Assembly (NCBI GenBank): GCA_021462855.1
Contig: JAJTXQ010000040.1
Coordinates: 1-64,000 of the forward strand
Direction: 5' to 3'
Length of the DNA: 64,000 bases
Source: Dehalococcoidia bacterium
GTDB lineage: Bacteria; Chloroflexota; Dehalococcoidia; DSTF01; JACRBR01
How positions within the stretch are numbered: position 1 is the first letter of the stretch; every line of letters starts with the position of its first letter. Below the pieces are notes generated by a model that was not told the origin of the DNA, made no database searches, and saw nothing but the letters and a program-made list of their open reading frames with translations. Position numbers and translations under genes: made by a program. Shown here one piece after another: positions 1 through 64,000 of this stretch.

Positions 1-835
1 CAACCGCCGCCCAGAATCGCTCGGCGTCAGCGAAGCGGCGCCTTGGCTGCTTGGTCAGCACCTGCTCCACGACCTTCTGCAGCTCTGGGCTGAGGTTCGG
101 GTTCAGCTCACGCATCGGCGGCACCGGCGCGTGCACGTGCTCGTGGAAGATCGCCCGCGTCGAACCCGGCTCGAACGGCCCCTGCTCCCCACGGAACGGC
201 CGCCTCCCCGCCAGCATCTCGTAGGTGACCACTCCCAGGCTGTACAGGTCAGAGCGGGCGTCCGCCTCCTGCCCCTGGCACTGCTCCGGCGACATGTACG
301 CCGGCGTGCCAATGGCGAAGGCGGTGAGGGTAAGCGCGTCCGCCGCCTTCGCGATGCCGAAGTCTGAGAGCAGCGCCCGACCGTCCCGGGCCAGCAGCAC
401 GTTCGCCGGCTTGACATCTCGGTGGAGGATGCCTGAGCGGTGAGCGAAGGCGAGTGCCGCGCAGAGGTCACGCATGATCGCCCGCGTCTCCTCCAACGGC
501 AGTGGTCCCTGCTGGCGCGCGAGCCGCGTGGCGAGCGTCTGTCCCTCGACATAGTCCATGACGAGGAAGACCGTGTCGCCGTCCCGCTCGACGCCGTAGA
601 GGCGGACGATGTTGGGGTGCTGGAGGCGAGTGAGGGCGTCGGCCTCGCGCTGGAAGCGCTGGAGGAAGTCCGGGTCCTCGGCCAGGTTCGCCCGCAGGAC
701 CTTGATCGCGAGCGGGCATGCGCGCACCTGGTCCCACACCCGGTAGACGTCGGCCATCGCCCCGCCGCCGACGTGTGCGTCGACGCGGTAGCGGTTGCAC
801 AGGGCTTGGCCGAGTTGGAGGAAGCTCACCCTCAC
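1..835 (-). CDS. Serine/threonine protein kinase, C-terminus beyond left edge
   Basis: The reverse strand encodes an uninterrupted Hanks-type kinase domain from a GTG at 833-835 (a second GTG lies two codons in). It shows a glycine-rich loop (VGGGAMADVY, about residues 22-31), the ATP-binding Lys45 in AIKVL, the catalytic loop HRDVKPAN with Asp140, DFG with Asp158, and an SPE motif in place of APE. At least 278 residues are present; what follows the kinase domain lies outside the window, so a transmembrane segment or sensor domain cannot be judged. The gene starts divergently from the membrane protein at 1029. It phosphorylates protein Ser/Thr in the cytosol by family knowledge; its target is unknown. 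The use of GTG hides it from ATG-only gene calls. Confidence 0.9.
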   Translation of the reverse strand, partial: MRVSFLQLGQALCNRYRVDAHVGGGAMADVYRVWDQVRACPLAIKVLRANLAEDPDFLQRFQREADALTRLQHPNIVRLYGVERDGDTVFLVMDYVEGQTLATRLARQQGPLPLEETRAIMRDLCAALAFAHRSGILHRDVKPANVLLARDGRALLSDFGIAKAADALTLTAFAIGTPAYMSPEQCQGQEADARSDLYSLGVVTYEMLAGRRPFRGEQGPFEPGSTRAIFHEHVHAPVPPMRELNPNLSPELQKVVEQVLTKQPRRRFADAERFWAAV

Positions 836-921
836 GCCTCCACGCGCAGCCAGGAGCGTGCGCTGACGCTATTCTCAGCTACACCGCGCACTTCGGGCAA
901 TGCCCGCGACCTGACGGACGA

Positions 922-942
922 CTGACAGGGCTTGTCTGTCAG
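922..942. repeat. Inverted repeat in the divergent kinase/membrane-protein spacer
   Basis: CTGACAG and CTGTCAG form a perfect 7-bp inverted repeat around a 7-base spacer. It sits between the divergent starts at 835 and 1029, so it could be an operator serving either gene. No convincing -35/-10 pair was seen around it. Confidence 0.4.
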
Positions 943-1028
943 CGGGTTGTCAGCGCTCGGCCATAGACGGTGGGCGGGAAGGAGCAGACAATTGGCTTGC
1001 GCCGTTGGCGGCCGGAGGAGGCGATCCC

Positions 1029-1229
1029 ATGGATTTGGTCTTGATGCTTGTAGGCGTCGTTCTCCTAGTTGCGTGCTGGCGGAGTCGCCCGGCCTCTGGC
1101 GACGTCAGCGGCCTCTCCGCGCTGCTCCTCGTCGGTGGCGCGCTCGCCTTCGTCGTGGGTGCCGTCGTCTTCGGAATCACGTTCATCGACGGGTTCCAAG
1201 ATGGATACCAGCGGGCGCAGTCAAGGTAG
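1029..1229 (+). CDS. Small two-helix membrane protein
   Basis: This 66-residue protein has two predicted transmembrane helices (about residues 2-17 and 27-48) separated by a short polar loop, and a charged tail. The ATG at 1029 is chosen over one at 1005 because a GGAGGAGG ribosome site ends about 7 bases before it. Its stop codon lies inside the ribosome site of the next gene at 1239, so the two are probably translationally linked. I do not recognise the family. Its location beside a Ser/Thr kinase and upstream of another membrane-anchored protein suggests a role at the cytoplasmic membrane, which is inference only. Confidence 0.6.
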   Translation: MDLVLMLVGVVLLVACWRSRPASGDVSGLSALLLVGGALAFVVGAVVFGITFIDGFQDGYQRAQSR

Positions 1230-1238
1230 GAGGGCGTC

Positions 1239-2933
1239 ATGCCCAAATCGGCGCTGGCGGACTACTCGTCTCCAGGCTCGCGTGACGAGGTATTCGAACG
1301 CGCCAAGCGCGCCCTTGAGCGCATCAACATGCGCATCGAAGCGATGGATGAAGGAGGCGGTCGGATCCTAGCGACTTCATCGCGCTCATGGCGTTCGTGG
1401 GGCGAGGTCATGACCGTAGCGATTGGGGGTGCGAGAGACGGTAGAGTGCAAATCCACGTCGAGAGCGCACCTCAAGGATCCGGTGGATCGTTTGATCTAG
1501 GCAAGAACCGCGCGAACATTCAACGCTTCCTCACGGCGATGGACGCGCTCGCGCCGCAGACTGCTCGAGGCGAGCCATCATCGTCGAAATCCTACGAGTC
1601 GACTCACCGAATGATCCCGGAGATACACGTCACGGACAATGCGCAGGCAGACGGCGGACTAAGCGGCGTAGCCGGCGCGGCCAGCGCCGTTTCGAAGTTG
1701 GAACTATCCTCTACCGTGTTCGCCGACGCGCACACGAACGAGCCCAGGGAACTCGATGCGGATCTGCCCTCGTTGGTCGCGATTGACGATGCGCCGCCCC
1801 ACGCGGCACTTGCCGGAACTGAGGCGACGCAGAGCAGTTCCGCGGACGCGGCCGCTCTTGAGGAAGCCGCGGCTACGCTCGTGCTTTCCAAGACGTCGGC
1901 TCGACCGGAGGCAGCGGCGACCGACCGGAGTCTCCGGCATGGACCGATCATCGACCAGGAGCGGTTCCATTCCCAGATGCACCGCCTGCTGGATCAGCCG
2001 GGAGACTTGGAGCCCGAGCAAGGCGTAGAACTCACCAAACGCGAGCCGCTCCGCTTTGACTGCCCAATCTACTCGCGTCCGGACTTCAGGAGCGCGCAAC
2101 TCCATCGCGGAGTCAAGGGAGAGGTCGTTGTCGTCGCGGCCGTGGAAGGCGCGCTTGCCACGGTCAAGACACCGCTCGGGATCGGCTACGTGCTTAGCGA
2201 CGCGATCGGTGTCCCGTCGGGCATGCTGCCAACCGAGCCGAGTCGCGAAGAGCAGAAGGTCGCGCGGCAGAACGACTCCTCGTTCCCTGCGAACGCACGT
2301 GTCGTAAGCGAGAGCTTCCTGCTGGATGCGCCACAGCTGGGAGGCGGCATTATTCGACGCGCGTTCGCCGGCGAGTCGTTCCGAGTCACGGGATTCGTGG
2401 GGAGCTTCGCATGTGTGAACGTCGGGCGGCGGCGCGCGTTCGTGCGCGCCGACGCGCTTGGCTTCAACGTTCCGCCACCGGCCAGGCTTCGAGGTGCTTC
2501 GAGTGTCAGACGCTATACGAGCTTAAGCGGCGCGCCTAGCAGGCTGGTTCCGGCTCCGCGGCACGGCGGAGGCGCCTCATTGGCTGGCTTCGGAATAGCG
2601 GCAGTGATTGTGTTCTGCATCGCATTCGGAACTGGGCTGAGTGCGCGGGCTGCCGCTCCTCGTCTGGCGGATCCTGACTGCTGGCAGCTCAAGGATGGCG
2701 ACGTGGGCATCTGGCTGGGTTGTGCCGGCGATCGCGATATCGGCGGTTGGTGCGCGGGGCTTGCCGACATGAGTGATTCCACGCTCAGTCCGAAGGCAGC
2801 CGCATGCGCGATGCCTGCGCTGCTTCTGCAAGAGGCCTCTACTGGTGGTCTGGCAGCGATCGCACTTGGATTGGCGTTGTTCGGCGGCCTCGTTGGCCTA
2901 TGGACGAGTGGTCACCGACGACGACGTGCTTGA
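1239..2933 (+). CDS. Uncharacterised protein with two SH3-like domains and C-terminal membrane helices
   Basis: The 564-residue product starts at ATG 1239 behind an AGGAGGG site. Residues 1-105 form a small alpha/beta-looking domain ending in a helix. Residues 110-240 are an Ala/Ser-rich low-complexity linker. Two SH3-like beta domains follow, at about 270-330 (containing CPIYSRP) and 345-405. The tail has two hydrophobic helices (about 450-470 and 540-557) separated by about 70 residues with four Cys and no known motif. There is no N-terminal signal peptide, so the SH3-like part probably faces the cytoplasm unless export is unconventional. I do not recognise the whole architecture. Base composition is lower in GC than the housekeeping genes to the right. 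Confidence 0.7.
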   Translation: MPKSALADYSSPGSRDEVFERAKRALERINMRIEAMDEGGGRILATSSRSWRSWGEVMTVAIGGARDGRVQIHVESAPQGSGGSFDLGKNRANIQRFLTAMDALAPQTARGEPSSSKSYESTHRMIPEIHVTDNAQADGGLSGVAGAASAVSKLELSSTVFADAHTNEPRELDADLPSLVAIDDAPPHAALAGTEATQSSSADAAALEEAAATLVLSKTSARPEAAATDRSLRHGPIIDQERFHSQMHRLLDQPGDLEPEQGVELTKREPLRFDCPIYSRPDFRSAQLHRGVKGEVVVVAAVEGALATVKTPLGIGYVLSDAIGVPSGMLPTEPSREEQKVARQNDSSFPANARVVSESFLLDAPQLGGGIIRRAFAGESFRVTGFVGSFACVNVGRRRAFVRADALGFNVPPPARLRGASSVRRYTSLSGAPSRLVPAPRHGGGASLAGFGIAAVIVFCIAFGTGLSARAAAPRLADPDCWQLKDGDVGIWLGCAGDRDIGGWCAGLADMSDSTLSPKAAACAMPALLLQEASTGGLAAIALGLALFGGLVGLWTSGHRRRRA

Positions 2934-3118
2934 GCTACCGCTCCAGGCGGAGGAAGAAGGAGCATGGTCGCGAGCGTCCCTGGGCCGGCCTCACTCAACG
3001 TGCCACCTGTTCGTCACGCGCACGGTGAGCCCGGGCAGGTTGCCTGCGCCCGGTCCGGGATCCGGCTGAAGCTGAACCCGTAGACGCTACGGGCGAGGCG
3101 GCGGATAATCGCGGCAGG

Positions 3119-5149
3119 GTGAGAAAGCTCCTATGGCTTGCGATGTTGGGGTTGGGCGCGCTCGCCCTCTTGGCCTGTGCGGGAGATGAGGCACCGGCCA
3201 AGAGCGTGTCAGGTCCCGTCACTGAGGATGCAGGCGGCAGCGTGCTCCTCCCGGACGGCGCGAGCCTGACCGTTCCGCCCGGCGCTGTCAGCGATGAACT
3301 GAGGGTGAGCCTAAGCCGCGACGGAGCGCCACCCGCTGGCCCTCCTTCATACGCAGTGGCCCTGGGAGCTCCATTGAGCGTGGACCTCAGCGGCGTGACG
3401 CTGGAACAGCCCGCACGACTCGAGTTGCCATATGACCCCGCGAAACTGCCGCCGGGCGCCACAGACGAAGAGTTGTTCGCTGCGTACTTCGACGAGAGTG
3501 CAAACGAATGGGTTCCGGCTGTCGGCGTCGCTGATGAATCTCGCAGCGTGCTGATCGTCCAGACCACGCACGCTTCCTGGTGGCAGCCCTGGACCTGGGA
3601 TCTCGATGCCGCCATCAACGCCGCGATCGCGGCGGTGCATCTGGACTTCGACGAGATTACAGAGCCGTTCGGGTGGTATGACGGTTGCGCGCAAGCCCCG
3701 ACGGCTATTCGGTTCGAAACGAGCGGCAACCCCCATTACCTGGCGTTCTGTGCAGAGCGTGATGAGGCGCGTACGCCAACCATCCGCGTCATCAATCGGC
3801 GCACGTTTGTTGTCCGCCTGACACCTGCAGCCGGTTCCGTACCTGCCAATCCGTCGGAGCCGAGGATGATGTTCAACGCCGAGCGCCACGTCATCGAGCT
3901 CGACTTCTCGGGGAGTGACGGAAACGCAACATTCATTGCTGACGCACAAATCGACGTTGCAGGGACGCTGGCGGTCGTGGTGGCCGATCTCATCGGCGCG
4001 CTCCCCGGCGTAGAGTCCGAACTCGCAGATGATCTCGTATTGGCGATCTACGGCTGCATCGCGGAGAACGCGCATCTGGTGCGGGCACTGGATGCGCTCG
4101 TCGCAAACGACGTAGCGCGGTTCAAGGAAGAAGCATCCCTCGCCGTGAGTGATATCCCGAGCGTTGACTGCGTTGCGGACCTCATCACGGCTGCAGTGCC
4201 GAAGGACAAGCTGCTCTACAAGGTGACGAAGCGAGTCTTGAAGCCGCTCCTCACGAAGTTCGCCGCGGCTTCAGCCCTGTACCAGATCGGCGATGGTATC
4301 TACAACGCGTTCCGAGGCCCTGGGAGACTGACCGTCCGTTCCGACTTCGTCAGTCTTGGCCAGATAGCCTATGCGAGCGACGGAAACATCTGGGTCATGA
4401 ACTCTGACGGTTCGAACCGGAGGCAGTTGACAAACGACGGCATCAGCCATCATCCGCGGTGGTCGCCCGACGGGAGGCGGATTGCGTTCGTGTCCGGAAC
4501 CACTGAGCGCGACATCTTTCTCATGAATGCCGACGGATCGGGTCGGCGAAATCTCACGAACCGGCCTGGGGATGACATTAGGCCGACGTGGGCGCCTGAT
4601 GGTAGCCGAATCGCCTTCGAACGCTTCTACCTGCAGACGTCGCCGGTGAGGGTAGAGTCCGGGATTTTCGTGATGAACGCAGACGGGAGCGGACTCGCAC
4701 CATTGCCGAACACGGAGACCGATTCGGCTCCCGACTGGTCTCCAGATGGGCGCCAGATCGCCTTCGTCCAAACGAAGGCGATCTGGCTCATGAGTGCCGA
4801 CGGAGGCAACCGCAGGCCGCTCTCGGAAGGGGGGCTGCCTTACACGCTCGATCCCGTGTGGTCGCCTGATGGCAGCAGGATCGCTTTCGGTAGCATTCCA
4901 CCCATGTCGATCCGGGGCCGTCAAGATATCTACGTGTTCGAGATCAGTAGTGGGCACCTCTCGAAGCTAACTAATACCCAAGACAATTTCGATCCGACTT
5001 GGTCGCCGGATGGAAGCAAGATCGTGTTCACCTCCTCTCGAGAAGGCAACGCCGAGATCTACATCATGAACGCTGACGGTTCCGGACAAGTCCGGATCAC
5101 CAATAGCGCGGACGCCGAGAGTTCGCCAAGTTGGAATCCGGTGCCGTGA
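3119..5149 (+). CDS. Lipoprotein with ZU5-like domain and six-bladed PD40 beta-propeller
   Basis: The GTG start at 3119 gives a 676-residue protein with a lipoprotein signal whose lipobox LALLAC places the modified Cys at residue 20, so it is exported and lipid-anchored. Residues 38-140 resemble ZU5 domains (a GGSVLLPDGASLTVPPGAV start, quoted here for its pattern). A helical region covers about 160-390. The C-terminal part carries six WD40-like PD40 repeats of the TolB type, each with an IxxMNADGSG strand and a PxWSPDGxxIAF strand. TolB-type propellers usually bind proteins or peptides; no partner is visible here. The next gene is a collapsed relative of this one. Confidence 0.85.
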   Translation: MRKLLWLAMLGLGALALLACAGDEAPAKSVSGPVTEDAGGSVLLPDGASLTVPPGAVSDELRVSLSRDGAPPAGPPSYAVALGAPLSVDLSGVTLEQPARLELPYDPAKLPPGATDEELFAAYFDESANEWVPAVGVADESRSVLIVQTTHASWWQPWTWDLDAAINAAIAAVHLDFDEITEPFGWYDGCAQAPTAIRFETSGNPHYLAFCAERDEARTPTIRVINRRTFVVRLTPAAGSVPANPSEPRMMFNAERHVIELDFSGSDGNATFIADAQIDVAGTLAVVVADLIGALPGVESELADDLVLAIYGCIAENAHLVRALDALVANDVARFKEEASLAVSDIPSVDCVADLITAAVPKDKLLYKVTKRVLKPLLTKFAAASALYQIGDGIYNAFRGPGRLTVRSDFVSLGQIAYASDGNIWVMNSDGSNRRQLTNDGISHHPRWSPDGRRIAFVSGTTERDIFLMNADGSGRRNLTNRPGDDIRPTWAPDGSRIAFERFYLQTSPVRVESGIFVMNADGSGLAPLPNTETDSAPDWSPDGRQIAFVQTKAIWLMSADGGNRRPLSEGGLPYTLDPVWSPDGSRIAFGSIPPMSIRGRQDIYVFEISSGHLSKLTNTQDNFDPTWSPDGSKIVFTSSREGNAEIYIMNADGSGQVRITNSADAESSPSWNPVP

Positions 5150-5171
5150 GAGGCCGCAGGGAGCGAGGCCG

Positions 5172-5587
5172 GTGAACAGAGGAATGCGGTCATCGCCTCT
5201 GCGTAGGTTTCATCGCTTGAGCAAGTGGTCTCTGGCGACGGCGCTCTTGGGGCTGACTCTTGTTGGCTGCTCTGATAGCTCACGCACGCCAACGACGCTG
5301 ACAGCGTCAACATCGATGCGCGTCGCAACAGGCGGTTTACTCGAACTTCCGGATGGCACGAAGCTCTCCGTGCCGGCGAACGCGCTTCCGGCGGACACTA
5401 CCGTGAGCATCGACCGCTGGTCCAACGACGGCGCTCCGGCCCAAGAAGCGCTCGTCGTTCGAGTAGGCGAGCCGGTAAAGGTAGAGCAAACCAGGACCTG
5501 TTCGTCATGAACGCCGACGGATCGGCACAGTTGCGCCTGACCGATGATCCGGGAGCGGACGCCCAGCCGAGTTGGGGAGAAAGGTAG
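5172..5587 (+). pseudogene. Collapsed paralogue of the upstream ZU5/PD40 lipoprotein
   Basis: A GTG at 5172 opens a frame with a lipobox (LTLVGC, Cys33) and the first half of a ZU5-like domain similar to the gene at 3119. The frame ends at TGA 5508-5510. From about 5489 to 5587 a different frame encodes one terminal PD40 strand pair (NQDLFVMNADGS through PSWGER) and a stop, matching the last repeat of the gene at 3119. The simplest reading is a large internal deletion near 5483-5489 that joined N- and C-terminal ends out of frame. A 112-residue truncated lipoprotein might still be made. Confidence 0.7.
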
Positions 5588-5596
5588 GTCTCGGCG

Positions 5597-6298
5597 ATGA
5601 GGCTCAGCGTTCCCATCGCGGCCGTCGTGCTGGCCATCCTTACTCTGAGCTGTGCCGGCGCCGAGCCACGCCTGATTGAATCGTCCCCATCGATCCCCGC
5701 TGGTGGTACACCACCTGCCACGGCAACCATGCCAGGACATCCGTCGACGCCATTGCCTTCGTCGACCTCCAAGATCATCACGGCAAGCCCAACACCGATT
5801 GTTCCGACTCCCGCACAGATGCCGGTCTGCGAAGCTTTCCCGCGCTCGAGCCGCGAGCTCGTTCCGGACTCAGCGGACGCGCTGAAGTCCCAGCTCGCGA
5901 TCGACGCCCTACGGCCGCAGCTTCCCCGCTTCATCCGTAGTCTGGTGTCCTCGTCCGGAGAGGCCGTGGACATCGCCATCGGCGTGCCGCAGTCACGACA
6001 GGGCGGCAGCACGGCTCTCGAGATCGATCCGGTGAGCCTCTTCCCCGATATGACACCTGACGGCCAGCTACCGGCGCGAGTACAGACATTCCGGGAGGCG
6101 GCGGACGCGGCATTCGTTTGGATCACCTCCCAGGGCGTCTGTGTTGGCGATCTCTACGTGTACTGGCGTTCTGGTGGCGGTGGCACGGGCGCCCAATCTG
6201 ACGCATTCCAGCAGTGGTTGATACCGAGCGATCGCTTCCCGGAGGTCGTATGCTCGGCCGACGCGTGCGAGTTCGTCCGGCCGCAGACAGTCCCCTAA
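5597..6298 (+). CDS. Lipoprotein of unknown function
   Basis: This 233-residue protein begins at ATG 5597 after an AGGTAGG site and has a lipobox LTLSC with Cys19. A Pro/Thr/Ser-rich linker spans about residues 25-75, as in many exported Chloroflexota proteins. The globular part (about 76-233) has four Cys that could form disulfides and no motif I recognise. It lies 10 bases after the collapsed paralogue and 16 bases before the next gene, so it is probably in the same transcript as the lipoprotein run 3119-9800. Confidence 0.7.
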   Translation: MRLSVPIAAVVLAILTLSCAGAEPRLIESSPSIPAGGTPPATATMPGHPSTPLPSSTSKIITASPTPIVPTPAQMPVCEAFPRSSRELVPDSADALKSQLAIDALRPQLPRFIRSLVSSSGEAVDIAIGVPQSRQGGSTALEIDPVSLFPDMTPDGQLPARVQTFREAADAAFVWITSQGVCVGDLYVYWRSGGGGTGAQSDAFQQWLIPSDRFPEVVCSADACEFVRPQTVP

Positions 6299-6314
6299 AG
6301 GGAGGTCAGTGAAG

Positions 6315-8426
6315 ATGTCTGTTCGGGCAGGGTTTCGCGCTTCGATTCTGGGAGTGGTCGCCTTATGCGTTGTTCTCCTGGTTGCCGTGCGACCAGGCCC
6401 TGTCTCGTCACAGGAACCGCCCGCGGCCGGGTCCGAAGTCGAGGTCTTCGGCGCGGGTGACTGCCTCAACGTGCGATCGTTTTGGGGTAAGGATGCTCCC
6501 GTGCTGGCCTGCCTCCCTGATGGCACACTTGCCCGCACCGCACACGGTCGCGCGGTCGTCGACGATGGCGAGACGTGGTGGGAGCTCGCGGGAATGGGGT
6601 GGGCGGCTTCCCGGTATCTGAGAGTCGTCGGGCCGCCGATTCCTAGCCTCATGGCTTCGTCCGCCCCTCGGCCGTTCTTACCGGGTCTACTCGCCTTCGT
6701 CGGTGACGATTGGAACGTCTGGCTCTCCCGACCCGACGGATCAGGGACTCGCCAGGTGACAACGGACGCAGTGCCCAGTGGCAGCACCTTCGTTGGTTAC
6801 AGGAATCTTGCCTGGTCGGCAGATGGTCGATACCTCGCCTTCCGACGGAGTGGTACGACGAGCTCGGTCCTGTTGTTCGACGCGGCCACAGCCGCGACCC
6901 ACGCGCTTGAACCCGGCGAAGGGAGAGTGTTCTCGTCGAATCCATACTGGCTTCCCGACGGGACGTTAGCAGTCGCCTTCGTTCTCCCGGCAACGGCGCG
7001 CGGCTCACCGGGCGATCTGTACCGCGAGGTCGATGGCGGAATTGAAGTGATCGACGTGACCAGAAACAAGCGCCGAGACGTGTTGTCCTGGGGCGCGGAA
7101 GAAAAGGTTCAGATCTTTGAACTCGGGCCTGCTTCGCCAAGTGGGAGCATGCTCGCGTTCGAAACAGGCGCCTATGAGCACGTTGGGCCCGCGTGTTCTG
7201 TGAATCTCACCACGAGTATCTCTCGCTGTACCACAGAACACGGCTGGACGCCGCGAGGATGGCTCAGCGACCGCGAGTTGGTCGTTCGTTACTTCCCCTA
7301 CGCGGGACCCAACCCGTTTCGAAACTTGGTTCTTGATACAGACACCGGCGTAACACGCGATGCCTCGCCGATCGAGATCGAGTCCTACCAGGCTCCGATC
7401 AAGTACTTACAGGCGACTGGAGAAGTGCGCTTCGCAGACGGGAGCACGTTCGAGATACCGGTTCAGCAGGACGCATACGTCTGGACCAGACAGGCCATGG
7501 CGCCCGTGGGGTCGTTCTTCTTGTTCGAGGTCGATCGTGCTGTATGGGTTGGCCGATCGGATGGTTCGGGCGCGGCCTGGGTACTCCCGCCAACCGAACC
7601 AGCTGCGCAAGCTGGCACTATGGTGTGGCAACCCGCGGTCTTACCACCGGTGCTGCTCGTGCATGGTTGCGGAGGCGGGCCCGCGACCTGGACGGACACA
7701 GGGTGGTTCGCGGATGCGGTTCAGGTCGGGCAACTGCAGCATGGGTCATCCAGCGGCCGACTCTATCGTGGCGACTGGACACGGTTCGTTGGGTCGAGCG
7801 TCTACGCGATCGACTACAACGGTTCGGTTGGGACGCTGGCAGAGCTGTCCAGCCTTATTCCTGCCGCTCTTGATGTCATTCGCTCGGAAAACGGTGACAC
7901 CCGCGTCTTCATTGCCACGCACAGCATGGGCGGCGTGCTGGCTCAGTTCTACCTCGCCGATCTCGCATCGTCGGGTCCATACCGAGATGACGTTGCCGGC
8001 GCGTATCTCGTCGCACCGCCGACTCGCGGCGCTTGGGCTGCAAACTGGTTCCCCGACGGCTGGATATGCCCCCAATCCGGAGCTCTTGAGGTCGGATCCG
8101 ACGAACTTCGTCAACTAGAGTCCAATCCACCCGTCGGCGCCCCGATCACCATCACGTCAGGCGCCGCGATTTGGGTGCCGTTCGTCGGCGATACAGATGG
8201 CATCGTCGCCTACGACGACATCGCGCCATTGGGAGTCGACGTCCCGCTGCTGCGTGAGGACAATGGTATCCACGTTGATCCTCCTGCGCTGCCAAACTTC
8301 CTTACTGGGCTATGCGAAACGATCCCACCAACGCGCGAACCACAACAGCGGTGCGTCAATGAGCTGCGCATCGAATCAGTCATCGCGGCGATGCTCCAAA
8401 CATACGTTGAAAGGCTTGAGCAATGA
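6315..8426 (+). CDS. Secreted SH3 / PD40-like / alpha-beta hydrolase fusion
   Basis: The ATG at 6315 is preferred to a GTG at 6309 because the GGAGG site at 6301-6305 is 9 bases from it. The 703-residue protein has a signal peptide (about 1-35), a bacterial SH3-like domain (about 38-105, with LNVRS), a beta-propeller-like region with PD40-type strands (about 110-440) and a C-terminal lipase-like alpha/beta hydrolase (about 445-703). The hydrolase shows an oxyanion segment LLVHGCGGG and the nucleophile elbow THSMGG with the candidate catalytic Ser. A candidate His lies in NGIHVDPP. Substrate is unknown; esters or acyl chains at the cell surface are plausible. Its stop overlaps the next start by ATGA. 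Confidence 0.8.
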   Translation: MSVRAGFRASILGVVALCVVLLVAVRPGPVSSQEPPAAGSEVEVFGAGDCLNVRSFWGKDAPVLACLPDGTLARTAHGRAVVDDGETWWELAGMGWAASRYLRVVGPPIPSLMASSAPRPFLPGLLAFVGDDWNVWLSRPDGSGTRQVTTDAVPSGSTFVGYRNLAWSADGRYLAFRRSGTTSSVLLFDAATAATHALEPGEGRVFSSNPYWLPDGTLAVAFVLPATARGSPGDLYREVDGGIEVIDVTRNKRRDVLSWGAEEKVQIFELGPASPSGSMLAFETGAYEHVGPACSVNLTTSISRCTTEHGWTPRGWLSDRELVVRYFPYAGPNPFRNLVLDTDTGVTRDASPIEIESYQAPIKYLQATGEVRFADGSTFEIPVQQDAYVWTRQAMAPVGSFFLFEVDRAVWVGRSDGSGAAWVLPPTEPAAQAGTMVWQPAVLPPVLLVHGCGGGPATWTDTGWFADAVQVGQLQHGSSSGRLYRGDWTRFVGSSVYAIDYNGSVGTLAELSSLIPAALDVIRSENGDTRVFIATHSMGGVLAQFYLADLASSGPYRDDVAGAYLVAPPTRGAWAANWFPDGWICPQSGALEVGSDELRQLESNPPVGAPITITSGAAIWVPFVGDTDGIVAYDDIAPLGVDVPLLREDNGIHVDPPALPNFLTGLCETIPPTREPQQRCVNELRIESVIAAMLQTYVERLEQ

Positions 8427-8869
8427 GCCGGCGCCGCGTAGCAGTGGGCATTGTAATTGTCGTACTGATGGCGGCAGCGGTCGGTGCTGCCGTGTGGCTC
8501 GTATCGGATCGGGGATCCGATGACCCCGCGTCGGCGGGGGTGGCGCCGGACATTGCCAACGTGGAACAGGCGGCTGCTGAATACGCGGACTTGGCCGTGG
8601 CTGGTGACAATAGCGGTACATACAGACTGCTCAGCAGTGCAACGCGCTCGAGCATCGCGCTAGAAGAATGGCAGCGCCGCAATGGAGATGCGCTTGCGTC
8701 ATTTGGGCGCCTCGAGGCGGCGACTGTCCTGGAGTCCCGTTCTCTGTCATCAGACGAGGCGGTCGTCACAATTGAGTTTCGCTACTCCAACGCGGGAATA
8801 ATCTCCGCCAGCTTGAGAATGCTGCGCGAAGGCGACGAATGGAAGGTGGTGGCATCAATTGCGGAGTGA
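8423..8869 (+). CDS. Membrane-anchored protein with NTF2/DUF4878-like fold
   Basis: This 148-residue protein starts inside the stop codon of the hydrolase gene (ATGA overlap), which suggests coupled translation. It has an N-terminal signal anchor (about residues 5-27). The rest resembles small NTF2-like or DUF4878-like domains: an N-terminal helix (YADLAVAGDNSGTYRLLSSATR), then beta strands ending in LREGDEWKVVASI. Members of this superfamily often bind small ligands or act as immunity or pilot proteins; nothing here decides. The family assignment rests on pattern only. Confidence 0.65.
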   Translation: MSRRRVAVGIVIVVLMAAAVGAAVWLVSDRGSDDPASAGVAPDIANVEQAAAEYADLAVAGDNSGTYRLLSSATRSSIALEEWQRRNGDALASFGRLEAATVLESRSLSSDEAVVTIEFRYSNAGIISASLRMLREGDEWKVVASIAE

Positions 8870-9800
8870 ACGAGGCCATACTCGGCACGAACGGACTCGA
8901 GCAGTTGCCTTCATCATGCTGTTTGCCGTTTTGGTTGTCGGGTGCGGAGGCCGCGGCGCGACACAACCACCCACGCCCTCGGAATCCCTTGCAGACCCTA
9001 CCGACAGCTCAACCTCGCCGGCCGTTGCGATCACTCCGCTCGCGACGGCGACTGTGCCGCCGGCGACTCCAAGCGTCGTTCCGACAGCAGAACCCACCCC
9101 CATCCCCAACGTGTGCGGCGAAGGTAATACTCCAGAGGACGCGATCGCAGCCTGCTCCGTCTTCATACCCTATGCAGGCGACTGTGAGCTGACCGCGGAA
9201 CGTATCGATGGCCCATTCTGTAGTCAGTGGGTCGATCGTCTCGATGACTTGCGTCTCTATCACCTTAGTGCCCCTCCCGACGCTGTCGCTCCGGTGCTGT
9301 TACAGCAGCGAGGCGGTGCGTGGTTCGCAAGTGCTGGTATGTGTTCGGTACCTGCGTCACGAGCTACGCCTGACGTGCTGTGCAGGCCGTCGCCCTTTCA
9401 GAACTTGCGAGCTCAGTACCGCGGGGTGGCGCCAGTATCCAACGGCCGGACTGAGTTCGGGGTCGGCCAGATCGACGTCCTCGGCGACGGTGCAACGCTC
9501 CGCGTCACGATGTTCTTCCGAAATGTCGGCACCGTTGGTGTGGATTGGACATCTGACGAGGGCGTGCCAGGAATCCAACTCGTCGACTCTGGGGGAAGCG
9601 TGTACCCATCAGTCGCCGTTGGAGGTCACTTCGCTGAGAATCTACGGCAGCTCCTGCCAGGTGAATTTCGGTCTGGCTGGCATATCTTTCGAGTTGGGCA
9701 GCCAGCGCGCCTGTACACGCTGTCGTATCCCGGTCGCGATCCAATCGTGATTGACTTAACCGGCGAGCCCTTCATTCGGGGTCTCGCTTCGGTCCCATAA
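8859..9800 (+). CDS. Lipoprotein with C-terminal immunoglobulin-like domain
   Basis: The best start is TTG 8859, 9 bases after an AAGGTGG stretch and overlapping the previous gene; the start is not certain. The lipobox LVVGC puts the lipidated Cys at residue 29. A Pro/Thr linker runs to about residue 85. The last 130 residues look like an all-beta domain with alternating hydrophobic strands (GQIDVLGDGATLRVTMFFRN), reminiscent of DUF4352-type immunoglobulin-like folds. Four to six Cys in the middle part suggest disulfides. This is the last gene of the lipoprotein run. Confidence 0.65.
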   Translation: MRSERGHTRHERTRAVAFIMLFAVLVVGCGGRGATQPPTPSESLADPTDSSTSPAVAITPLATATVPPATPSVVPTAEPTPIPNVCGEGNTPEDAIAACSVFIPYAGDCELTAERIDGPFCSQWVDRLDDLRLYHLSAPPDAVAPVLLQQRGGAWFASAGMCSVPASRATPDVLCRPSPFQNLRAQYRGVAPVSNGRTEFGVGQIDVLGDGATLRVTMFFRNVGTVGVDWTSDEGVPGIQLVDSGGSVYPSVAVGGHFAENLRQLLPGEFRSGWHIFRVGQPARLYTLSYPGRDPIVIDLTGEPFIRGLASVP

Positions 9801-9884
9801 CTGAGGAGAGAGCGTGACAACCTCGCAGCTCTTTCAAGAGCGACGGAGTAGCGATCCGTGGACCTCGATGTCCGCGTGGCGGCT

Positions 9885-10265
9885 CTATGTGTCCCCTCCC
9901 GAGATAGGAAGAGAGCGAAGGCGAATCCGCGAGCCTTCCAGCACCGCGATGCAGCCTTCCGCCAACTGCGCTTCGATGGCCGGGAGATTCGCCGCCAGGA
10001 GGGCGAGTTGACGGTCGGGTCGTCGTGCGGACTCGCGCCTGAAGAGGATCACCGAGGGCTCACGCTCACCCCTGACCGCGAGCAGCGTGCCGAAGTCCGT
10101 GTCGGCAGACACCACGATGCGCCGCTCAGACTGCGCCCGCGAGAAGACCTCCTCGTCGGAGGCATCCTGCATGCCGTAGTCGCGGACATGTGTGGCGTCG
10201 TGGCCGATATCGCGCAAGCCGGCGGCGACTCGGGGTGAGACAGCGTTGTCGACGAGAAACCTCAC
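9885..10265 (-). CDS. DUF5615 PIN-like toxin
   Basis: The 126-residue protein begins [11 protein letters not shown] and contains the PIN-like pattern of DUF5615 proteins: an early Asp in the first strand (LVDN), ATHVRDYG, and VVSADTDFG in mid-protein. These acidic residues form a metal site in PIN-type RNases, so an RNase toxin role is likely. Its start codon overlaps the stop of the upstream DUF433 gene by ATGA, the usual antitoxin-toxin arrangement. It lies inside the putative island, where such pairs often stabilise the element. Confidence 0.85.
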
Positions 10266-10510
10266 GGGGCCGTGAGCGGCAGTTCGCGTTCTCGCACCGC
10301 TTCTGCGGCGTAGCGAAGCGCTTCGTGGATGTCGTCTGCGGCCAGGTCTGGATACGCCTCGAGGATCTCAAGATCCGACATCCCGTCAGCCACCATACCC
10401 ACCACGGTCGCGACGGGAATACGCAGGCGGCGGATACAGGGAACGCCGCCCATCTGAGCAGGGTCCGTGGTGATACGCGTGAATCTCACTGACGTGCTCC
10501 TGGCTCGCAT
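10262..10510 (-). CDS. DUF433 antitoxin
   Basis: This 82-residue protein has the DUF433 signature: [22 protein letters not shown], followed by a helix-turn-helix with [21 protein letters not shown] chose ATG 10510 because the family normally starts close before the RITxDP strand; a longer frame from 10555 adds 15 unlikely residues. It is paired with DUF5615 and is expected to bind both the toxin and its own promoter. An inverted repeat at 10539-10559 lies 29 bases upstream. Confidence 0.85.
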
Positions 10511-10538
10511 TTCACCGATGGCTCGTGCGTCGGTATCG

Positions 10539-10559
10539 TGCCGTGATCTTAGCACGGCA
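10539..10559. promoter_or_regulatory. Inverted repeat, candidate toxin-antitoxin operator
   Basis: TGCCGTG and CACGGCA are perfect 7-base arms around 7 bases, 29-49 bases upstream of the antitoxin start. The reverse strand holds a weak TTGCCG-N17-GATACC promoter across it, so a bound DUF433 protein would block transcription. Confidence 0.5.
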
Positions 10560-10902
10560 ATCTTCGAGATCAGGAGCGACGGAGTCGGAATCCGTCGCTC
10601 CTCATCCAGTGGGTCGGAGGACGACGGGCGGCGCCACCGGCTCGTCCGCCAGCCGCATATGCTGCCGCAGCATGACGGTGGTCACCGCTTTCACAGCCTC
10701 CGGCCACCAGGTCGTCGTGCCCGAACACGCGAGCCGCCGCCTTCAGAGCCAGGGCAACATCCGCGTGCTTGCGTGCCCTGAGCAGACCAGCGGCGTTTCG
10801 TGCGCCAGTTGTCGGCTCTGCATGCGAGATGACTTTCTTCGTGAGTCCGGCGCCACCATCGCGTTCGCCGCACACGGCAGCCCGGCAAGCAAGAGCAAGG
10901 CC
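10556..10902. other. Gap between toxin-antitoxin pair and recombinase
   Basis: Apart from the inverted repeats and the phage-gene scrap listed separately, this stretch has no intact gene. Short reverse-strand frames lack starts and family likeness. Confidence 0.5.
10572..10602. repeat. Perfect 12-bp inverted repeat
   Basis: AGGAGCGACGGA and TCCGTCGCTCCT flank a 7-base loop. The hairpin is very stable but has no T-run on either side. It lies downstream of the recombinase and upstream of the toxin-antitoxin pair, so it may stop readthrough or mark an element boundary. Confidence 0.55.
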
Positions 10903-10953
10903 CTACGAGCTCTGTCGGTGGCTACGGCTGACGCTCCGCTCCGGGCCGCCTAG
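10735..10953 (+). pseudogene. C-terminal scrap of a phage-type Cys-rich protein
   Basis: In this frame the sequence reads as the C-terminus of a phage and actinobacterial protein family that ends with a four-Cys motif and an FxAHG block: ACPEQT, then CASCRLC, then TIAFAAHG. The N-terminal part of the family cannot be found upstream, no good start is present, and the end overlaps the recombinase gene on the other strand. It is probably a decayed remnant. The family match is from memory of the pattern and needs a profile search. Confidence 0.4.
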
Positions 10954-12054
10954 GCTTGAACCCGCTCTGCGGGCGCTCCACAGCTTCATTGCGGCGACCG
11001 GCGAGTACAGCTTGTGTCGCGCCAGCACCTGGCCGGTTGCCATGTGCGAGTACCGCTTGACCATCTCGAGACTCGAATGGCCAAGAATCAGCTGTAGGCT
11101 AAACAAGTCGCCGCCGTTCTCGAGGTAGGCGGTCGCGAAGGTGTGTCGCAGGAGGTGCGGGTGCAGGCGCCGGAGTCCGGCGCGACGGCGGAGGCGGTCG
11201 AACAGCAGCCTGAGCGTCACCGGCGTCATCGGCTCGCCGTCCCGGGTCAAGAAGAACTCGTCGACCGAGGGGTGCGCGGGTTTCGGCCGCTCCTTCCGCT
11301 TGTATTGAACCAGAACGCGTTGTGTGTGCGCGTCAATCGGAACGAGGCGCTGGCGCCCACCCTTCCCCATCACCAGCAGGGTCCCCGTCGCGTCCTCGAC
11401 GCGCACGTCCGACAGCTTCATCGACAGGATCTCGCTCGCGCGCAGCCCGGTGTCGACCATCGTCGTGATCAACGCTCGGTCCCGTACGCTCCTCGTCGCC
11501 TCAATAACCGCCCGTACCTCGTCCTCCGTCAGCGGCTCGATGATGGGCGGCTTCGCAGGGCGATGCTTGAAGCGCCCCAGCCGGATGTCGTCCGTATAAC
11601 CCTGTTCGAACAGCCACGTTGCGAACGCCCGGAACGCGCGAACAAATCCATCGACGTAACCTCCTGACACGCACTCTGTGGCCGTCGGCTTCATCGGGTG
11701 GGACTCCCATTTGCGACGCTGGCGCAGGTCGCTTAGAAACGCCTCCACATGGGCGACGGTGAAGCTATCCGCGATCGGATCGGTCCCCGACCGGCGGTAC
11801 CAGGCGACGAACTCCTCGAGCCGGGGGCGATACCAGCGCACCGTGCGCGGGCTCTTGCCACGCGCCGCGCACGACTGCAACCAGCCGTCGACGAGGAGCG
11901 ACAGACTCTCTATCCGTGGTAAGGGCAGTTGGGCACCGATCGCCATACCGTCACGGTACGACGGATTGGATTTCCCGTTGTGGCGTCTCTGTGGCGAGTT
12001 TGTGGCCGCTGTGTCGCTTGCGAGTGGTGAACTAATCCGTGGCACCTTCGGCAC
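10903..12054 (-). CDS. Tyrosine recombinase / integrase
   Basis: The 383-residue protein starts at GTG 12054 after an AGGAGAGGA site. It has an N-terminal SAM-like core-binding domain (about residues 50-160) and a catalytic domain with Arg in TGLRASEI, Lys in GKGGRQR, the HLLRHTFAT box, LGHSS, and the Tyr nucleophile in VKRYSHM. All catalytic residues are present, so it should be active in strand exchange. It lies 127 bases from the 3' end of tRNA-Lys and is transcribed away from it, as expected for an integrase that used the tRNA as its attachment site. XerC/D proteins are related, but the tail and location favour an element integrase. Confidence 0.9.
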   Translation of the reverse strand: MPKVPRISSPLASDTAATNSPQRRHNGKSNPSYRDGMAIGAQLPLPRIESLSLLVDGWLQSCAARGKSPRTVRWYRPRLEEFVAWYRRSGTDPIADSFTVAHVEAFLSDLRQRRKWESHPMKPTATECVSGGYVDGFVRAFRAFATWLFEQGYTDDIRLGRFKHRPAKPPIIEPLTEDEVRAVIEATRSVRDRALITTMVDTGLRASEILSMKLSDVRVEDATGTLLVMGKGGRQRLVPIDAHTQRVLVQYKRKERPKPAHPSVDEFFLTRDGEPMTPVTLRLLFDRLRRRAGLRRLHPHLLRHTFATAYLENGGDLFSLQLILGHSSLEMVKRYSHMATGQVLARHKLYSPVAAMKLWSARRAGSSLGGPERSVSRSHRQSS

Positions 12055-12181
12055 TCCTCTCCTGTCCGTGATCCGGTTGTCAGCGGGACAACCACCGTCT
12101 CGGACGAGAGCGATAATCGGTCCGCACCAGATTCAAAATCGAGCGCGGACGGACCGAGTGCCGGAGCGAAGAAGGGGTGTT

Positions 12182-12258
12182 TGGTGGGCCCTCAGGGATT
12201 CGAACCCTGGACCGACGGATTAAAAGTCCGCTGCTCTGCCAGACTGAGCTAAGGGCCC
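12182..12258 (-). tRNA. tRNA-Lys (anticodon TTT), CCA encoded
   Basis: The reverse strand folds as a tRNA: acceptor arm GGGCCCT/AGGGCCC, D arm with AGCTCAG, anticodon loop CTTTTAA giving UUU, T arm GGTTCGAATCC, discriminator A and an encoded CCA. Its 3' end points at the recombinase gene. Confidence 0.97.
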
Positions 12259-12409
12259 GCGTGCAGTGTAGCGGGCACGCAGCATGCGCGATGCGACGGT
12301 GCGCGCCCGCGCGAATGACCGAGCGAGCGGGCACGTCACCGCGCCGCGTCTCCGGCGGGCTCGCCGCCGAGAAGGCGAACATCGGTGCCGCGCGCGATGC
12401 CGGCGCGCG

Positions 12410-13852
12410 TTACGGCGCCGCGCCCGGCTCCGGTGTGGCCGTGTCCGCCGGCTCGGGCGTCTCCGTCGGCAGCGGGGCGATGTCGATATTCTCGACGATG
12501 TACAGCGGGACATCGGCATCGGCGCCGTAGATGCGGTGCAGCACATCGGCATCGGCGCCGTACGCCTGGCCGTCGCGCTCCATCCGGAGCTGCACCTCAT
12601 CGAACCGGCCGTTGAACGCGATGTACCAGTATGTGTCGCCATTGCGCGGGTTGATCGTGACCAGCGACGTGCCATCGGCGTTCGACAGGCGCACGATCGC
12701 CGGCGCGCCCGTATCGCCGCGCGCCGCCGCCAGCCCGACAATGCGCCAGCCATCTTTCTCCGACGGGATCAGCGTGGTGAGCTGCCCGACCGCGAGCCGG
12801 ATCCACGAGACGCCGGCCGTCGAGTCATCGACCGGCGTCGCGCCGACGCTGATCGGCGGGCGTGTCGGCGCCGCGGTGGGCGATGCGGGCGCGGTCGTGG
12901 CGCCGGGCGTGTCGCTCGGCTCCGGCGTCGCCGTCGGCTTGGGTGTGTCGGTCGCCTCCGCGTCGCTCGTGTTGATCGGAACGACCGGCGTATAGATGAA
13001 CGGCGAGTCGGGGTCGCTGAAGCGGACGACGAACGCCGCCGTCAGCGCGCCCTCGTGCGAGACGGCGCGCGCCTCCTCGAGCAGCGGCTGCGCCTCGGGC
13101 GCCACCTGCGGCGCGGCGGCGGCGAGCACCGCCTTCTGCTTCTCGGCGACTGCCAGCAGCTTCTCGGCATCGCCCTTGTCGAGTTTGCCCTCGTTCGCTT
13201 CCTCGACCAGCGGCGCGGTGGTGCTGACGAGCCGGTCGAGCACGCCCGGGCCAATGATCTTCCCCTTGGCGGACAGCCGCTCGATCTCCCGCGCCCGCTC
13301 GCGGGCGATGTCGATGCGCACGTCGCGCTTCGCGTCGTCGGAGAAGGCGAGGGCCAGGCGGACGCGTTCGGTCTGCAGCTTGACGCTGTACTGCCACTCG
13401 CCCGGAAGCGCGTCGGACGCCTCGGCGATGGTGTACGTCGCGCCGCCGAGGAACAGCGCGAGCGCCGCCGCGACGCTCCCGAGCGCGCGGAACGGCGTGC
13501 CGAACACCGGCGTGCGGCGGCCGGCCGCGCCGGCTCGCTCGGCCAGCCCCATGCGCTGCGCCGTCATCAGGAACTTCACGCGCGCCGCGGCGAAGAACGA
13601 CGGCGAAGGCTCGACGTCGAACGCCTCCTGCAGCCGCTTGCCCGAAGCGACGAGGAAGCGCTCCCGCGCGTCGCGGACGAACTCGTCGCGCGGAAGGATG
13701 CTCGCGTGCACGCGCAGGTAGAGCGCCGCTGCTTCGAGGTGCGGCCTCAGCGCGGCGGCGTGTCGCGGGTGGTCGAGCAGGCACGACTCGACCGAAGCGC
13801 CGTTACGGAGCGCATCGAGCGACTGTGACAGGGCCTGTTCGAACTCGCTCAT
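12410..13852 (-). CDS. DUF5667-type anti-sigma factor
   Basis: The 480-residue protein overlaps the stop of the sigma gene by ATGA. Residues 1-95 are a helical cytoplasmic part beginning MSEFEQALSQSLDAL, suited to bind the sigma factor. One transmembrane helix lies at about 122-140, followed directly by a DUF5667 domain (LPGEWQYSVKLQTERVRLAL through a long helical stretch to about 260). A Thr/Pro-rich linker (about 300-345) and a beta-rich extracytoplasmic domain (about 350-455) complete it. A tandem near-repeat of YGADADV is seen near 433-446. It probably senses an envelope signal and holds the sigma factor at the membrane. Confidence 0.85.
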   Translation of the reverse strand: MSEFEQALSQSLDALRNGASVESCLLDHPRHAAALRPHLEAAALYLRVHASILPRDEFVRDARERFLVASGKRLQEAFDVEPSPSFFAAARVKFLMTAQRMGLAERAGAAGRRTPVFGTPFRALGSVAAALALFLGGATYTIAEASDALPGEWQYSVKLQTERVRLALAFSDDAKRDVRIDIARERAREIERLSAKGKIIGPGVLDRLVSTTAPLVEEANEGKLDKGDAEKLLAVAEKQKAVLAAAAPQVAPEAQPLLEEARAVSHEGALTAAFVVRFSDPDSPFIYTPVVPINTSDAEATDTPKPTATPEPSDTPGATTAPASPTAAPTRPPISVGATPVDDSTAGVSWIRLAVGQLTTLIPSEKDGWRIVGLAAARGDTGAPAIVRLSNADGTSLVTINPRNGDTYWYIAFNGRFDEVQLRMERDGQAYGADADVLHRIYGADADVPLYIVENIDIAPLPTETPEPADTATPEPGAAP

Positions 13853-14490
13853 CGCCTCTTCATCTGCGCTGGCACCGCCGGTTCGCTCCCGGGCGGCAGC
13901 AGCGCCTTCTGCAGCTTCGCCACAGCCTTATGCTGGAGCGCCTTCACGTTCCCTTCCCGCTTGCCGAGCGCTTTCGCCGTCTCGGCGATCGACAGGCCGA
14001 CGGCGAAGCGCAGCGCGATCACCTCGCGTTGCGCTTCGGGCAACTCCTGCGCGGCCCGCCGGACTTCCTCCAGCGTGATGCGATCTTCGACCGTCGCCGC
14101 GGGACCGTCGCGCCAGTCGACCATCTCCTCGCTCAGCGCCGCTGCCGGTCCGCCACGCTGGATGTTGCGCCGGAAGTGCGTCGCGACATGGTTGTGCGCG
14201 ATCCGGAACATCCACGACGAGAACGGGACATCCTTCCAGCGAAAGCCCGCGATCGCGCCCAGCATCTTCAGGAAGACCTCCTCCGTGAGGTCCTCCGCCT
14301 CCGCCGCGTTGCCGACGCGCGCGACCATATAGCGGTAGACGCGCGGCATGTACCAGTCGTAGAGGTCGGCGAGCGCCTGCTGGTCGCCCAGGCGCGCCTG
14401 GTCGACCGTCGCCCGCTCGAGCTCCGCGGGTACGGCCTGGATGGCGGGTACGTCCAACCCGGGTGCCTCGATTCTGAGCAAGGGAGCCAA
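13849..14490 (-). CDS. ECF-type RNA polymerase sigma factor
   Basis: The 213-residue protein has the two ECF regions: sigma-2 (about residues 28-97, with DLYDWYMPRVYRYMVARVGN, AEDLTEEVF and FSSWMFRIAHN) and sigma-4 (about 140-195, with LPEAQREVIALRF and the helix-turn-helix SIAETAKALGKREGNVKAL). It recruits core polymerase to a dedicated promoter class. The following overlapping gene is its membrane anti-sigma factor, so the pair forms one signalling switch. No -35/-10 of its own type was identified upstream. Confidence 0.93.
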   Translation of the reverse strand: MAPLLRIEAPGLDVPAIQAVPAELERATVDQARLGDQQALADLYDWYMPRVYRYMVARVGNAAEAEDLTEEVFLKMLGAIAGFRWKDVPFSSWMFRIAHNHVATHFRRNIQRGGPAAALSEEMVDWRDGPAATVEDRITLEEVRRAAQELPEAQREVIALRFAVGLSIAETAKALGKREGNVKALQHKAVAKLQKALLPPGSEPAVPAQMKRR

Positions 14491-14706
14491 GGTTATGGTA
14501 CCCGCTGGTATTCGAAGCCGTCCACGTACGTCGCCTCATGCATCAGTAGAACGCTCGGACATACAAAAGGTTAACGCCCCGGCGCTGTTCCCTGTATACG
14601 AATTCGCAAGATGCCCCTCCGCCGAAGGTCGGAGGCGTACTTCGGGCGATCGCGCGATTCGGAGAGCCGCGTCTGCTGCCCATACTGGGGCGTGGAAGGC
14701 AAGGCC

Positions 14707-15087
14707 GTGGCGGACGACATCATCACGATCCTGCTCGTCGGTAACCAGCCGGACATCCGGCGGGGGCTGCGGATGCGCCTGGGCCTCGAACCGGACATCC
14801 GCGTCGTCGGCGAGGCGGGCGACAGCGCGGCGGCGCTGGCGATGGCCGAGGACCTCGCCCCGAAGGTCGTGCTGGTAGACGCCGAGATGGCCGGCCACGA
14901 CGGCATCGGCGCCGCAGCGGAGCTGGCGCGGCGGGCGCCATGCTCGCGCGTGGTGGTGCTGACGCTGCGCGATGACGCCGCCGCGCGGGCGGCCTGCGCC
15001 GGCGCCTGCGCCCTTGTCGCCAAGCACGAGATCGAAAAGCTGATGGCGGCGGTCCGCGGCGAAGCGGCGGCGGGCGCAGCGCCGTAG
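14707..15087 (+). CDS. Degenerate single-domain response regulator
   Basis: From GTG 14707 (GTG 14692 is an alternative) the gene encodes 126 residues that form a lone receiver domain with no output domain. The phosphoacceptor Asp58 (VVLVDAEMAG), Thr86 and Lys106 are kept. The acidic pair that normally binds Mg2+ after the first strand (V-D-D) is Gly12-Asn13 instead, so normal phosphotransfer is doubtful. No histidine kinase is adjacent. It could work as a phosphorylation-independent binding protein. Confidence 0.75.
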   Translation: MADDIITILLVGNQPDIRRGLRMRLGLEPDIRVVGEAGDSAAALAMAEDLAPKVVLVDAEMAGHDGIGAAAELARRAPCSRVVVLTLRDDAAARAACAGACALVAKHEIEKLMAAVRGEAAAGAAP

Positions 15088-15204
15088 ACGCGCTCGATGG
15101 CCGCGGGAGCAGGCCCCCTCTGCGCCCGCAGCGGCGTCCTTGGCGGACTCCGCCTGCAATCGCAGCGACGGGCACACCCTGTCGCGTCGCCCGAAAACGC
15201 GAGA

Positions 15205-15223
15205 GGCCCCGGATTCCGGGGCC
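15205..15223. terminator. Hairpin between convergent receiver and ErpA-like genes
   Basis: GGCCCCGG-ATT-CCGGGGCC is a perfect 8-bp stem between two genes that converge. No T-run follows on either strand, so it is a terminator-like hairpin rather than a textbook one. Confidence 0.6.
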
Positions 15224-15247
15224 CCTGTCGTTAGCCTGCGAGCTGCG

Positions 15248-15625
15248 TTAGCAGCAGCTCTTTGCTTCCCCGCCGCCATCGGCGGTCTGGAAGCTTGACC
15301 CGCACGCGCAGCCCTTGACCGCGTTGGGGTTGAAGATGGTGAAACCCGACTTCATCAGGTCATCGACATAGTCGATCTCGGCGCCCTGCATGAGCGGGAG
15401 GCTCTGCGGGTCGACGAGGACCGTCACGCCGGCCGATTCGACGACGGTGTCGCCTTCCTCGCGTTCGGTGGCGACGGCCATGCCGTACTGGTAGCCCGAG
15501 CAGCCGCCGCCGACCACGAACACGCGCAGCGCGGCATCTGGATTCCCGCGCTCCTTGAGCAGCGCGATCGCCTTTTCGGCGGCCTTCTCCGTGATCGTCA
15601 CCGGCGCCTGGATCTCCTGGACCAT
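15248..15625 (-). CDS. A-type iron-sulfur carrier (IscA/ErpA/HesB family)
   Basis: The 125-residue protein starts at ATG 15625 behind AGGAAAGGGA; a longer frame from 15718 has no ribosome site. It shows the family motifs with the three conserved Cys: GGGCSGYQY (Cys42) and GCACGSS (Cys106, Cys108). It ends in an extra SCC pair. A-type carriers take nascent Fe-S clusters to apo-proteins such as radical SAM enzymes and reductases. It stands alone here, without other isc or suf genes. Confidence 0.93.
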   Translation of the reverse strand: MVQEIQAPVTITEKAAEKAIALLKERGNPDAALRVFVVGGGCSGYQYGMAVATEREEGDTVVESAGVTVLVDPQSLPLMQGAEIDYVDDLMKSGFTIFNPNAVKGCACGSSFQTADGGGEAKSCC

Positions 15626-15727
15626 GTCGGGCTCCCTTTCCTCCCGGGCGCCGGCGGCGCCCGATTTAGCAGGTTTCCAGTGAGTATATCGGCCGAAGCG
15701 CAGGCCTTCAACGGCCATCCGGCCCGA

Positions 15728-17005
15728 CTATCGCGCCGCCGCTTCGTCTGTCGTGCTGCCGCCATCTGGCCCGTTGGCGAGCAGCGCATCGTACACATCG
15801 GATACGGCGTCGGCGACGTTCGCCCAGCGGAACCGCTCGACGGCCTGGCGCGCGGCCTGGCCGAAGCTGGCGCGCAGCTCGTCGTTGTCGAGCAGGAGTT
15901 CGAGCCGCTCGGCGAACGGCTCCGGGCACCGCCACGGGATGAGATACCCCGTCTGGCCGTCGCTGATCGTGCTCGTCAGCCCGCCCACGCGCGAGGCGAC
16001 AACCGGCGTGCCGCAGGCCATCGACTCCACCGCGACGAGCCCGAAGCTCTCGTAGTACGACGGCACGACGCAGACGTCGGCGGCGTTGTAGTACAGCGGC
16101 AGCTTGCCGTGCTCGACCGCGCCCACGAACGACACGTGGTGGTCGATGCCGAGCCGCTCGGCCAGCTCGCGCAGCTGGTCGACTTCCGCCGCGGCGCGCG
16201 CGTCCCCGCCCACGATCAGCACCTTGAAGTTCTCGTCGTCGTGCAGTTGCGCCGCCGCGCTGATCAGGATGTCGATGCCTTTCAGCGGCTCGATCCGGCC
16301 CACGAACAGGATGATGCGCTCGCCCTCGCGGAGGCCGAGCGCGAGCCGCGCCTGCCGCTTGTCCGATGGCGTGAACAGGTCGAGGTCGACACCGCATGGC
16401 ACGACGTTGATCCTCGCCTCACCCGCGCCGTAGAGCGATGTGAGCAGGCGCTTCTCGTGATCGCTCGCGACCACGATGGCGCTCGCAGCTCCGGCGATCG
16501 CACGCTCCGCGGCGATACGCGCCGGCGGCTCCGACTCGCTGAGCCGCGCGCGCATCTTCACTTCGGCGAGCGTGTGGAACATCACGACGTGCGGCGCGTC
16601 CCACGCTGCCGCGAGCTGCGCGCCGGCGACACCGGACATCCAGTAATGGCTGTGCACCAGGTCGTACGCCGCTCGGTCGCGCGCGGCGAAGGCGCGCACG
16701 TTGCGCTCGAACTCGTCGAGATGCAGCGCGATCGCTTCCTTCTCGATGGTCCGCGCCGGACCGGCATCGACGTGGATGACGCGCGCATTCGGGCCGATCG
16801 GCTGCACTTCGGGCGCGCCCGCGGAATCGCGGCGCGTGTACACGTCGATCGCGTAGCCGCGCGCGCCGAGCTCGCGGCTCAGCTCGCGGACGTACACGTT
16901 CATGCCGCCGGTCTCGCGGCCGCCAAGCGTCGCCAGCGGCGAGGTGTGCGCGCTGATCACCGCCACGCGGCGGCGGCCTGTCGCCGGGCGCCACGCCGTC
17001 GTCAT
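15728..17005 (-). CDS. GT4 glycosyltransferase, MshA/sucrose-synthase-like
   Basis: The 425-residue protein has the two Rossmann domains of a GT-B enzyme. N-terminal motifs are SPLATLGGRETGGMNVYV and HSHYWMSG, which resemble MshA and sucrose-phosphate-synthase-type enzymes. The C-terminal domain shows FVGRIEPLKGID and the nucleotide-sugar EX7E box in YYESFGLVAVESMACGTPVV. It transfers a sugar from a nucleotide donor to an unknown acceptor. Its start overlaps the stop of the acetyltransferase gene by ATGA, so the three genes 15728-18569 form an operon. Confidence 0.88.
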   Translation of the reverse strand: MTTAWRPATGRRRVAVISAHTSPLATLGGRETGGMNVYVRELSRELGARGYAIDVYTRRDSAGAPEVQPIGPNARVIHVDAGPARTIEKEAIALHLDEFERNVRAFAARDRAAYDLVHSHYWMSGVAGAQLAAAWDAPHVVMFHTLAEVKMRARLSESEPPARIAAERAIAGAASAIVVASDHEKRLLTSLYGAGEARINVVPCGVDLDLFTPSDKRQARLALGLREGERIILFVGRIEPLKGIDILISAAAQLHDDENFKVLIVGGDARAAAEVDQLRELAERLGIDHHVSFVGAVEHGKLPLYYNAADVCVVPSYYESFGLVAVESMACGTPVVASRVGGLTSTISDGQTGYLIPWRCPEPFAERLELLLDNDELRASFGQAARQAVERFRWANVADAVSDVYDALLANGPDGGSTTDEAAAR

Positions 17006-17973
17006 CGCTTCAGCACCAACCGGTACACCTGCTGATCCTTCCCGCCGAGGTCGTACTTGTACGGCTCATCGCCCCGCATGAAATCGACGCAACTGCGCCC
17101 CGCGCCGATGGCATCCTCGATCAGAAGCGCCTTCGACATGAGCCCGACGGCGTAGTGCGAGTAGGCGGGGTCGTAGCCGCTATTGTACATGTAGAGCTGC
17201 CCGCCGATGTCGAAGTTGAGCACGCTGGCGACGGGCACCGAGTCGAGCGTAAGAAAGTAGAAGCGCAGCATCCCTTCCCCGGCCATCGCGGCGACGACGT
17301 CGCGGAAGAACGCCTCCATGCCCGGCCGGTCGAGGAACTCCTCCTTGTGGTGGTTGCTGATGCGCATCATCCGGAAGAGCTCGTCGAGCATCGGCAACGC
17401 GTCGCCGGCTGACGTGATGACGCGCAGTTGGGCGTCGCCACCGCTCGCCAGGCGGCGGAGCTTACGGCGCAGCTCGTGGCGGTCCTTCTTGCTCAGCCCG
17501 CCGAGGTAGGCATCCCACGATTCGGCGAGCTCGACCATCGGCGCGAGCGCTTCGTCGTGACGCTCCGTCGCGAAGCCGGCGGCAACGCCGGCAGCCGCCA
17601 GCGTCGGCGAGCTCGAGCGCAGTCCGCGCAGGTCCACCTCACGCACGCCATCGGCCGCGAGCCCGTCGAGCATCGACGCCATGAACGGCGCCTCGAACCC
17701 CGGCGTCACGACGACATCCATGTAGTCGCAGATGGAGTAGTGGCCGATGAACTCGGCGCGCTCGCCATCGATCAGAAGCGGCGCGACGCCGATGAGCCGC
17801 TCACCGTCGCGCGCGGTGAGAATCCGCGCATCGCGGCCGGCGCCGAAGTGGTCGAGCCACGTGCGCTGGAACGCCGGCGTCGCGAACGGGATCGGCGAAG
17901 GCGTCTGTGCGAGCAGTCCTGCCCACTCGCCGCTGACGCGGTCGAACGCCTCATCGCGGACCACGAGGGTCAT
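17002..17973 (-). CDS. GNAT-family acetyltransferase, CelD/BioF2-like
   Basis: From ATG 17973 the product is 323 residues. It contains the double-GNAT pattern of the BcsL/CelD and FemAB-like group: LIGVAPLLI in the N-terminal half, a basic helical stretch ([14 protein letters not shown]) and the C-terminal [28 protein letters not shown] then [12 protein letters not shown]. Relatives are linked to exopolysaccharide or cell-wall modification. The neighbouring GT4 gene suggests a glycan or glycolipid substrate. The start codon overlaps the folE stop by ATGA. Confidence 0.85.
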
Positions 17974-18569
17974 GAGCCGCGCACCAGCGACAGGAACTCC
18001 GAGCGCGTCACCTCGTTCTTCCGGAACGTGCCGCGCGTCGCCGACGTGATCATGCGGCTGCCGGGTTTGCGCACGCCGCGCTGCGTCATGCACAGGTGCT
18101 CGGCCTCCATGACGACCGCAACACCGTCGGGCTCCAGCACGTCCATCAGCGCATCGGCGATCTGGCTCGTGAGCCGCTCCTGCAGCTGCGGCCGCCGCGC
18201 GTAGCCGTCGACGAGCCGCGCCAGCTTGCTCAGCCCGACGACCCTTCCATCGGGGATGTACCCCACCGCCGCCACGCCGTGGAACGGCATGAAGTGATGC
18301 TCACAGACGGAATAGAACGGGATGTCCTTCAGGATGACCATCTCGTCGTGGCCGACCTCGAAGCCCACGCGCAGGTGGTCACGCGGGTCAGTGCCCAGGC
18401 CATCGAACAGCTCGGCGTACATGCGGGCGACGCGATCCGGCGTGCTGCGCAGGCCCTCGCGACCGGGGTCCTCGCCCAGCGCCTCGATCACCTCGCGCAC
18501 GGCGCGGGCGATCCGGTCGAGGTCGAGAGGCGAGGCTGCGGCGTCGTGTTCGATGTCGTGGATGGTCAT
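17970..18569 (-). CDS. folE: GTP cyclohydrolase I
   Basis: The 199-residue enzyme turns GTP into 7,8-dihydroneopterin triphosphate, the first step to folate. Diagnostic segments are [16 protein letters not shown], the zinc-site [12 protein letters not shown], and [14 protein letters not shown] that carries the second Cys ligand. I took ATG 18569; further in-frame ATGs upstream have no family similarity. It is first in an operon with an acetyltransferase and a glycosyltransferase, an unusual setting because no other folate gene is near. Confidence 0.95.
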
Positions 18570-18703
18570 GGGCGTCCGGCCACCGTACCGGCGTATCTGG
18601 CGGCGCATGCAAGGCCTGCCTTGCGGCACGAAAATGCTAGCACAGGGCACATGCGCGCGCCCAAACCGCACCGTGCCCCTATAGTGACGGCACGGGAGCC
18701 CGC

Positions 18704-20785
18704 ATGACCGTCCCACGCACGTTCGCAACATTCCTCTCCGAGCTGGCGCCGGCATCCGAGGCCGCCATCTCCCGCCTCGCCGCGCTCGATGACGGGCGGC
18801 ATCCGCCGCTTGGCGACCTGCGGCGCGCGCTCGGAGCGCACCTCGACCTGTCGCAGGCCGGCCGCGCCGCGCTGGCGCAAGGCACGGACATCGAGCGGGC
18901 AGGCGAGGGCGAGCTCGTCGCTCTGCTCGACGCGATGTACCGCGCGATCGCGTCCCCGCGGATGGTGCGCGGGACGGTCGACGCGTCCGGGTTCACCGCC
19001 ACGCACAGCGGGGGCCCGCTGCGCCTGCGCGAGGGCGAGCGTCTGCGCCTGTTCGTGTTCGCGGACAACCGCACGGACGGGGGCATTGAGTTCTCCGCCG
19101 AGACGCACGGCGAGGGGATCGGCGGCTGGATCGAGCCGGGCCGCACCGGTTCCGCGCTGCTCGACGCCGGCGCGATGCCCGCGGGGTCGTACCTGCTGCC
19201 GGTGATGCTCGTCGCCGGCGGCCAGCCGTCGACGGTCGACCTGCCTGTCGAAGGCGCCCGCGCCGGCACGCTCTCTCTGCGCATCGTCGACGCGGCGACG
19301 GGGGAGACGTGCGCCGCCCGCGTCTACCTGCGCGACGACCTGGGCGAGGCGTGGCCCGACGGCGCGACGGTCCGGCGCGACGAACGCGGGGAACTGTGGT
19401 TCCACGCCGACGGCTCGTTCGAGGCGCTGATCAGCGGCACGGCACTGCTGCGCGTCCACCGCGGCATCGAGTACGACGCGCTGGAGCTGCGGGTGGCGGT
19501 GCCCGCGGACGGCCACGCCTCGGCGGAGGCGCGCCTCGAGCGATGGTCCGACATGGCGCTCGACGGATGGTACAGCGGCGACGTGCACGTCCACCTGCAT
19601 TACGGCGGCGAGTACGCGCTCACGGCGGAGGACGCGTCGCTCGCGCAACGCGGCGAGGACGTGCACTTCATGAACATGATGGTCGCGAACTCCAACAGCG
19701 GCGTGGTGCTCGACCGCGAGCGCTTCGACGGCGCGCCGCACACGTTGAGCGGCCCGCGCCACATCCTGCGCTGGGGCGAGGAGTACCGCAACAACCTCTA
19801 CGGGCACATGTGCATGTACGGCATCGACGCGCTCGTCGAGCCGATCTACAGCGGGTTCGCGCACAGCGCGCACGCGCACGATGTGCCGGCGAATGCCGTC
19901 GCCGCCGCGAACGCGCGCGACGCCGGCGGCACGATCTCGTACGCGCACCCGATGTTCGCGAGCGGCGACCTCGGCCGCGTATTCGCGCGGGAGTCGCTGC
20001 GCAGCGTCGAAGCGAAGGAGATGCCCGTCGATGCCGCGCTCGGGCGCATCGATGCGATCGACCTGCTGTCGTATCCGGGCAGCGCGGACGACACGGCGGC
20101 ACTCTGGTATCGCATGCTCAACTGCGGCCTGCGCCTCGGGGTGGCGGCGGGCACCGACACGTTCATGAACGTCTACGACTCGTCGGAGTTGCTCGGGTTC
20201 GGCCCGCACCACAGCAATCCACCGGGCGGCCAGCGCGTATTCGCGCGGGTCGGCGGCGCGTTTACAACGGCATCGTGGTGCGACGCCGTCCGCGGCGGCC
20301 GCACGTTCGTGACCAACGGCCCGATGCTGGCGCTGTCGTGCGGCGGCGCACAGATCGGCGACACGGTCGAGGCACGCGCGGGCGACGTGCTTCGCGTCGA
20401 CGCCGAGGCCGGGAGCCGCGCGCCATTCGAGGTGCTCGAGTTGGTCCTCAACGGCGAGACGGTCGCATCGATCAGCGCCGAAGGAGGCCTGTCGGCCACG
20501 ATCGCGTTCGACCTCGCGGTCGAGCGTTCGTGCTGGGTCGCGCTGCGGGCGCGGGGCGCGGCGCATCCGCTGGCGCTCGGCGGCGCGGTATATGCGCACA
20601 CGAGCCCGATCTACATCAGCGCCGGCGGGCAGCCGCAGCGCAGCGCGGACGATGCGGCGTACCTGCACGAGTGGATCGAGCGGCTCATCGCCGTGACGCG
20701 GGAGAACGGCCAGTTCGCGAGCGCGGCCGAGCGCGACGACGTCATCGCGCTGTTCCGCGAGGGGCAGCGGTACTACACGGTGTAA
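18704..20785 (+). CDS. CehA/McbA-type metallohydrolase (PHP-like)
   Basis: The 693-residue protein has an N-terminal beta-rich part (to about residue 280) and a PHP-like catalytic domain (about 285-560). The metal-binding pattern is seen as [14 protein letters not shown], a later YGHMCM, SYAHPMF and VAAGTDTF. This family hydrolyses phospho- or carbamate esters; the substrate is unknown. There is no signal peptide. It is divergent from folE and its 3' end overlaps the next gene tail to tail by 13 bases. Confidence 0.75.
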
Positions 20786-21192
20786 TCGGCGAGGTCGAGC
20801 TCCGGTTCATCGACGTCGCCCGCCACGCGCAGCGCGTAGTACGCCACGCCGCCCGCCGATGCGAGCGTCACCAGCCGGCCGAGCGCCGGCAGCTTGCGGA
20901 ACGCGATGATCGTGGAGACGAAGTCCGCGGCATCGGTGAGCGCTGCCGCTTCGAGCCAGCCGCGCACCGGGCGGCCGCGCCGGTACGCCATCAGCAGCCC
21001 CAGGCCGAGCGCGGCATCGCGCGCGCCCGTCGCGCGCACGGCGAGGCTCGCCCCGGCGCGATCGGCGTCGGCGCCGATCCAGCGGCGTCCGAAGCGTCGC
21101 GGCGACAGCATCAACGCGATGCCGAGCCCGAAGCGCCCGGCGGCGGTAGCGATGGCGAACGCGCGCGCATCCATGCGCTTATGGTAACGCAC
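20773..21192 (-). CDS. Small membrane protein, DUF4267-like
   Basis: This 139-residue protein (139 from ATG 21192, 133 from the second Met) has four hydrophobic segments at about 12-28, 60-70, 82-98 and 106-122, with conserved-looking RATGARDAALGLGLL and LTDAADF. The pattern resembles DUF4267-type membrane proteins. Function is unknown. It converges with the CehA-type gene. Confidence 0.6.
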   Translation of the reverse strand: MRYHKRMDARAFAIATAAGRFGLGIALMLSPRRFGRRWIGADADRAGASLAVRATGARDAALGLGLLMAYRRGRPVRGWLEAAALTDAADFVSTIIAFRKLPALGRLVTLASAGGVAYYALRVAGDVDEPELDLADYTV

Positions 21193-21346
21193 GCAGTCGC
21201 GGTTCCATGCAAAGTGGTGGTGGGAAAATATTCCCGTCCCGGTTGACCCGTTATTGGTTCAGCTAGCGGCGCAGCGCCTTTACACTTCGCCCGTCCTGGT
21301 GTGGTGTCCTCCACCTCACACGTAACTGACTGGAACAACTGAATAC

Positions 21347-22861
21347 GTGAAATACCCGATCACGGTGACGGCCGATGGGTACGCCCCTCGCCGACAGCGG
21401 ATCGCCGCGTCGCTGTCTCTCAGCGACGCCGGGCGCTTTGCGCTGCGGCACTGGGGTTTGCTCGCTGCTCTCGCCTTTACCTTCGCCGTCCATCTGCCGA
21501 CGCTCCGTTACTTCTTCGACGGAGACGACTTCGTCGTACTCGGCAGCGTCGAGTACCTCGGCGCGACGGGCTACGTGCGCGACACGTTCCTCATGCGCGA
21601 CATCGTGCCGAACTGGCGGCCGCTCACCGGCGCGGTGTACGCGGTGGAGTGGAACGTGTTCGGCCTCAACGCGACGGCGTGGCGCGCGTTCAACCTCTCG
21701 GTGCACATGTCATCGATGGTCGTCCTGTACACGCTCGTCGCGCGCGTGACGCGGCGGCCGTCGATCGGCGCGGTCGCGGCGCTGGTCTTCGGCGTGTCGG
21801 GCGCGCATTTCGACACCGTCACGTACATCACCGCGTTGCCGCACGTGCTCGCGACATTCTTCATGCTCGCATCGCTGCTGGCGATGGTCTCCTACACGCA
21901 GGACGGCGAGCGCAACAAGGCGGCGTACGCGCTCTCGTTCGCGCTGTTCACGCTCGCCTTCCTCGCGAACGAGGGTGCGTTCGTCTACGCGCCGGTGATC
22001 GTCGGAGCGTACGCCGCCTTCGCCGCGCGGCGCTGGTTGCGCGCGCCGCAGCGGCTCGTGCTGCACGCCATCCCATACGTCGCGCTCGCCTCGGGCTGGC
22101 TCTTGTTTTACGAAGCGTGCGACTGCCAGCAGCTCAAGTTCGAGGGCTACTTCTGGGGCGCGCACGTCTTCAGCAACTACGCCGTCTACTTCTCGTGGAT
22201 CGCGTTCCCCGCGCGCGCGATGCCGCTCGACCCGGACGCGATGCGCTGGGCGATCGCCGCGGTCGTCGCGACGGCGCTGCTCGCGGCGGTGGTGCGCGGG
22301 CCGAACATCGCACGCGTGGCGGCGCTCGGCATCGTGCTGGCGCTGCTGCCGTTCGTGCCGGTCGAGATCTGGACGGCGTCGCGGTACAGCTATGCGTCGG
22401 TCGCGTTCTTCGCGATTGTGGCGTCGATCGCCGCGTACTGGGCGTTCGACCGCGCGCGCTCGTCGCACCCGCTGGCGCGCGTGCCGGCGACGCTCGTCGC
22501 GCTGGCGTTCGTCGCCGCGGTCGCGGGCCTGTACGCGTGGCAGTCGTACGCGCAGGACGCGCGCTCCGGCCGCGGCACCGAGCGCTGGGAACTGCTGGTG
22601 AACGAGCTGCGGGACACCTACGCCGACGTCCCGGATGGCACGACGATCTACATCGTCGGCGGGCCGTGGACGAACCCGATGGAGCAGTACACGTGGGTGC
22701 CCTCCGTCGCGCGCACCGTCTACGGCGACGCGGCCGCGTTCGCCATGCCCGCCGAGGCGTACCGGCTCGACCCGCCGGACACGCGCCAGGCGCTGTTCCT
22801 GCAGTGGACGGGCAGCGGATTCGAACCTATCGAGCCTCAGCAGGTCCTCGGCGAGCGATAG
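21347..22861 (+). CDS. Polytopic membrane glycosyltransferase (GT-C fold)
   Basis: The GTG start at 21347 gives 504 residues with about ten transmembrane helices. The first extracytoplasmic loop carries FFDGDDFVVLGSV, with the acidic pair that GT-C enzymes place after helix 1, and NWRPLTGAVYAVEWNVFG follows. The last 100 residues are a soluble tail. Such enzymes use polyprenyl-phosphate sugars to modify proteins or lipids outside the membrane. Acceptor and donor are unknown. Confidence 0.75.
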   Translation: MKYPITVTADGYAPRRQRIAASLSLSDAGRFALRHWGLLAALAFTFAVHLPTLRYFFDGDDFVVLGSVEYLGATGYVRDTFLMRDIVPNWRPLTGAVYAVEWNVFGLNATAWRAFNLSVHMSSMVVLYTLVARVTRRPSIGAVAALVFGVSGAHFDTVTYITALPHVLATFFMLASLLAMVSYTQDGERNKAAYALSFALFTLAFLANEGAFVYAPVIVGAYAAFAARRWLRAPQRLVLHAIPYVALASGWLLFYEACDCQQLKFEGYFWGAHVFSNYAVYFSWIAFPARAMPLDPDAMRWAIAAVVATALLAAVVRGPNIARVAALGIVLALLPFVPVEIWTASRYSYASVAFFAIVASIAAYWAFDRARSSHPLARVPATLVALAFVAAVAGLYAWQSYAQDARSGRGTERWELLVNELRDTYADVPDGTTIYIVGGPWTNPMEQYTWVPSVARTVYGDAAAFAMPAEAYRLDPPDTRQALFLQWTGSGFEPIEPQQVLGER

Positions 22862-22932
22862 AGAAGCTTCACAGACATCTCCGGTTCACTGATTGCGCGT
22901 GACCTCGTCGTCGCGGCAATCTACGCGCAGGA

Positions 22933-22949
22933 GCCGCCCTTCAGGCGGC
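22933..22949 (+). other. Hairpin just before the ABM-gene ribosome site
   Basis: GCCGCC-CTTCA-GGCGGC forms a 6-bp stem that ends 3 bases before the AGGGAGG site of the gene at 22964. It could end transcription from upstream or limit ribosome access. Confidence 0.4.
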
Positions 22950-22963
22950 GCAGGGAGGTGCGC

Positions 22964-23281
22964 ATGCCCGTCGTTTCCACGCTCCGGCGAACCACCACCG
23001 TGACCGCCGCCGACGACTTCGCGCAGCGGCAGGCCGCGCTGCTCTCGCGCCTGATGCCACTGCTCGAGGGCCAGCCGGGCTTCCTCTCCCACGAGATGCG
23101 GCAGGAGGATGCCGGCGGCATGGTCGAGGTGACGCGCTGGGCATCGATGGACGAATGCCGCGCGTACCTGCGCAACGGCGGCGCAGCCATGGCGGCGACC
23201 ATCCTCGACGCGTTCTTCCCCACCGCCGCGTATCCCGACGGCACGTGGGTGCGCGAGAACACCGCAGAAGCGACCGCCTGA
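22964..23281 (+). CDS. ABM-domain (antibiotic biosynthesis monooxygenase-like) protein
   Basis: The 105-residue protein starts at ATG 22964, five bases after AGGGAGG; a GTG at 22958 lies inside that site. It has the ferredoxin-like dimeric fold pattern of the ABM/DABB group: DFAQRQAALLSRLMPLLEGQPGFLSHEMRQE, then MVEVTRWASMDECRAYL. Family members range from haem-degrading to quinone monooxygenases and to proteins without known activity. It is 20 bases upstream of glutamate dehydrogenase and is probably co-transcribed. Confidence 0.65.
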   Translation: MPVVSTLRRTTTVTAADDFAQRQAALLSRLMPLLEGQPGFLSHEMRQEDAGGMVEVTRWASMDECRAYLRNGGAAMAATILDAFFPTAAYPDGTWVRENTAEATA

Positions 23282-23301
23282 CGCGGCGAGGAGGCACCGG
23301 C

Positions 23302-24576
23302 ATGGCACAGGCACCCGTCGCCCAGGCGCCCGCTGAGAATCCCTACGACACCGCCGTCGCGCAGTTCAACGCCGTCGCCGAACGCATCGGCGTCGACGAG
23401 GGGCTGCGCGAGGTGCTGCGTCACTGCAAGCGCGAGTTCACCGTCAACTTCCCGGTCCAGATGGACGATGGTTCGATCCGCGTGTTCACCGGCTATCGCG
23501 TGCACCACAACGAGGCGCGCGGCCCGGTGAAGGGCGGCCTGCGCTACGCGCCATACGTCTCGATCGATGAAGTGCGCGCGCTGGCGATGTGGATGACGTG
23601 GAAGTGCGCGGTCGCGGGCCTGCCGTACGGCGGCGCGAAGGGCGGCGTCGTCGTCGACCCGCGCGCGCTCAGCATCCGCGAGCTGGAGCGCCTGACGCGG
23701 CGCTTTACGGCCGAGATCGTGATGCTCATCGGCCCGGACGAGGACGTGCCGGCGCCGGACATGGGCACCGACGCGCAGATCATGGCGTGGATCATGGATA
23801 CGTACAGCATGATGCACGGCCACTCGACGCCCGCCGTCGTCACCGGCAAACCGGTGCCGATCGGCGGCAGCAGCGGGCGCTACGAGGCGACGGGGCGCGG
23901 CGTGATGTTCATCACGCAGGAAGCGTGCCGCGAGAGCGGCCGCACGCTCGAAGGGGCGACGGTCGCGGTCCAGGGTTTCGGCAACGTCGGCAGCGTGGCC
24001 GCGAAGCTGCTGGCCGAGAACGGCGCAAAGATCGTCGCCATCAGCGACGCGCGCGGCGGCATCTACAACGAGCGCGGCGTCGGCGACATCGGCGCCATGA
24101 TGGAGCGGGCGCCGGCGCGCGGCTTCCTTCCCGACGTGCCCGGCAGCACGCGCATCACCAACGAGGAACTGCTCGAGATGCCGGTCGACATCCTCATCCC
24201 GGCGGCGATCGAGGGGCAGATCCACGCAGGCAACGCCGACCGCGTCCGCGCGAAGATGGTCATCGAGGCGGCGAACGGCCCGACCACGCTCGAGGGCGAC
24301 CGCATCATGGAAGGCAACGGCGTCTACGTCGTGCCGGACATCGTCGCCAACTCGGGTGGCGTGATCGTGTCGTACTTCGAGTGGGTGCAGGACCTGCAGT
24401 CCTTCTTCTGGGAGGAGGACGAGGTCAACCAGCGCCTGGAGCGGATCATCAAGAAGTCGTTTCGCGAGGTCGCCAGCCTGCGCAACGGCGGCGGCATGAC
24501 GCTGCGCGAGTCCGCCTACACGCTCGCCGTGCAGCGCGTGGTCGAGGCGACACGCGTGCGCGGCATCTTCCCGTAG
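23302..24576 (+). CDS. gdhA: Glutamate dehydrogenase
   Basis: The 424-residue enzyme starts at ATG 23302 behind GAGGAGG. Substrate-site lysines are in GPVKGGLRY (Lys77), MTWK (Lys101) and YGGAKGG (Lys113, the expected catalytic Lys), and PAPDMGT follows. The nucleotide-binding domain has VAVQGFGNVGSVAA with the GxGxxG turn. It interconverts glutamate with 2-oxoglutarate and ammonia. Length and motifs match the hexameric bacterial and archaeal type; coenzyme choice cannot be read from the sequence alone. It ends one base from the convergent gene. Confidence 0.93.
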   Translation: MAQAPVAQAPAENPYDTAVAQFNAVAERIGVDEGLREVLRHCKREFTVNFPVQMDDGSIRVFTGYRVHHNEARGPVKGGLRYAPYVSIDEVRALAMWMTWKCAVAGLPYGGAKGGVVVDPRALSIRELERLTRRFTAEIVMLIGPDEDVPAPDMGTDAQIMAWIMDTYSMMHGHSTPAVVTGKPVPIGGSSGRYEATGRGVMFITQEACRESGRTLEGATVAVQGFGNVGSVAAKLLAENGAKIVAISDARGGIYNERGVGDIGAMMERAPARGFLPDVPGSTRITNEELLEMPVDILIPAAIEGQIHAGNADRVRAKMVIEAANGPTTLEGDRIMEGNGVYVVPDIVANSGGVIVSYFEWVQDLQSFFWEEDEVNQRLERIIKKSFREVASLRNGGGMTLRESAYTLAVQRVVEATRVRGIFP

Positions 24577-24577
24577 G

Positions 24578-26194
24578 CTACGGCGGCGCGATCGCCGGCG
24601 CGCGGACATCGGCGGCCGGCGGCAGTTCGTACGCGTAGAAGTCGAGCCGCCCGTTCGTGAAGTGCGAGCGCTCCGTCCCCTCCGGGTACCGGCTGCGCAG
24701 CGCTTCGATGAGCGGCGTGTACTCGCCTAGGAGCACCGCCGCCGCCGGGCGCGCGCGGTCGAACTGCTCGATCGAGCCGTCGTGCCCGCTCCATTCGGCC
24801 GACCGATCCTCGCCGGGAACACCCGGCGCGAGGAACGCGCGCGTCTCGAGGCGATAGGGGTGCCGCTCGCTGTACAGGTACACCATCGTGCCATCGGGCA
24901 GGCGGCGCATGTACTCGCTCGCCGCCGTGATCTGCTGGTGGTACACGAACCGCACCCACCGATCGGTCCGCCACGGCCAGAAGTAGTCGCGCACCGTCAG
25001 CGCGGCGACCATCGTCAGCGCCGCGGCGGCGACGCCGACGGCGATCGCGGGCCGCTCACGCGCCGCCGCGCGCACGATCGCCGCGAGTGGCAGCGAAGCA
25101 AGCAGCATGGCGAACGGGGCGGCGGCGAGCGGCTGCCGCACGATCGATTCGGTCGAAGGCACCGCCGGCAACGGGATGATCGCGACGCAGCAGAGCGCCG
25201 CGAGCAGCGCCGGTTCACGCCAGCGCCGCAGCGCCATCAGGAAGCCCGCGAGGAACAGCAGCAGCGTCAGCGGATCGAACATCGGGCGCATGCCCGTGCC
25301 GTCGATGGGGTCGCGGTCGGCGTCCCAGGCGTACGACCGCGCGAAGGTCCACGCCTGTTCGGCGAGCATCCGCGCCTTGCCGGGCACGTCCTCATCGCGG
25401 TACGCGGCGGTCTGCGTGATCCGCTGACCCTCGTAATGGTCGAAGTGCTCCCAGTAATACACATCCGGGTCGGACAGGTAGCGGATGAACGGGAGCGCGA
25501 CGATCGCCGCGCAGGCGAACATCAGCGCCGCACCGCGGAGCCACCACGCGAAGTCCGGCGTCGCGCGCAGCCGCAGCGCCATCAACGCAGCGAACACGGC
25601 GACGGCGACAAGTGCGATCGGATAGACGTTGTACGTGTATACGCCGAGCCCGAGGAGCGCGCCGGCCGGCACGAACCACATCGCGCGCCGCGTGCGCAGC
25701 GCAATGGCGACAAACAGGAGCGCCGCGAGCACGACGGTGCCGTAGGAGATCGACCAGTGCGCGACGCGGCTGTACAGCAGGTGCCAGTACGACACCGCGA
25801 GCAGCGACGACGCGAGCGCGGCCTCGAGCCGGCCGAGCATGATCCGCGTGAACGCGTACAGCAGCGGCGCCGCGGCCACACCGACGAGCGCGAGCGGCAG
25901 ACGCATCGCGAACGCGGTGTCGCCGAACAGCCAGACCGACGGCGCCGTGAGGTAGGCGTGTCCGGTCGGCTGACCGAGCGCGGCGTGCGTATAAACGCCG
26001 ATCCACCCTTCCTCCAGCACGCGACGCGCGTCGAGTCCTACCTGCGCCTCGTCCGGGTGCACGCCATACGGGATATCGCCGAGCATCGCCAGCCGGAGCG
26101 CGGCGGCAGCGGCGGTGATGAGCGCGCACAGCGCGACATCGGTCGCGAGCGGGCGCGCCGCGAACCAGCGCCACGCCGCGAGCGCGGCGCTCAC
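24578..26194 (-). CDS. GT39-type membrane glycosyltransferase (PMT/ArnT-like)
   Basis: The start is GTG 26194, which overlaps the upstream stop by GTGA; this removes a 62-residue shadow extension from a longer frame. The 538 residues contain about ten or eleven transmembrane helices. The acidic motif PYGVHPDEAQVGLDARRVL after helix 1 is typical of the PMT_2/ArnT group, and a soluble domain covers the last 120 residues. It moves a sugar from a lipid-linked donor in the membrane. The gene at 21347 has a comparable layout. Confidence 0.8.
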   Translation of the reverse strand: MSAALAAWRWFAARPLATDVALCALITAAAAALRLAMLGDIPYGVHPDEAQVGLDARRVLEEGWIGVYTHAALGQPTGHAYLTAPSVWLFGDTAFAMRLPLALVGVAAAPLLYAFTRIMLGRLEAALASSLLAVSYWHLLYSRVAHWSISYGTVVLAALLFVAIALRTRRAMWFVPAGALLGLGVYTYNVYPIALVAVAVFAALMALRLRATPDFAWWLRGAALMFACAAIVALPFIRYLSDPDVYYWEHFDHYEGQRITQTAAYRDEDVPGKARMLAEQAWTFARSYAWDADRDPIDGTGMRPMFDPLTLLLFLAGFLMALRRWREPALLAALCCVAIIPLPAVPSTESIVRQPLAAAPFAMLLASLPLAAIVRAAARERPAIAVGVAAAALTMVAALTVRDYFWPWRTDRWVRFVYHQQITAASEYMRRLPDGTMVYLYSERHPYRLETRAFLAPGVPGEDRSAEWSGHDGSIEQFDRARPAAAVLLGEYTPLIEALRSRYPEGTERSHFTNGRLDFYAYELPPAADVRAPAIAPP

Positions 26195-26622
26195 AGCTCG
26201 AACGTCATGCGTACGCGCGCCCCGCGGCCCGCGGCCCACCCCGCCATCGCCAGCAACTCCCGCAGCCGCGGCTCGAGGTCCGGCGCCACCGCGACGAGCG
26301 CGTCGACCTCCTGGTCGCCCGACGCGAGCACGTCGATCCCCCGCCGGATGGCCGCGGCGAGCGGCGCGGCGTCCTGCCACACGCGGTCAAGCTCCACCTG
26401 GTCGGCCTCCTCCTCGACATCGCGGTCGGCGAATGTCGTGAGCGGTTCGAGATCGATCTTGTAGCGGCCGCGCAGGACGAGCGCGAGCTTCGACAGCTCG
26501 TGCTGCGCCCCGTAGCGCGTCGAGAACGCGAACGAGAGGAAGTGGACGAGCACATCGGCCGGGGCGGTGAAGCCGGTGGGGCAGGGCTCGCCGGCGTCGG
26601 TCTCGAAGAAGAAGCGGGACAC
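26191..26622 (-). CDS. Conserved-looking protein of unknown function
   Basis: A GTG at 26622 opens a 143-residue frame beginning with RFFFETDAGEPCPTGF. It is rich in acidic and hydrophobic residues, with no membrane segment and no motif I recognise. Strongly biased third-position GC and the coupled GTGA overlap with the glycosyltransferase gene support it as real. It lies divergent from the M16 peptidase gene. Confidence 0.6.
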   Translation of the reverse strand: MSRFFFETDAGEPCPTGFTAPADVLVHFLSFAFSTRYGAQHELSKLALVLRGRYKIDLEPLTTFADRDVEEEADQVELDRVWQDAAPLAAAIRRGIDVLASGDQEVDALVAVAPDLEPRLRELLAMAGWAAGRGARVRMTFEL

Positions 26623-26745
26623 GGCCCATCGTAGCACCGGAAGGCGCGCCGGTGGGTGAGCCGGGACGCCGGGCACGCCGCCGGATGCCGCCTCGCTATA
26701 CTGACCGCGATCACGCCGGACCCCCGACAACGAAAGGAACCCCGC

Positions 26746-28023
26746 TTGGCCATCGAATGGCAGGTATCGCAGCTTGCGAACGGCATGCGCGTCGTCACGA
26801 CGCCGGTGCCGACGGCGCAGTCCGTCAGCGTCAACGTGTTCGTGGGAATCGGCTCGCGCGGCGAGACGCCGCGCACCAACGGCCTCTCGCACTTCATGGA
26901 GCACATGCTGTTCAAGGGCACGGAGCGCCGCCCCGATGCGATCATCATCGCCGAGGCGATCGAGGGCGCCGGCGGCGTGCTCAACGCGTACACGTCGAAG
27001 GAGCTGACCTGCTACTGGAACCAGGTGCCCGACGACCGCCTGGCGACCGCGATGGACGTGCTGGCCGACATGTACCGCAACTCGGTGCTCAAGGCCGAGG
27101 AGATCGAACGCGAGCGCACGGTCGTGCAGCAGGAGATCCGCCGCGCGTTCGACCAGCCCGGCGCATGGGCATCGGAGTTGCTGCAGCGGGCAACCTACGG
27201 CGACCAGCCGATCGGCTGGCCGATCGCCGGCACGCTCGAGACGGTGGAGGCGATGCAGCGCGGCGACTTGGTCGAGCACGTCGCCACGTACTACGTGCCG
27301 TCGAACACCGTGCTGAGCGTCGCCGGCAACACGACACACGAGCAGGTGATGGCGCACGCGGAGCAACTGTTCGCCGGCCTGCCGCCGGGCGGCGCGCCGA
27401 AGCCGCATGCCGCATCACCGGCGTTCGGGCCGGAGCGGGTCATCGTCGAAAAGCGCGAGATCGCGCAGTGCAACATCGGCATCGCGCTGCACGCGATCGC
27501 GAGGAAGGATCCGGATCGTTACCCGCTGATGGTGCTGAACACGATCCTGGGCCGCGGCATGAGCTCGCGGCTGTTCAAGGAGGTGCGCGAGCGCCGCGGG
27601 CTCGCGTACTCGGTCGGCTCCGGCGTCACGCGGTACACCGACGCGGGCACCATGACGGTAAGCGCAGGCGTCACGCTCGAGCACCTCGAAGAGGCGACTC
27701 GGGTGATCCGCGACGAGCTGATGAAGACGGCGACGGAGCGCGTCGGCGAGGATGAGGTGGCGAAGGCACGCGACTTCTCCACCGGCAACTTCCGCCTCGG
27801 GCTCGAGTCGACGATGGCGCTGGCGCAGCGCGCCGGCGAGTCGCTGCTCATGATCGATGAGATCGAGCCGATCGAGGACGTGGTCGCCGGAATCAGCGCC
27901 GTCACACCCGCCGACGTGCAGCGGGTGGCCCAGCGGCTGTTCCGCCCCGGCGGCTTCGCGATGGCGGTCGTCGGGCCGGGCGGCGACGCCGATACGCTGC
28001 GCGCGATCCTCGACGCGGCGTGA
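26746..28023 (+). CDS. M16 family zinc peptidase (processing-peptidase-like)
   Basis: A TTG at 26746, behind GAAAGGA, starts a 425-residue protein; any earlier start would add residues without family likeness. The inverted zinc motif HFMEH (His49, Glu52, His53) is present, with the third ligand Glu expected in the ERERTVVQQEI region. The C-terminal half carries the RGLAYSVGSG segment typical of the substrate-binding domain. Members cleave signal-like or misfolded peptides. There is no signal peptide, so it acts in the cytoplasm. The next gene overlaps by GTGA. Confidence 0.92.
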   Translation: MAIEWQVSQLANGMRVVTTPVPTAQSVSVNVFVGIGSRGETPRTNGLSHFMEHMLFKGTERRPDAIIIAEAIEGAGGVLNAYTSKELTCYWNQVPDDRLATAMDVLADMYRNSVLKAEEIERERTVVQQEIRRAFDQPGAWASELLQRATYGDQPIGWPIAGTLETVEAMQRGDLVEHVATYYVPSNTVLSVAGNTTHEQVMAHAEQLFAGLPPGGAPKPHAASPAFGPERVIVEKREIAQCNIGIALHAIARKDPDRYPLMVLNTILGRGMSSRLFKEVRERRGLAYSVGSGVTRYTDAGTMTVSAGVTLEHLEEATRVIRDELMKTATERVGEDEVAKARDFSTGNFRLGLESTMALAQRAGESLLMIDEIEPIEDVVAGISAVTPADVQRVAQRLFRPGGFAMAVVGPGGDADTLRAILDAA

Positions 28024-28523
28024 CCGTGGAGCGGCATTTCACCGTCACCGGCTTCGTCGTCGACGAGGGCTGCCTGCTGCTGCACTGGCACCGCAAGCTT
28101 GGCATCTGGTTACCGCCTGGCGGACACATCGACACCGACGAGGACCCGGTGCAGGCGGTGCTGCGCGAGGTCCGCGAGGAGACGGGCATCGACGGAGAGA
28201 TCATCGCGCACGCCGAGCCGTGGGACTTCCGCAACGTGGCGCAGCTGCCGCCGCCGCTCTCGATCATCGTCGCCGATGTCGGCGGCGACCCGCCGCACCA
28301 GCACATCGACATGGCGTACGCCGTGCGGCCGCGGCCCGGTGCGCCGCGCCAGGCTCCCGATGAGGATCACGGCTTCGTGCGGGTGACGGAGGACGCGCTC
28401 CTGCGCGATGTACCGCTGCCGGTCGCCGCGTGCGGGACCGACATCTCCGTGCCCCACGACGTGCGGGAGGTTGGGCTGCGCGCCCTCGCGCTCGCCCGCG
28501 CGCCGGCGGCGCAGTCCTCCTGA
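28020..28523 (+). CDS. Nudix hydrolase
   Basis: The GTG start at 28020 overlaps the M16 stop, so the genes are coupled. The 167-residue protein holds an intact Nudix box GX5EX7REVREETGI (about residues 37-59), which binds Mg2+ and hydrolyses nucleoside diphosphate-linked compounds. Other family elements are FTVTGFVVDEGCLLLHWH and PPGGHIDTDEDP. The substrate cannot be told from sequence. Confidence 0.92.
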   Translation: MTVERHFTVTGFVVDEGCLLLHWHRKLGIWLPPGGHIDTDEDPVQAVLREVREETGIDGEIIAHAEPWDFRNVAQLPPPLSIIVADVGGDPPHQHIDMAYAVRPRPGAPRQAPDEDHGFVRVTEDALLRDVPLPVAACGTDISVPHDVREVGLRALALARAPAAQSS

Positions 28524-28663
28524 TGGGCGCTCCGGCGGCGGGACCGGCCGCATCCGCCAGATTCGGATAACTGGCTATTTACCTACGCGATCAGCTGGCA
28601 ATTTGACAAAATGTGGCCCCGGGGGGTTGCTTTTCGGGTGCCCGATTGAGTAGCATCCGCTGG

Positions 28664-28693
28664 TTGACACCCAGCCCGCCCGATTTGTATACT
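28664..28693 (+). promoter_or_regulatory. Sigma-70-type promoter of rpoBC
   Basis: TTGACA (28664-28669), an 18-base spacer and TATACT (28688-28693) precede rpoB. Transcription would begin near 28700 and leave a leader of about 110 bases. Confidence 0.8.
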
Positions 28694-28737
28694 CACCCCA
28701 GGCTAGACAGAACCCCCTTGCCTGTACATCCCCATGC

Positions 28738-28754
28738 GTCCCTTCCGGAGGGAC
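28738..28754 (+). other. Leader hairpin upstream of rpoB
   Basis: GTCCCT-TCCGG-AGGGAC forms a 6-bp stem with a 5-base loop inside the rpoB leader, followed by TATTTCTG. It may tune rpoBC expression by attenuation or protein binding. No match to the L10 leader is evident. Confidence 0.45.
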
Positions 28755-28810
28755 TATTTCTGTCATTAGAGGTTCTCGGTTCGTAACGCAGTTGCAGGAG
28801 CGCGCCCGGC

Positions 28811-37328
<8,518 letters not shown>

Positions 37329-37350
37329 CCGGCCGGCCAACGGTGCAACG

Positions 37351-37381
37351 ACGAAGGGAGCCTCGACGAGGCTCCCTTCGT
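37351..37381. terminator. Long perfect hairpin after rpoC
   Basis: ACGAAGGGAGCCTCG and its exact complement are separated by one base, so about 13 pairs form around a short loop. It lies 22 bases after the rpoC stop and between convergent genes, so it probably stops both transcripts. No T-run follows. Confidence 0.8.
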
Positions 37382-37438
37382 GTCTGCGGGCGATTCGATT
37401 CCGCCTTGCCCGCTCCGGAGCATCGGCGCGGCGCGCGG

Positions 37439-38443
37439 TTAGCTCGAAGGGACACCCGGCGCATCGACGCCGGACGGCGCCCAGACGCCGGTGCCGGGGC
37501 GGCCGCCGAACCTCTCGCTGAGGTAGCGGTCCGCACGGATCGCCGCCGTCACGCCGTCGCCGGCCGAGGTCACCACCTGCCGCGCGGAGTTCGCGCGGAT
37601 GTCGCCCGCGGCGAACACGCCCGGCACCGCGGTCTCCATCCATTCGTTGACGATGACGTGGCCGCCGGCGTCCATCGGCAGCAGGCCGCGCAGGTAGCCG
37701 CTGTTCGGCGTCAGGCCGATGAACACGAACAGGCCCGTGACGCTGAGCGTCTTGGTCTCGCCGGTGACGACGTTGCGCGTCCGCACGCCGGTCACCACGC
37801 GCTCGCCGAGCACTTCCTCGACGACGGTGCTCCCGACGAACTCCATCTTCGGGTTGGCGAAGGCGCGCTCCTGCAGGATCGCGCTCGCGCGCAGCGCGTC
37901 GCGCCGGTGGATCATGTACGCCTTCGCCGCATAGCGCGTGACGAAGAGCCCTTCATCGAGCGCCGCATCCCCGCCGCCGACCACGGCAACATCCTGGTCC
38001 GTGAAGAACGCCGCGTCGCACGTCGCGCAGTACGACACGCCGGCGCCGGTCAGGCGGTCCTCACCCGGCACGCCGAGCTTGTTGTGGTCCGCGCCGCCCG
38101 CGAGGATGACCGCCTTCGCGGCGTACTCGCCCTCGCTCGTGGTCACGCGGTGCAGCGCATCGCCAGGCGCGAGCGCGGTGACGTCGGCGGCGACGGTCTC
38201 GGCGCCGTACTTCGTGGCCTGCGCGTGCATTGCGGCGGCGAGCTCGTAACCGTTGATTGCGTCGATGCCCGGATAGTTCTCGACATCGCCGGTGAGCGAG
38301 ATCTGGCCGCCGACGACCTTGCGCTCAACGACCAGCGTGCGCCGCCGCGCGCGGCCGGCGTAGAGCGCCGCAGCGAGCCCGGCCGGCCCGCCGCCGACGA
38401 TGACGATGTCGTATTCGCGCGATGCGCCTTCGGGCGCTGCCAT
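37439..38443 (-). CDS. trxB: Thioredoxin reductase (NADPH-dependent, CATC type)
   Basis: From ATG 38443 (GGGAGGA site) the 334-residue flavoprotein has an FAD-binding GGGPAGLAAALYAG, the redox-active CATC (Cys139, Cys142), an NADPH-binding GGGDAALDEG and the C-terminal FAD motif GVFAAGDIR. It reduces thioredoxin with NADPH by family knowledge. It follows trxA on the same strand with a 108-base gap, so both probably depend on the promoter at 38934-38963. The family also contains ferredoxin-dependent forms; NADPH use is likely but not certain. Confidence 0.95.
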   Translation of the reverse strand: MAAPEGASREYDIVIVGGGPAGLAAALYAGRARRRTLVVERKVVGGQISLTGDVENYPGIDAINGYELAAAMHAQATKYGAETVAADVTALAPGDALHRVTTSEGEYAAKAVILAGGADHNKLGVPGEDRLTGAGVSYCATCDAAFFTDQDVAVVGGGDAALDEGLFVTRYAAKAYMIHRRDALRASAILQERAFANPKMEFVGSTVVEEVLGERVVTGVRTRNVVTGETKTLSVTGLFVFIGLTPNSGYLRGLLPMDAGGHVIVNEWMETAVPGVFAAGDIRANSARQVVTSAGDGVTAAIRADRYLSERFGGRPGTGVWAPSGVDAPGVPSS

Positions 38444-38551
38444 GGCGTCCTCCCGGACATGCGCGACGCCGGCGTGCTGTCCCGCCGGCGTCGCTGGGTC
38501 GGTGGCCCGCCGCATCGCCCTCATTCGACACGGCCGGCCGGTGCCGTGCCG

Positions 38552-38875
38552 TTACAGCACCGCGTCGAGGCGCTCCTTGAGGTCGCGCTTCGGGCGGAAG
38601 CCGACGATCTGGCCGACCGGCTGGCCGCCCTTGAAGACGAGCAGCGTCGGGATACTGCGGATGCCGTACTTCGAGGCGGTGACGACGTTGTCGTCGGTGT
38701 TGAGCTTCACGAACTTCACCTTGCCGTCGTACTCCTGCGACAGCTCGTCGACGACCGGCGCCACCATGCGGCACGGGCCGCACCACGGCGCCCAGAAGTC
38801 CACCAGCACCGGCGTCTGCGCGTCCAGCACTTCCGCCTTGAAGTCCGAGTCAGTTACGTCGTAGGGCTTGGCCAT
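38552..38875 (-). CDS. trxA: Thioredoxin
   Basis: The 107-residue protein begins at ATG 38875 after CAGGAAG. The redox site WCGPC (Cys32, Cys35) and the cis-Pro segment [11 protein letters not shown] are present. It is the expected substrate of TrxB and could also be reduced by the ferredoxin:thioredoxin reductase encoded at 40920-41474. Its promoter carries the CsoR-type operator, which suggests metal-dependent control. Confidence 0.96.
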
Positions 38876-38913
38876 CTTCCTGGAACCTCTCTCTTCTCTC
38901 TGCAGCCGGGCGA

Positions 38914-38963
38914 TTGACACCCTGTCCGACGCCACTATAAGATACCCCCAAGGGGTATGTCAA
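38914..38963. promoter_or_regulatory. Overlapping divergent promoters of csoR and trxA
   Basis: Plus strand: TTGACA (38914-38919), 16 bases, TATAAG (38936-38941), towards csoR. Minus strand: TTGACA (complement of 38958-38963), 18 bases, TATAGT (complement of 38934-38939), towards trxA. The two -10 boxes overlap. Confidence 0.8.
38942..38958. promoter_or_regulatory. CsoR-type operator
   Basis: ATACCCCCAAGGGGTAT has 7-base arms ATACCCC/GGGGTAT around 3 bases, as in known CsoR sites (TACCCC...GGGGTA). It fills the -35/-10 spacer of the trxA promoter and covers the expected start of csoR transcripts. Confidence 0.85.
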
Positions 38964-38999
38964 GGCGATGCCCGACCGACGAGCCCCGGGGAGGATGCG

Positions 39000-39332
39000 A
39001 TGACCACCGAGACGGCTGAGCGGGGCGCCGTAGCGCAGCTCCAAACCGACATCGGCAAGCGCCTGCGCCGCATCGAGGGCCAGGCGCGCGGGGTGCTGAA
39101 GATGCTCGACGAAGGCCGCGACTGCGAGGAGATGATGACGCAGACGATGGCCATGCGCAGCGCGCTCGACCAGGTGGGCGCGCGGCTGATGCAATACCAC
39201 CTCGAGCGCTGCCTGCTCGAAGGCTTCGACTGCGACGAGGAGCGGATGGCGCGCCTGCGCTCTGCGCTCACGCTGTGGACGCGGTTCGGCCAGCCGGCGC
39301 CGGCAATGACCATCCCGCCGTACGAGGACTAG
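39000..39332 (+). CDS. csoR: CsoR-family metal-sensing repressor
   Basis: The 110-residue protein starts at ATG 39000 behind GGGGAGG. It carries the copper-sensor triad Cys42, His67 and Cys71, with the 25 and 4 residue steps seen in M. tuberculosis CsoR (36, 61, 65), on the usual all-helical scaffold (IGKRLRRIEGQARGVLKML). The triad separates it from persulfide sensors (two Cys) and formaldehyde sensors. It should repress when metal-free and release DNA on Cu(I). No copper exporter gene lies next to it. Confidence 0.9.
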   Translation: MTTETAERGAVAQLQTDIGKRLRRIEGQARGVLKMLDEGRDCEEMMTQTMAMRSALDQVGARLMQYHLERCLLEGFDCDEERMARLRSALTLWTRFGQPAPAMTIPPYED

Positions 39333-40180
39333 CGGCCAGGGGGTGCGGCGTCCGCTCGCGTCGCCTCTTCGAGCAAGATCCACGAGCGCGAGTCGACGGG
39401 GATCCAGTCGTGGATCGCCAGTCCGTTGAGTTCGCCGCCGGTGCTGATCAGGCAGCGGAACGTCATGCGCCCGATGCCGGGCTGATCCCAAACGATCGGG
39501 TAGTTCCAGCGGATCTTGTACCGGTGGTGCGCGGGCGCATCCTCCCAGATCTTGCCGAGGCGCGCGACGTACCTCGGGTCGCCCTTGAGGAAGTGCTCGA
39601 GCACGGCGGCGAAGTACGGCGAAGGCGCCTCGACCTGCTCCTGCGTGCGGTGGAACGTCTTGAACATGCGGGCGATCGCGGCCATCGCCTCGTCCCAGTT
39701 CGCGCAGCGGTCAGCGAAGCGGGGGAGGCTGGCGATGCTGAACAGGTTGCGCTCGACGGGGTCGAGGAACTCCTTCGTCATGTCCACCGACCACACGGCC
39801 TGGGCGGCGGCGTTGGCGGACATCACCTCGCCCCGCTCGCTGGCGATGAACGCCGGCCAGCCGTAGGCCGCGACTTCGGCCGCCGCCTCCTCGGGCGTCA
39901 GCGACCATTCGTCGATGTCCTGCGGGCGCATCTCGACGCCGTCAGGGGCGAAGCCGGCGGCGAATAGGATGCGGTTGCGCCAGCCGCGGTCGAGCTGCAG
40001 CGCGCCGATGATCTGCGAGAGGTGCTCTTTGCGGGGGTGTCGGCGGCCACCCTCGTACCCCCGCAGCGCCCCCACCGAGATGCCGGCGCGCTCAGCGAGT
40101 TGCTCCTGCGTGAGCTTCAGGCGCTTGCGCGCATCGCGGAGCTGCTCCCGCCAGTTCGTATCCGTACTATCGCGCTGCAT
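39329..40180 (-). CDS. XRE-family regulator with MmyB-like ligand-binding domain
   Basis: From ATG 40180 the product is 283 residues. Residues 8-65 are a Cro/C1 helix-turn-helix (LKLTQEQLAERAGISVGALRGYEGGRR). The rest fits the MmyB-like PAS-type domain, with AFIASERGEVMSANAAAQAVW and FLDPVERNLF, which in this group is thought to bind a small ligand such as a fatty acid. It overlaps the csoR end by 4 bases, tail to tail. Its target genes are not apparent. Confidence 0.88.
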   Translation of the reverse strand: MQRDSTDTNWREQLRDARKRLKLTQEQLAERAGISVGALRGYEGGRRHPRKEHLSQIIGALQLDRGWRNRILFAAGFAPDGVEMRPQDIDEWSLTPEEAAAEVAAYGWPAFIASERGEVMSANAAAQAVWSVDMTKEFLDPVERNLFSIASLPRFADRCANWDEAMAAIARMFKTFHRTQEQVEAPSPYFAAVLEHFLKGDPRYVARLGKIWEDAPAHHRYKIRWNYPIVWDQPGIGRMTFRCLISTGGELNGLAIHDWIPVDSRSWILLEEATRADAAPPGR

Positions 40181-40390
40181 GCCCGGAAGATAGCGCGATG
40201 CCGCGCGATGTAATATCGGGTGCTGCCGTACATGCGCGCTATCCGGCGAAAAAACCGACGGAGTGCGGCATTGCTGCCTCACTCCGCGAGGTGCCGAAGG
40301 CCCCGCCTCCTTCGACGAACACCCAAACGGCGCCCGACGGCGAAGCGTTTCATGCGATCGTCAAGTCCGGACGGATTTCGGCGGGGGCGT

Positions 40391-40849
40391 CTAAATGTGG
40401 TATCGCTGCGAGGGTTCGGCGGCCTCTGCGCGGCGGGCGAGCTCGCCGAAGGAGATGCCGTCCATGACGCCGGCGACGGCGTCACGGACCTCCGTCCAGA
40501 CGGTCTTGAGCGTGCAGGCGGCCTCGTCGGCGCACCAGTCGCAGCGGCGGTGCTGCGTGACGCTGGCGCACGGCGCCGGCGCGAGCGGGCCATCGATCAG
40601 CCGGCTGACCTCGCCGACGAACACCTGCTCCGGGTCGCGCGCCAGGCGGTAGCCGCCGTGCGCGCCGAGCCGGCTGACGACGAAGCCGCCGGCCTTGAGC
40701 TGCGCGAGCACCTGCTCCAGGAACTTGACGGAGGCGTTGCACCTGCGGGCGATCTCGGCGGCCGAGATGCCGGGCGCCGCCGACCGCTCGGACCGGGCGA
40801 GTTCGAGCATGGCCTTGAGGGCGAGTTCGCCGCGCGACGTCAGCTTCAT
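40391..40849 (-). CDS. Rrf2/IscR-type regulator with Cys cluster
   Basis: The 152-residue protein begins at ATG 40849 with MKLTSRGELALKAM, the usual Rrf2 winged-helix opening, followed by ISAAEIARRCNASVKFLEQVLAQLKAGGFV and GGYRLAR. A four-Cys segment (PCASVTQHRRC, DWCADEAAC) is in the region where IscR holds its cluster-binding Cys, so an Fe-S or redox switch is likely. It lies 70 bases downstream of the reductase gene in the rex operon. Confidence 0.9.
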   Translation of the reverse strand: MKLTSRGELALKAMLELARSERSAAPGISAAEIARRCNASVKFLEQVLAQLKAGGFVVSRLGAHGGYRLARDPEQVFVGEVSRLIDGPLAPAPCASVTQHRRCDWCADEAACTLKTVWTEVRDAVAGVMDGISFGELARRAEAAEPSQRYHI

Positions 40850-40919
40850 GCGGGGATGATACGCGATGATTGCGGCGGGCGATCCAATTTCCCGCAACCG
40901 CGTGTCCGGCCCGGGCGTG

Positions 40920-41474
40920 TTACGGCGCGGGCTCCGCTGCCGCGTTGTCTTCGCCGGAGGGCAGCGCGGACTTGTGGCCGCCGGTCTTGTCGATCTTGCG
41001 GCCCTGCTTCTCCTCGAGCCGCCCCAGGGCGCGCCCCTTGTCCGGGTGCGGGTCGGTGATCAGGCCGTAGATCTCGCGGCCCTCGTGCCCTTCCGGCAAG
41101 TACTCGGTGATCGGAAGACCTTCCGAATTGCAGAACAGTAGTCAATGGCAGTACTTGTACTTCTGCATCTCCTCGCAGGCGCAGATCCAGGTGCTGCTCT
41201 TCGCTTCCTCGGCCTTGTCCTCGTAGAAGTTGCATGGGCACAGCGGGCGGCCGACTTCATCGATGTGCCGCGCGAGGCCGATGACGAGGAACTCCGTGAT
41301 CTCGCGCTGGGGATGCAGGTACGAGCCGCTCTTCTCCGCGAACTTCTCGACGAACTTCCACATCTTGTCGATGTTCTGCGGCGACGCTTGCTGGCGGTCC
41401 TGGTCGCTCGGCTGATCGATCGCGGGCTGGGACGCTTGCTGGCTGCGATCGTCATTCGGCGGGTCGGTGGCCAT
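40920..41474 (-). CDS. ftrB: Selenocysteine-containing ferredoxin:thioredoxin reductase catalytic subunit
   Basis: The frame starts at ATG 41474 and runs to TAA at 40920-40922 with one in-frame TGA at 41142-41144. Read through, the protein has 184 residues. It has the exact FTR spacing CPC-X16-CAC-X8-CH-[TGA]: Cys79, Cys81, Cys98, Cys100, Cys109, His110 and residue 111. The normal motif is CHC, so the TGA replaces its last Cys. The 73 residues beyond the TGA are family-like (LLFCNSEGLPITEYLPEGHEG). In Synechocystis FTR the matching Cys87 forms the active disulfide with Cys57 and touches the [4Fe-4S] cluster. A SECIS-like hairpin follows the TGA. A terminating TGA would leave a protein without its catalytic residue. 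It follows rex by 12 bases. Confidence 0.88.
41100..41141 (-). promoter_or_regulatory. Bacterial SECIS element
   Basis: Right after the TGA the mRNA forms UCGGAA-GGUC-UUCCGA (41126 to 41111), a 6-bp stem whose loop starts with G 21 bases after the TGA. The apical AGGUCU hexamer is the one I remember from the E. coli fdhF SECIS. Lower pairing (UACU/AGUA) is possible. Distance and G-first loop fit the bacterial SECIS rule. Confidence 0.82.
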
Positions 41475-41486
41475 GACGCTCCGGCG

Positions 41487-42128
41487 TTACTTCGATCCGG
41501 CGGGCAGCTCGCCCTTCAGGTAGTAGGTCATCGATTGTAGCGCGAGCACGGGGTCGATGTCCTTCACGTGCACATCGCGCGGGACGTGCGCGGCAATCGG
41601 CGCGTAGTTGAGGATCGCCTTCACGCCGGCGCCGACGAGCGCATCGATCACCGCCTGCGCCACCGGCGCCGGCGTCGCGACGATGCCGATGTCGACGTGC
41701 GTTGCGCGGAGCACCGAGCGCAACTCATCGACGTGCTGCACGCGCAGGTGGTCGATCTGCTCGCCGACGACGCTGCTGTCGGCATCAAACGCGCCGAGGA
41801 TGCGGAATCCCTGTGGCGCGAACCCGCCGTATGCGATGATCGCGCGGCCGAGCTGGCCGACGCCGACCAGCACCATCGTCCATTCGCGGTCGAGGCCGAG
41901 GATCTGGTGCAGCTCCTCGAGCAAGCGCTTCACGTTGTAGCCGCGCCCCTGCTTGCCGAAGCGGCCGAAGTAGCTCAGGTCCTTGCGGATCTGCGCCGGC
42001 GTGACGCCGAGCTGCGCGCCCAGCTCCTGGGATGACACGACTTCGCGCCCGTTCCGGTCGAGCGCGGCGAGGGCGCGCGCATACACCGGCAGGCGGTCGA
42101 TTACGACATCGGGGATCTCGATGGGCAT
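41487..42128 (-). CDS. rex: Redox-sensing repressor Rex
   Basis: The 213-residue protein starts at ATG 42128 (GGAGCC site). It has the Rex winged helix (VSSQELGAQLGVTPAQIRKDLSYFG, then KQGRGYNV) and the Rossmann NADH site VLVGVGQLGRAI, and a C-terminal swap helix. Rex leaves DNA when NADH/NAD+ rises. It is the first gene of the operon rex - reductase - rrf2. A Rex-like palindrome at 42172-42189 overlaps its promoter. Confidence 0.96.
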   Translation of the reverse strand: MPIEIPDVVIDRLPVYARALAALDRNGREVVSSQELGAQLGVTPAQIRKDLSYFGRFGKQGRGYNVKRLLEELHQILGLDREWTMVLVGVGQLGRAIIAYGGFAPQGFRILGAFDADSSVVGEQIDHLRVQHVDELRSVLRATHVDIGIVATPAPVAQAVIDALVGAGVKAILNYAPIAAHVPRDVHVKDIDPVLALQSMTYYLKGELPAGSK

Positions 42129-42171
42129 CCGGGAGGCTCCGGTCGCGCCTGGCGCGGGTTCCACGCGCCGA

Positions 42172-42189
42172 TTGCGCCAATTTTCGCAA
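42172..42189. promoter_or_regulatory. Candidate Rex operator
   Basis: TTGCGCCAATTTTCGCAA is an 18-base palindrome with arms TTGCG/CGCAA, the same length and outer bases as the Rex box TTGTGA-N6-TCACAA. It lies 44 bases before the rex start and touches the -10 box. Confidence 0.6.
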
Positions 42190-42217
42190 ATGTAGCACCG
42201 GCTCCCCGAACGATCAA
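42189..42217 (-). promoter_or_regulatory. Promoter of the rex operon
   Basis: On the minus strand TTGATC (complement of 42212-42217), 17 bases and TACATT (complement of 42189-42194) precede the Rex box. Confidence 0.55.
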
Positions 42218-42302
42218 CGCGCCGAAGCCGGGGATGAATCTGATTCCAGATCCCCCGGGCATCCACCGCATTGCAGATACGCATACGGCGGCAGGGGGCG
42301 GC

Positions 42303-42512
42303 TCAGAGCTTCAGCGCGAGGATCTCCCGGTGCACGCTGCCATCACCCTTGATGTGGACGCGGACATCGATGATCCGGACCTTGAGCCGCGACGGCGCAT
42401 CGTCGAAGTACAGCTCGTCGCCCTTCTGAAAGCGGTATTCGCTGCTGAGCGTGGCGAGCAGCTCTCCCTTCTTCGGCGTGAACGGGTCGGACTCGTAGAT
42501 CTCCGTCTTCAA
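42303..42512 (-). CDS. Small protein at the end of the ABC operon
   Basis: A TTG at 42512, seven bases after AAAGGAG, starts a 69-residue frame (MKTEIYESDPFTPKKGEL). It is a probable small beta-barrel protein with alternating strands (SSEYRFQKGDELYF, LKVRIIDVRVHI). It has no membrane segment and no family I know. It lies 26 bases behind the large permease gene and probably belongs to the same transcript. Confidence 0.6.
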   Translation of the reverse strand: MKTEIYESDPFTPKKGELLATLSSEYRFQKGDELYFDDAPSRLKVRIIDVRVHIKGDGSVHREILALKL

Positions 42513-42538
42513 CGATGCGCTCCTTTCGCGGTGGCCGC

Positions 42539-45500
42539 CTACTCGTACCGGATCGCCTCGGCGATGGGGATGCTCGACGCCTGGCGCGAGGGGATGATCG
42601 TCGTGAGCACCGATGCGGCGAACACCAGCACCGCCATCACGGCGATCTGCAGCCAGGGAATCGCGAAGCCGGTGAAGCCCGCGCTCTCGAACTGCTCGCT
42701 CTGCAGGATGCGGTTGGCGAGCAGCAGCGCGAGCCAAGTGCCGTTGACGATGCCGAGCAGCGCAATGAACGCCGACTCGAGGATGAACGACAGCGCGACG
42801 TTCGCGCGGCTGAATCCGATCGCCCGCATCAGCCCCACCTGCTGCCGGCGCTCGACGACGGTACGGAAGGCGATCACCGACAGCGCCGCCAGCCCGACGC
42901 CCAGGCCCAGCGCCATGAACCCCTGCACGAGGTAGAAGAACGCCGCGCTCAGCCGCTGCTGGTCATCGACCTGGTCCTTGATCGACTCCGCGGTCACACC
43001 CTGCTCGACGAGCAGGCGCTCGATCTCCTTTGCCTCGGCGCGGGCGTCGGCGCCCGGCTGGAGGCGGATGTAGTGGCGCGACGACTCAGGCTGGAACGTG
43101 CGCGCAAACGTGTCGGCGTTCACCCAGATGCCGCGGTACGTCTCGCTCGGCCCGCGGTCCATGATCCCGATGACCTGCACGAGCTGTCCGCGGGTGGCGC
43201 TCGACTCGCGGATCTGCAGGCGGAACGGCTCGAACTCGCGGTCGCCGCTCTCGTAGTCGCTGAGCGTGAAGCGGTCCTCGGTGACGTTGGCGTAGTTGAT
43301 GCCCGGCACGACGCTGCCATCGATCACCGCGAAGTTCGCTTCGGTATCGGCGAGCGCACGCCAGACGTCGGCATCGCTCGCGTAGCCGCGCGCGCGAGCC
43401 TGCAGGCCGATGCGGTTGTGGTCGAGGAAGTTCGGCCCCGTGCCATTCACGACAAAGCTGTGCCGGCTGATCTCGTTGCCTTCGGCATTGACCTCGGCGA
43501 TCTGCGTGCTGCGCGGGTTGCCCGTGAGCACGCGGGCGATGACTTCGATCTTGCGCGTCGGGTAGAACGCGCGGTCAAGCGCCTCGCCGAGCGGCCCGAG
43601 GCGGTTGCCGCGCGCGTCGGTGAAGGGGTTGCGCGGGTTCTCCTCGACGACGACATCCCAGCCGCCGCGCGCGTCGGGGTCGACGAACAGGTTGCGGAAG
43701 TTGAGGCTGAGCGTCGAGATCATGACGAGCGCGAAGAAGACGAGTGACATCATCGCGATCGTCATCCCCGTGCGGAACTTGTTCGCCAGCGGATAGGCGA
43801 TCGCCGTGCGGACAGCTGGAGCGGCGCGCCCGAACACGAACCCGATGCCGCGCAACGCGCCAAGCAGGAGCCCGGCGTTGTGCACCACCACGAACGTCGC
43901 CGCGGCCACCATCAGCACGCCGCCGACGAACATCGCCCCCATGCCGGCGCCCAGCGGCCCGGTCAGCGACCGCAGCGTGTCGCCGGCGACGAGCGCCCAC
44001 AGCACGAGCACGGCGACGCCGGCGCCGGTGAACACCGCGCGCTCGGGCGCGCCCCTCGACCGCGCCACGAACGCCGCGCCGATGATCGCGAGCGACGCGC
44101 CCGCGCCGAACCAGTCCGCCCGATCGCCGCCCGCGCCGTAGGCGACGAGCGCGATGCCCGCCGCCACCAGCGCCGCGCCGATGAACAGCGACAGGACGCC
44201 GGTCGAACGTGGCGCCGGCTCCGCCTGGTCGCGGATCGCCGCTACCACGGTGAGGCGGCTGACGCGCCACGCCGACGCCACCACGGTCACGAACGTCAGC
44301 ACCACGCCGAGACAGAACGCAATCACGAGGCTCTGCGGCGTCACGTGGAACGCGACGGCGATGTCGAACGCGCTGAAGATGTAATCCATCGCCCGGGTCA
44401 TGCCGAGCGACACGGCGACGCCGAGCGCCGCCCCCAGCGCCGCCGACCCGAGGCTGTACGCCATGCCTTCGGCGATGAATGATTCGACCAGCTGGAGCCG
44501 CGTCATGCCTACCGCGCGCGACATGCCCATCTCCGGCCGGCGCTCCGCCGCCAGCATCACCAGGATGAGGAAGACGAGCAGCGTGCCCGCGGCGATCGAG
44601 AACAGGCCGAGCACCATGAAGATCGCCGTCATGTCGCGTCCGGCCTCCTCGGCGCGGCCGACGCGGTCGTCCTTGATCCGGCTTAACTCGTACGCCGTCA
44701 GCGCGAGCTCGTACTCGATCGGCGCCGACACGGCCTCGGTCAGCGCACGCGCGTCACGCACGCCGCCGCGGTTGGAGATCACGATGAACCCGTAACCCTG
44801 TGTGCCATACAGGAACTGCGCCGGCTCGAGCTTGATGAGGATTCCGGCCGGCTGGCCCTGGGTCCACCCGGTGAGCACGCGATCCTTCACGATCGCCATT
44901 ACGTTGAACGTACGGGGGAACTGGTCGATGTACACGTCGACGCGGTCGCCGGGGCGCAGGCCGAGCGCCGCCGCGGCGGACTCGTTGACCACCGCGTCGT
45001 CACGCTCGAGTTGCGCGATGTCGATCGGCGCGCCCCCGCGCGAGACGATGTCGCCCTCGAACCCCTGCATCGCCGTCTCGTCGAGGCCGATGAGCGTGAC
45101 TTCCGGCACACGCGTCTCGGTGTCATGGTGCTTCGCCGGCACGGGGTAGCGCAGGCCCGGCAGCACACCGTCGATCTCGTCGACGCCGTTCGTGAGCGCG
45201 TACATCAGGTCGATGAACCGCTGCGGGATGATCCCGGGCGGCGCGATCTCCTCGTCGGTCAGGCTCGTTTCGTCCTGGTTGTCCTTGATCTGCACGATCT
45301 CGTCGACGTGGCCGAGTCGCGTGTACGTCTCATTGGTGATGCTGTAGGCGACGGTGTCGCCCGTCGCGAGCGCGGCGGCGATGATCGCCGTCGACAGCAT
45401 CAGGCCCAGCACGATGAGCAGCGACTGCGTGCGGCGCCTGCCGATGTTCCGCAAGCCGATGTCGAAGACGATGCGGTGGCGCAGCGCCACCACCCCGACC

Positions 45501-45577
45501 GTGGCCAGCGACAGCGCAAGCGCCGCGAGGAGGACCGCCATGATGAGCGTGGTGGACACGCCGAAGAACTCGTTCAT
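42539..45577 (-). CDS. Large FtsX/MacB-type ABC permease (first of two)
   Basis: The start at ATG 45577 (GGGAG site) gives 1012 residues. It has an N-terminal helix pair, a large extracytoplasmic domain (about 70-310), the FtsX-like helices (about 325-450), a middle set of hydrophobic helices, a second extracytoplasmic domain and a C-terminal FtsX helix triplet ending in VVERRQQVGLMRAIGFSRANV and [27 protein letters not shown]. This two-FtsX layout resembles LolC/E- or MacB-type exporters that work on lipoproteins, peptides or drugs. It is closely similar to the gene at 45944 and shares its ATPase. Confidence 0.9.
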   Translation of the reverse strand: MNEFFGVSTTLIMAVLLAALALSLATVGVVALRHRIVFDIGLRNIGRRRTQSLLIVLGLMLSTAIIAAALATGDTVAYSITNETYTRLGHVDEIVQIKDNQDETSLTDEEIAPPGIIPQRFIDLMYALTNGVDEIDGVLPGLRYPVPAKHHDTETRVPEVTLIGLDETAMQGFEGDIVSRGGAPIDIAQLERDDAVVNESAAAALGLRPGDRVDVYIDQFPRTFNVMAIVKDRVLTGWTQGQPAGILIKLEPAQFLYGTQGYGFIVISNRGGVRDARALTEAVSAPIEYELALTAYELSRIKDDRVGRAEEAGRDMTAIFMVLGLFSIAAGTLLVFLILVMLAAERRPEMGMSRAVGMTRLQLVESFIAEGMAYSLGSAALGAALGVAVSLGMTRAMDYIFSAFDIAVAFHVTPQSLVIAFCLGVVLTFVTVVASAWRVSRLTVVAAIRDQAEPAPRSTGVLSLFIGAALVAAGIALVAYGAGGDRADWFGAGASLAIIGAAFVARSRGAPERAVFTGAGVAVLVLWALVAGDTLRSLTGPLGAGMGAMFVGGVLMVAAATFVVVHNAGLLLGALRGIGFVFGRAAPAVRTAIAYPLANKFRTGMTIAMMSLVFFALVMISTLSLNFRNLFVDPDARGGWDVVVEENPRNPFTDARGNRLGPLGEALDRAFYPTRKIEVIARVLTGNPRSTQIAEVNAEGNEISRHSFVVNGTGPNFLDHNRIGLQARARGYASDADVWRALADTEANFAVIDGSVVPGINYANVTEDRFTLSDYESGDREFEPFRLQIRESSATRGQLVQVIGIMDRGPSETYRGIWVNADTFARTFQPESSRHYIRLQPGADARAEAKEIERLLVEQGVTAESIKDQVDDQQRLSAAFFYLVQGFMALGLGVGLAALSVIAFRTVVERRQQVGLMRAIGFSRANVALSFILESAFIALLGIVNGTWLALLLANRILQSEQFESAGFTGFAIPWLQIAVMAVLVFAASVLTTIIPSRQASSIPIAEAIRYE

Positions 45578-45712
45578 CGACTCCCGAACGCGGCTGCGCC
45601 GCACCCCCGCACGTCGGCGACCGGCGCTCTACTCGAGTCCCGACGTCCCATCGCGGCATCTTATGGCATCTACGAAGCGTCGCTCAATGCGGATGCGCCC
45701 GGACGGACGCCG

Positions 45713-45919
45713 CTAGTCGCGCTTGTTCGAGGAGTTGCGCCCGGCCGCGCCGAGGAACGGCGAGCCGGCGCCGAGCAGAAAGCCGAAGTCGTACCACTGC
45801 CCGCTACGCGCCTCGTTGTAGAACGGGAACCGCTCCCATCCGCCGAATGCATGCGCGACGAGGATGACCCATGCCGTGATGCCGTTCCAGAAGCCCCAGA
45901 GCAGATCCTGCCACCACAT
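45713..45919 (-). CDS. Small hydrophobic protein between the two permeases
   Basis: A 68-residue protein begins at ATG 45919 behind GGGGGAGG. Its first half is hydrophobic and Trp-rich (MWWQDLLWGFWNGITAWVILVAHAFG), the rest resembles a soluble tail with Gly and Phe. It lies 24 bases after the permease at 45944 and may be a small subunit of the ABC system. Conservation needs checking. Confidence 0.6.
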   Translation of the reverse strand: MWWQDLLWGFWNGITAWVILVAHAFGGWERFPFYNEARSGQWYDFGFLLGAGSPFLGAAGRNSSNKRD

Positions 45920-45943
45920 GCTGCGCCTCCCCCTGCCGGGCGG

Positions 45944-48900
45944 TCACTCGTAGCGCAACGCCTCGGCGATCGGGATGCTCGACGCCTGGCGCGACGGGAT
46001 GATCGTCATGATCAGCGACGCGAGGAACGCGAAGCCGCCGACCGCGACGATCTGCACCCACGGAATGTAGAAGCTGTCGACGCCGCCCGGCACGAAGTCG
46101 TCGGTGTTGACGAGCTGGTACGCCAGCAGCAACGCCAGCGCGATGCCGCTGACGATGCCGAGCAGCGCCGTGAACGACGACTCCATGATGAAGCTGATCG
46201 CCACCGCCCGGCGCGAGTAGCCGATCGCCCGCAGCATGCCGATCTGCTGCCGCCGCTCCACGACCGTGCGGAACGCGATCACTCCGACCGCGGCGATGCC
46301 GACGAACAGGCCGATGCCCATGAATCCCTGGATCAGGTACAGGAACGCCTGGCTCTGCGCGCGGAAGTCATCGATCAATTGGCGGAGCGAGTCGGCCTGC
46401 ACGCCCTGCGCGAGCAGCGTGCGCTCGATGCCGCGCGCGGCGGTGTTGGCGTCCGCGCCTTCGTTGAGCTTCACGAAGTGCACCGTCGACTCCGGCCGCT
46501 CGAACGTGCTCGTGAACGCCTCCGGCGAGATGAACAGGCCGGTGTAGAGCCCGCTCGCGCGCGTCGTCAGCACGCCGATGAGCGTGATGTCGCGCGTGCG
46601 CCCGGTCGCGGAGTCGTGGATGGTGAGTGTGACCGGGTCGAACGTCTTGTCCGTAGGCTCGATTCCGTCCACCGAGAACGCGCCCGGATCGTTGAACCCG
46701 TCGCCGGGGATCGCGAACGCGTCGACCACAGCCAGGCCGGGGTCCGCAGCGATCGCCTCCCAGACGGCCGCGTCGGAGTCGTACCCGGTAGCGCGCGCCT
46801 GGAACTTCAGTCCGTTGCCCTCGATGAACCCGGGCGTCAGGCCGTAGATCGGCCACGCCTTGAAGTCCTGCTCGCCGCCAGCGTTCGAGACGCGCGCCGA
46901 GATGCCGTTGGCGACGCTCAGGGAGTCGACACGCGCGATCACACCCGGGTCGAACGGCGTCGCCGTGGCGGATGGCGGCGGCGCATCGGCGAGCGCGGCG
47001 CGCAGGTCGGCGATCGGGTTGGCAGGGTTCTCCGTGACGACGACGTCATAGCCGCCCTGCGCGTCCTCGTCATCGAACAGCTTGTCGAAGTTCGAGTTCA
47101 TCGTCGACATCATGACCAGCGCGAACATGACGAGCGAGATCATCGCGATCGTCATGCCGGTGCGGAACTTGTTCGCGAGCGGGTACGCGACCGCGGTGCG
47201 GATCGATGGCACCAGGCCCGCCGAAACGGCGCCGAGACGCGTGAACAGGCCGAGCATCAGGTCGGCGTTGTAGACGAGCACGAACGTCGCCGAGAGCACC
47301 ATGGAGATGCCGCTCAGGAAGAACAGCTCGATGCCACCATCGAGGTCGGGCGGGATGTGGGCGCCGGCGGCGAGCAACCAGTACACGAGGAGGGCGATGC
47401 CCATCGTCGTGAAGACGGGGCGGTTCGGCGCGCCCAGCTGCACGAGCGTCAGCGCCAGGCCGAGGAGCGCCAGCGTGATGCCGCCGGCGTACGGCGCCGC
47501 CTGCTCCCAGTGCAGCCCCAGCACGATCAGCAACGCTCCCAGCACCATCGCCATCGTGCCGGCCTGGAAGATGTAGTTGAGTCCGAGCAGCAGCGTGACG
47601 AACGCGCTCACCGCGAACGTGCCGCCGATGACGCCGAGCAGCACCGCCAGCACGCCGCCCGCGGCCGACGTGCCGTAGATGGCGTCCGCCGCCATGAAGC
47701 ACACGACCACCAGCGCAGCCTGCACCGGCGCGAGGATCAGGATCCCCGCGCCGCCCAGCCACTGCCGCCACGTCGAGGGCTTGACGATGAGCCACTTCGC
47801 GATGCGCAGCATGCCGCGCAGGCCGTGTCCATCGTTCGGTCGCTCGTGGGCCGCCGGCGGATCCGGCACATCGCGGATCGCGCTGACGATGTTCAGCGCG
47901 CCGATCCGCCACGACGAGAATGTCACGGTGAGGAACGTCAGCACGACGCCGACGGAGTACGACACGACCAGGCTGCGCGGCGTCACGTGGAACCGGATCG
48001 ACAGGTCGAACTCGGCGAACATGCGCGCCATGATGTCGATCATCACCATCGACACGGCGATGCCGAGCAGGCAGCCGACCGCCGCCGCGCCGACGTTGTA
48101 GACCATGCCCTCGGACATGAACATCTGCACCAGGTGGTTGCGTTTCGTGCCGACGGCGCGGATCATCCCCATCTCGGTCTTCCGCTCGGCGGCGAGCATG
48201 ACGAAGATGAGGAAGATCAGCATCATGCCGGCGGCGATCGAGAACAGCCCGAGCACCACGAAGAACGTGACCATGAAACTCGATGTTTCGCTCGCCGAGT
48301 CGACGACATCCTTCTTCGAAGGGGCCGCCTGCCAGGCCGTGCCGAACATCTTTTCGTTCAGCCGGTCGGTGATCTCGTCCGAACGCTCCATGCCCGCGCG
48401 GACGCCGCCGTCGTTGCTGACGACGATCATGTCGACCTCGCCCTCGCGCCCGAACAGCGCCTGGGCGCGGTCGAGCGGCATGGCCAGGCCGTTGGCCTGG
48501 CCAAAGAGGGCGCCGGTGAGCACGCGATCCTTGACGATCGCCTTCGCCGTGAACTCGTGCGGCTCGCCGCCGACGTACAGCGTGAGGACGTCGCCGGGCG
48601 CCACGTCGAGCTCCTCGGCGGCTGCTTCGTTGACGTAGATCTCACGCTCGGCCAGCGCGTCGAGCGTCACGCGCTCGCCGGCGGTCGTCTCGATGTCCGA
48701 CTCGAAGCCGGCCATCTGCGACGTGTCGAGGCCCATGAGGATGGCAAGCGGCTCCGTCTGCCCCTTCGCCGCGTTGCTGACGGGCACCGGCGCGCGCAGC
48801 AGCGGCAACGCGCCATCGACGCCGTCCATCTCGCGGAATGACTCCGTGAACTGCGCCGCCTGGCCCTCGGGGATCGGCAGCGGCGAGACCAAGCCGGCGC

Positions 48901-49225
48901 CGACGAACGGGTCGTTGTTCTCGCTGTCGGTCGCCGCCTGCACGACCTCGTCGATGCTGTGCAGCCGGTCGTACGCCTGGTTCGTGATGCTGTACTCGAC
49001 GGTGTCGCCGATGCTGAACGCCGTCGCGATGATCAGCGTGCTGAGCATCAGCCCGATGATAATCAGCACCGTCTGCGCGCGCCGGCGCGGGATGTTGCGC
49101 ACGCCCACCATGAACATGATGCGGTTTCGCACGAGCACGTAGCCAACGGTCGCGAGCGCCACCGCGAGCACGCACAGCAGCGCGATCATGATGTAGGTCA
49201 TCGACAGGCCGAAGAGCTCGCTCAC
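45944..49225 (-). CDS. Large FtsX/MacB-type ABC permease (second of two)
   Basis: A GTG at 49225 starts a 1093-residue protein, overlapping the ATPase stop by GTGA. The layout mirrors that at 42539: extracytoplasmic domain about 75-310, FtsX helices about 330-480, central hydrophobic region, second extracytoplasmic domain about 690-930 and a C-terminal FtsX helix block with [21 protein letters not shown] and [19 protein letters not shown]. The last part is nearly identical in pattern to the first permease, so the two are paralogues that could form a heterodimer. Confidence 0.9.
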
Positions 49226-49971
49226 CTGGTCGCCCCGTTGAGCAGCTCCTCGCGGACGATCTGGCCGTCCTTCATGTGCACGATGCGGTGGCAGCGCGCG
49301 GCGACCTCGGGCGCGTGCGTGACGATGACGAACGTCTGCGCGTGCCGCTGATTGAGGCCCACGATCAGGTCCATGATCGCGCTCGCGTTCTCGGTGTCGA
49401 GGTCGCCCGTCGGCTCGTCGCCCCAGACGATCGCCGGGCGGTTGACGAGCGCGCGGGCGATCGTGACGCGCTGGCGCTGGCCGCCGGAGAGCTGCGACGG
49501 CTTGTGCTTGGCCCAGTCCCTCAGCGACACCAGGTCGAGCGCCGATTCCGCCTTCTCGCGCGCCTCGCGCACCTTCGTGCCGGAGACGAGCAGCGGCAGT
49601 TCGACGTTCTCGACCGCGCTCAGCACCGGGAGCAGGTTGTAGAACTGGAACACGAAGCCCATCTGACGCGCGCGGAACTCCGTGCGCTTGTTGTCGGACA
49701 TCTTGTTGATGTCCTCGCCGTTGATCAGGATGAGGCCGCCGTCGATGGAGTCGAGGCCGCTGAGACAGTTGAGCAGCGTCGTCTTGCCGCAGCCCGACGG
49801 GCCCATGATCGCGACCATCTCACCGCGCTTGACGCTGATGCTGACGCCGCGCAGCGCGTTCACGACGACGTCGTCCGTGCGGTACGTCTTCACCACGTCG
49901 CGCGCGTCGATGATGAGGTCGACGGCCGGCGCCTGGGCGGCCACGGCGGCCGGTTCGGTCGAAAGGGACAT
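49222..49971 (-). CDS. ABC transporter ATPase, MacB/LolD type
   Basis: The 249-residue ATPase has Walker [10 protein letters not shown], the Q-loop in [21 protein letters not shown], the signature LSGGQRQRV, Walker [14 protein letters not shown] and the switch His in [10 protein letters not shown]. The FQFYNLLP and DEPTGDLD segments are typical for the lipoprotein/macrolide export subgroup. It serves the two permeases downstream. An inverted repeat lies 42 bases before the start. Confidence 0.95.
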
Positions 49972-50012
49972 GGGGCGCCTCCTCGATGGGCTGTCGCGGC
50001 GCGCGGTGCGGA

Positions 50013-50038
50013 CCGCTCGTGAATCCTATCACGAGCGG
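50013..50038. promoter_or_regulatory. 10-bp palindrome upstream of the ABC operon
   Basis: CCGCTCGTGA and TCACGAGCGG flank 6 bases. On the minus strand these read TAGGAT, which could be a -10 box. The core TCGTGA-N6-TCACGA looks like Rex or CRP/FNR boxes. It is probably an operator. Confidence 0.5.
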
Positions 50039-50160
50039 ATGGAACGGGCACGTCCGGCGATGACTTCACGATAGCAGACGCCGCGGCGCGTCTGGTCGGT
50101 CCCAGTGTGGATTTCGCAGTCCTACTTTCGGCGGATGAGCGCGGCGCGCTGGCGCGCGTG

Positions 50161-50203
50161 CCGAGCGGGGGTTGCGGGGGTTGCGGGGGGGGGGGGGTAC
50201 GAT
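50161..50203 (+). promoter_or_regulatory. Promoter region with G13 tract and possible G-quadruplex
   Basis: Repeated GGGGGTTGC units lead into a run of 13 G (50185-50197) followed by TACGAT, a possible -10. TTGCGG at 50172-50177 could be the -35, with a 20-base spacer. A change in G number would alter this spacing. Confidence 0.5.
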
Positions 50204-50229
50204 AGCCGTCTCACTACGAAGGAGTACGG

Positions 50230-51483
50230 ATGATGAGATGGAACTCGGTCCTCCTTCCTGTATGCCTGATCGCCGGGATCGGGCTTGCGGCGGCGCTGAT
50301 TGGCACGACCGGCGGAGGCCGCGCGGGCACGGCGGCCGAGGCGCACGTCGTGGTGGACGGGCCGGTGGAATGCGGCTCGCACGTCACGATCGACGTGTTC
50401 CTCGACGCGATCGACGCGCGCACGTCGGACCTCGGCCAGCCCGTCGGGCTCGGCGCCTATAACCTGGCGCTGCACTACCCGAACGATGCCCTGCGCCCGG
50501 CGGACCGCGACGCGACGCGTGTCGTCGTGCCCGACGGCGCGCCCACGGTCGATGGGGCAACGGGCCGGCAGTGGATCCCCGGAGGGATGTACAGCGACCT
50601 CTTCACCGGCGAGCTGTGGTCCGGCGCGTTCAGCTACGTCGGCTCGCCGAACCCCTCGAAGTCGATGGGCGCGATCGAGGTCGTCGATGGTGTGGATGCG
50701 CGTGAGCGCGGCGGCGTCGACGTGGCGAAGGTCGCGCCGCTGCACCTCGGCACGTTCGATCTGGTCACCGGGAAACCCGGCACGCACGTCGCGGAACTGA
50801 CGCTCACCGTCGTCGACTCGTCGATGGCGTCGCTCGAGTACGCGAACGACAAGATCGCAATCCCGATCGAAGTGAAGGACGGGCCCTGCGCGACGTTCGC
50901 AGCGATCGAACCGCCGCCGACGCACCCGCCCGCGCCGCCGCCATTCGAAGGATGGGACAAGATCCCCACGCCCGACCCGTACCCGGACGACATCACTCCG
51001 GCCGCGGGAGAACTCGCCGATCTGGGAGATGCATGCGCGACGGGCCGGCAGTATCACATTGCTACCCGCGGGATGGATCTCTGCTTGCCAGCAGGGTGGA
51101 GCGTTACGCACGATCCGAGCCCGGGGCAAATCGAAACGGCGCAGCGCAATTCACCAAACGCCGTGGCAGGCGCGCTGTTCGAGCTACGCAATGCGGAGGG
51201 CACAACCATCGCCGGCGTGTCCGTCACGATCCTGGGCGGAGAGCCGTTCTCCCTCACGAAATGTGAGATCCCCGTCACGGCTCCCGACCTGGGTTCGGTC
51301 TGCATCTACGCGCGCGGTCCGGGCGGGCACCTGATGCCGGTCTACTGGCGGTTGATTGGCGTCACGACTGAGGCAGGCCAGTGGGCCACCATCGCCATTT
51401 ACGACATCGGAAGCCAGGCGGAGCAGGAGGCGTTACAGCGCGAAGCTCTTGAGATTGTCAAGTCGATGAAGGGCGGATGGTGA
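50230..51483 (+). CDS. Secreted protein with cohesin-like domain
   Basis: The 417-residue protein starts at ATG 50230 (AAGGAG five bases before) and has a signal peptide (about 1-30). Residues 38-215 look like a cohesin-type beta sandwich: VECGSHVTIDVFLDAI, then GLGAYNLALHYPNDALRP and TLTVVDSS. A Pro-rich linker (about 225-255) leads to a second domain (about 265-417) with four Cys and KIVKSMKGGW-like end. Cohesins bind dockerins; the next gene has a dockerin-like tail. The domain call is from strand pattern only. Confidence 0.65.
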   Translation: MMRWNSVLLPVCLIAGIGLAAALIGTTGGGRAGTAAEAHVVVDGPVECGSHVTIDVFLDAIDARTSDLGQPVGLGAYNLALHYPNDALRPADRDATRVVVPDGAPTVDGATGRQWIPGGMYSDLFTGELWSGAFSYVGSPNPSKSMGAIEVVDGVDARERGGVDVAKVAPLHLGTFDLVTGKPGTHVAELTLTVVDSSMASLEYANDKIAIPIEVKDGPCATFAAIEPPPTHPPAPPPFEGWDKIPTPDPYPDDITPAAGELADLGDACATGRQYHIATRGMDLCLPAGWSVTHDPSPGQIETAQRNSPNAVAGALFELRNAEGTTIAGVSVTILGGEPFSLTKCEIPVTAPDLGSVCIYARGPGGHLMPVYWRLIGVTTEAGQWATIAIYDIGSQAEQEALQREALEIVKSMKGGW

Positions 51484-51484
51484 G

Positions 51485-52837
51485 GTGAGGCGCGTTGGCA
51501 AGATATCTATGTTGGTCATCGCGGCCGCGATCGTCGGGATGGCACTGATCCCTACACAAGACACCGCAGCACACACGGTCGGCTTTCCTACGGTCCGCTA
51601 CAACCCGTTCCGCCTACCATGGGGCGCGGAATCATCTTGGGCGGTGTGGCCCGGGAATCCGCCCGACCCCGACCCACCGGATCCCAACAACACACATTTC
51701 GGTTGGCAGGTCGACTTCTCTTCAGTTCCCGGCGGGGGGTCCAACTACGGCGAGCCCGTGAAGTCCATCGGAGGTGGAACGGTAACCTACTACAACGATG
51801 GCGCCGACGTTAACTATGGGCTTCACGCGATCGTTGTTCATGCGGGTCAATGGTGGTCGAGATACGCGCACCTCTGCGCAACGGGCGCGCCGGCTGGCGC
51901 GGTCGTCCAGGGAACCTGGCTTGGGGACGTTGGCAACACTGGGGAAGTGGATCCGGCGCCAGCACAGCGTTGTCAATCAATCGATGGAGCGCACCTGCAC
52001 TTCGAGGTGGGTGATCCGTCCGGAACCTTGGACGCGACGCTTACGGGTGTGTCAATCACCCATCTCGGCATCGAAGAGCGATTTACTCCACACAAGTCCG
52101 ACAACGCTGGTGCCGGTTACACGGATCCGCGGACGCGCGACGAGGCGTTCCACGCACGCGCGGTGATGCCCGATGCGAGCCCGGCATCGACACGCAAAGG
52201 GAAATTCACGACGTGCGGCGCGGCTGAGACGCACTACTTGTACACATGCCCGTACTACGCGTTCACGGTGCGGGGTCAGGACTTCGTTGGGCCGCGGTTG
52301 ACGCAAGGCGGGCTGCAGGGGCTGCACGAAACGTTCTCGCTCGTTCAGACGACTGGCCCAACCGTGGTCAAGGTCAAGGGCGCAATCCAGAAGGCGTATC
52401 AGTCGCGGGTGGTCGCCAACGGCGCGCGGGTGTCGTCCTACCTCGGCCGCCCGTTGGGCGAGGAGGGGCTCCTGAGCGGGCACCCGTTCCAGAACTTCGA
52501 GAACGGCACGATCATCGTGCTCGAGGAGATCTCCTGGTCACCGCCGCGCAGGCTTGTCCGCGTGATCGCGGGTGACGGAAGCACGCTGCTGGAGCGCACG
52601 CTGACAAACTACGCTGGCGCCGGCGATTGCGCGAGCGTCAACGGGGATCCGCATGTGAACATCATCGACGTGCAGCAGGTTGCCGTACATGCCGCGAATG
52701 ACGGCGAGCCCGGGTACGACCGACTGTACGACTTCTGGGGCGGCAACGGCACGGCCGGGTACTCGGACGGCGCAATCAACGTCCTCGATCTCTTTGCTCT
52801 CAGCGCGCGGTACGGGCTATGCCCGGCAGAACTGTGA
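51485..52837 (+). CDS. Secreted M23-type peptidase with dockerin-like C-terminus
   Basis: A GTG one base after the previous stop starts 450 residues. A signal peptide covers about 1-28. The M23 (LytM) domain has its metal ligands His71, Asp77 and the HLH pair His170/His172, with the further His129, so it looks catalytically intact for peptidoglycan peptide bonds. A central region (about 190-370) has LGRPLGEE and FENGTI segments like LGFP repeats. The last 65 residues carry two dockerin-like segments (VNIIDVQQVAVH and INVLDLFALSARYG). Confidence 0.75.
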   Translation: MRRVGKISMLVIAAAIVGMALIPTQDTAAHTVGFPTVRYNPFRLPWGAESSWAVWPGNPPDPDPPDPNNTHFGWQVDFSSVPGGGSNYGEPVKSIGGGTVTYYNDGADVNYGLHAIVVHAGQWWSRYAHLCATGAPAGAVVQGTWLGDVGNTGEVDPAPAQRCQSIDGAHLHFEVGDPSGTLDATLTGVSITHLGIEERFTPHKSDNAGAGYTDPRTRDEAFHARAVMPDASPASTRKGKFTTCGAAETHYLYTCPYYAFTVRGQDFVGPRLTQGGLQGLHETFSLVQTTGPTVVKVKGAIQKAYQSRVVANGARVSSYLGRPLGEEGLLSGHPFQNFENGTIIVLEEISWSPPRRLVRVIAGDGSTLLERTLTNYAGAGDCASVNGDPHVNIIDVQQVAVHAANDGEPGYDRLYDFWGGNGTAGYSDGAINVLDLFALSARYGLCPAEL

Positions 52838-52857
52838 GCATGGGAGCCGTGGGTAGA

Positions 52858-52889
52858 AGAGCGGGGACGCCTTTCGGCGCCCCCGCTCT
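52858..52889. terminator. Hairpin between convergent genes
   Basis: AGAGCGGGG(A)CGCC-TTTC-GGCG(C)CCCCGCTCT gives 13 pairs with one mismatch. It lies 20 bases after the peptidase stop and 24 before the acyl-CoA dehydrogenase stop. Confidence 0.75.
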
Positions 52890-52912
52890 CATTGTGCGCG
52901 ATCGCGTGCTGA

Positions 52913-54037
52913 CTAGAGCTTGAGCTCGCCCGCGACCAGCTCGCGGTGGTAGTCGGCGTCGCCCCAGGCGAGCTCCGCGGCCTTCTGGCGGCGGAAGTAC
53001 AGCTGGATCTTGTAGTCCTTCGTGAAGCCGATGCCGCCGTGGATCTGCTGGCCGTGCGCCACGACGCGGCGCGTCGCCTCGCTCACCCACGCCTTCGCCA
53101 TGTGCGTGTACATGTCGGCGTCGGCCTCGTCCTGGTCAACGGCCCACGCCGCGCGGTACATGATGAACCGCGAGCCGTCGACATCGGTCACCATGTCGGC
53201 GGCCTTGTGCTGGATCGCCTGGAACGAGCCGATCGGCCGGCCGAACTGGATGCGGTCCTTGGCGTACTGCACGCTGATCTCGAAGTCCATCTGCGCCAGG
53301 CCGGTGAGGTACGCGCACTCGAGCACCGTGGCCTTGCGCTGCACCTTCTGCAGCGTCGACCAGCCGCCCGCGATGACGTTAGCCTTCGGCACGCGGACGT
53401 TCTCGAACTTCACCTCCGCCTGCTTGTCGGCGGCGATGGTCTTGAGCTGCGTCTGCGAGACGCCGGGCGCCTTCGCATCGACGATCACGAGCTGGATGCC
53501 GTCCTCGCCCTTCGACCCGGGCTTGCGGCCGACGACCGTGAAGAAGTCGGCCACGTTGGCGTCGCGGACGAACAGCTTCGTGCCGTTGAGGACGACGTCG
53601 CCGCCGTCTTCCTTCACCTCGAGCGCGACGCCCTCGGCGTCGAACCGGGCGGAGGGCTCGGTGTAGGCGAGCGTCCAGATGGCGCCGCCGCTGGCGATCT
53701 GCGGCAGGTACTTCGCCTTCTGCTCGTCGGTGCCGCCTTCGAGCAGCGGCAGCGCGCCGCCGACGACGGTGGAGAGGAACGGCCCGGGCACGAGCGCGCG
53801 GCCGAACTCCTCGATCAGGATGACGAGGTCGATGTAGCGGAAGCCGGCGCCGCCGTAGTTGTCGGGGATGAGCAGCCCCTGCCAGCCCTGCTCCGCCATC
53901 TTCTTCCAGAGGTCGGGCGAGTAGCCCTTCTCGTCCTCCTCCATCTCGCGGACGAGCGACTCGGGGCACTCCTTCTCAAGGAAGTCGCGCGCCGCGTTCT
54001 TGAGCAGCTCCTGCTCCTCAGAAAGACCCAGGTCCAT
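52913..54037 (-). CDS. Acyl-CoA dehydrogenase, divergent member
   Basis: ATG 54037 is eight bases from an AGGAG site; a GTG two codons earlier is too close to it. The 374-residue flavoprotein has the FAD/substrate region WTLAYTEPSARFDAEGV, RVPKANVIAGG and a C-terminal helix with QIHGGIGFTKDYKIQLYFRR. It lacks the LDFERS and GGTSEIQR motifs shared by the other five dehydrogenases here, so it is a different subfamily. Such divergent members often form heteromers with a partner. It is the last gene of the array led by TetR. Confidence 0.9.
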   Translation of the reverse strand: MDLGLSEEQELLKNAARDFLEKECPESLVREMEEDEKGYSPDLWKKMAEQGWQGLLIPDNYGGAGFRYIDLVILIEEFGRALVPGPFLSTVVGGALPLLEGGTDEQKAKYLPQIASGGAIWTLAYTEPSARFDAEGVALEVKEDGGDVVLNGTKLFVRDANVADFFTVVGRKPGSKGEDGIQLVIVDAKAPGVSQTQLKTIAADKQAEVKFENVRVPKANVIAGGWSTLQKVQRKATVLECAYLTGLAQMDFEISVQYAKDRIQFGRPIGSFQAIQHKAADMVTDVDGSRFIMYRAAWAVDQDEADADMYTHMAKAWVSEATRRVVAHGQQIHGGIGFTKDYKIQLYFRRQKAAELAWGDADYHRELVAGELKL

Positions 54038-54075
54038 GGTCACAGCTCCTTTCGCTGATGCTTCCCCTGCCAGTG

Positions 54076-54123
54076 CTCCGCACGCATCCCCGCGCCACCG
54101 TGGCGCGCCCGCCGCGTGCGGAG
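54076..54123 (-). terminator. Compound hairpin upstream of the last dehydrogenase
   Basis: CTCCGCACGC and GCGTGCGGAG form an outer 10-bp stem that encloses an inner GCGCCA/TGGCGC stem. It lies between genes of one strand and could reduce readthrough into the last dehydrogenase or act as a processing site. Confidence 0.5.
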
Positions 54124-54148
54124 GGCTCCTCGTTGTTCATGCGGCCCG

Positions 54149-54550
54149 TCAGGCCGTCGGTGATGCTCGTGTGTGGCCTCCCGTGCGCTCCGCCGCCTCG
54201 GCCTGGTCCTGGTGATGCAGCGTGCGCGCCCACGCGGGCCACACGAGGAAGATGATCGCGCAGATCACGCCGGGCCAGATCGACCAGAACAGGAACTCGC
54301 TCCGGTACGCCTCGCGCGCCGTGAGCTCGTGCTCCTCGAGGCACGTCTGCGTGCGTTCCTTGATCTCGCGCTGCTCGACGTCCTCCTCGTCGATGCCGCG
54401 TTCGTCGGCGATCGCCTTGCGGAAGTCGGCGCAGTCGTTGTGCGTCGCGCCGGTGCCGATGGCGTCGGTGACGTACAGCATCGTGCCGATGCCGAGCGCG
54501 ATGCCGTAGATCCCGGCGGCGATGACGGCGGCGACCAGCAGCCTACCCAC
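54149..54550 (-). CDS. Membrane protein with two helices
   Basis: The GTG at 54550 overlaps the preceding dehydrogenase stop by 8 bases. The 133-residue protein has a helix at about 4-24, an acidic extracytoplasmic segment with two Cys (HNDCADF, TQTCLEE) and a second helix at about 88-107. The two Cys could pair. I know no function. Its place in the array suggests co-regulation with the dehydrogenases. Confidence 0.65.
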   Translation of the reverse strand: MGRLLVAAVIAAGIYGIALGIGTMLYVTDAIGTGATHNDCADFRKAIADERGIDEEDVEQREIKERTQTCLEEHELTAREAYRSEFLFWSIWPGVICAIIFLVWPAWARTLHHQDQAEAAERTGGHTRASPTA

Positions 54551-55712
54551 GCGGCAACCCCAGTCCTCGCTGCGCGATCACCCCGCGCTGGATCTCCGAT
54601 GTCCCGCCGGCGAGCGTCGCGCCGACGGCGATGCGGTACCACGACTCGGGCCGGCCGCCCATCGGCGCGTGCTTCGAGCCCTCGCTCAATACCGCGCGCG
54701 GGCCGGCGAGGTGCACCGCCGTCCGGGCGATGCGCTGCGCCAGCTCGGACCCGAACAGCTTCGTGATCGATGCCTCCTGGTTCGGGATCAGCCCCTTCAC
54801 CTGCATCGAGACGACGCGGTACGACAACGCGATCGCGACTTCCGTCTCGATCCAGCGCTCGGCGATCTCGTGCCGCACCGGTGTAGCGGGGCGGATGCCG
54901 TCGCGGTCCGCGAAGTCGAGCAATTCCTGGATGAGTTGCTGCAGGCTGACCGCATTGATGATGCCCGAGCGCTCGAAGTCGAGCGTCGTCGTCGCCACGT
55001 ACCAGCCCTTGTTCAACTCGCCGAGCAGGTCCTTTTTCGGCACGCGCACGTTGTCGAAGAACACCTCGTTGAAGCTGTGCGTGCCGGCCATGTTCATCAG
55101 CGGGCGCACGCTGACGCCGGGCGACTTCATGTCGAGCAGGAAGTAGCTGATGCCCTTGTGCTTCGGCACGTCGAAGTCGGTGCGCGCAAGCAGCATCATG
55201 CGGCTCGACCGGTGCGCGCCGGACGTCCAGATCTTCTGGCCGTTGATGATGAAGTCGTCGCCGTCCTGCACGGCGCGCGTCTTGAGCGACGCGAGGTCGC
55301 TGCCGCTCTCGGGCTCGCTGAACCCCTGGCACCAGAAGTGCTCGCCCGAGAGGATGCCCGACAGGTGCTCCTTCTTCTGCTCGTCGGTGCCGTGGACGAT
55401 GATCGTCGGTCCGGCGAGGCCGATGGCGAGGAAGTTCGGGCGCGGCGCGCGCGCGCGGGCGATCTCCTCGTTGAAGATGAACTGCTGCATGGTCGACATG
55501 CCGGCGCCGCCGTACTCCTTCGGCCATGCCGGCGCGACCCAGCCGCGCTTCGCGAGCTTGCGCAGCCAGTCGACCTCGCGCTCGTCCTCGCCGACGCCGA
55601 CGCCGAGCACCGCGTCATCGGCGGCGCGCAGGTCGGCGGGCAGCTCGGCGCGCAGGAAGCCGCGCACTTCCTGGCGGAACGCGGCGTCTTCGGGTGTGTC
55701 GCGAAAGTCCAT
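54543..55712 (-). CDS. Acyl-CoA dehydrogenase (LDFERS type)
   Basis: The 389-residue enzyme from ATG 55712 has the FAD segment WCQGFSEPESGSDLASLKTRAV, INGQKIWTSGAH, the NEVFFDNVRVPKKDLLGELNKGWYV run, TTTLDFERSG and GGTSEIQRGVIAQRGLGLPRG. The Glu in LDFERS is at the position used as catalytic base in isovaleryl-CoA dehydrogenase; the MCAD-type Glu near GGTSE is absent (Ala-Gly). It passes electrons to ETF. The substrate is unknown. Confidence 0.93.
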   Translation of the reverse strand: MDFRDTPEDAAFRQEVRGFLRAELPADLRAADDAVLGVGVGEDEREVDWLRKLAKRGWVAPAWPKEYGGAGMSTMQQFIFNEEIARARAPRPNFLAIGLAGPTIIVHGTDEQKKEHLSGILSGEHFWCQGFSEPESGSDLASLKTRAVQDGDDFIINGQKIWTSGAHRSSRMMLLARTDFDVPKHKGISYFLLDMKSPGVSVRPLMNMAGTHSFNEVFFDNVRVPKKDLLGELNKGWYVATTTLDFERSGIINAVSLQQLIQELLDFADRDGIRPATPVRHEIAERWIETEVAIALSYRVVSMQVKGLIPNQEASITKLFGSELAQRIARTAVHLAGPRAVLSEGSKHAPMGGRPESWYRIAVGATLAGGTSEIQRGVIAQRGLGLPRG

Positions 55713-55728
55713 CGTGTCGCTTTCTCCG

Positions 55729-56907
55729 CTACTGGCGCGGCAACCCCAGGCCGCGCTGCGCGATGATGTTGCGCTGGATCTCCGACGTGCCGCCCGCGAT
55801 CGCGGTGCCGACGGTGGTGACGTATGACTTGGCGAAGCGGCCCTGCAGCTTCGCCCACGGGCCATCGCCCCAGAGTCCACCGTACAACCCCAGGATGCCG
55901 AGGCCAATCCGCGACTGCCGCTGCACGTAGTCGGAGTTGAAGGTCTTGATGATCGACGCCTCGTAGTTCGGCACGAGGCCGCGCGCCTGCATCGACACCA
56001 CGCGGTACGACAGCAGGTACGCCAGCTCGACGTCGATCCACAGGTCGGCGATGGCATGGCGCACCGGCGCGCGGTCCCAGATGCGCCGCCCCGCGCCGTC
56101 GCTCTCCGTCTGCGCGAACCGCGTCAGGTCTTCCAGCGAGCGCCGCGCCTGCGAGGTGCCGCCGATCGACGAGCGTTCGAAGTCGAGCGTCGTCGTGGCG
56201 ATGTACCAGCCGCGGTTCAGTTCGCCAAGCAGCCCCGAAGCCGGCACCCGCACGTTCTCGAAGAACACCTCGTTGAACCCCTCGCCGCCGGCCATGTTGA
56301 TCAGCGGGCGCACGGTGATCCCCGGCGTCTTCATATCGACGAGGAGGTAGCTGATGCCGCGGTGTTTCGGCGCGTCCGGGTCGGTGCGGGCGATGAGGAA
56401 CATCCAGTCGGCGTAGTGCGCCTGGCTCGTCCAGATCTTCTGGCCGTTGACGATGAAGTCGTCGCCGTCCTTCACCGCGCGCGTCTGCAGCGACGCGAGG
56501 TCGGAGCCGGAGTTCGGCTCACTGTAGCCCTGGCACCAGATCACGTCGCCGTTCGTGATGCCCGGCAGGTGCCGCGCTTTCTGCTCGTCGGTGCCGTAGA
56601 GGATGATCGTCGGGCCGAGGTAGCCGACGGCCGAGGTGTTGATGATCGGCGCGCGGGCGTAGCCCATCTCCTCGTTGAACACGACCTGGTCCCACAGCGA
56701 CATCGCGAGTCCGCCGTACTCCCTGGGCCAGGCGGGGGCGATCCACTTGCGCGGCGCCAGCTTCTTCAGGAACTCGCGGCCGTAGGCGTAGCCTTCTTCA
56801 TCGATCGCGTTGTCGGCGCCGTCCCAGTCCGGCGGCAGCGCCTCCTTGAGGAAGCCCTGAACCTCCGCGCGGAACGCTTGCTGCTCGGGCGTGAAGCTGA
56901 ATCTCAT
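55729..56907 (-). CDS. Acyl-CoA dehydrogenase (LDFERS type)
   Basis: The 392-residue enzyme has WCQGYSEPNSGSDLASLQTRAV, VNGQKIWTSQAH, NEVFFENVRVPASGLLGELNRGWYI, TTTLDFERSS and GGTSEIQRNIIAQRGLGLPRQ. The segment RISLGILGLYGG-like stretch near 335-350 is longer than in neighbours and contains GLWGDGPWAKLQGRF, an acidic-aromatic insert. Its start overlaps the methyltransferase stop by ATGA. The LDFERS Glu is the probable base. Confidence 0.93.
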   Translation of the reverse strand: MRFSFTPEQQAFRAEVQGFLKEALPPDWDGADNAIDEEGYAYGREFLKKLAPRKWIAPAWPREYGGLAMSLWDQVVFNEEMGYARAPIINTSAVGYLGPTIILYGTDEQKARHLPGITNGDVIWCQGYSEPNSGSDLASLQTRAVKDGDDFIVNGQKIWTSQAHYADWMFLIARTDPDAPKHRGISYLLVDMKTPGITVRPLINMAGGEGFNEVFFENVRVPASGLLGELNRGWYIATTTLDFERSSIGGTSQARRSLEDLTRFAQTESDGAGRRIWDRAPVRHAIADLWIDVELAYLLSYRVVSMQARGLVPNYEASIIKTFNSDYVQRQSRIGLGILGLYGGLWGDGPWAKLQGRFAKSYVTTVGTAIAGGTSEIQRNIIAQRGLGLPRQ

Positions 56908-57776
56908 CGCCGTGTCTCCCAGGTGATGATGACCTCGCGCGCGCCGACCGCGACGTGCGGGCGATAGCCCTGGTCGGTCAGCGTGAACAGGTCATCGAAG
57001 TGCTCGTGGATGAGCGTCCGGTAGCGTTCGCCCTCGTCGGGCCGCACCCAGCCGAGCGCCAGGCCGCCGCGCACTTGGATGTCCGCCGCCTCGTCGGGCG
57101 TCTTGCCGACAGGCGCGGTGGTTGGCGCGAGCGCCGGGCCTGCATCGATGAGTTCAGCCGGGATGTTCATGGCGCGCAGGGCGGCGAGCAGTTCGGCGGG
57201 GCCCGGCACCGGCGCCAGCGGCTCACCGCGGAGCAGCGCGTAGAACGGCGCGACCTGGTTCGGCGGCGCCACCGAACGCGACGCGACGACGACGCGGCGG
57301 CTTGCCGCGCGCTGCAGCTTCTCGACGAACGGCAGGATCCGCGGCACGAAGTACGTGACGTGCGCCACGAGCGCGATGTCGCCCGCGACGCCTTCGGCGT
57401 CGAGCCAGTCGCTGCGCATGTAGCGTGCGTTCTCGATCCCGGCGTCGCGCGCCGTCGCCTCGAACACGTCGGCCATCGCCGGCGATGGGTCGATGCACAC
57501 GACCTCGCGGCAGCGGCTCGCCAGCGGAAGCGAGAGGCGCCCGGCGCCGCCGCCAACATCGAGCAGCACATCGCCCGGCTGAATGTACGACGCGATCGTC
57601 GTGCGCAGCTCGTCGAGCGGGGCGCGCACGTCGGCCTTGAACGTGCCGGCGGCGTTCGCCCACATGTCGCCGGCGCCCGCGATGCGCTCACGCTGAACGT
57701 GGTACGCCACCGCCATCCCGTCGTGGATGGCGACCGCGTCCATCGCCGTCGATTGGTCGTCGGTCACGGCCGTCAT
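56904..57776 (-). CDS. Class I SAM-dependent methyltransferase
   Basis: The 290-residue protein (ATG 57776; GTG 57767 is an alternative with a better-placed AGGAG) has the SAM motif VLLDVGGGAGRLSLPLA, the acidic strand VVCIDPSPAMADVF and motif IV-like GDIALVAHVTYFV. It lies four bases after one dehydrogenase and overlaps the next by ATGA, so it is embedded in the array. It may methylate or mark an intermediate of the same pathway; this is inference. Confidence 0.85.
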   Translation of the reverse strand: MTAVTDDQSTAMDAVAIHDGMAVAYHVQRERIAGAGDMWANAAGTFKADVRAPLDELRTTIASYIQPGDVLLDVGGGAGRLSLPLASRCREVVCIDPSPAMADVFEATARDAGIENARYMRSDWLDAEGVAGDIALVAHVTYFVPRILPFVEKLQRAASRRVVVASRSVAPPNQVAPFYALLRGEPLAPVPGPAELLAALRAMNIPAELIDAGPALAPTTAPVGKTPDEAADIQVRGGLALGWVRPDEGERYRTLIHEHFDDLFTLTDQGYRPHVAVGAREVIITWETRR

Positions 57777-57780
57777 ACTC

Positions 57781-58962
57781 CTAGTCGCGCGGCAGTCCCA
57801 GGCCGCGCTGCGCGATGATGTTGCGCTGGATCTCCGACGTGCCGCCCTCGATCGTGTACGCCGCCGAGCGGAGGAACGTCGCGAGCCAGCGGCCGCGGTT
57901 CGGCGCATCATCGCCCTTCAGCTGGCCGTAGAGGCCCAGGATGTGCACCGCCGTCTTGGCGATCCGCTGGTTCAGCTCCGTCGAGAACAGCTTGAGCAGC
58001 GACGCCTCGTAGTTCGGGATGAGCCCGCGTGCCTGCATGCTGGCCACGCGGTACGAGAGCATGCGTGCGACCTCGGTCTCGAGCATGCGGTCGGCGAGCT
58101 CGTAGCGCAGCATCGGGTTCGTGTTCAGCGTGCTCGTAGGGTCGTTGGCATGCTCGACCGCGTACTCGATCAGCTCCTCGACGTTCTGCTTCATGCCCGT
58201 CGCCGAGCCGATGCTCGATCGCTCGAAGTCGAGCGTGGTGACGGCGGAGTACCAGCCACGGTTCTCCTCGCCGATCACGTTGTCCTTCGGGATGCGGACG
58301 TTGTTGAAGAAGACCTCGTTGAACTCGTGGCTGTTGCCCAGGTTGTAGAGCGGCCGCACCTCGACGCCGGGCGACTTCATGTCGAGGATGAAGTAGGTGA
58401 TGCCGCGGTGCTTCGGCGCGTCCGGGTCGGTGCGCGTGAGGAGGATCATGTACTTGGCGATGTGCGCGACCGTCGTCCAGATCTTCTGGCCGTTAATGAC
58501 GTAGTCGTCGCCGTCGCGCACGGCGCGCGTCTGCAGCGACGCGAGGTCGGAGCCGGCCTCGGGCTCACTGTAGCCCTGGCACCAGATGTCCTCGCCGCGG
58601 AGCATCCCGGGGAGGTACTTCTTCTTCTGGTCCTCGGTGCCGTGCACGATCAGCGTCGGCCCCGCCATGCCGAGCCCGATGATCATGTGGAGCGGGCGCG
58701 GCGCCTTGTGCAGCGCCATCTCCTCGTTGAAGATGAACTGCTGCACGGTCGTCATGCCCGCGCCGCCGTACTCCTTGGGCCACGCCGGGGCGATCCAGCC
58801 GCGCTGGCCGAGCTTCTTGAACCAGCCGAGGTTCGCTTCCCAGCTGTTCATCAGCGCCTCGACGCCGCTCTCCCCCTTCTTGGGAAGCGGCGCCTCGGCG
58901 AGGATGAAGTCGCGCACTTCCTTTCGGAATGATGCTTCTTCAGGCGTATCGTTGAAGTCCAT
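57781..58962 (-). CDS. Acyl-CoA dehydrogenase (LDFERS type)
   Basis: The 393-residue enzyme has WCQGYSEPEAGSDLASLQTRAV, INGQKIWTTVAH, NEVFFNNVRIPKDNVIGEENRGWYS, VTTLDFERSS and IEGGTSEIQRNIIAQRGLGLPRD. Only this paralogue has a Glu directly before GGTSE, so it could use a different base than its neighbours. It lies 66 bases after the next upstream dehydrogenase gene. Confidence 0.93.
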   Translation of the reverse strand: MDFNDTPEEASFRKEVRDFILAEAPLPKKGESGVEALMNSWEANLGWFKKLGQRGWIAPAWPKEYGGAGMTTVQQFIFNEEMALHKAPRPLHMIIGLGMAGPTLIVHGTEDQKKKYLPGMLRGEDIWCQGYSEPEAGSDLASLQTRAVRDGDDYVINGQKIWTTVAHIAKYMILLTRTDPDAPKHRGITYFILDMKSPGVEVRPLYNLGNSHEFNEVFFNNVRIPKDNVIGEENRGWYSAVTTLDFERSSIGSATGMKQNVEELIEYAVEHANDPTSTLNTNPMLRYELADRMLETEVARMLSYRVASMQARGLIPNYEASLLKLFSTELNQRIAKTAVHILGLYGQLKGDDAPNRGRWLATFLRSAAYTIEGGTSEIQRNIIAQRGLGLPRD

Positions 58963-59028
58963 GGCTGTCCTCCTCTGCTGGTCGCGCCCGCCGGCGGCGG
59001 TGGCGATGCGTGTGCGTCTTACTCGCCG

Positions 59029-60210
59029 CTAGTCGCGCGGCATGCCCAGCCCGCGCTGGGCGATGATGTTGCGCTGGATCTCCGACGTGCCGCCGGCGAT
59101 CGTCGCGGAGAGCGATGTCATGTAGGAGCTTTCGTACCGCCCGCGCATCGGCGCGCCTTCGCCGAACAGCTGGCCGTACAGGCCGAGCACCTTGATGCCC
59201 GTGCGCGCGATGCGCTGCGACAGCTCCGAGGCGTAGAGCTTCGTCATCGACGCCTCGTGGTTGGGGATCATGCCCTTCGCCTGCATCGTCACGACGCGGT
59301 ACGACATCAGCCGCGCGACGTTCGCTTCGATGTAGCGGTCGGCGAGCTCCCCCTTGACCGAAGCGAGGTAGCCGGTGCGGCTGCTGCCCTTGCCCTCGTG
59401 CTCCTTGGCGTACCTGATCAGGCTGTCCAGCTGCAGCTGGATGCCGACGGCGCTGCCGATCGACGAGCGCTCGAAGTCGAGCGTCGTGGTGCCGACGTAC
59501 CAGCCGCGGTTCAGCTCGCCGACGATGTTCTTCGCGGGCACGCGCACGTCGCTGAAGAACACCTCGCTGAACATGTTCTGGTTGGCGAGGTTCGTCAGCG
59601 GCCGCACCTCGACGCCGGGCGACTTCATGTCGAGCAGGAAGTAGCTGATGCCCTTGTGCTTGGGCGCGTCCGGGTCGGTGCGCGCCATCATGAACATCCA
59701 GTGCGCGAACTGCGCGCCGGAGGTCCAGATCTTCTGCCCGTTGATCACGTAGTCGTCGCCGTCCTTCACCGCGCGCGTCTGCAGCGACGCGAGGTCGGAG
59801 CCGCTGCCCGGTTCACTGAACCCCTGGCACCATTGCACCTCGCCGGAGAGGATGCGGCTCAGGTGCTCCTTCTTCTGGCCCTCGGTGCCGTGCGTGATGA
59901 GCGTCGGCCCGACCATCGACACGCCCATGCCGCCGACCGGCGGCACGCGGTTCTCCGCGAACTCCTCGTTCATGATGAACTGCTGCATCACGGTGAGGCT
60001 GGCGCCGCCGTACTCCTTTGGCCAGGCGGGCGCGATCCAGCCCTTGGCGGCGAGCTTCTGGCGCCAGTCCTTCAGCTGCTCGAAGGCGCCGCGGTACATG
60101 CCGGTCTCGGCGAGCGCTCCGTCTTTGAACCGCTCCGGGAGTTCCGTCTTGAGGAACTCGCGCACTTCGGAACGGAACGCCGCTTCTTCGGTGTTGTCCT
60201 TGAAGTCCAT
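59029..60210 (-). CDS. Acyl-CoA dehydrogenase (LDFERS type)
   Basis: ATG 60210 follows GGGAGGA; a longer frame adds only ten residues. The 393-residue enzyme shows WCQGFSEPGSGSDLASLQTRAV, INGQKIWTSGAQ, SEVFFSDVRVPAKNIVGELNRGWYV, TTTLDFERSS and IAGGTSEIQRNIIAQRGLGMPRD. It is close in length and pattern to the genes on both sides, which indicates tandem duplication. Confidence 0.93.
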   Translation of the reverse strand: MDFKDNTEEAAFRSEVREFLKTELPERFKDGALAETGMYRGAFEQLKDWRQKLAAKGWIAPAWPKEYGGASLTVMQQFIMNEEFAENRVPPVGGMGVSMVGPTLITHGTEGQKKEHLSRILSGEVQWCQGFSEPGSGSDLASLQTRAVKDGDDYVINGQKIWTSGAQFAHWMFMMARTDPDAPKHKGISYFLLDMKSPGVEVRPLTNLANQNMFSEVFFSDVRVPAKNIVGELNRGWYVGTTTLDFERSSIGSAVGIQLQLDSLIRYAKEHEGKGSSRTGYLASVKGELADRYIEANVARLMSYRVVTMQAKGMIPNHEASMTKLYASELSQRIARTGIKVLGLYGQLFGEGAPMRGRYESSYMTSLSATIAGGTSEIQRNIIAQRGLGMPRD

Positions 60211-60248
60211 CTGCTTCCTCCCGGCCGCCGCCGGCGGCACCGTTGCTC

Positions 60249-61466
<1,218 letters not shown>

Positions 61467-62153
61467 CTACGTCATCATCTCCACGCTCGCCTCGATGCTG
61501 CGCGGCGGCGTGCCCTCGGCCGTCGCGTAGCGCGCCGGACGACGGTCGCGCACCTTCACCGCTTCGAGGTACACGCGGCTCCACATGTCGGTGCGCGCGC
61601 GGTCTATCTCTCCCTTGAACCCGAGCATGTGCATCAGGTCGAGCGTCATGCCGATGCCGAGGAACTGCCACGCGATCAGCCGCGCGTCGATCTCCTGCCG
61701 GACGCTGCCGCGCGCCTTGCCTTCCTCGAGCGTGTCGGTAATGAAGTCCACGAACGCCTCGAAGTTCTCGCGCAGGGCGCGCTGGATGTCCGCGTCATCG
61801 GACTCCGCGAGCGCGCGGAACTGGAGCTTGAGGTTGGCCGAGTGCGACTCGAGGTGGTCGTAGTAGTACACGCCGATCGCCCACAGCGTCTCGATCGGGT
61901 CTTCGTAGTCGACTGCGATCTCCTCCCAGATCTGGAGAAGCCGCGGCCCGGTCGCCTTGATGGTGGCGACGAACAGGTCCTTCTTGCCGGCAAAGTGGCG
62001 ATAGAGCCCGGCCTCGGAGATGCCGGCGGCGCGCGCCAGGTCGGCCGTGCCGACCTTGGCATACGCCTGCGCGGCGAACACGCCGCGAGCGGAGTCGATG
62101 ATCTGGCGTTTGCGCTTGTCGGCGGGGAGCCGCCGTGCGCGGGGCTGTGCCAT
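61467..62153 (-). CDS. TetR-family repressor of the dehydrogenase array
   Basis: The 228-residue protein has an N-terminal TetR helix-turn-helix (RKRQIIDSARGVFAAQAYAKVGTADLARAAGISEAGLYRHFAGKKDLF) and a helical ligand-binding C-terminus with a short FITDTLEEGKARGSVRQEID stretch as in fatty-acid regulators (FadR/KstR type). Its own start is 25 bases from a perfect palindrome, and the first dehydrogenase starts right at its stop. An acyl-CoA ligand is likely by analogy. Confidence 0.93.
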   Translation of the reverse strand: MAQPRARRLPADKRKRQIIDSARGVFAAQAYAKVGTADLARAAGISEAGLYRHFAGKKDLFVATIKATGPRLLQIWEEIAVDYEDPIETLWAIGVYYYDHLESHSANLKLQFRALAESDDADIQRALRENFEAFVDFITDTLEEGKARGSVRQEIDARLIAWQFLGIGMTLDLMHMLGFKGEIDRARTDMWSRVYLEAVKVRDRRPARYATAEGTPPRSIEASVEMMT

Positions 62154-62177
62154 CCCGAGTCGTTCCTCAGCGTTGTG

Positions 62178-62191
62178 AGTGAGCGCTCACT
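62178..62191. promoter_or_regulatory. TetR-type operator
   Basis: AGTGAGCGCTCACT is a perfect 14-base palindrome 25 bases upstream of the TetR start, a typical half-site arrangement for this family. Confidence 0.75.
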
Positions 62192-62281
62192 ATCGGCGCG
62201 AGGACGATCGTAGGCGAATCAGCCGCCCTGTGTCAATGGCCAAATTCAGCCGATCCGCGGTTGGCGTGAACGCTGTGCGCC

Positions 62282-63301
62282 CTAGCCGGCGAGCGTCATC
62301 GCGCAGCGCACGACCACGCCGTCCGGACCGTCGCTGAACACGCAGCCGATGCCGGCCCGGCTGTATGCGCCCAGGATCTGCTCGCGGTGCCCCGGGCTGT
62401 CGAGCCACGCCTGGATGACGCCCGCCGGCTGCCAGCCAAGGGAGCCCATCGCGAGCACCTCGCCTACCGGCACGTCGAACGGGAAGCCGGCCGCTTCGGC
62501 GCGGGTGACGAGCGTCGAGCCATCGGGGCCCTCGTGCGCGAACCAGTTGTGCTCGGCCATGAGCAGCGCGTAGTCCGTGGCCGCCCGTTCGAGGCGCGCG
62601 TCGACCACGAGCGGCGCCAGGCCGTGCGATGCGCGAGCGGCGTTGACACCATCGAAGACCGCCTGCGTGTAGGCGCCGTCGTATCGTCCCGCCGCTGCCG
62701 GCGGCGACGGTTCGGGTGACGGCTCCGGGGGCGCCGGGGTCGGCGGGACCGGCGTCGGCGGCTCGGCGGTGGGCGTCGGCGGTACCGCGGTCGGCGTCGG
62801 CGGCGCCGGCGTCGGCGTCGCCGTGGGCGGCGGCGCGACGGGCGTCGCCCGGCGGGGGCGGCTCGGCGCAGATGCCGGCGTGGGCTCCACCGGGGCCGGC
62901 GCGGGCTCCTCCGGCGGAGCGAGCATGGCCAGGGCGTGGAGCGCGTGCAACGCCTCGGACAGCGACGGCTCCGGCGGGGCGAGGAGCCCCGCTGCCACGA
63001 GCACATTCGCCGCCTCGAGCGTCTCAGCCAGCGTGGGGACCGGTGGGGGCGACGGCGGCGCGGGCGCCACGAGCACGAACCGCTCGACGCGCGCGCCCTC
63101 GATCACCATCGTGCTCGGCTCGGTCGGGACGAAGCGCGCCGCGGCTGCCGGCCGATGCGCTGCGGCGGCTACCTCGCTCCGGCGCGGCGCCGGATCCGGC
63201 GCGTCATCCGCCCGCGCGAGCGCGACAAGCGCCAGGGCGGGCGCGGTGACGGTGGCGATAGCGATAAGGAAACGGCGTCGTGCGGTGAGGCGTCCCTGCA
63301 A
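62282..63301 (-). CDS. Secreted CAP-domain (SCP/PR1-like) protein
   Basis: The 339-residue protein has a signal peptide (about 1-31), a helical segment with repeated LxAL (about 85-125) and a Pro/Thr-rich linker (about 130-205). The C-terminal CAP domain (about 210-338) includes FDGVNAARASHGLAPLVVDARLERAATDYA, NWFAHEGPDG, the helix LDSPGHREQIL and GCVFSDGPDG. The His in NWFAH and in GHREQ fit the CAP tetrad. In Bacteria these proteins are secreted; function varies. Confidence 0.88.
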   Translation of the reverse strand: MQGRLTARRRFLIAIATVTAPALALVALARADDAPDPAPRRSEVAAAAHRPAAAARFVPTEPSTMVIEGARVERFVLVAPAPPSPPPVPTLAETLEAANVLVAAGLLAPPEPSLSEALHALHALAMLAPPEEPAPAPVEPTPASAPSRPRRATPVAPPPTATPTPAPPTPTAVPPTPTAEPPTPVPPTPAPPEPSPEPSPPAAAGRYDGAYTQAVFDGVNAARASHGLAPLVVDARLERAATDYALLMAEHNWFAHEGPDGSTLVTRAEAAGFPFDVPVGEVLAMGSLGWQPAGVIQAWLDSPGHREQILGAYSRAGIGCVFSDGPDGVVVRCAMTLAG

Positions 63302-63647
63302 ACCTTCGCTCCTGCATCATCCCCGCGCGACAACGTCTCGCGGCACGCTCGGCGCGATGTAGATGGTGTCGGAGCATCGGTGCGATCGTGAATGGAGGAG
63401 TCCCTGATGCGCCGCTCTGCGGCACGCCTAACACGCGGGGGAACTGCCCGTAGGTCGCTTGCCCGAGGTCGGAACGCGTAAGGGTTCCGCCGCGTCCCAC
63501 GCGCCCATTGCGCTGAGATCGCGCGTCTCGCGCGGCGACCCCGCGCGAGGCGCCGGCCGGCGCCGGGTGACCACCGACGGTGGAGATGCGGCAACGCCCG
63601 GCCGGCATTGCCGACCGGGCGTTACGTCAATTCACGGAAGCGGCGCG
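63302..63647. other. Intergenic leader upstream of the CAP gene
   Basis: About 350 bases hold no gene I can support. Several G/C-rich inverted repeats are present (for example GGAAC...GTTCC at 63471-63488). A fold-dependent RNA leader for the CAP gene is possible, but I could not match any known riboswitch consensus. Confidence 0.3.
63593..63623. terminator. Hairpin downstream of the RDD gene
   Basis: AACGCCCGG and CCGGGCGTT form the outer stem, with an inner CGGC-ATT-GCCG. It lies 25 bases beyond the RDD stop. Confidence 0.6.
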
Positions 63648-64000
63648 CTAGCGCGTGTGGACGACGACGGTCTTCGCGATCTTGTCGTGCCAGCCCTGCC
63701 GGTTCTCGTCCCAGAGGACCCACAGGAAGCCGAGCGCGAGCGGCAGGCTCGACACGATGTAGCCGACGTAGCGCAACACCGCCGTGCCCGGGTCAACGAC
63801 CTCGCCGGTCTCCGCGCTCACGACCTTCAGCCCCATCAGCGACTTGCCGGGTGTCGACCCGCTCGTCGTCCAGAAGTACACCGCGTATCCGATGCCGATG
63901 ACGAGGCTCAGGATGAAGTACAGCGCCACCGGCACGATCATGCTGATGATCCACATCGGCACGCCGATGATCACCGCATCGATCAGGTAGGCAACGAGCC
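63648..64000 (-). CDS. RDD-family membrane protein, N-terminus beyond right edge
   Basis: At least 117 residues are present. The frame stays open to the edge with LVAYLIDAVIIGVPMW, typical of the first helix of RDD proteins. Further motifs are SGSTPGKSLMGLKVVS and the C-terminal DENRQGWHDKIAKTVVV, which is diagnostic. The gene is cut at its 5' end. RDD proteins are small membrane proteins, in some cases Na+/H+ antiporters. Confidence 0.9.
   Translation of the reverse strand, partial: LVAYLIDAVIIGVPMWIISMIVPVALYFILSLVIGIGYAVYFWTTSGSTPGKSLMGLKVVSAETGEVVDPGTAVLRYVGYIVSSLPLALGFLWVLWDENRQGWHDKIAKTVVVHTR

Follow-up and report, generated by a model that had tools for sequence, protein, structure and literature searches.

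A palindrome shared by divergent promoters points to a thioredoxin-dedicated CsoR-family repressor in Dehalococcoidia, possibly released by reactive sulfur or thiol oxidation

In the window (the whole stretch of Dehalococcoidia DNA that was analysed, 64,000 nucleotides long), the genes for thioredoxin reductase and thioredoxin (trxB and trxA, minus strand) lie back to back with a gene for a 110-residue CsoR-family protein (plus strand), and a single palindrome between them overlaps both promoters. Based on this architecture and on its conservation, it is very probable that the palindrome is the operator through which the CsoR-family protein would bind and repress trxA, and the control of trxA by this protein, together with its autoregulation, appears well supported. 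The best overall explanation that we can offer, a thioredoxin repressor which is predicted to be released by reactive sulfur or by thiol oxidation, stands at roughly even chances. The gene was called CsoR in the original prediction, a label which should be read as "CsoR-family". The elements of the locus are the following (positions are those of the window):

37439..38443, minus strand: trxB, thioredoxin reductase with a CATC motif (TIGR01292, 1.3e-105)
38463..38494, minus strand: 12-bp perfect stem with an 8-nt loop and no T tract, in the trxA-trxB gap (sequence and fold)
38552..38875, minus strand: trxA, thioredoxin with a WCGPC active site (TIGR01068, 1e-38)
38914..38919, plus strand: -35 TTGACA of the CsoR-family gene (promoter scan and relatives)
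38934..38939, minus strand: -10 TATAGT of trxA, with an 18-nt spacer occupied by the predicted operator (promoter scan; a TA...T-like hexamer stands at the same position in relatives)
38938..38943, plus strand: -10 TAAGAT of the CsoR-family gene (conserved TAnnAT), overlapping the predicted operator by 2 bp (promoter scan and relatives)
38942..38958, no strand: predicted operator, palindrome ATACCCCCAAGGGGTAT (ATACCC-N5-GGGTAT; sequence, near-invariant in 30 relatives)
38958..38963, minus strand: -35 TTGACA of trxA, with one base common to the end of the predicted operator (promoter scan; TTGACA abuts TACC..GGTA in 51 of 60 loci)
39000..39332, plus strand: CsoR/RcnR-family (DUF156) repressor gene, 110 aa (PF02583 match; GGAGG ribosome-binding site at 38990-38994)

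The repressor matches the PF02583 (DUF156) model with 76.1 bits, against a gathering cut-off of 22.8, and carries, as C42, the cysteine that is invariant in the CsoR/RcnR family (position X, at the start of helix 2). trxB is likely cotranscribed with trxA, given that the gaps between the two genes are short in some relatives (L031 and L037), and the hairpin in this gap, perhaps an element for processing or attenuation, could tune trxB. A second typical thioredoxin is encoded elsewhere in the same genome (C70); with no other copy of the palindrome there, this one would not be under its control. Beside the CsoR-family gene, the region 39329-42284 contains, as named from the translations, an XRE-type regulator (39329-40282), an Rrf2-family regulator (~40391-40849) and a Rex-like redox regulator (~41487-42128), which, counting the CsoR-family gene, makes four regulators, several of them of redox type, in about 3.5 kb.

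The promoter scan returned two promoter-like sites, against 0.2 expected. The trxA promoter (TTGACA-N18-TATAGT) agrees with the consensus at 11 of 12 positions, and its 18-nt spacer holds the palindrome exactly as had been predicted. The palindrome had also been placed on the promoter of the CsoR-family gene, and it does cover the -10 and start region there; the -10 then proposed, TATAAG (38936-38941, N16), is present in the sequence but does not stand in the conserved register. The plus-strand -10 that is conserved across 30 relatives reads TAnnAT and stands directly 5' of ACCCC; it corresponds here to TAAGAT at 38938-38943 (N18), which replaces the earlier hexamer and means that the predicted operator overlaps the -10 itself. 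Within the window, ATACCCCCAAGGGGTAT has no second match even when three mismatches are allowed (shuffles gave 0), and ATACCC-N5-GGGTAT occurs a single time at 0-1 mismatch in the 3.02-Mb genome, all other matches having two mismatches.

The proposal that one operator would serve both the CsoR-family gene and the divergent trxA, with trxB downstream, agrees with a strong conservation of the locus. A search of genome contigs gave five homologs (66-77% identity, titled as Chloroflexota or Dehalococcoidia MAGs) with the same layout as the window and, among 294 genomes drawn from the class, all of the 30 best loci have a divergent trxA with TACCC-N5-GGGTA in between. Across these 30 relatives the A-TACCCC..GGGTA-TGTCAA block is invariant or nearly so, as is, nearly, ATACCCC..GGGTATGTCAA. 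Forty more loci were fetched, giving 70, from which nine were set aside (one at a contig edge and eight of a Cys-Tyr-Cys subtype without trxA); trxA is divergent in all 61 assessable loci, the TACC-N7-GGTA palindrome is found in 60 and TTGACA directly abuts it in 51. Our literature search, which covered open-licence papers, did not turn up any description of a CsoR-family gene in divergent orientation to trxA. In other Chloroflexota classes (L102, L110, L115 and L094), a CsoR-family gene without the Tyr and a thioredoxin gene share a strand, the former being upstream in three cases and downstream in one, and by this gene order the thioredoxin link is one that reaches beyond the class, in another layout.

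Copies of the palindrome also occur elsewhere in relatives. As counted from the table of matches, the pattern ATACCCCNNNGGGGTAT has 72 sites in 56 of the 294 genomes, most of them at the csoR-trxA locus, against one site for the reversed pattern; pattern sites in L064, L065 and L068 were set aside as apparently lying within coding sequence. In four genomes that belong to a single family, an extra site precedes an Rrf2-cysK operon; others stand before DUF302 genes (two genomes), before trxB itself (one genome), before genes for a cysteine desulfurase and for a TlpA-like thioredoxin, and before several genes of unknown role. We infer that these sites are served by the trx-linked repressor, and they could also belong to another paralog. 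In three genomes of one family (L069, L071 and L072), a short CxxC...CxxC protein of ~72 aa with no Pfam match stands at the palindrome, with more similar sites nearby, and in four genomes (L052-L055), which come from one family within the same taxonomic order, a 96-aa protein weakly resembling DUF2630 follows the palindrome. Identical palindromes are found upstream of some Tyr-type CsoRs of other Chloroflexota classes, so that the operator sequence alone cannot tell the type of sensor, and its use as a discriminator between copper and sulfur was dropped.

Because CsoR usually stands for copper, the original prediction tied trxAB to this metal: Cu(I) would bind at Cys42'-His67-Cys71 (the sensing site of the CsoR family forms between protomers), the repressor would leave the operator and trxAB would be induced, linking copper to thiol repair. 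Copper damages thiols, so that an induction of thioredoxin would make sense. The window protein shares with the copper CsoRs (M. tuberculosis 2hh7, Geobacillus 4m1p and the genome's own copA-linked paralog) the family, a G/C-tract operator over a promoter and the first-shell Cys-His-Cys triad (X-Y-Z, here C42, H67 and C71), whose three positions are kept in every Dehalococcoidia trx-linked sequence compared; Cu(I) binding by this protein in vitro would not surprise us. Nevertheless, metal specificity is better predicted by second-shell residues than by the ligands themselves, and in the W-X-Y-Z-(A-B-C) fingerprint it is Tyr (A) and Glu (B) that carry the Cu(I) allosteric network, and in two CsoRs the Cu(I) allostery is nearly lost when this Glu is substituted (PMC4235346). 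The window protein has D41 at A and Ser in the B column, not one of the 30 trx-linked proteins from Dehalococcoidia has Tyr at A, and Glu at B is not conserved among them, whereas both residues are present in all 15 copper-type paralogs of the class that were compared (the genome's own and 14 from relatives), eight of which have a copper-ATPase match less than 2 kb away. Additionally, the neighbours in the window are trxA and trxB rather than copper export or chaperone genes. The gene copA, which it had been proposed to look for elsewhere, is present in the same genome, beside a second, canonical CsoR-family member (C52) whose operator is different (ACCCCTCCGGTGGGGG). The genes at the extra palindrome sites in relatives include none for copper and, as detailed below, the window protein falls outside the Cu/Ni clade. 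The copper link of trxAB is thus not supported, and we regard Cu(I) sensing as unlikely. The lack of copA in one family (f61) was discarded as an argument against copper, being weak: most P-type ATPase matches there are sub-cut-off and several genomes are incomplete.

Some further variation in sensor residues was observed. An extra cysteine, Cys78 (GFDC; 39231-39233), conserved in the family to which the window belongs (7 of 7 rows) but in no other, could be an additional redox site. The class also contains a third CsoR-family subtype (~RDCESxxTQ...NNYMxLC), with Tyr in place of His at Y (L144, L162, L163, L168, L170, L172, L173 and L174), several members of which adjoin formate-dehydrogenase/molybdopterin-like genes or "CNWCSY" iron-sulfur-like genes. 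On a Thermomicrobium plasmid (L129), a CsoR-family gene lies beside 4Fe-4S and molybdopterin oxidoreductase genes.

The family trees place the trx-linked and the Cu/Ni clades apart, with support of 100/99 in one tree and of 97/91 in another, which had been expanded by PDB members and by eight members from plasmids whose gene context is known. On the non-Cu/Ni side of the main split the trx-linked clade is accompanied by S. aureus CstR, by the pneumococcal 7mq1 (which we take to be a CstR, its PDB title saying CsoR) and by members linked to rhodanese or MBL-hydrolase genes. A kinship between the trx-linked clade and CstR is only suggested by this placement; the trees hint at a sister relationship, which we did not adopt, since the alternative that joins the trx-linked and Cu/Ni groups against the sulfur group was not rejected (AU test, p 0.36).

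As in InrS or FrmR, a different ligand could act on the same scaffold, either a metal (Ni, Zn or Co) or an aldehyde or electrophile for which the invariant Cys would be the reactive residue. The triad without Tyr does resemble that of InrS, and FrmR, which senses formaldehyde via the invariant Cys, offers a precedent (PMC5016687); the conserved neighbours, however, are trxA and trxB and not metal exporters or formaldehyde genes, and the window protein lies outside the branch that holds InrS, which leaves this explanation rather doubtful. Finally, single palindromes can arise by chance, and the one described here might be unrelated sequence beside a constitutive trxA, but its sequence and position are near-invariant in 60 loci from many families and the reversed-pattern control gave one site against 72, making this extremely improbable.

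The mechanism that we favour is that of a thioredoxin-dedicated CsoR-family repressor which would bind the one palindrome of the intergenic region. When bound, it would block RNA polymerase at trxA, where the operator lies inside the -35/-10 spacer, and would also block its own promoter, where the operator lies over the -10 and the start. Release of the repressor would follow from the action of a thiol-reactive effector on Cys42/Cys71, a persulfide or polysulfide or another oxidant being the most likely candidate. The levels of thioredoxin and thioredoxin reductase would then increase, and their reduction of the modified thiols would close a feedback loop. That the effector is of this thiol or reactive-sulfur kind is a proposition that we hold to be evenly balanced. 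Three points speak for it: species of this kind are reduced by thioredoxin (reactive sulfane sulfur is removed by thioredoxins in Streptomyces; PMC9952706), most of the further putative targets in relatives are sulfur or thiol genes, and a related protein, TTHA1953 of Thermus thermophilus HB8 (CsoR-family, CstR-like), is a cysteine-modulated repressor which, under reduced conditions, keeps its DNA binding in the presence of Cu, Ni or Co, and which binds upstream of a thioredoxin gene, among the sulfur genes validated in vitro (PMC10318464).

The comparison with known systems reveals both likenesses and differences. TTHA1953 shares with the window protein the family, sites that are TAC/GTA palindromes and a thioredoxin gene among the targets, but it acts on Sox genes that lie at a great distance from it, whereas the window regulator is divergent from trxA, and its motif is without the C4/G4 tract present in the window. 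The persulfide sensor CstR of S. aureus and its relatives resemble the window protein in the family, the divergent arrangement, the non-Tyr residue before the invariant Cys and the side of the main split on which they fall, and the cst intergenic region has an ATACC..GGTAT-type site similar to the window palindrome. Nevertheless, CstR (S. aureus and pneumococcal) has Asn at Y, whereas the window protein, with the Cys pair present, keeps His67; CstR also sits with cstA, cstB and TauE, whereas the target in the window is trxAB, and linked sulfide-oxidation or sulfurtransferase genes are absent from the window, sulfur genes being found only at the extra sites of some relatives. In Nostoc, too, thioredoxin has a dedicated redox-sensing regulator: RexT, which senses H2O2 and induces thioredoxin (PMC8960804), is a protein of the unrelated ArsR family. 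Against a thiol-type effector, the fact that the triad is intact throughout the clade, while CstR lost the His, suggests that this His still matters, perhaps for a metal.

Somewhat short of an even chance, in our judgement, is the broader proposal of a distinct, class-wide CsoR-family clade which would have gone from metal export to the control of thioredoxin through a fixed operator-in-promoter module, and which would sense reactive sulfur or thiol redox state with its Cys-His-Cys site intact. Thioredoxin is a central housekeeping redox system, and a conserved one-site switch would show how the Dehalococcoidia-type Chloroflexota, a little-studied group, set their thiol balance. For the family, a protein which has the copper ligands without the copper second shell would provide a clean test of how the effector is chosen, and it also serves as a caution that an annotation as "CsoR" need not mean copper.

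Follow-up and report, generated by a model that had tools for sequence, protein, structure and literature searches.

The assembly from which the sequence derives comprises 3.0 Mb in 76 contigs, and the stretch of DNA analysed here (the window, 64 kb) lies on contig C35. Two genes on the forward strand, P0001 (50230-51483, ATG start) and P0002 (51485-52837, GTG start), encode proteins of 417 and 450 amino acids, respectively. They are separated by a single base (51484) between the TGA stop codon of P0001 and the GTG start codon of P0002, which agrees with the spacing given in the initial annotation. An AAGGAG Shine-Dalgarno site for P0001 was read directly from the sequence at 50219-50224 (forward strand). 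The GC content at third codon positions ranges from 0.73 to 0.92 in P0001 and from 0.63 to 0.92 in P0002; in all bins of the two genes but one, it exceeds the values at first and second positions. As third-position GC is raised in the way expected for a high-GC genome, P0001, for which no homologue was found, and P0002 are both considered real genes, and they are probably co-translated.

Upstream of the pair, genes for an ABC transporter (ATPase and FtsX-like permease, named by inspection) are oriented divergently at 45944-49971 on the reverse strand. Downstream, from 52913, a series of acyl-CoA-dehydrogenase-like genes, also named by inspection, follows in convergent orientation. The gene order around P0001 and P0002 is not conserved in relatives, where the ABC transporter genes adjoin other genes. 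A run of 13 G residues (50185-50197, forward strand), the end of a G5-TTGC-G5-TTGC-G13 sequence, lies 32 bases 5' of the P0001 start and is the sole G/C run of at least 7 bases in the window. The only second G/C run of at least 9 bases in the 234 kb examined is at the extreme end of contig C2 (L066 8337-8357), beside a cut-off dockerin. The 13-G tract may be a natural G-quadruplex-like or slippage-prone sequence, or a sequencing artefact or mis-join.

P0002 is predicted to be exported, with a putative signal peptide at residues ~1-29 (51485-51571), and carries an M23 peptidase domain that extends from H71 (51695-52009). Residues 87-175 matched Pfam Peptidase_M23 (PF01551) with 41.4 bits (cut-off 28.7; E 1.7e-10), and an alignment with eight M23 proteins placed all of the zinc ligands and catalytic residues (H71, D77, H129, H170 and H172), although the spacing between H and D is 2 residues longer in P0002 than in the aligned proteins. 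The M23 domain described in the initial annotation is therefore intact. M23 enzymes cut the peptide bridges in peptidoglycan, and the same activity is predicted for P0002. The peptidase domain is followed by an LGFP-like region (residues ~243-354; 52211-52546) with a possible role in cell-wall binding, in which residues 320-354 gave a Pfam LGFP match (E 0.019) that is below the cut-off. The closest M23 relative of P0002 is encoded by genome G007 (locus L044; Pfam M23 E 9.6e-15) and is 32% identical over residues 87-344. Like P0002, the G007 protein combines an M23 domain with an LGFP-like region, but its C-terminus does not include a dockerin. In the M23 part of P0002 (51485-52160), third-position GC is 0.63-0.71, below that of most of P0001 and of the dockerin end (0.73-0.92), and the peptidase part may have been acquired recently.

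The C-terminal module of P0002 (residues ~381-447; 52625-52825) lies between Cys382 and Cys446. It was matched by Pfam Dockerin_1 (PF00404) at 12.9 bits (E 0.13), below the cut-off of 22.9. However, profiles constructed from other dockerins of the same genome, with P0002 left out, recovered the module with 46 bits and, for a profile of nine dockerins, with an E-value of 4.9e-13 in a genome-wide search. The own-genome dockerin profile also recovered solved cellulosomal dockerins (4fl4, 2b59 and 1ohz) at 4e-9. Since the own-genome profile finds both P0002 and these solved structures, the module is assigned as a dockerin by descent, and the C-terminus of P0002 is well supported as a genuine yet divergent dockerin. 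The two dockerin-like segments noted in the initial annotation thus do have dockerin homology, but they represent the two halves of a single module.

Alignment placed the first putative calcium loop of this dockerin, SVNGDPHVNIID, at residues 384-395 (52634-52669) and the second, DFWGGNGTAGYSDGAINVLD, at residues 416-435 (52730-52789), the latter with an 8-residue insertion. The first loop reads S-V-N-G-D ... D, as compared with the D-x-N/D-x-D ... D pattern of dockerin calcium loops, with Ser replacing the first calcium ligand, as is also the case in most of the aligned own-genome dockerins. The closest relative of the P0002 dockerin is encoded at the end of contig C2; it is 52% identical and has an insertion as well. 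A Cys residue just before the first repeat and another just after the second (52628-52825 in the window) are likewise found in most C-terminal dockerins of the genome (L007-L014, L054, L074, L141 and L148), and are absent from most dockerins of class genomes outside the order. This flanking Cys pair could possibly form a disulphide clasp.

Bona fide cohesins are encoded elsewhere in the genome, with six Pfam matches on four proteins, and a profile of these own-genome cohesins recovered solved scaffoldin cohesins at 9e-14. Three of the proteins (on contigs C60, C21 and C30) have one cohesin each, together with a hydrophobic anchor at the C-terminus, and the fourth (C11) has at least four cohesins joined by Thr/Pro-rich linkers and runs off the contig end. 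The start of contig C2 (L065) falls within a protein that combines a cohesin-like domain with a dockerin and a long linker rich in Thr, and the C11 (L064) and C2 proteins might be the two ends of one scaffoldin. Dockerins were found by Pfam in eight matches, and by the profile that excludes P0002 in 19 matches on ~16 dockerin-like proteins. The carriers include glucose/sorbosone dehydrogenase (GSDH) and GDSL lipase proteins, both detected by Pfam, a metallophosphoesterase, detected by the own-genome profile, and TSP3-repeat proteins. On contig C21, the anchored cohesin protein adjoins dockerin proteins. A second dockerin-like type, GDLNLDC...FFGSLLY...DIDIKDLQ.VFGRDGSTC, was observed directly after GLGAYEF/GLGSF cohesins in the same protein (L074 2791-4464, L150 1660-3555, L151, L086 and L098).

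Across 393 genomes of the class, cohesins were detected in 75, dockerins in 79, and both in 60. This corresponds to an odds ratio of 63 (Fisher p 2e-39), or 46 (p 2e-29) when the order of the source genome is left out, the p-values being indicative only, as related genomes are not independent. Within the order, 16 of 18 genomes have both. Some relatives among G002, G001 and the genomes of family f4 have 50 to 133 first-look dockerin candidates each, which suggests systems far larger than that of the source genome.

P0001 is an apparently exported protein with two domains. A hydrophobic segment at residues ~8-26 (50251-50307) is a putative signal peptide or membrane anchor, and is followed by a beta-rich, cohesin-like domain (residues ~38-220; 50341-50889) that includes GLGAYNLALHY and GATGR motifs, a Pro-rich linker (residues ~226-258; 50905-51003), and a C-terminal domain (residues ~259-417; 51004-51480) with an LPAGW motif that is possibly PsbP/Mog1-like. 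The tblastn matches between the C-terminal domain and LPAGW repeats in L121 were non-significant. P0001 had no Pfam match even at E-values up to 10, and none in NCBIfam or among PDB sequences. No homologue was detected at E 1e-3 in the 393 class genomes, and the few matches in a 400-genome sample of the phylum (E 0.0004-0.01) fell mainly on the Pro-rich linker. The family, order, class and phylum samples yielded no homologue for a deeper alignment. Matches in L119 and L125 were rejected as chance because the reading frames there belong to a histidine kinase and an ABC permease, and a tblastn match in L080 falls in a repeat region outside the cohesin of that locus.

The initial annotation assigned a cohesin-type pattern to P0001. 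Given the lack of any match to Pfam, NCBIfam or PDB sequences and a marginal profile signal, this assignment was not upheld, and the N-terminal domain can be described as cohesin-like on a suggestive basis only. Like the own-genome members of the Cohesin family (PF00963), which have the pattern LGA(Y/F)...GSTGR, P0001 includes LGAY...GATGR in colinear positions with the same spacing. Unlike them, it does not match the family significantly, its loops contain large insertions, and its C-terminal domain is of another kind. The combined LGAY/TGR pattern occurs 13 times in the loci examined, in cohesin contexts, and not at all in 887,138 reversed residues, though it was composed with the P0001 motifs in view and so does not constitute an independent test. 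In glocal alignment, P0001 scored z 3.2 with the own-genome cohesin profile, a score reached by 8 of 2000 shuffles, as compared with z 6-25 for true members. With a combined cohesin set it scored z 3.9, a value reached by 2 of 1000 shuffles and by none of 168 control pieces. Other cohesin profiles gave z 0.6-1.6, among them z 1.5 with a broad class-wide profile and z 1.6 with a profile of the GLGAYEF-type cohesins. As several profiles were tried, the best of these values overstates the significance. Using hhalign, P0001 aligned with the own-genome cohesins over 43 columns (E 0.0037, probability 9%). A relationship with the longer type of cohesin-like N-terminal domain encoded on contigs C33 and C2 was also considered, but P0001 did not match a profile of those domains.

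Structure prediction, which the initial annotation had proposed as a check, was uninformative on the fold of either protein end. AF2 models made without an alignment had a pLDDT of 43 for the cohesin-like domain of P0001 and 37 for the P0002 dockerin, the latter with three helices, and both were too poor for a fold call. Foldseek searches with these low-confidence models returned no significant match for either, and no dockerin match for P0002. The type II cohesin 5g5d_A had the top TM-score among the 50 PDB entries listed for the low-confidence P0001 model.

At the level of sequence, the M23 domain with all of its ligands, the homology of the C-terminal module to dockerins, and the cohesins in the same genome are shown, and export of P0002, its wall-cutting activity, its calcium-dependent docking and its co-expression with P0001 are predicted. 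The interpretation that we favour, and hold to be somewhat more probable than its opposite, is that P0002 is a secreted wall hydrolase carried as cargo by a cohesin-dockerin display system of the non-cellulosomal kind. Following export, P0002 would cut peptide bridges in peptidoglycan, and its C-terminal dockerin would attach the enzyme to a cohesin on the outer side of the membrane. It would then be one of ~16 proteins, cargo or scaffold, that bear a dockerin tag in the display system of this genome. A cohesin-dockerin complex that includes P0002 is plausible because the genome encodes bona fide cohesins, some of them anchored, and because cohesins and dockerins co-occur across the class. That the P0001-P0002 pair is not kept in relatives counts against display, as does the divergence of the P0002 dockerin, to which its structure model lends no support. 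The cell-surface peptidase complex raised in the initial annotation is accordingly retained in part: homology at the sequence level supports an M23 peptidase with a dockerin, whereas weak profile similarity and adjacency suggest P0001 as a possible cohesin partner.

With respect to the partner of P0002, adjacency favours P0001 and the quality of the sequence matches favours the other cohesins. If the N-terminal domain of P0001, encoded one base upstream, is a very divergent cohesin, P0001 could be a dedicated partner, and the co-translated pair would form a peptidase complex at the cell surface. The one-base spacing, the colinear LGAY and TGR motifs common to P0001 and the own-genome cohesins, the glocal z of 3.9, the short hhalign alignment and the top TM-score of 5g5d_A among the 50 entries listed for the low-confidence model would fit such a pair, but the absence of a Pfam match at E 10, the hhalign probability of 9%, the values of z 1.5 and 1.6 obtained with other profiles, and the z 6-25 of true own-genome members make it rather unlikely. 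The anchored cohesins of C60, C21 and C30 or the multi-cohesin protein of C11 would be at least as likely as P0001 to bind P0002. Docking on one of these, an anchored single cohesin or a scaffoldin, with P0001 an unrelated exported beta-sandwich protein that shares the transcript, has a chance not far short of even. It is consistent with the presence of bona fide cohesins elsewhere in the genome and with the orphan status of P0001, whose C-terminal domain is unrelated, though the weak cohesin-like signal of P0001 and the one-base spacing would then have to be coincidence. The broader proposal that P0001 founds a divergent cohesin family, and forms with the Cys-flanked dockerin a dedicated two-gene wall-hydrolase docking pair at the surface of an uncultured Chloroflexota-type cell, within a lineage-wide non-cellulosomal system, is unlikely.

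The ability of the P0002 dockerin to bind calcium and cohesin could also have been lost, given its Pfam score below the cut-off, the Ser at the first ligand and the insertion in the second loop. The module would then serve as a calcium- or disulphide-stabilised cap or a sorting tag, and the peptidase would be soluble or held on the wall by the LGFP-like region. Such a role would be compatible with a first loop that lacks the initial Asp, with the interrupted second loop, with the Cys382 and Cys446 pair around the module, a feature shared by most of the genome's C-terminal dockerins, and with the weak LGFP-like match. However, the module is kept on ~16 proteins with differing cargo, and dockerins and cohesins co-occur across the class, neither of which is predicted for a mere cap; this explanation is therefore quite improbable, and display of P0002 through its dockerin is preferred.

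Dockerins are the plugs by which cellulose degraders assemble enzyme complexes, and cohesins are the matching sockets. Like the Type I dockerins (PF00404) of cellulosomal enzymes from Clostridium and relatives, the P0002 module consists of two halves, predicted to be duplicated F-hands, and forms the C-terminal end of an enzyme that is probably exported. However, the cargo is an M23 peptidase rather than a glycoside hydrolase, and the module differs from the Type I dockerins in the missing first Asp of loop 1, the 8-residue insertion in loop 2 and the flanking Cys pair. Cohesin-dockerin systems of the non-cellulosomal kind are known from both bacteria and archaea. One article (PMC9012536), citing Peer et al. 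2009, describes ANME archaea with proteins that have a dockerin and up to 5 cohesins, and with cargo such as solute-binding proteins. The source genome resembles these systems in its exported non-cellulolytic carriers and in its poly-cohesin, scaffoldin-like and membrane-anchored cohesin proteins, but it belongs to a bacterial class, probably Dehalococcoidia, and its cargo includes M23, GSDH, GDSL lipase and metallophosphoesterase proteins. Within the same phylum, one study reports that cohesins and dockerins are absent from five Anaerolineae genomes and UNI-1, which belong to another class (PMC4877987). No report of a cohesin-dockerin system in Dehalococcoidia or SAR202 was found in the part of the open literature that was covered. 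The kind of system is therefore already known, and the features of greater interest are its spread across the lineage and the Cys pair that flanks its dockerins.

If this interpretation is correct, cohesin-dockerin plugging would be used to place a wall-cutting enzyme, a lipase, a phosphoesterase and a dehydrogenase on the cell surface, and not for the digestion of cellulose. Nearly the whole order of this uncultured class, as judged by the 18 genomes searched, has both halves of the system. The set of cohesins and dockerins constitutes a testable binding matrix, and would provide a view of how the outer surface is organised in these little-known cells.
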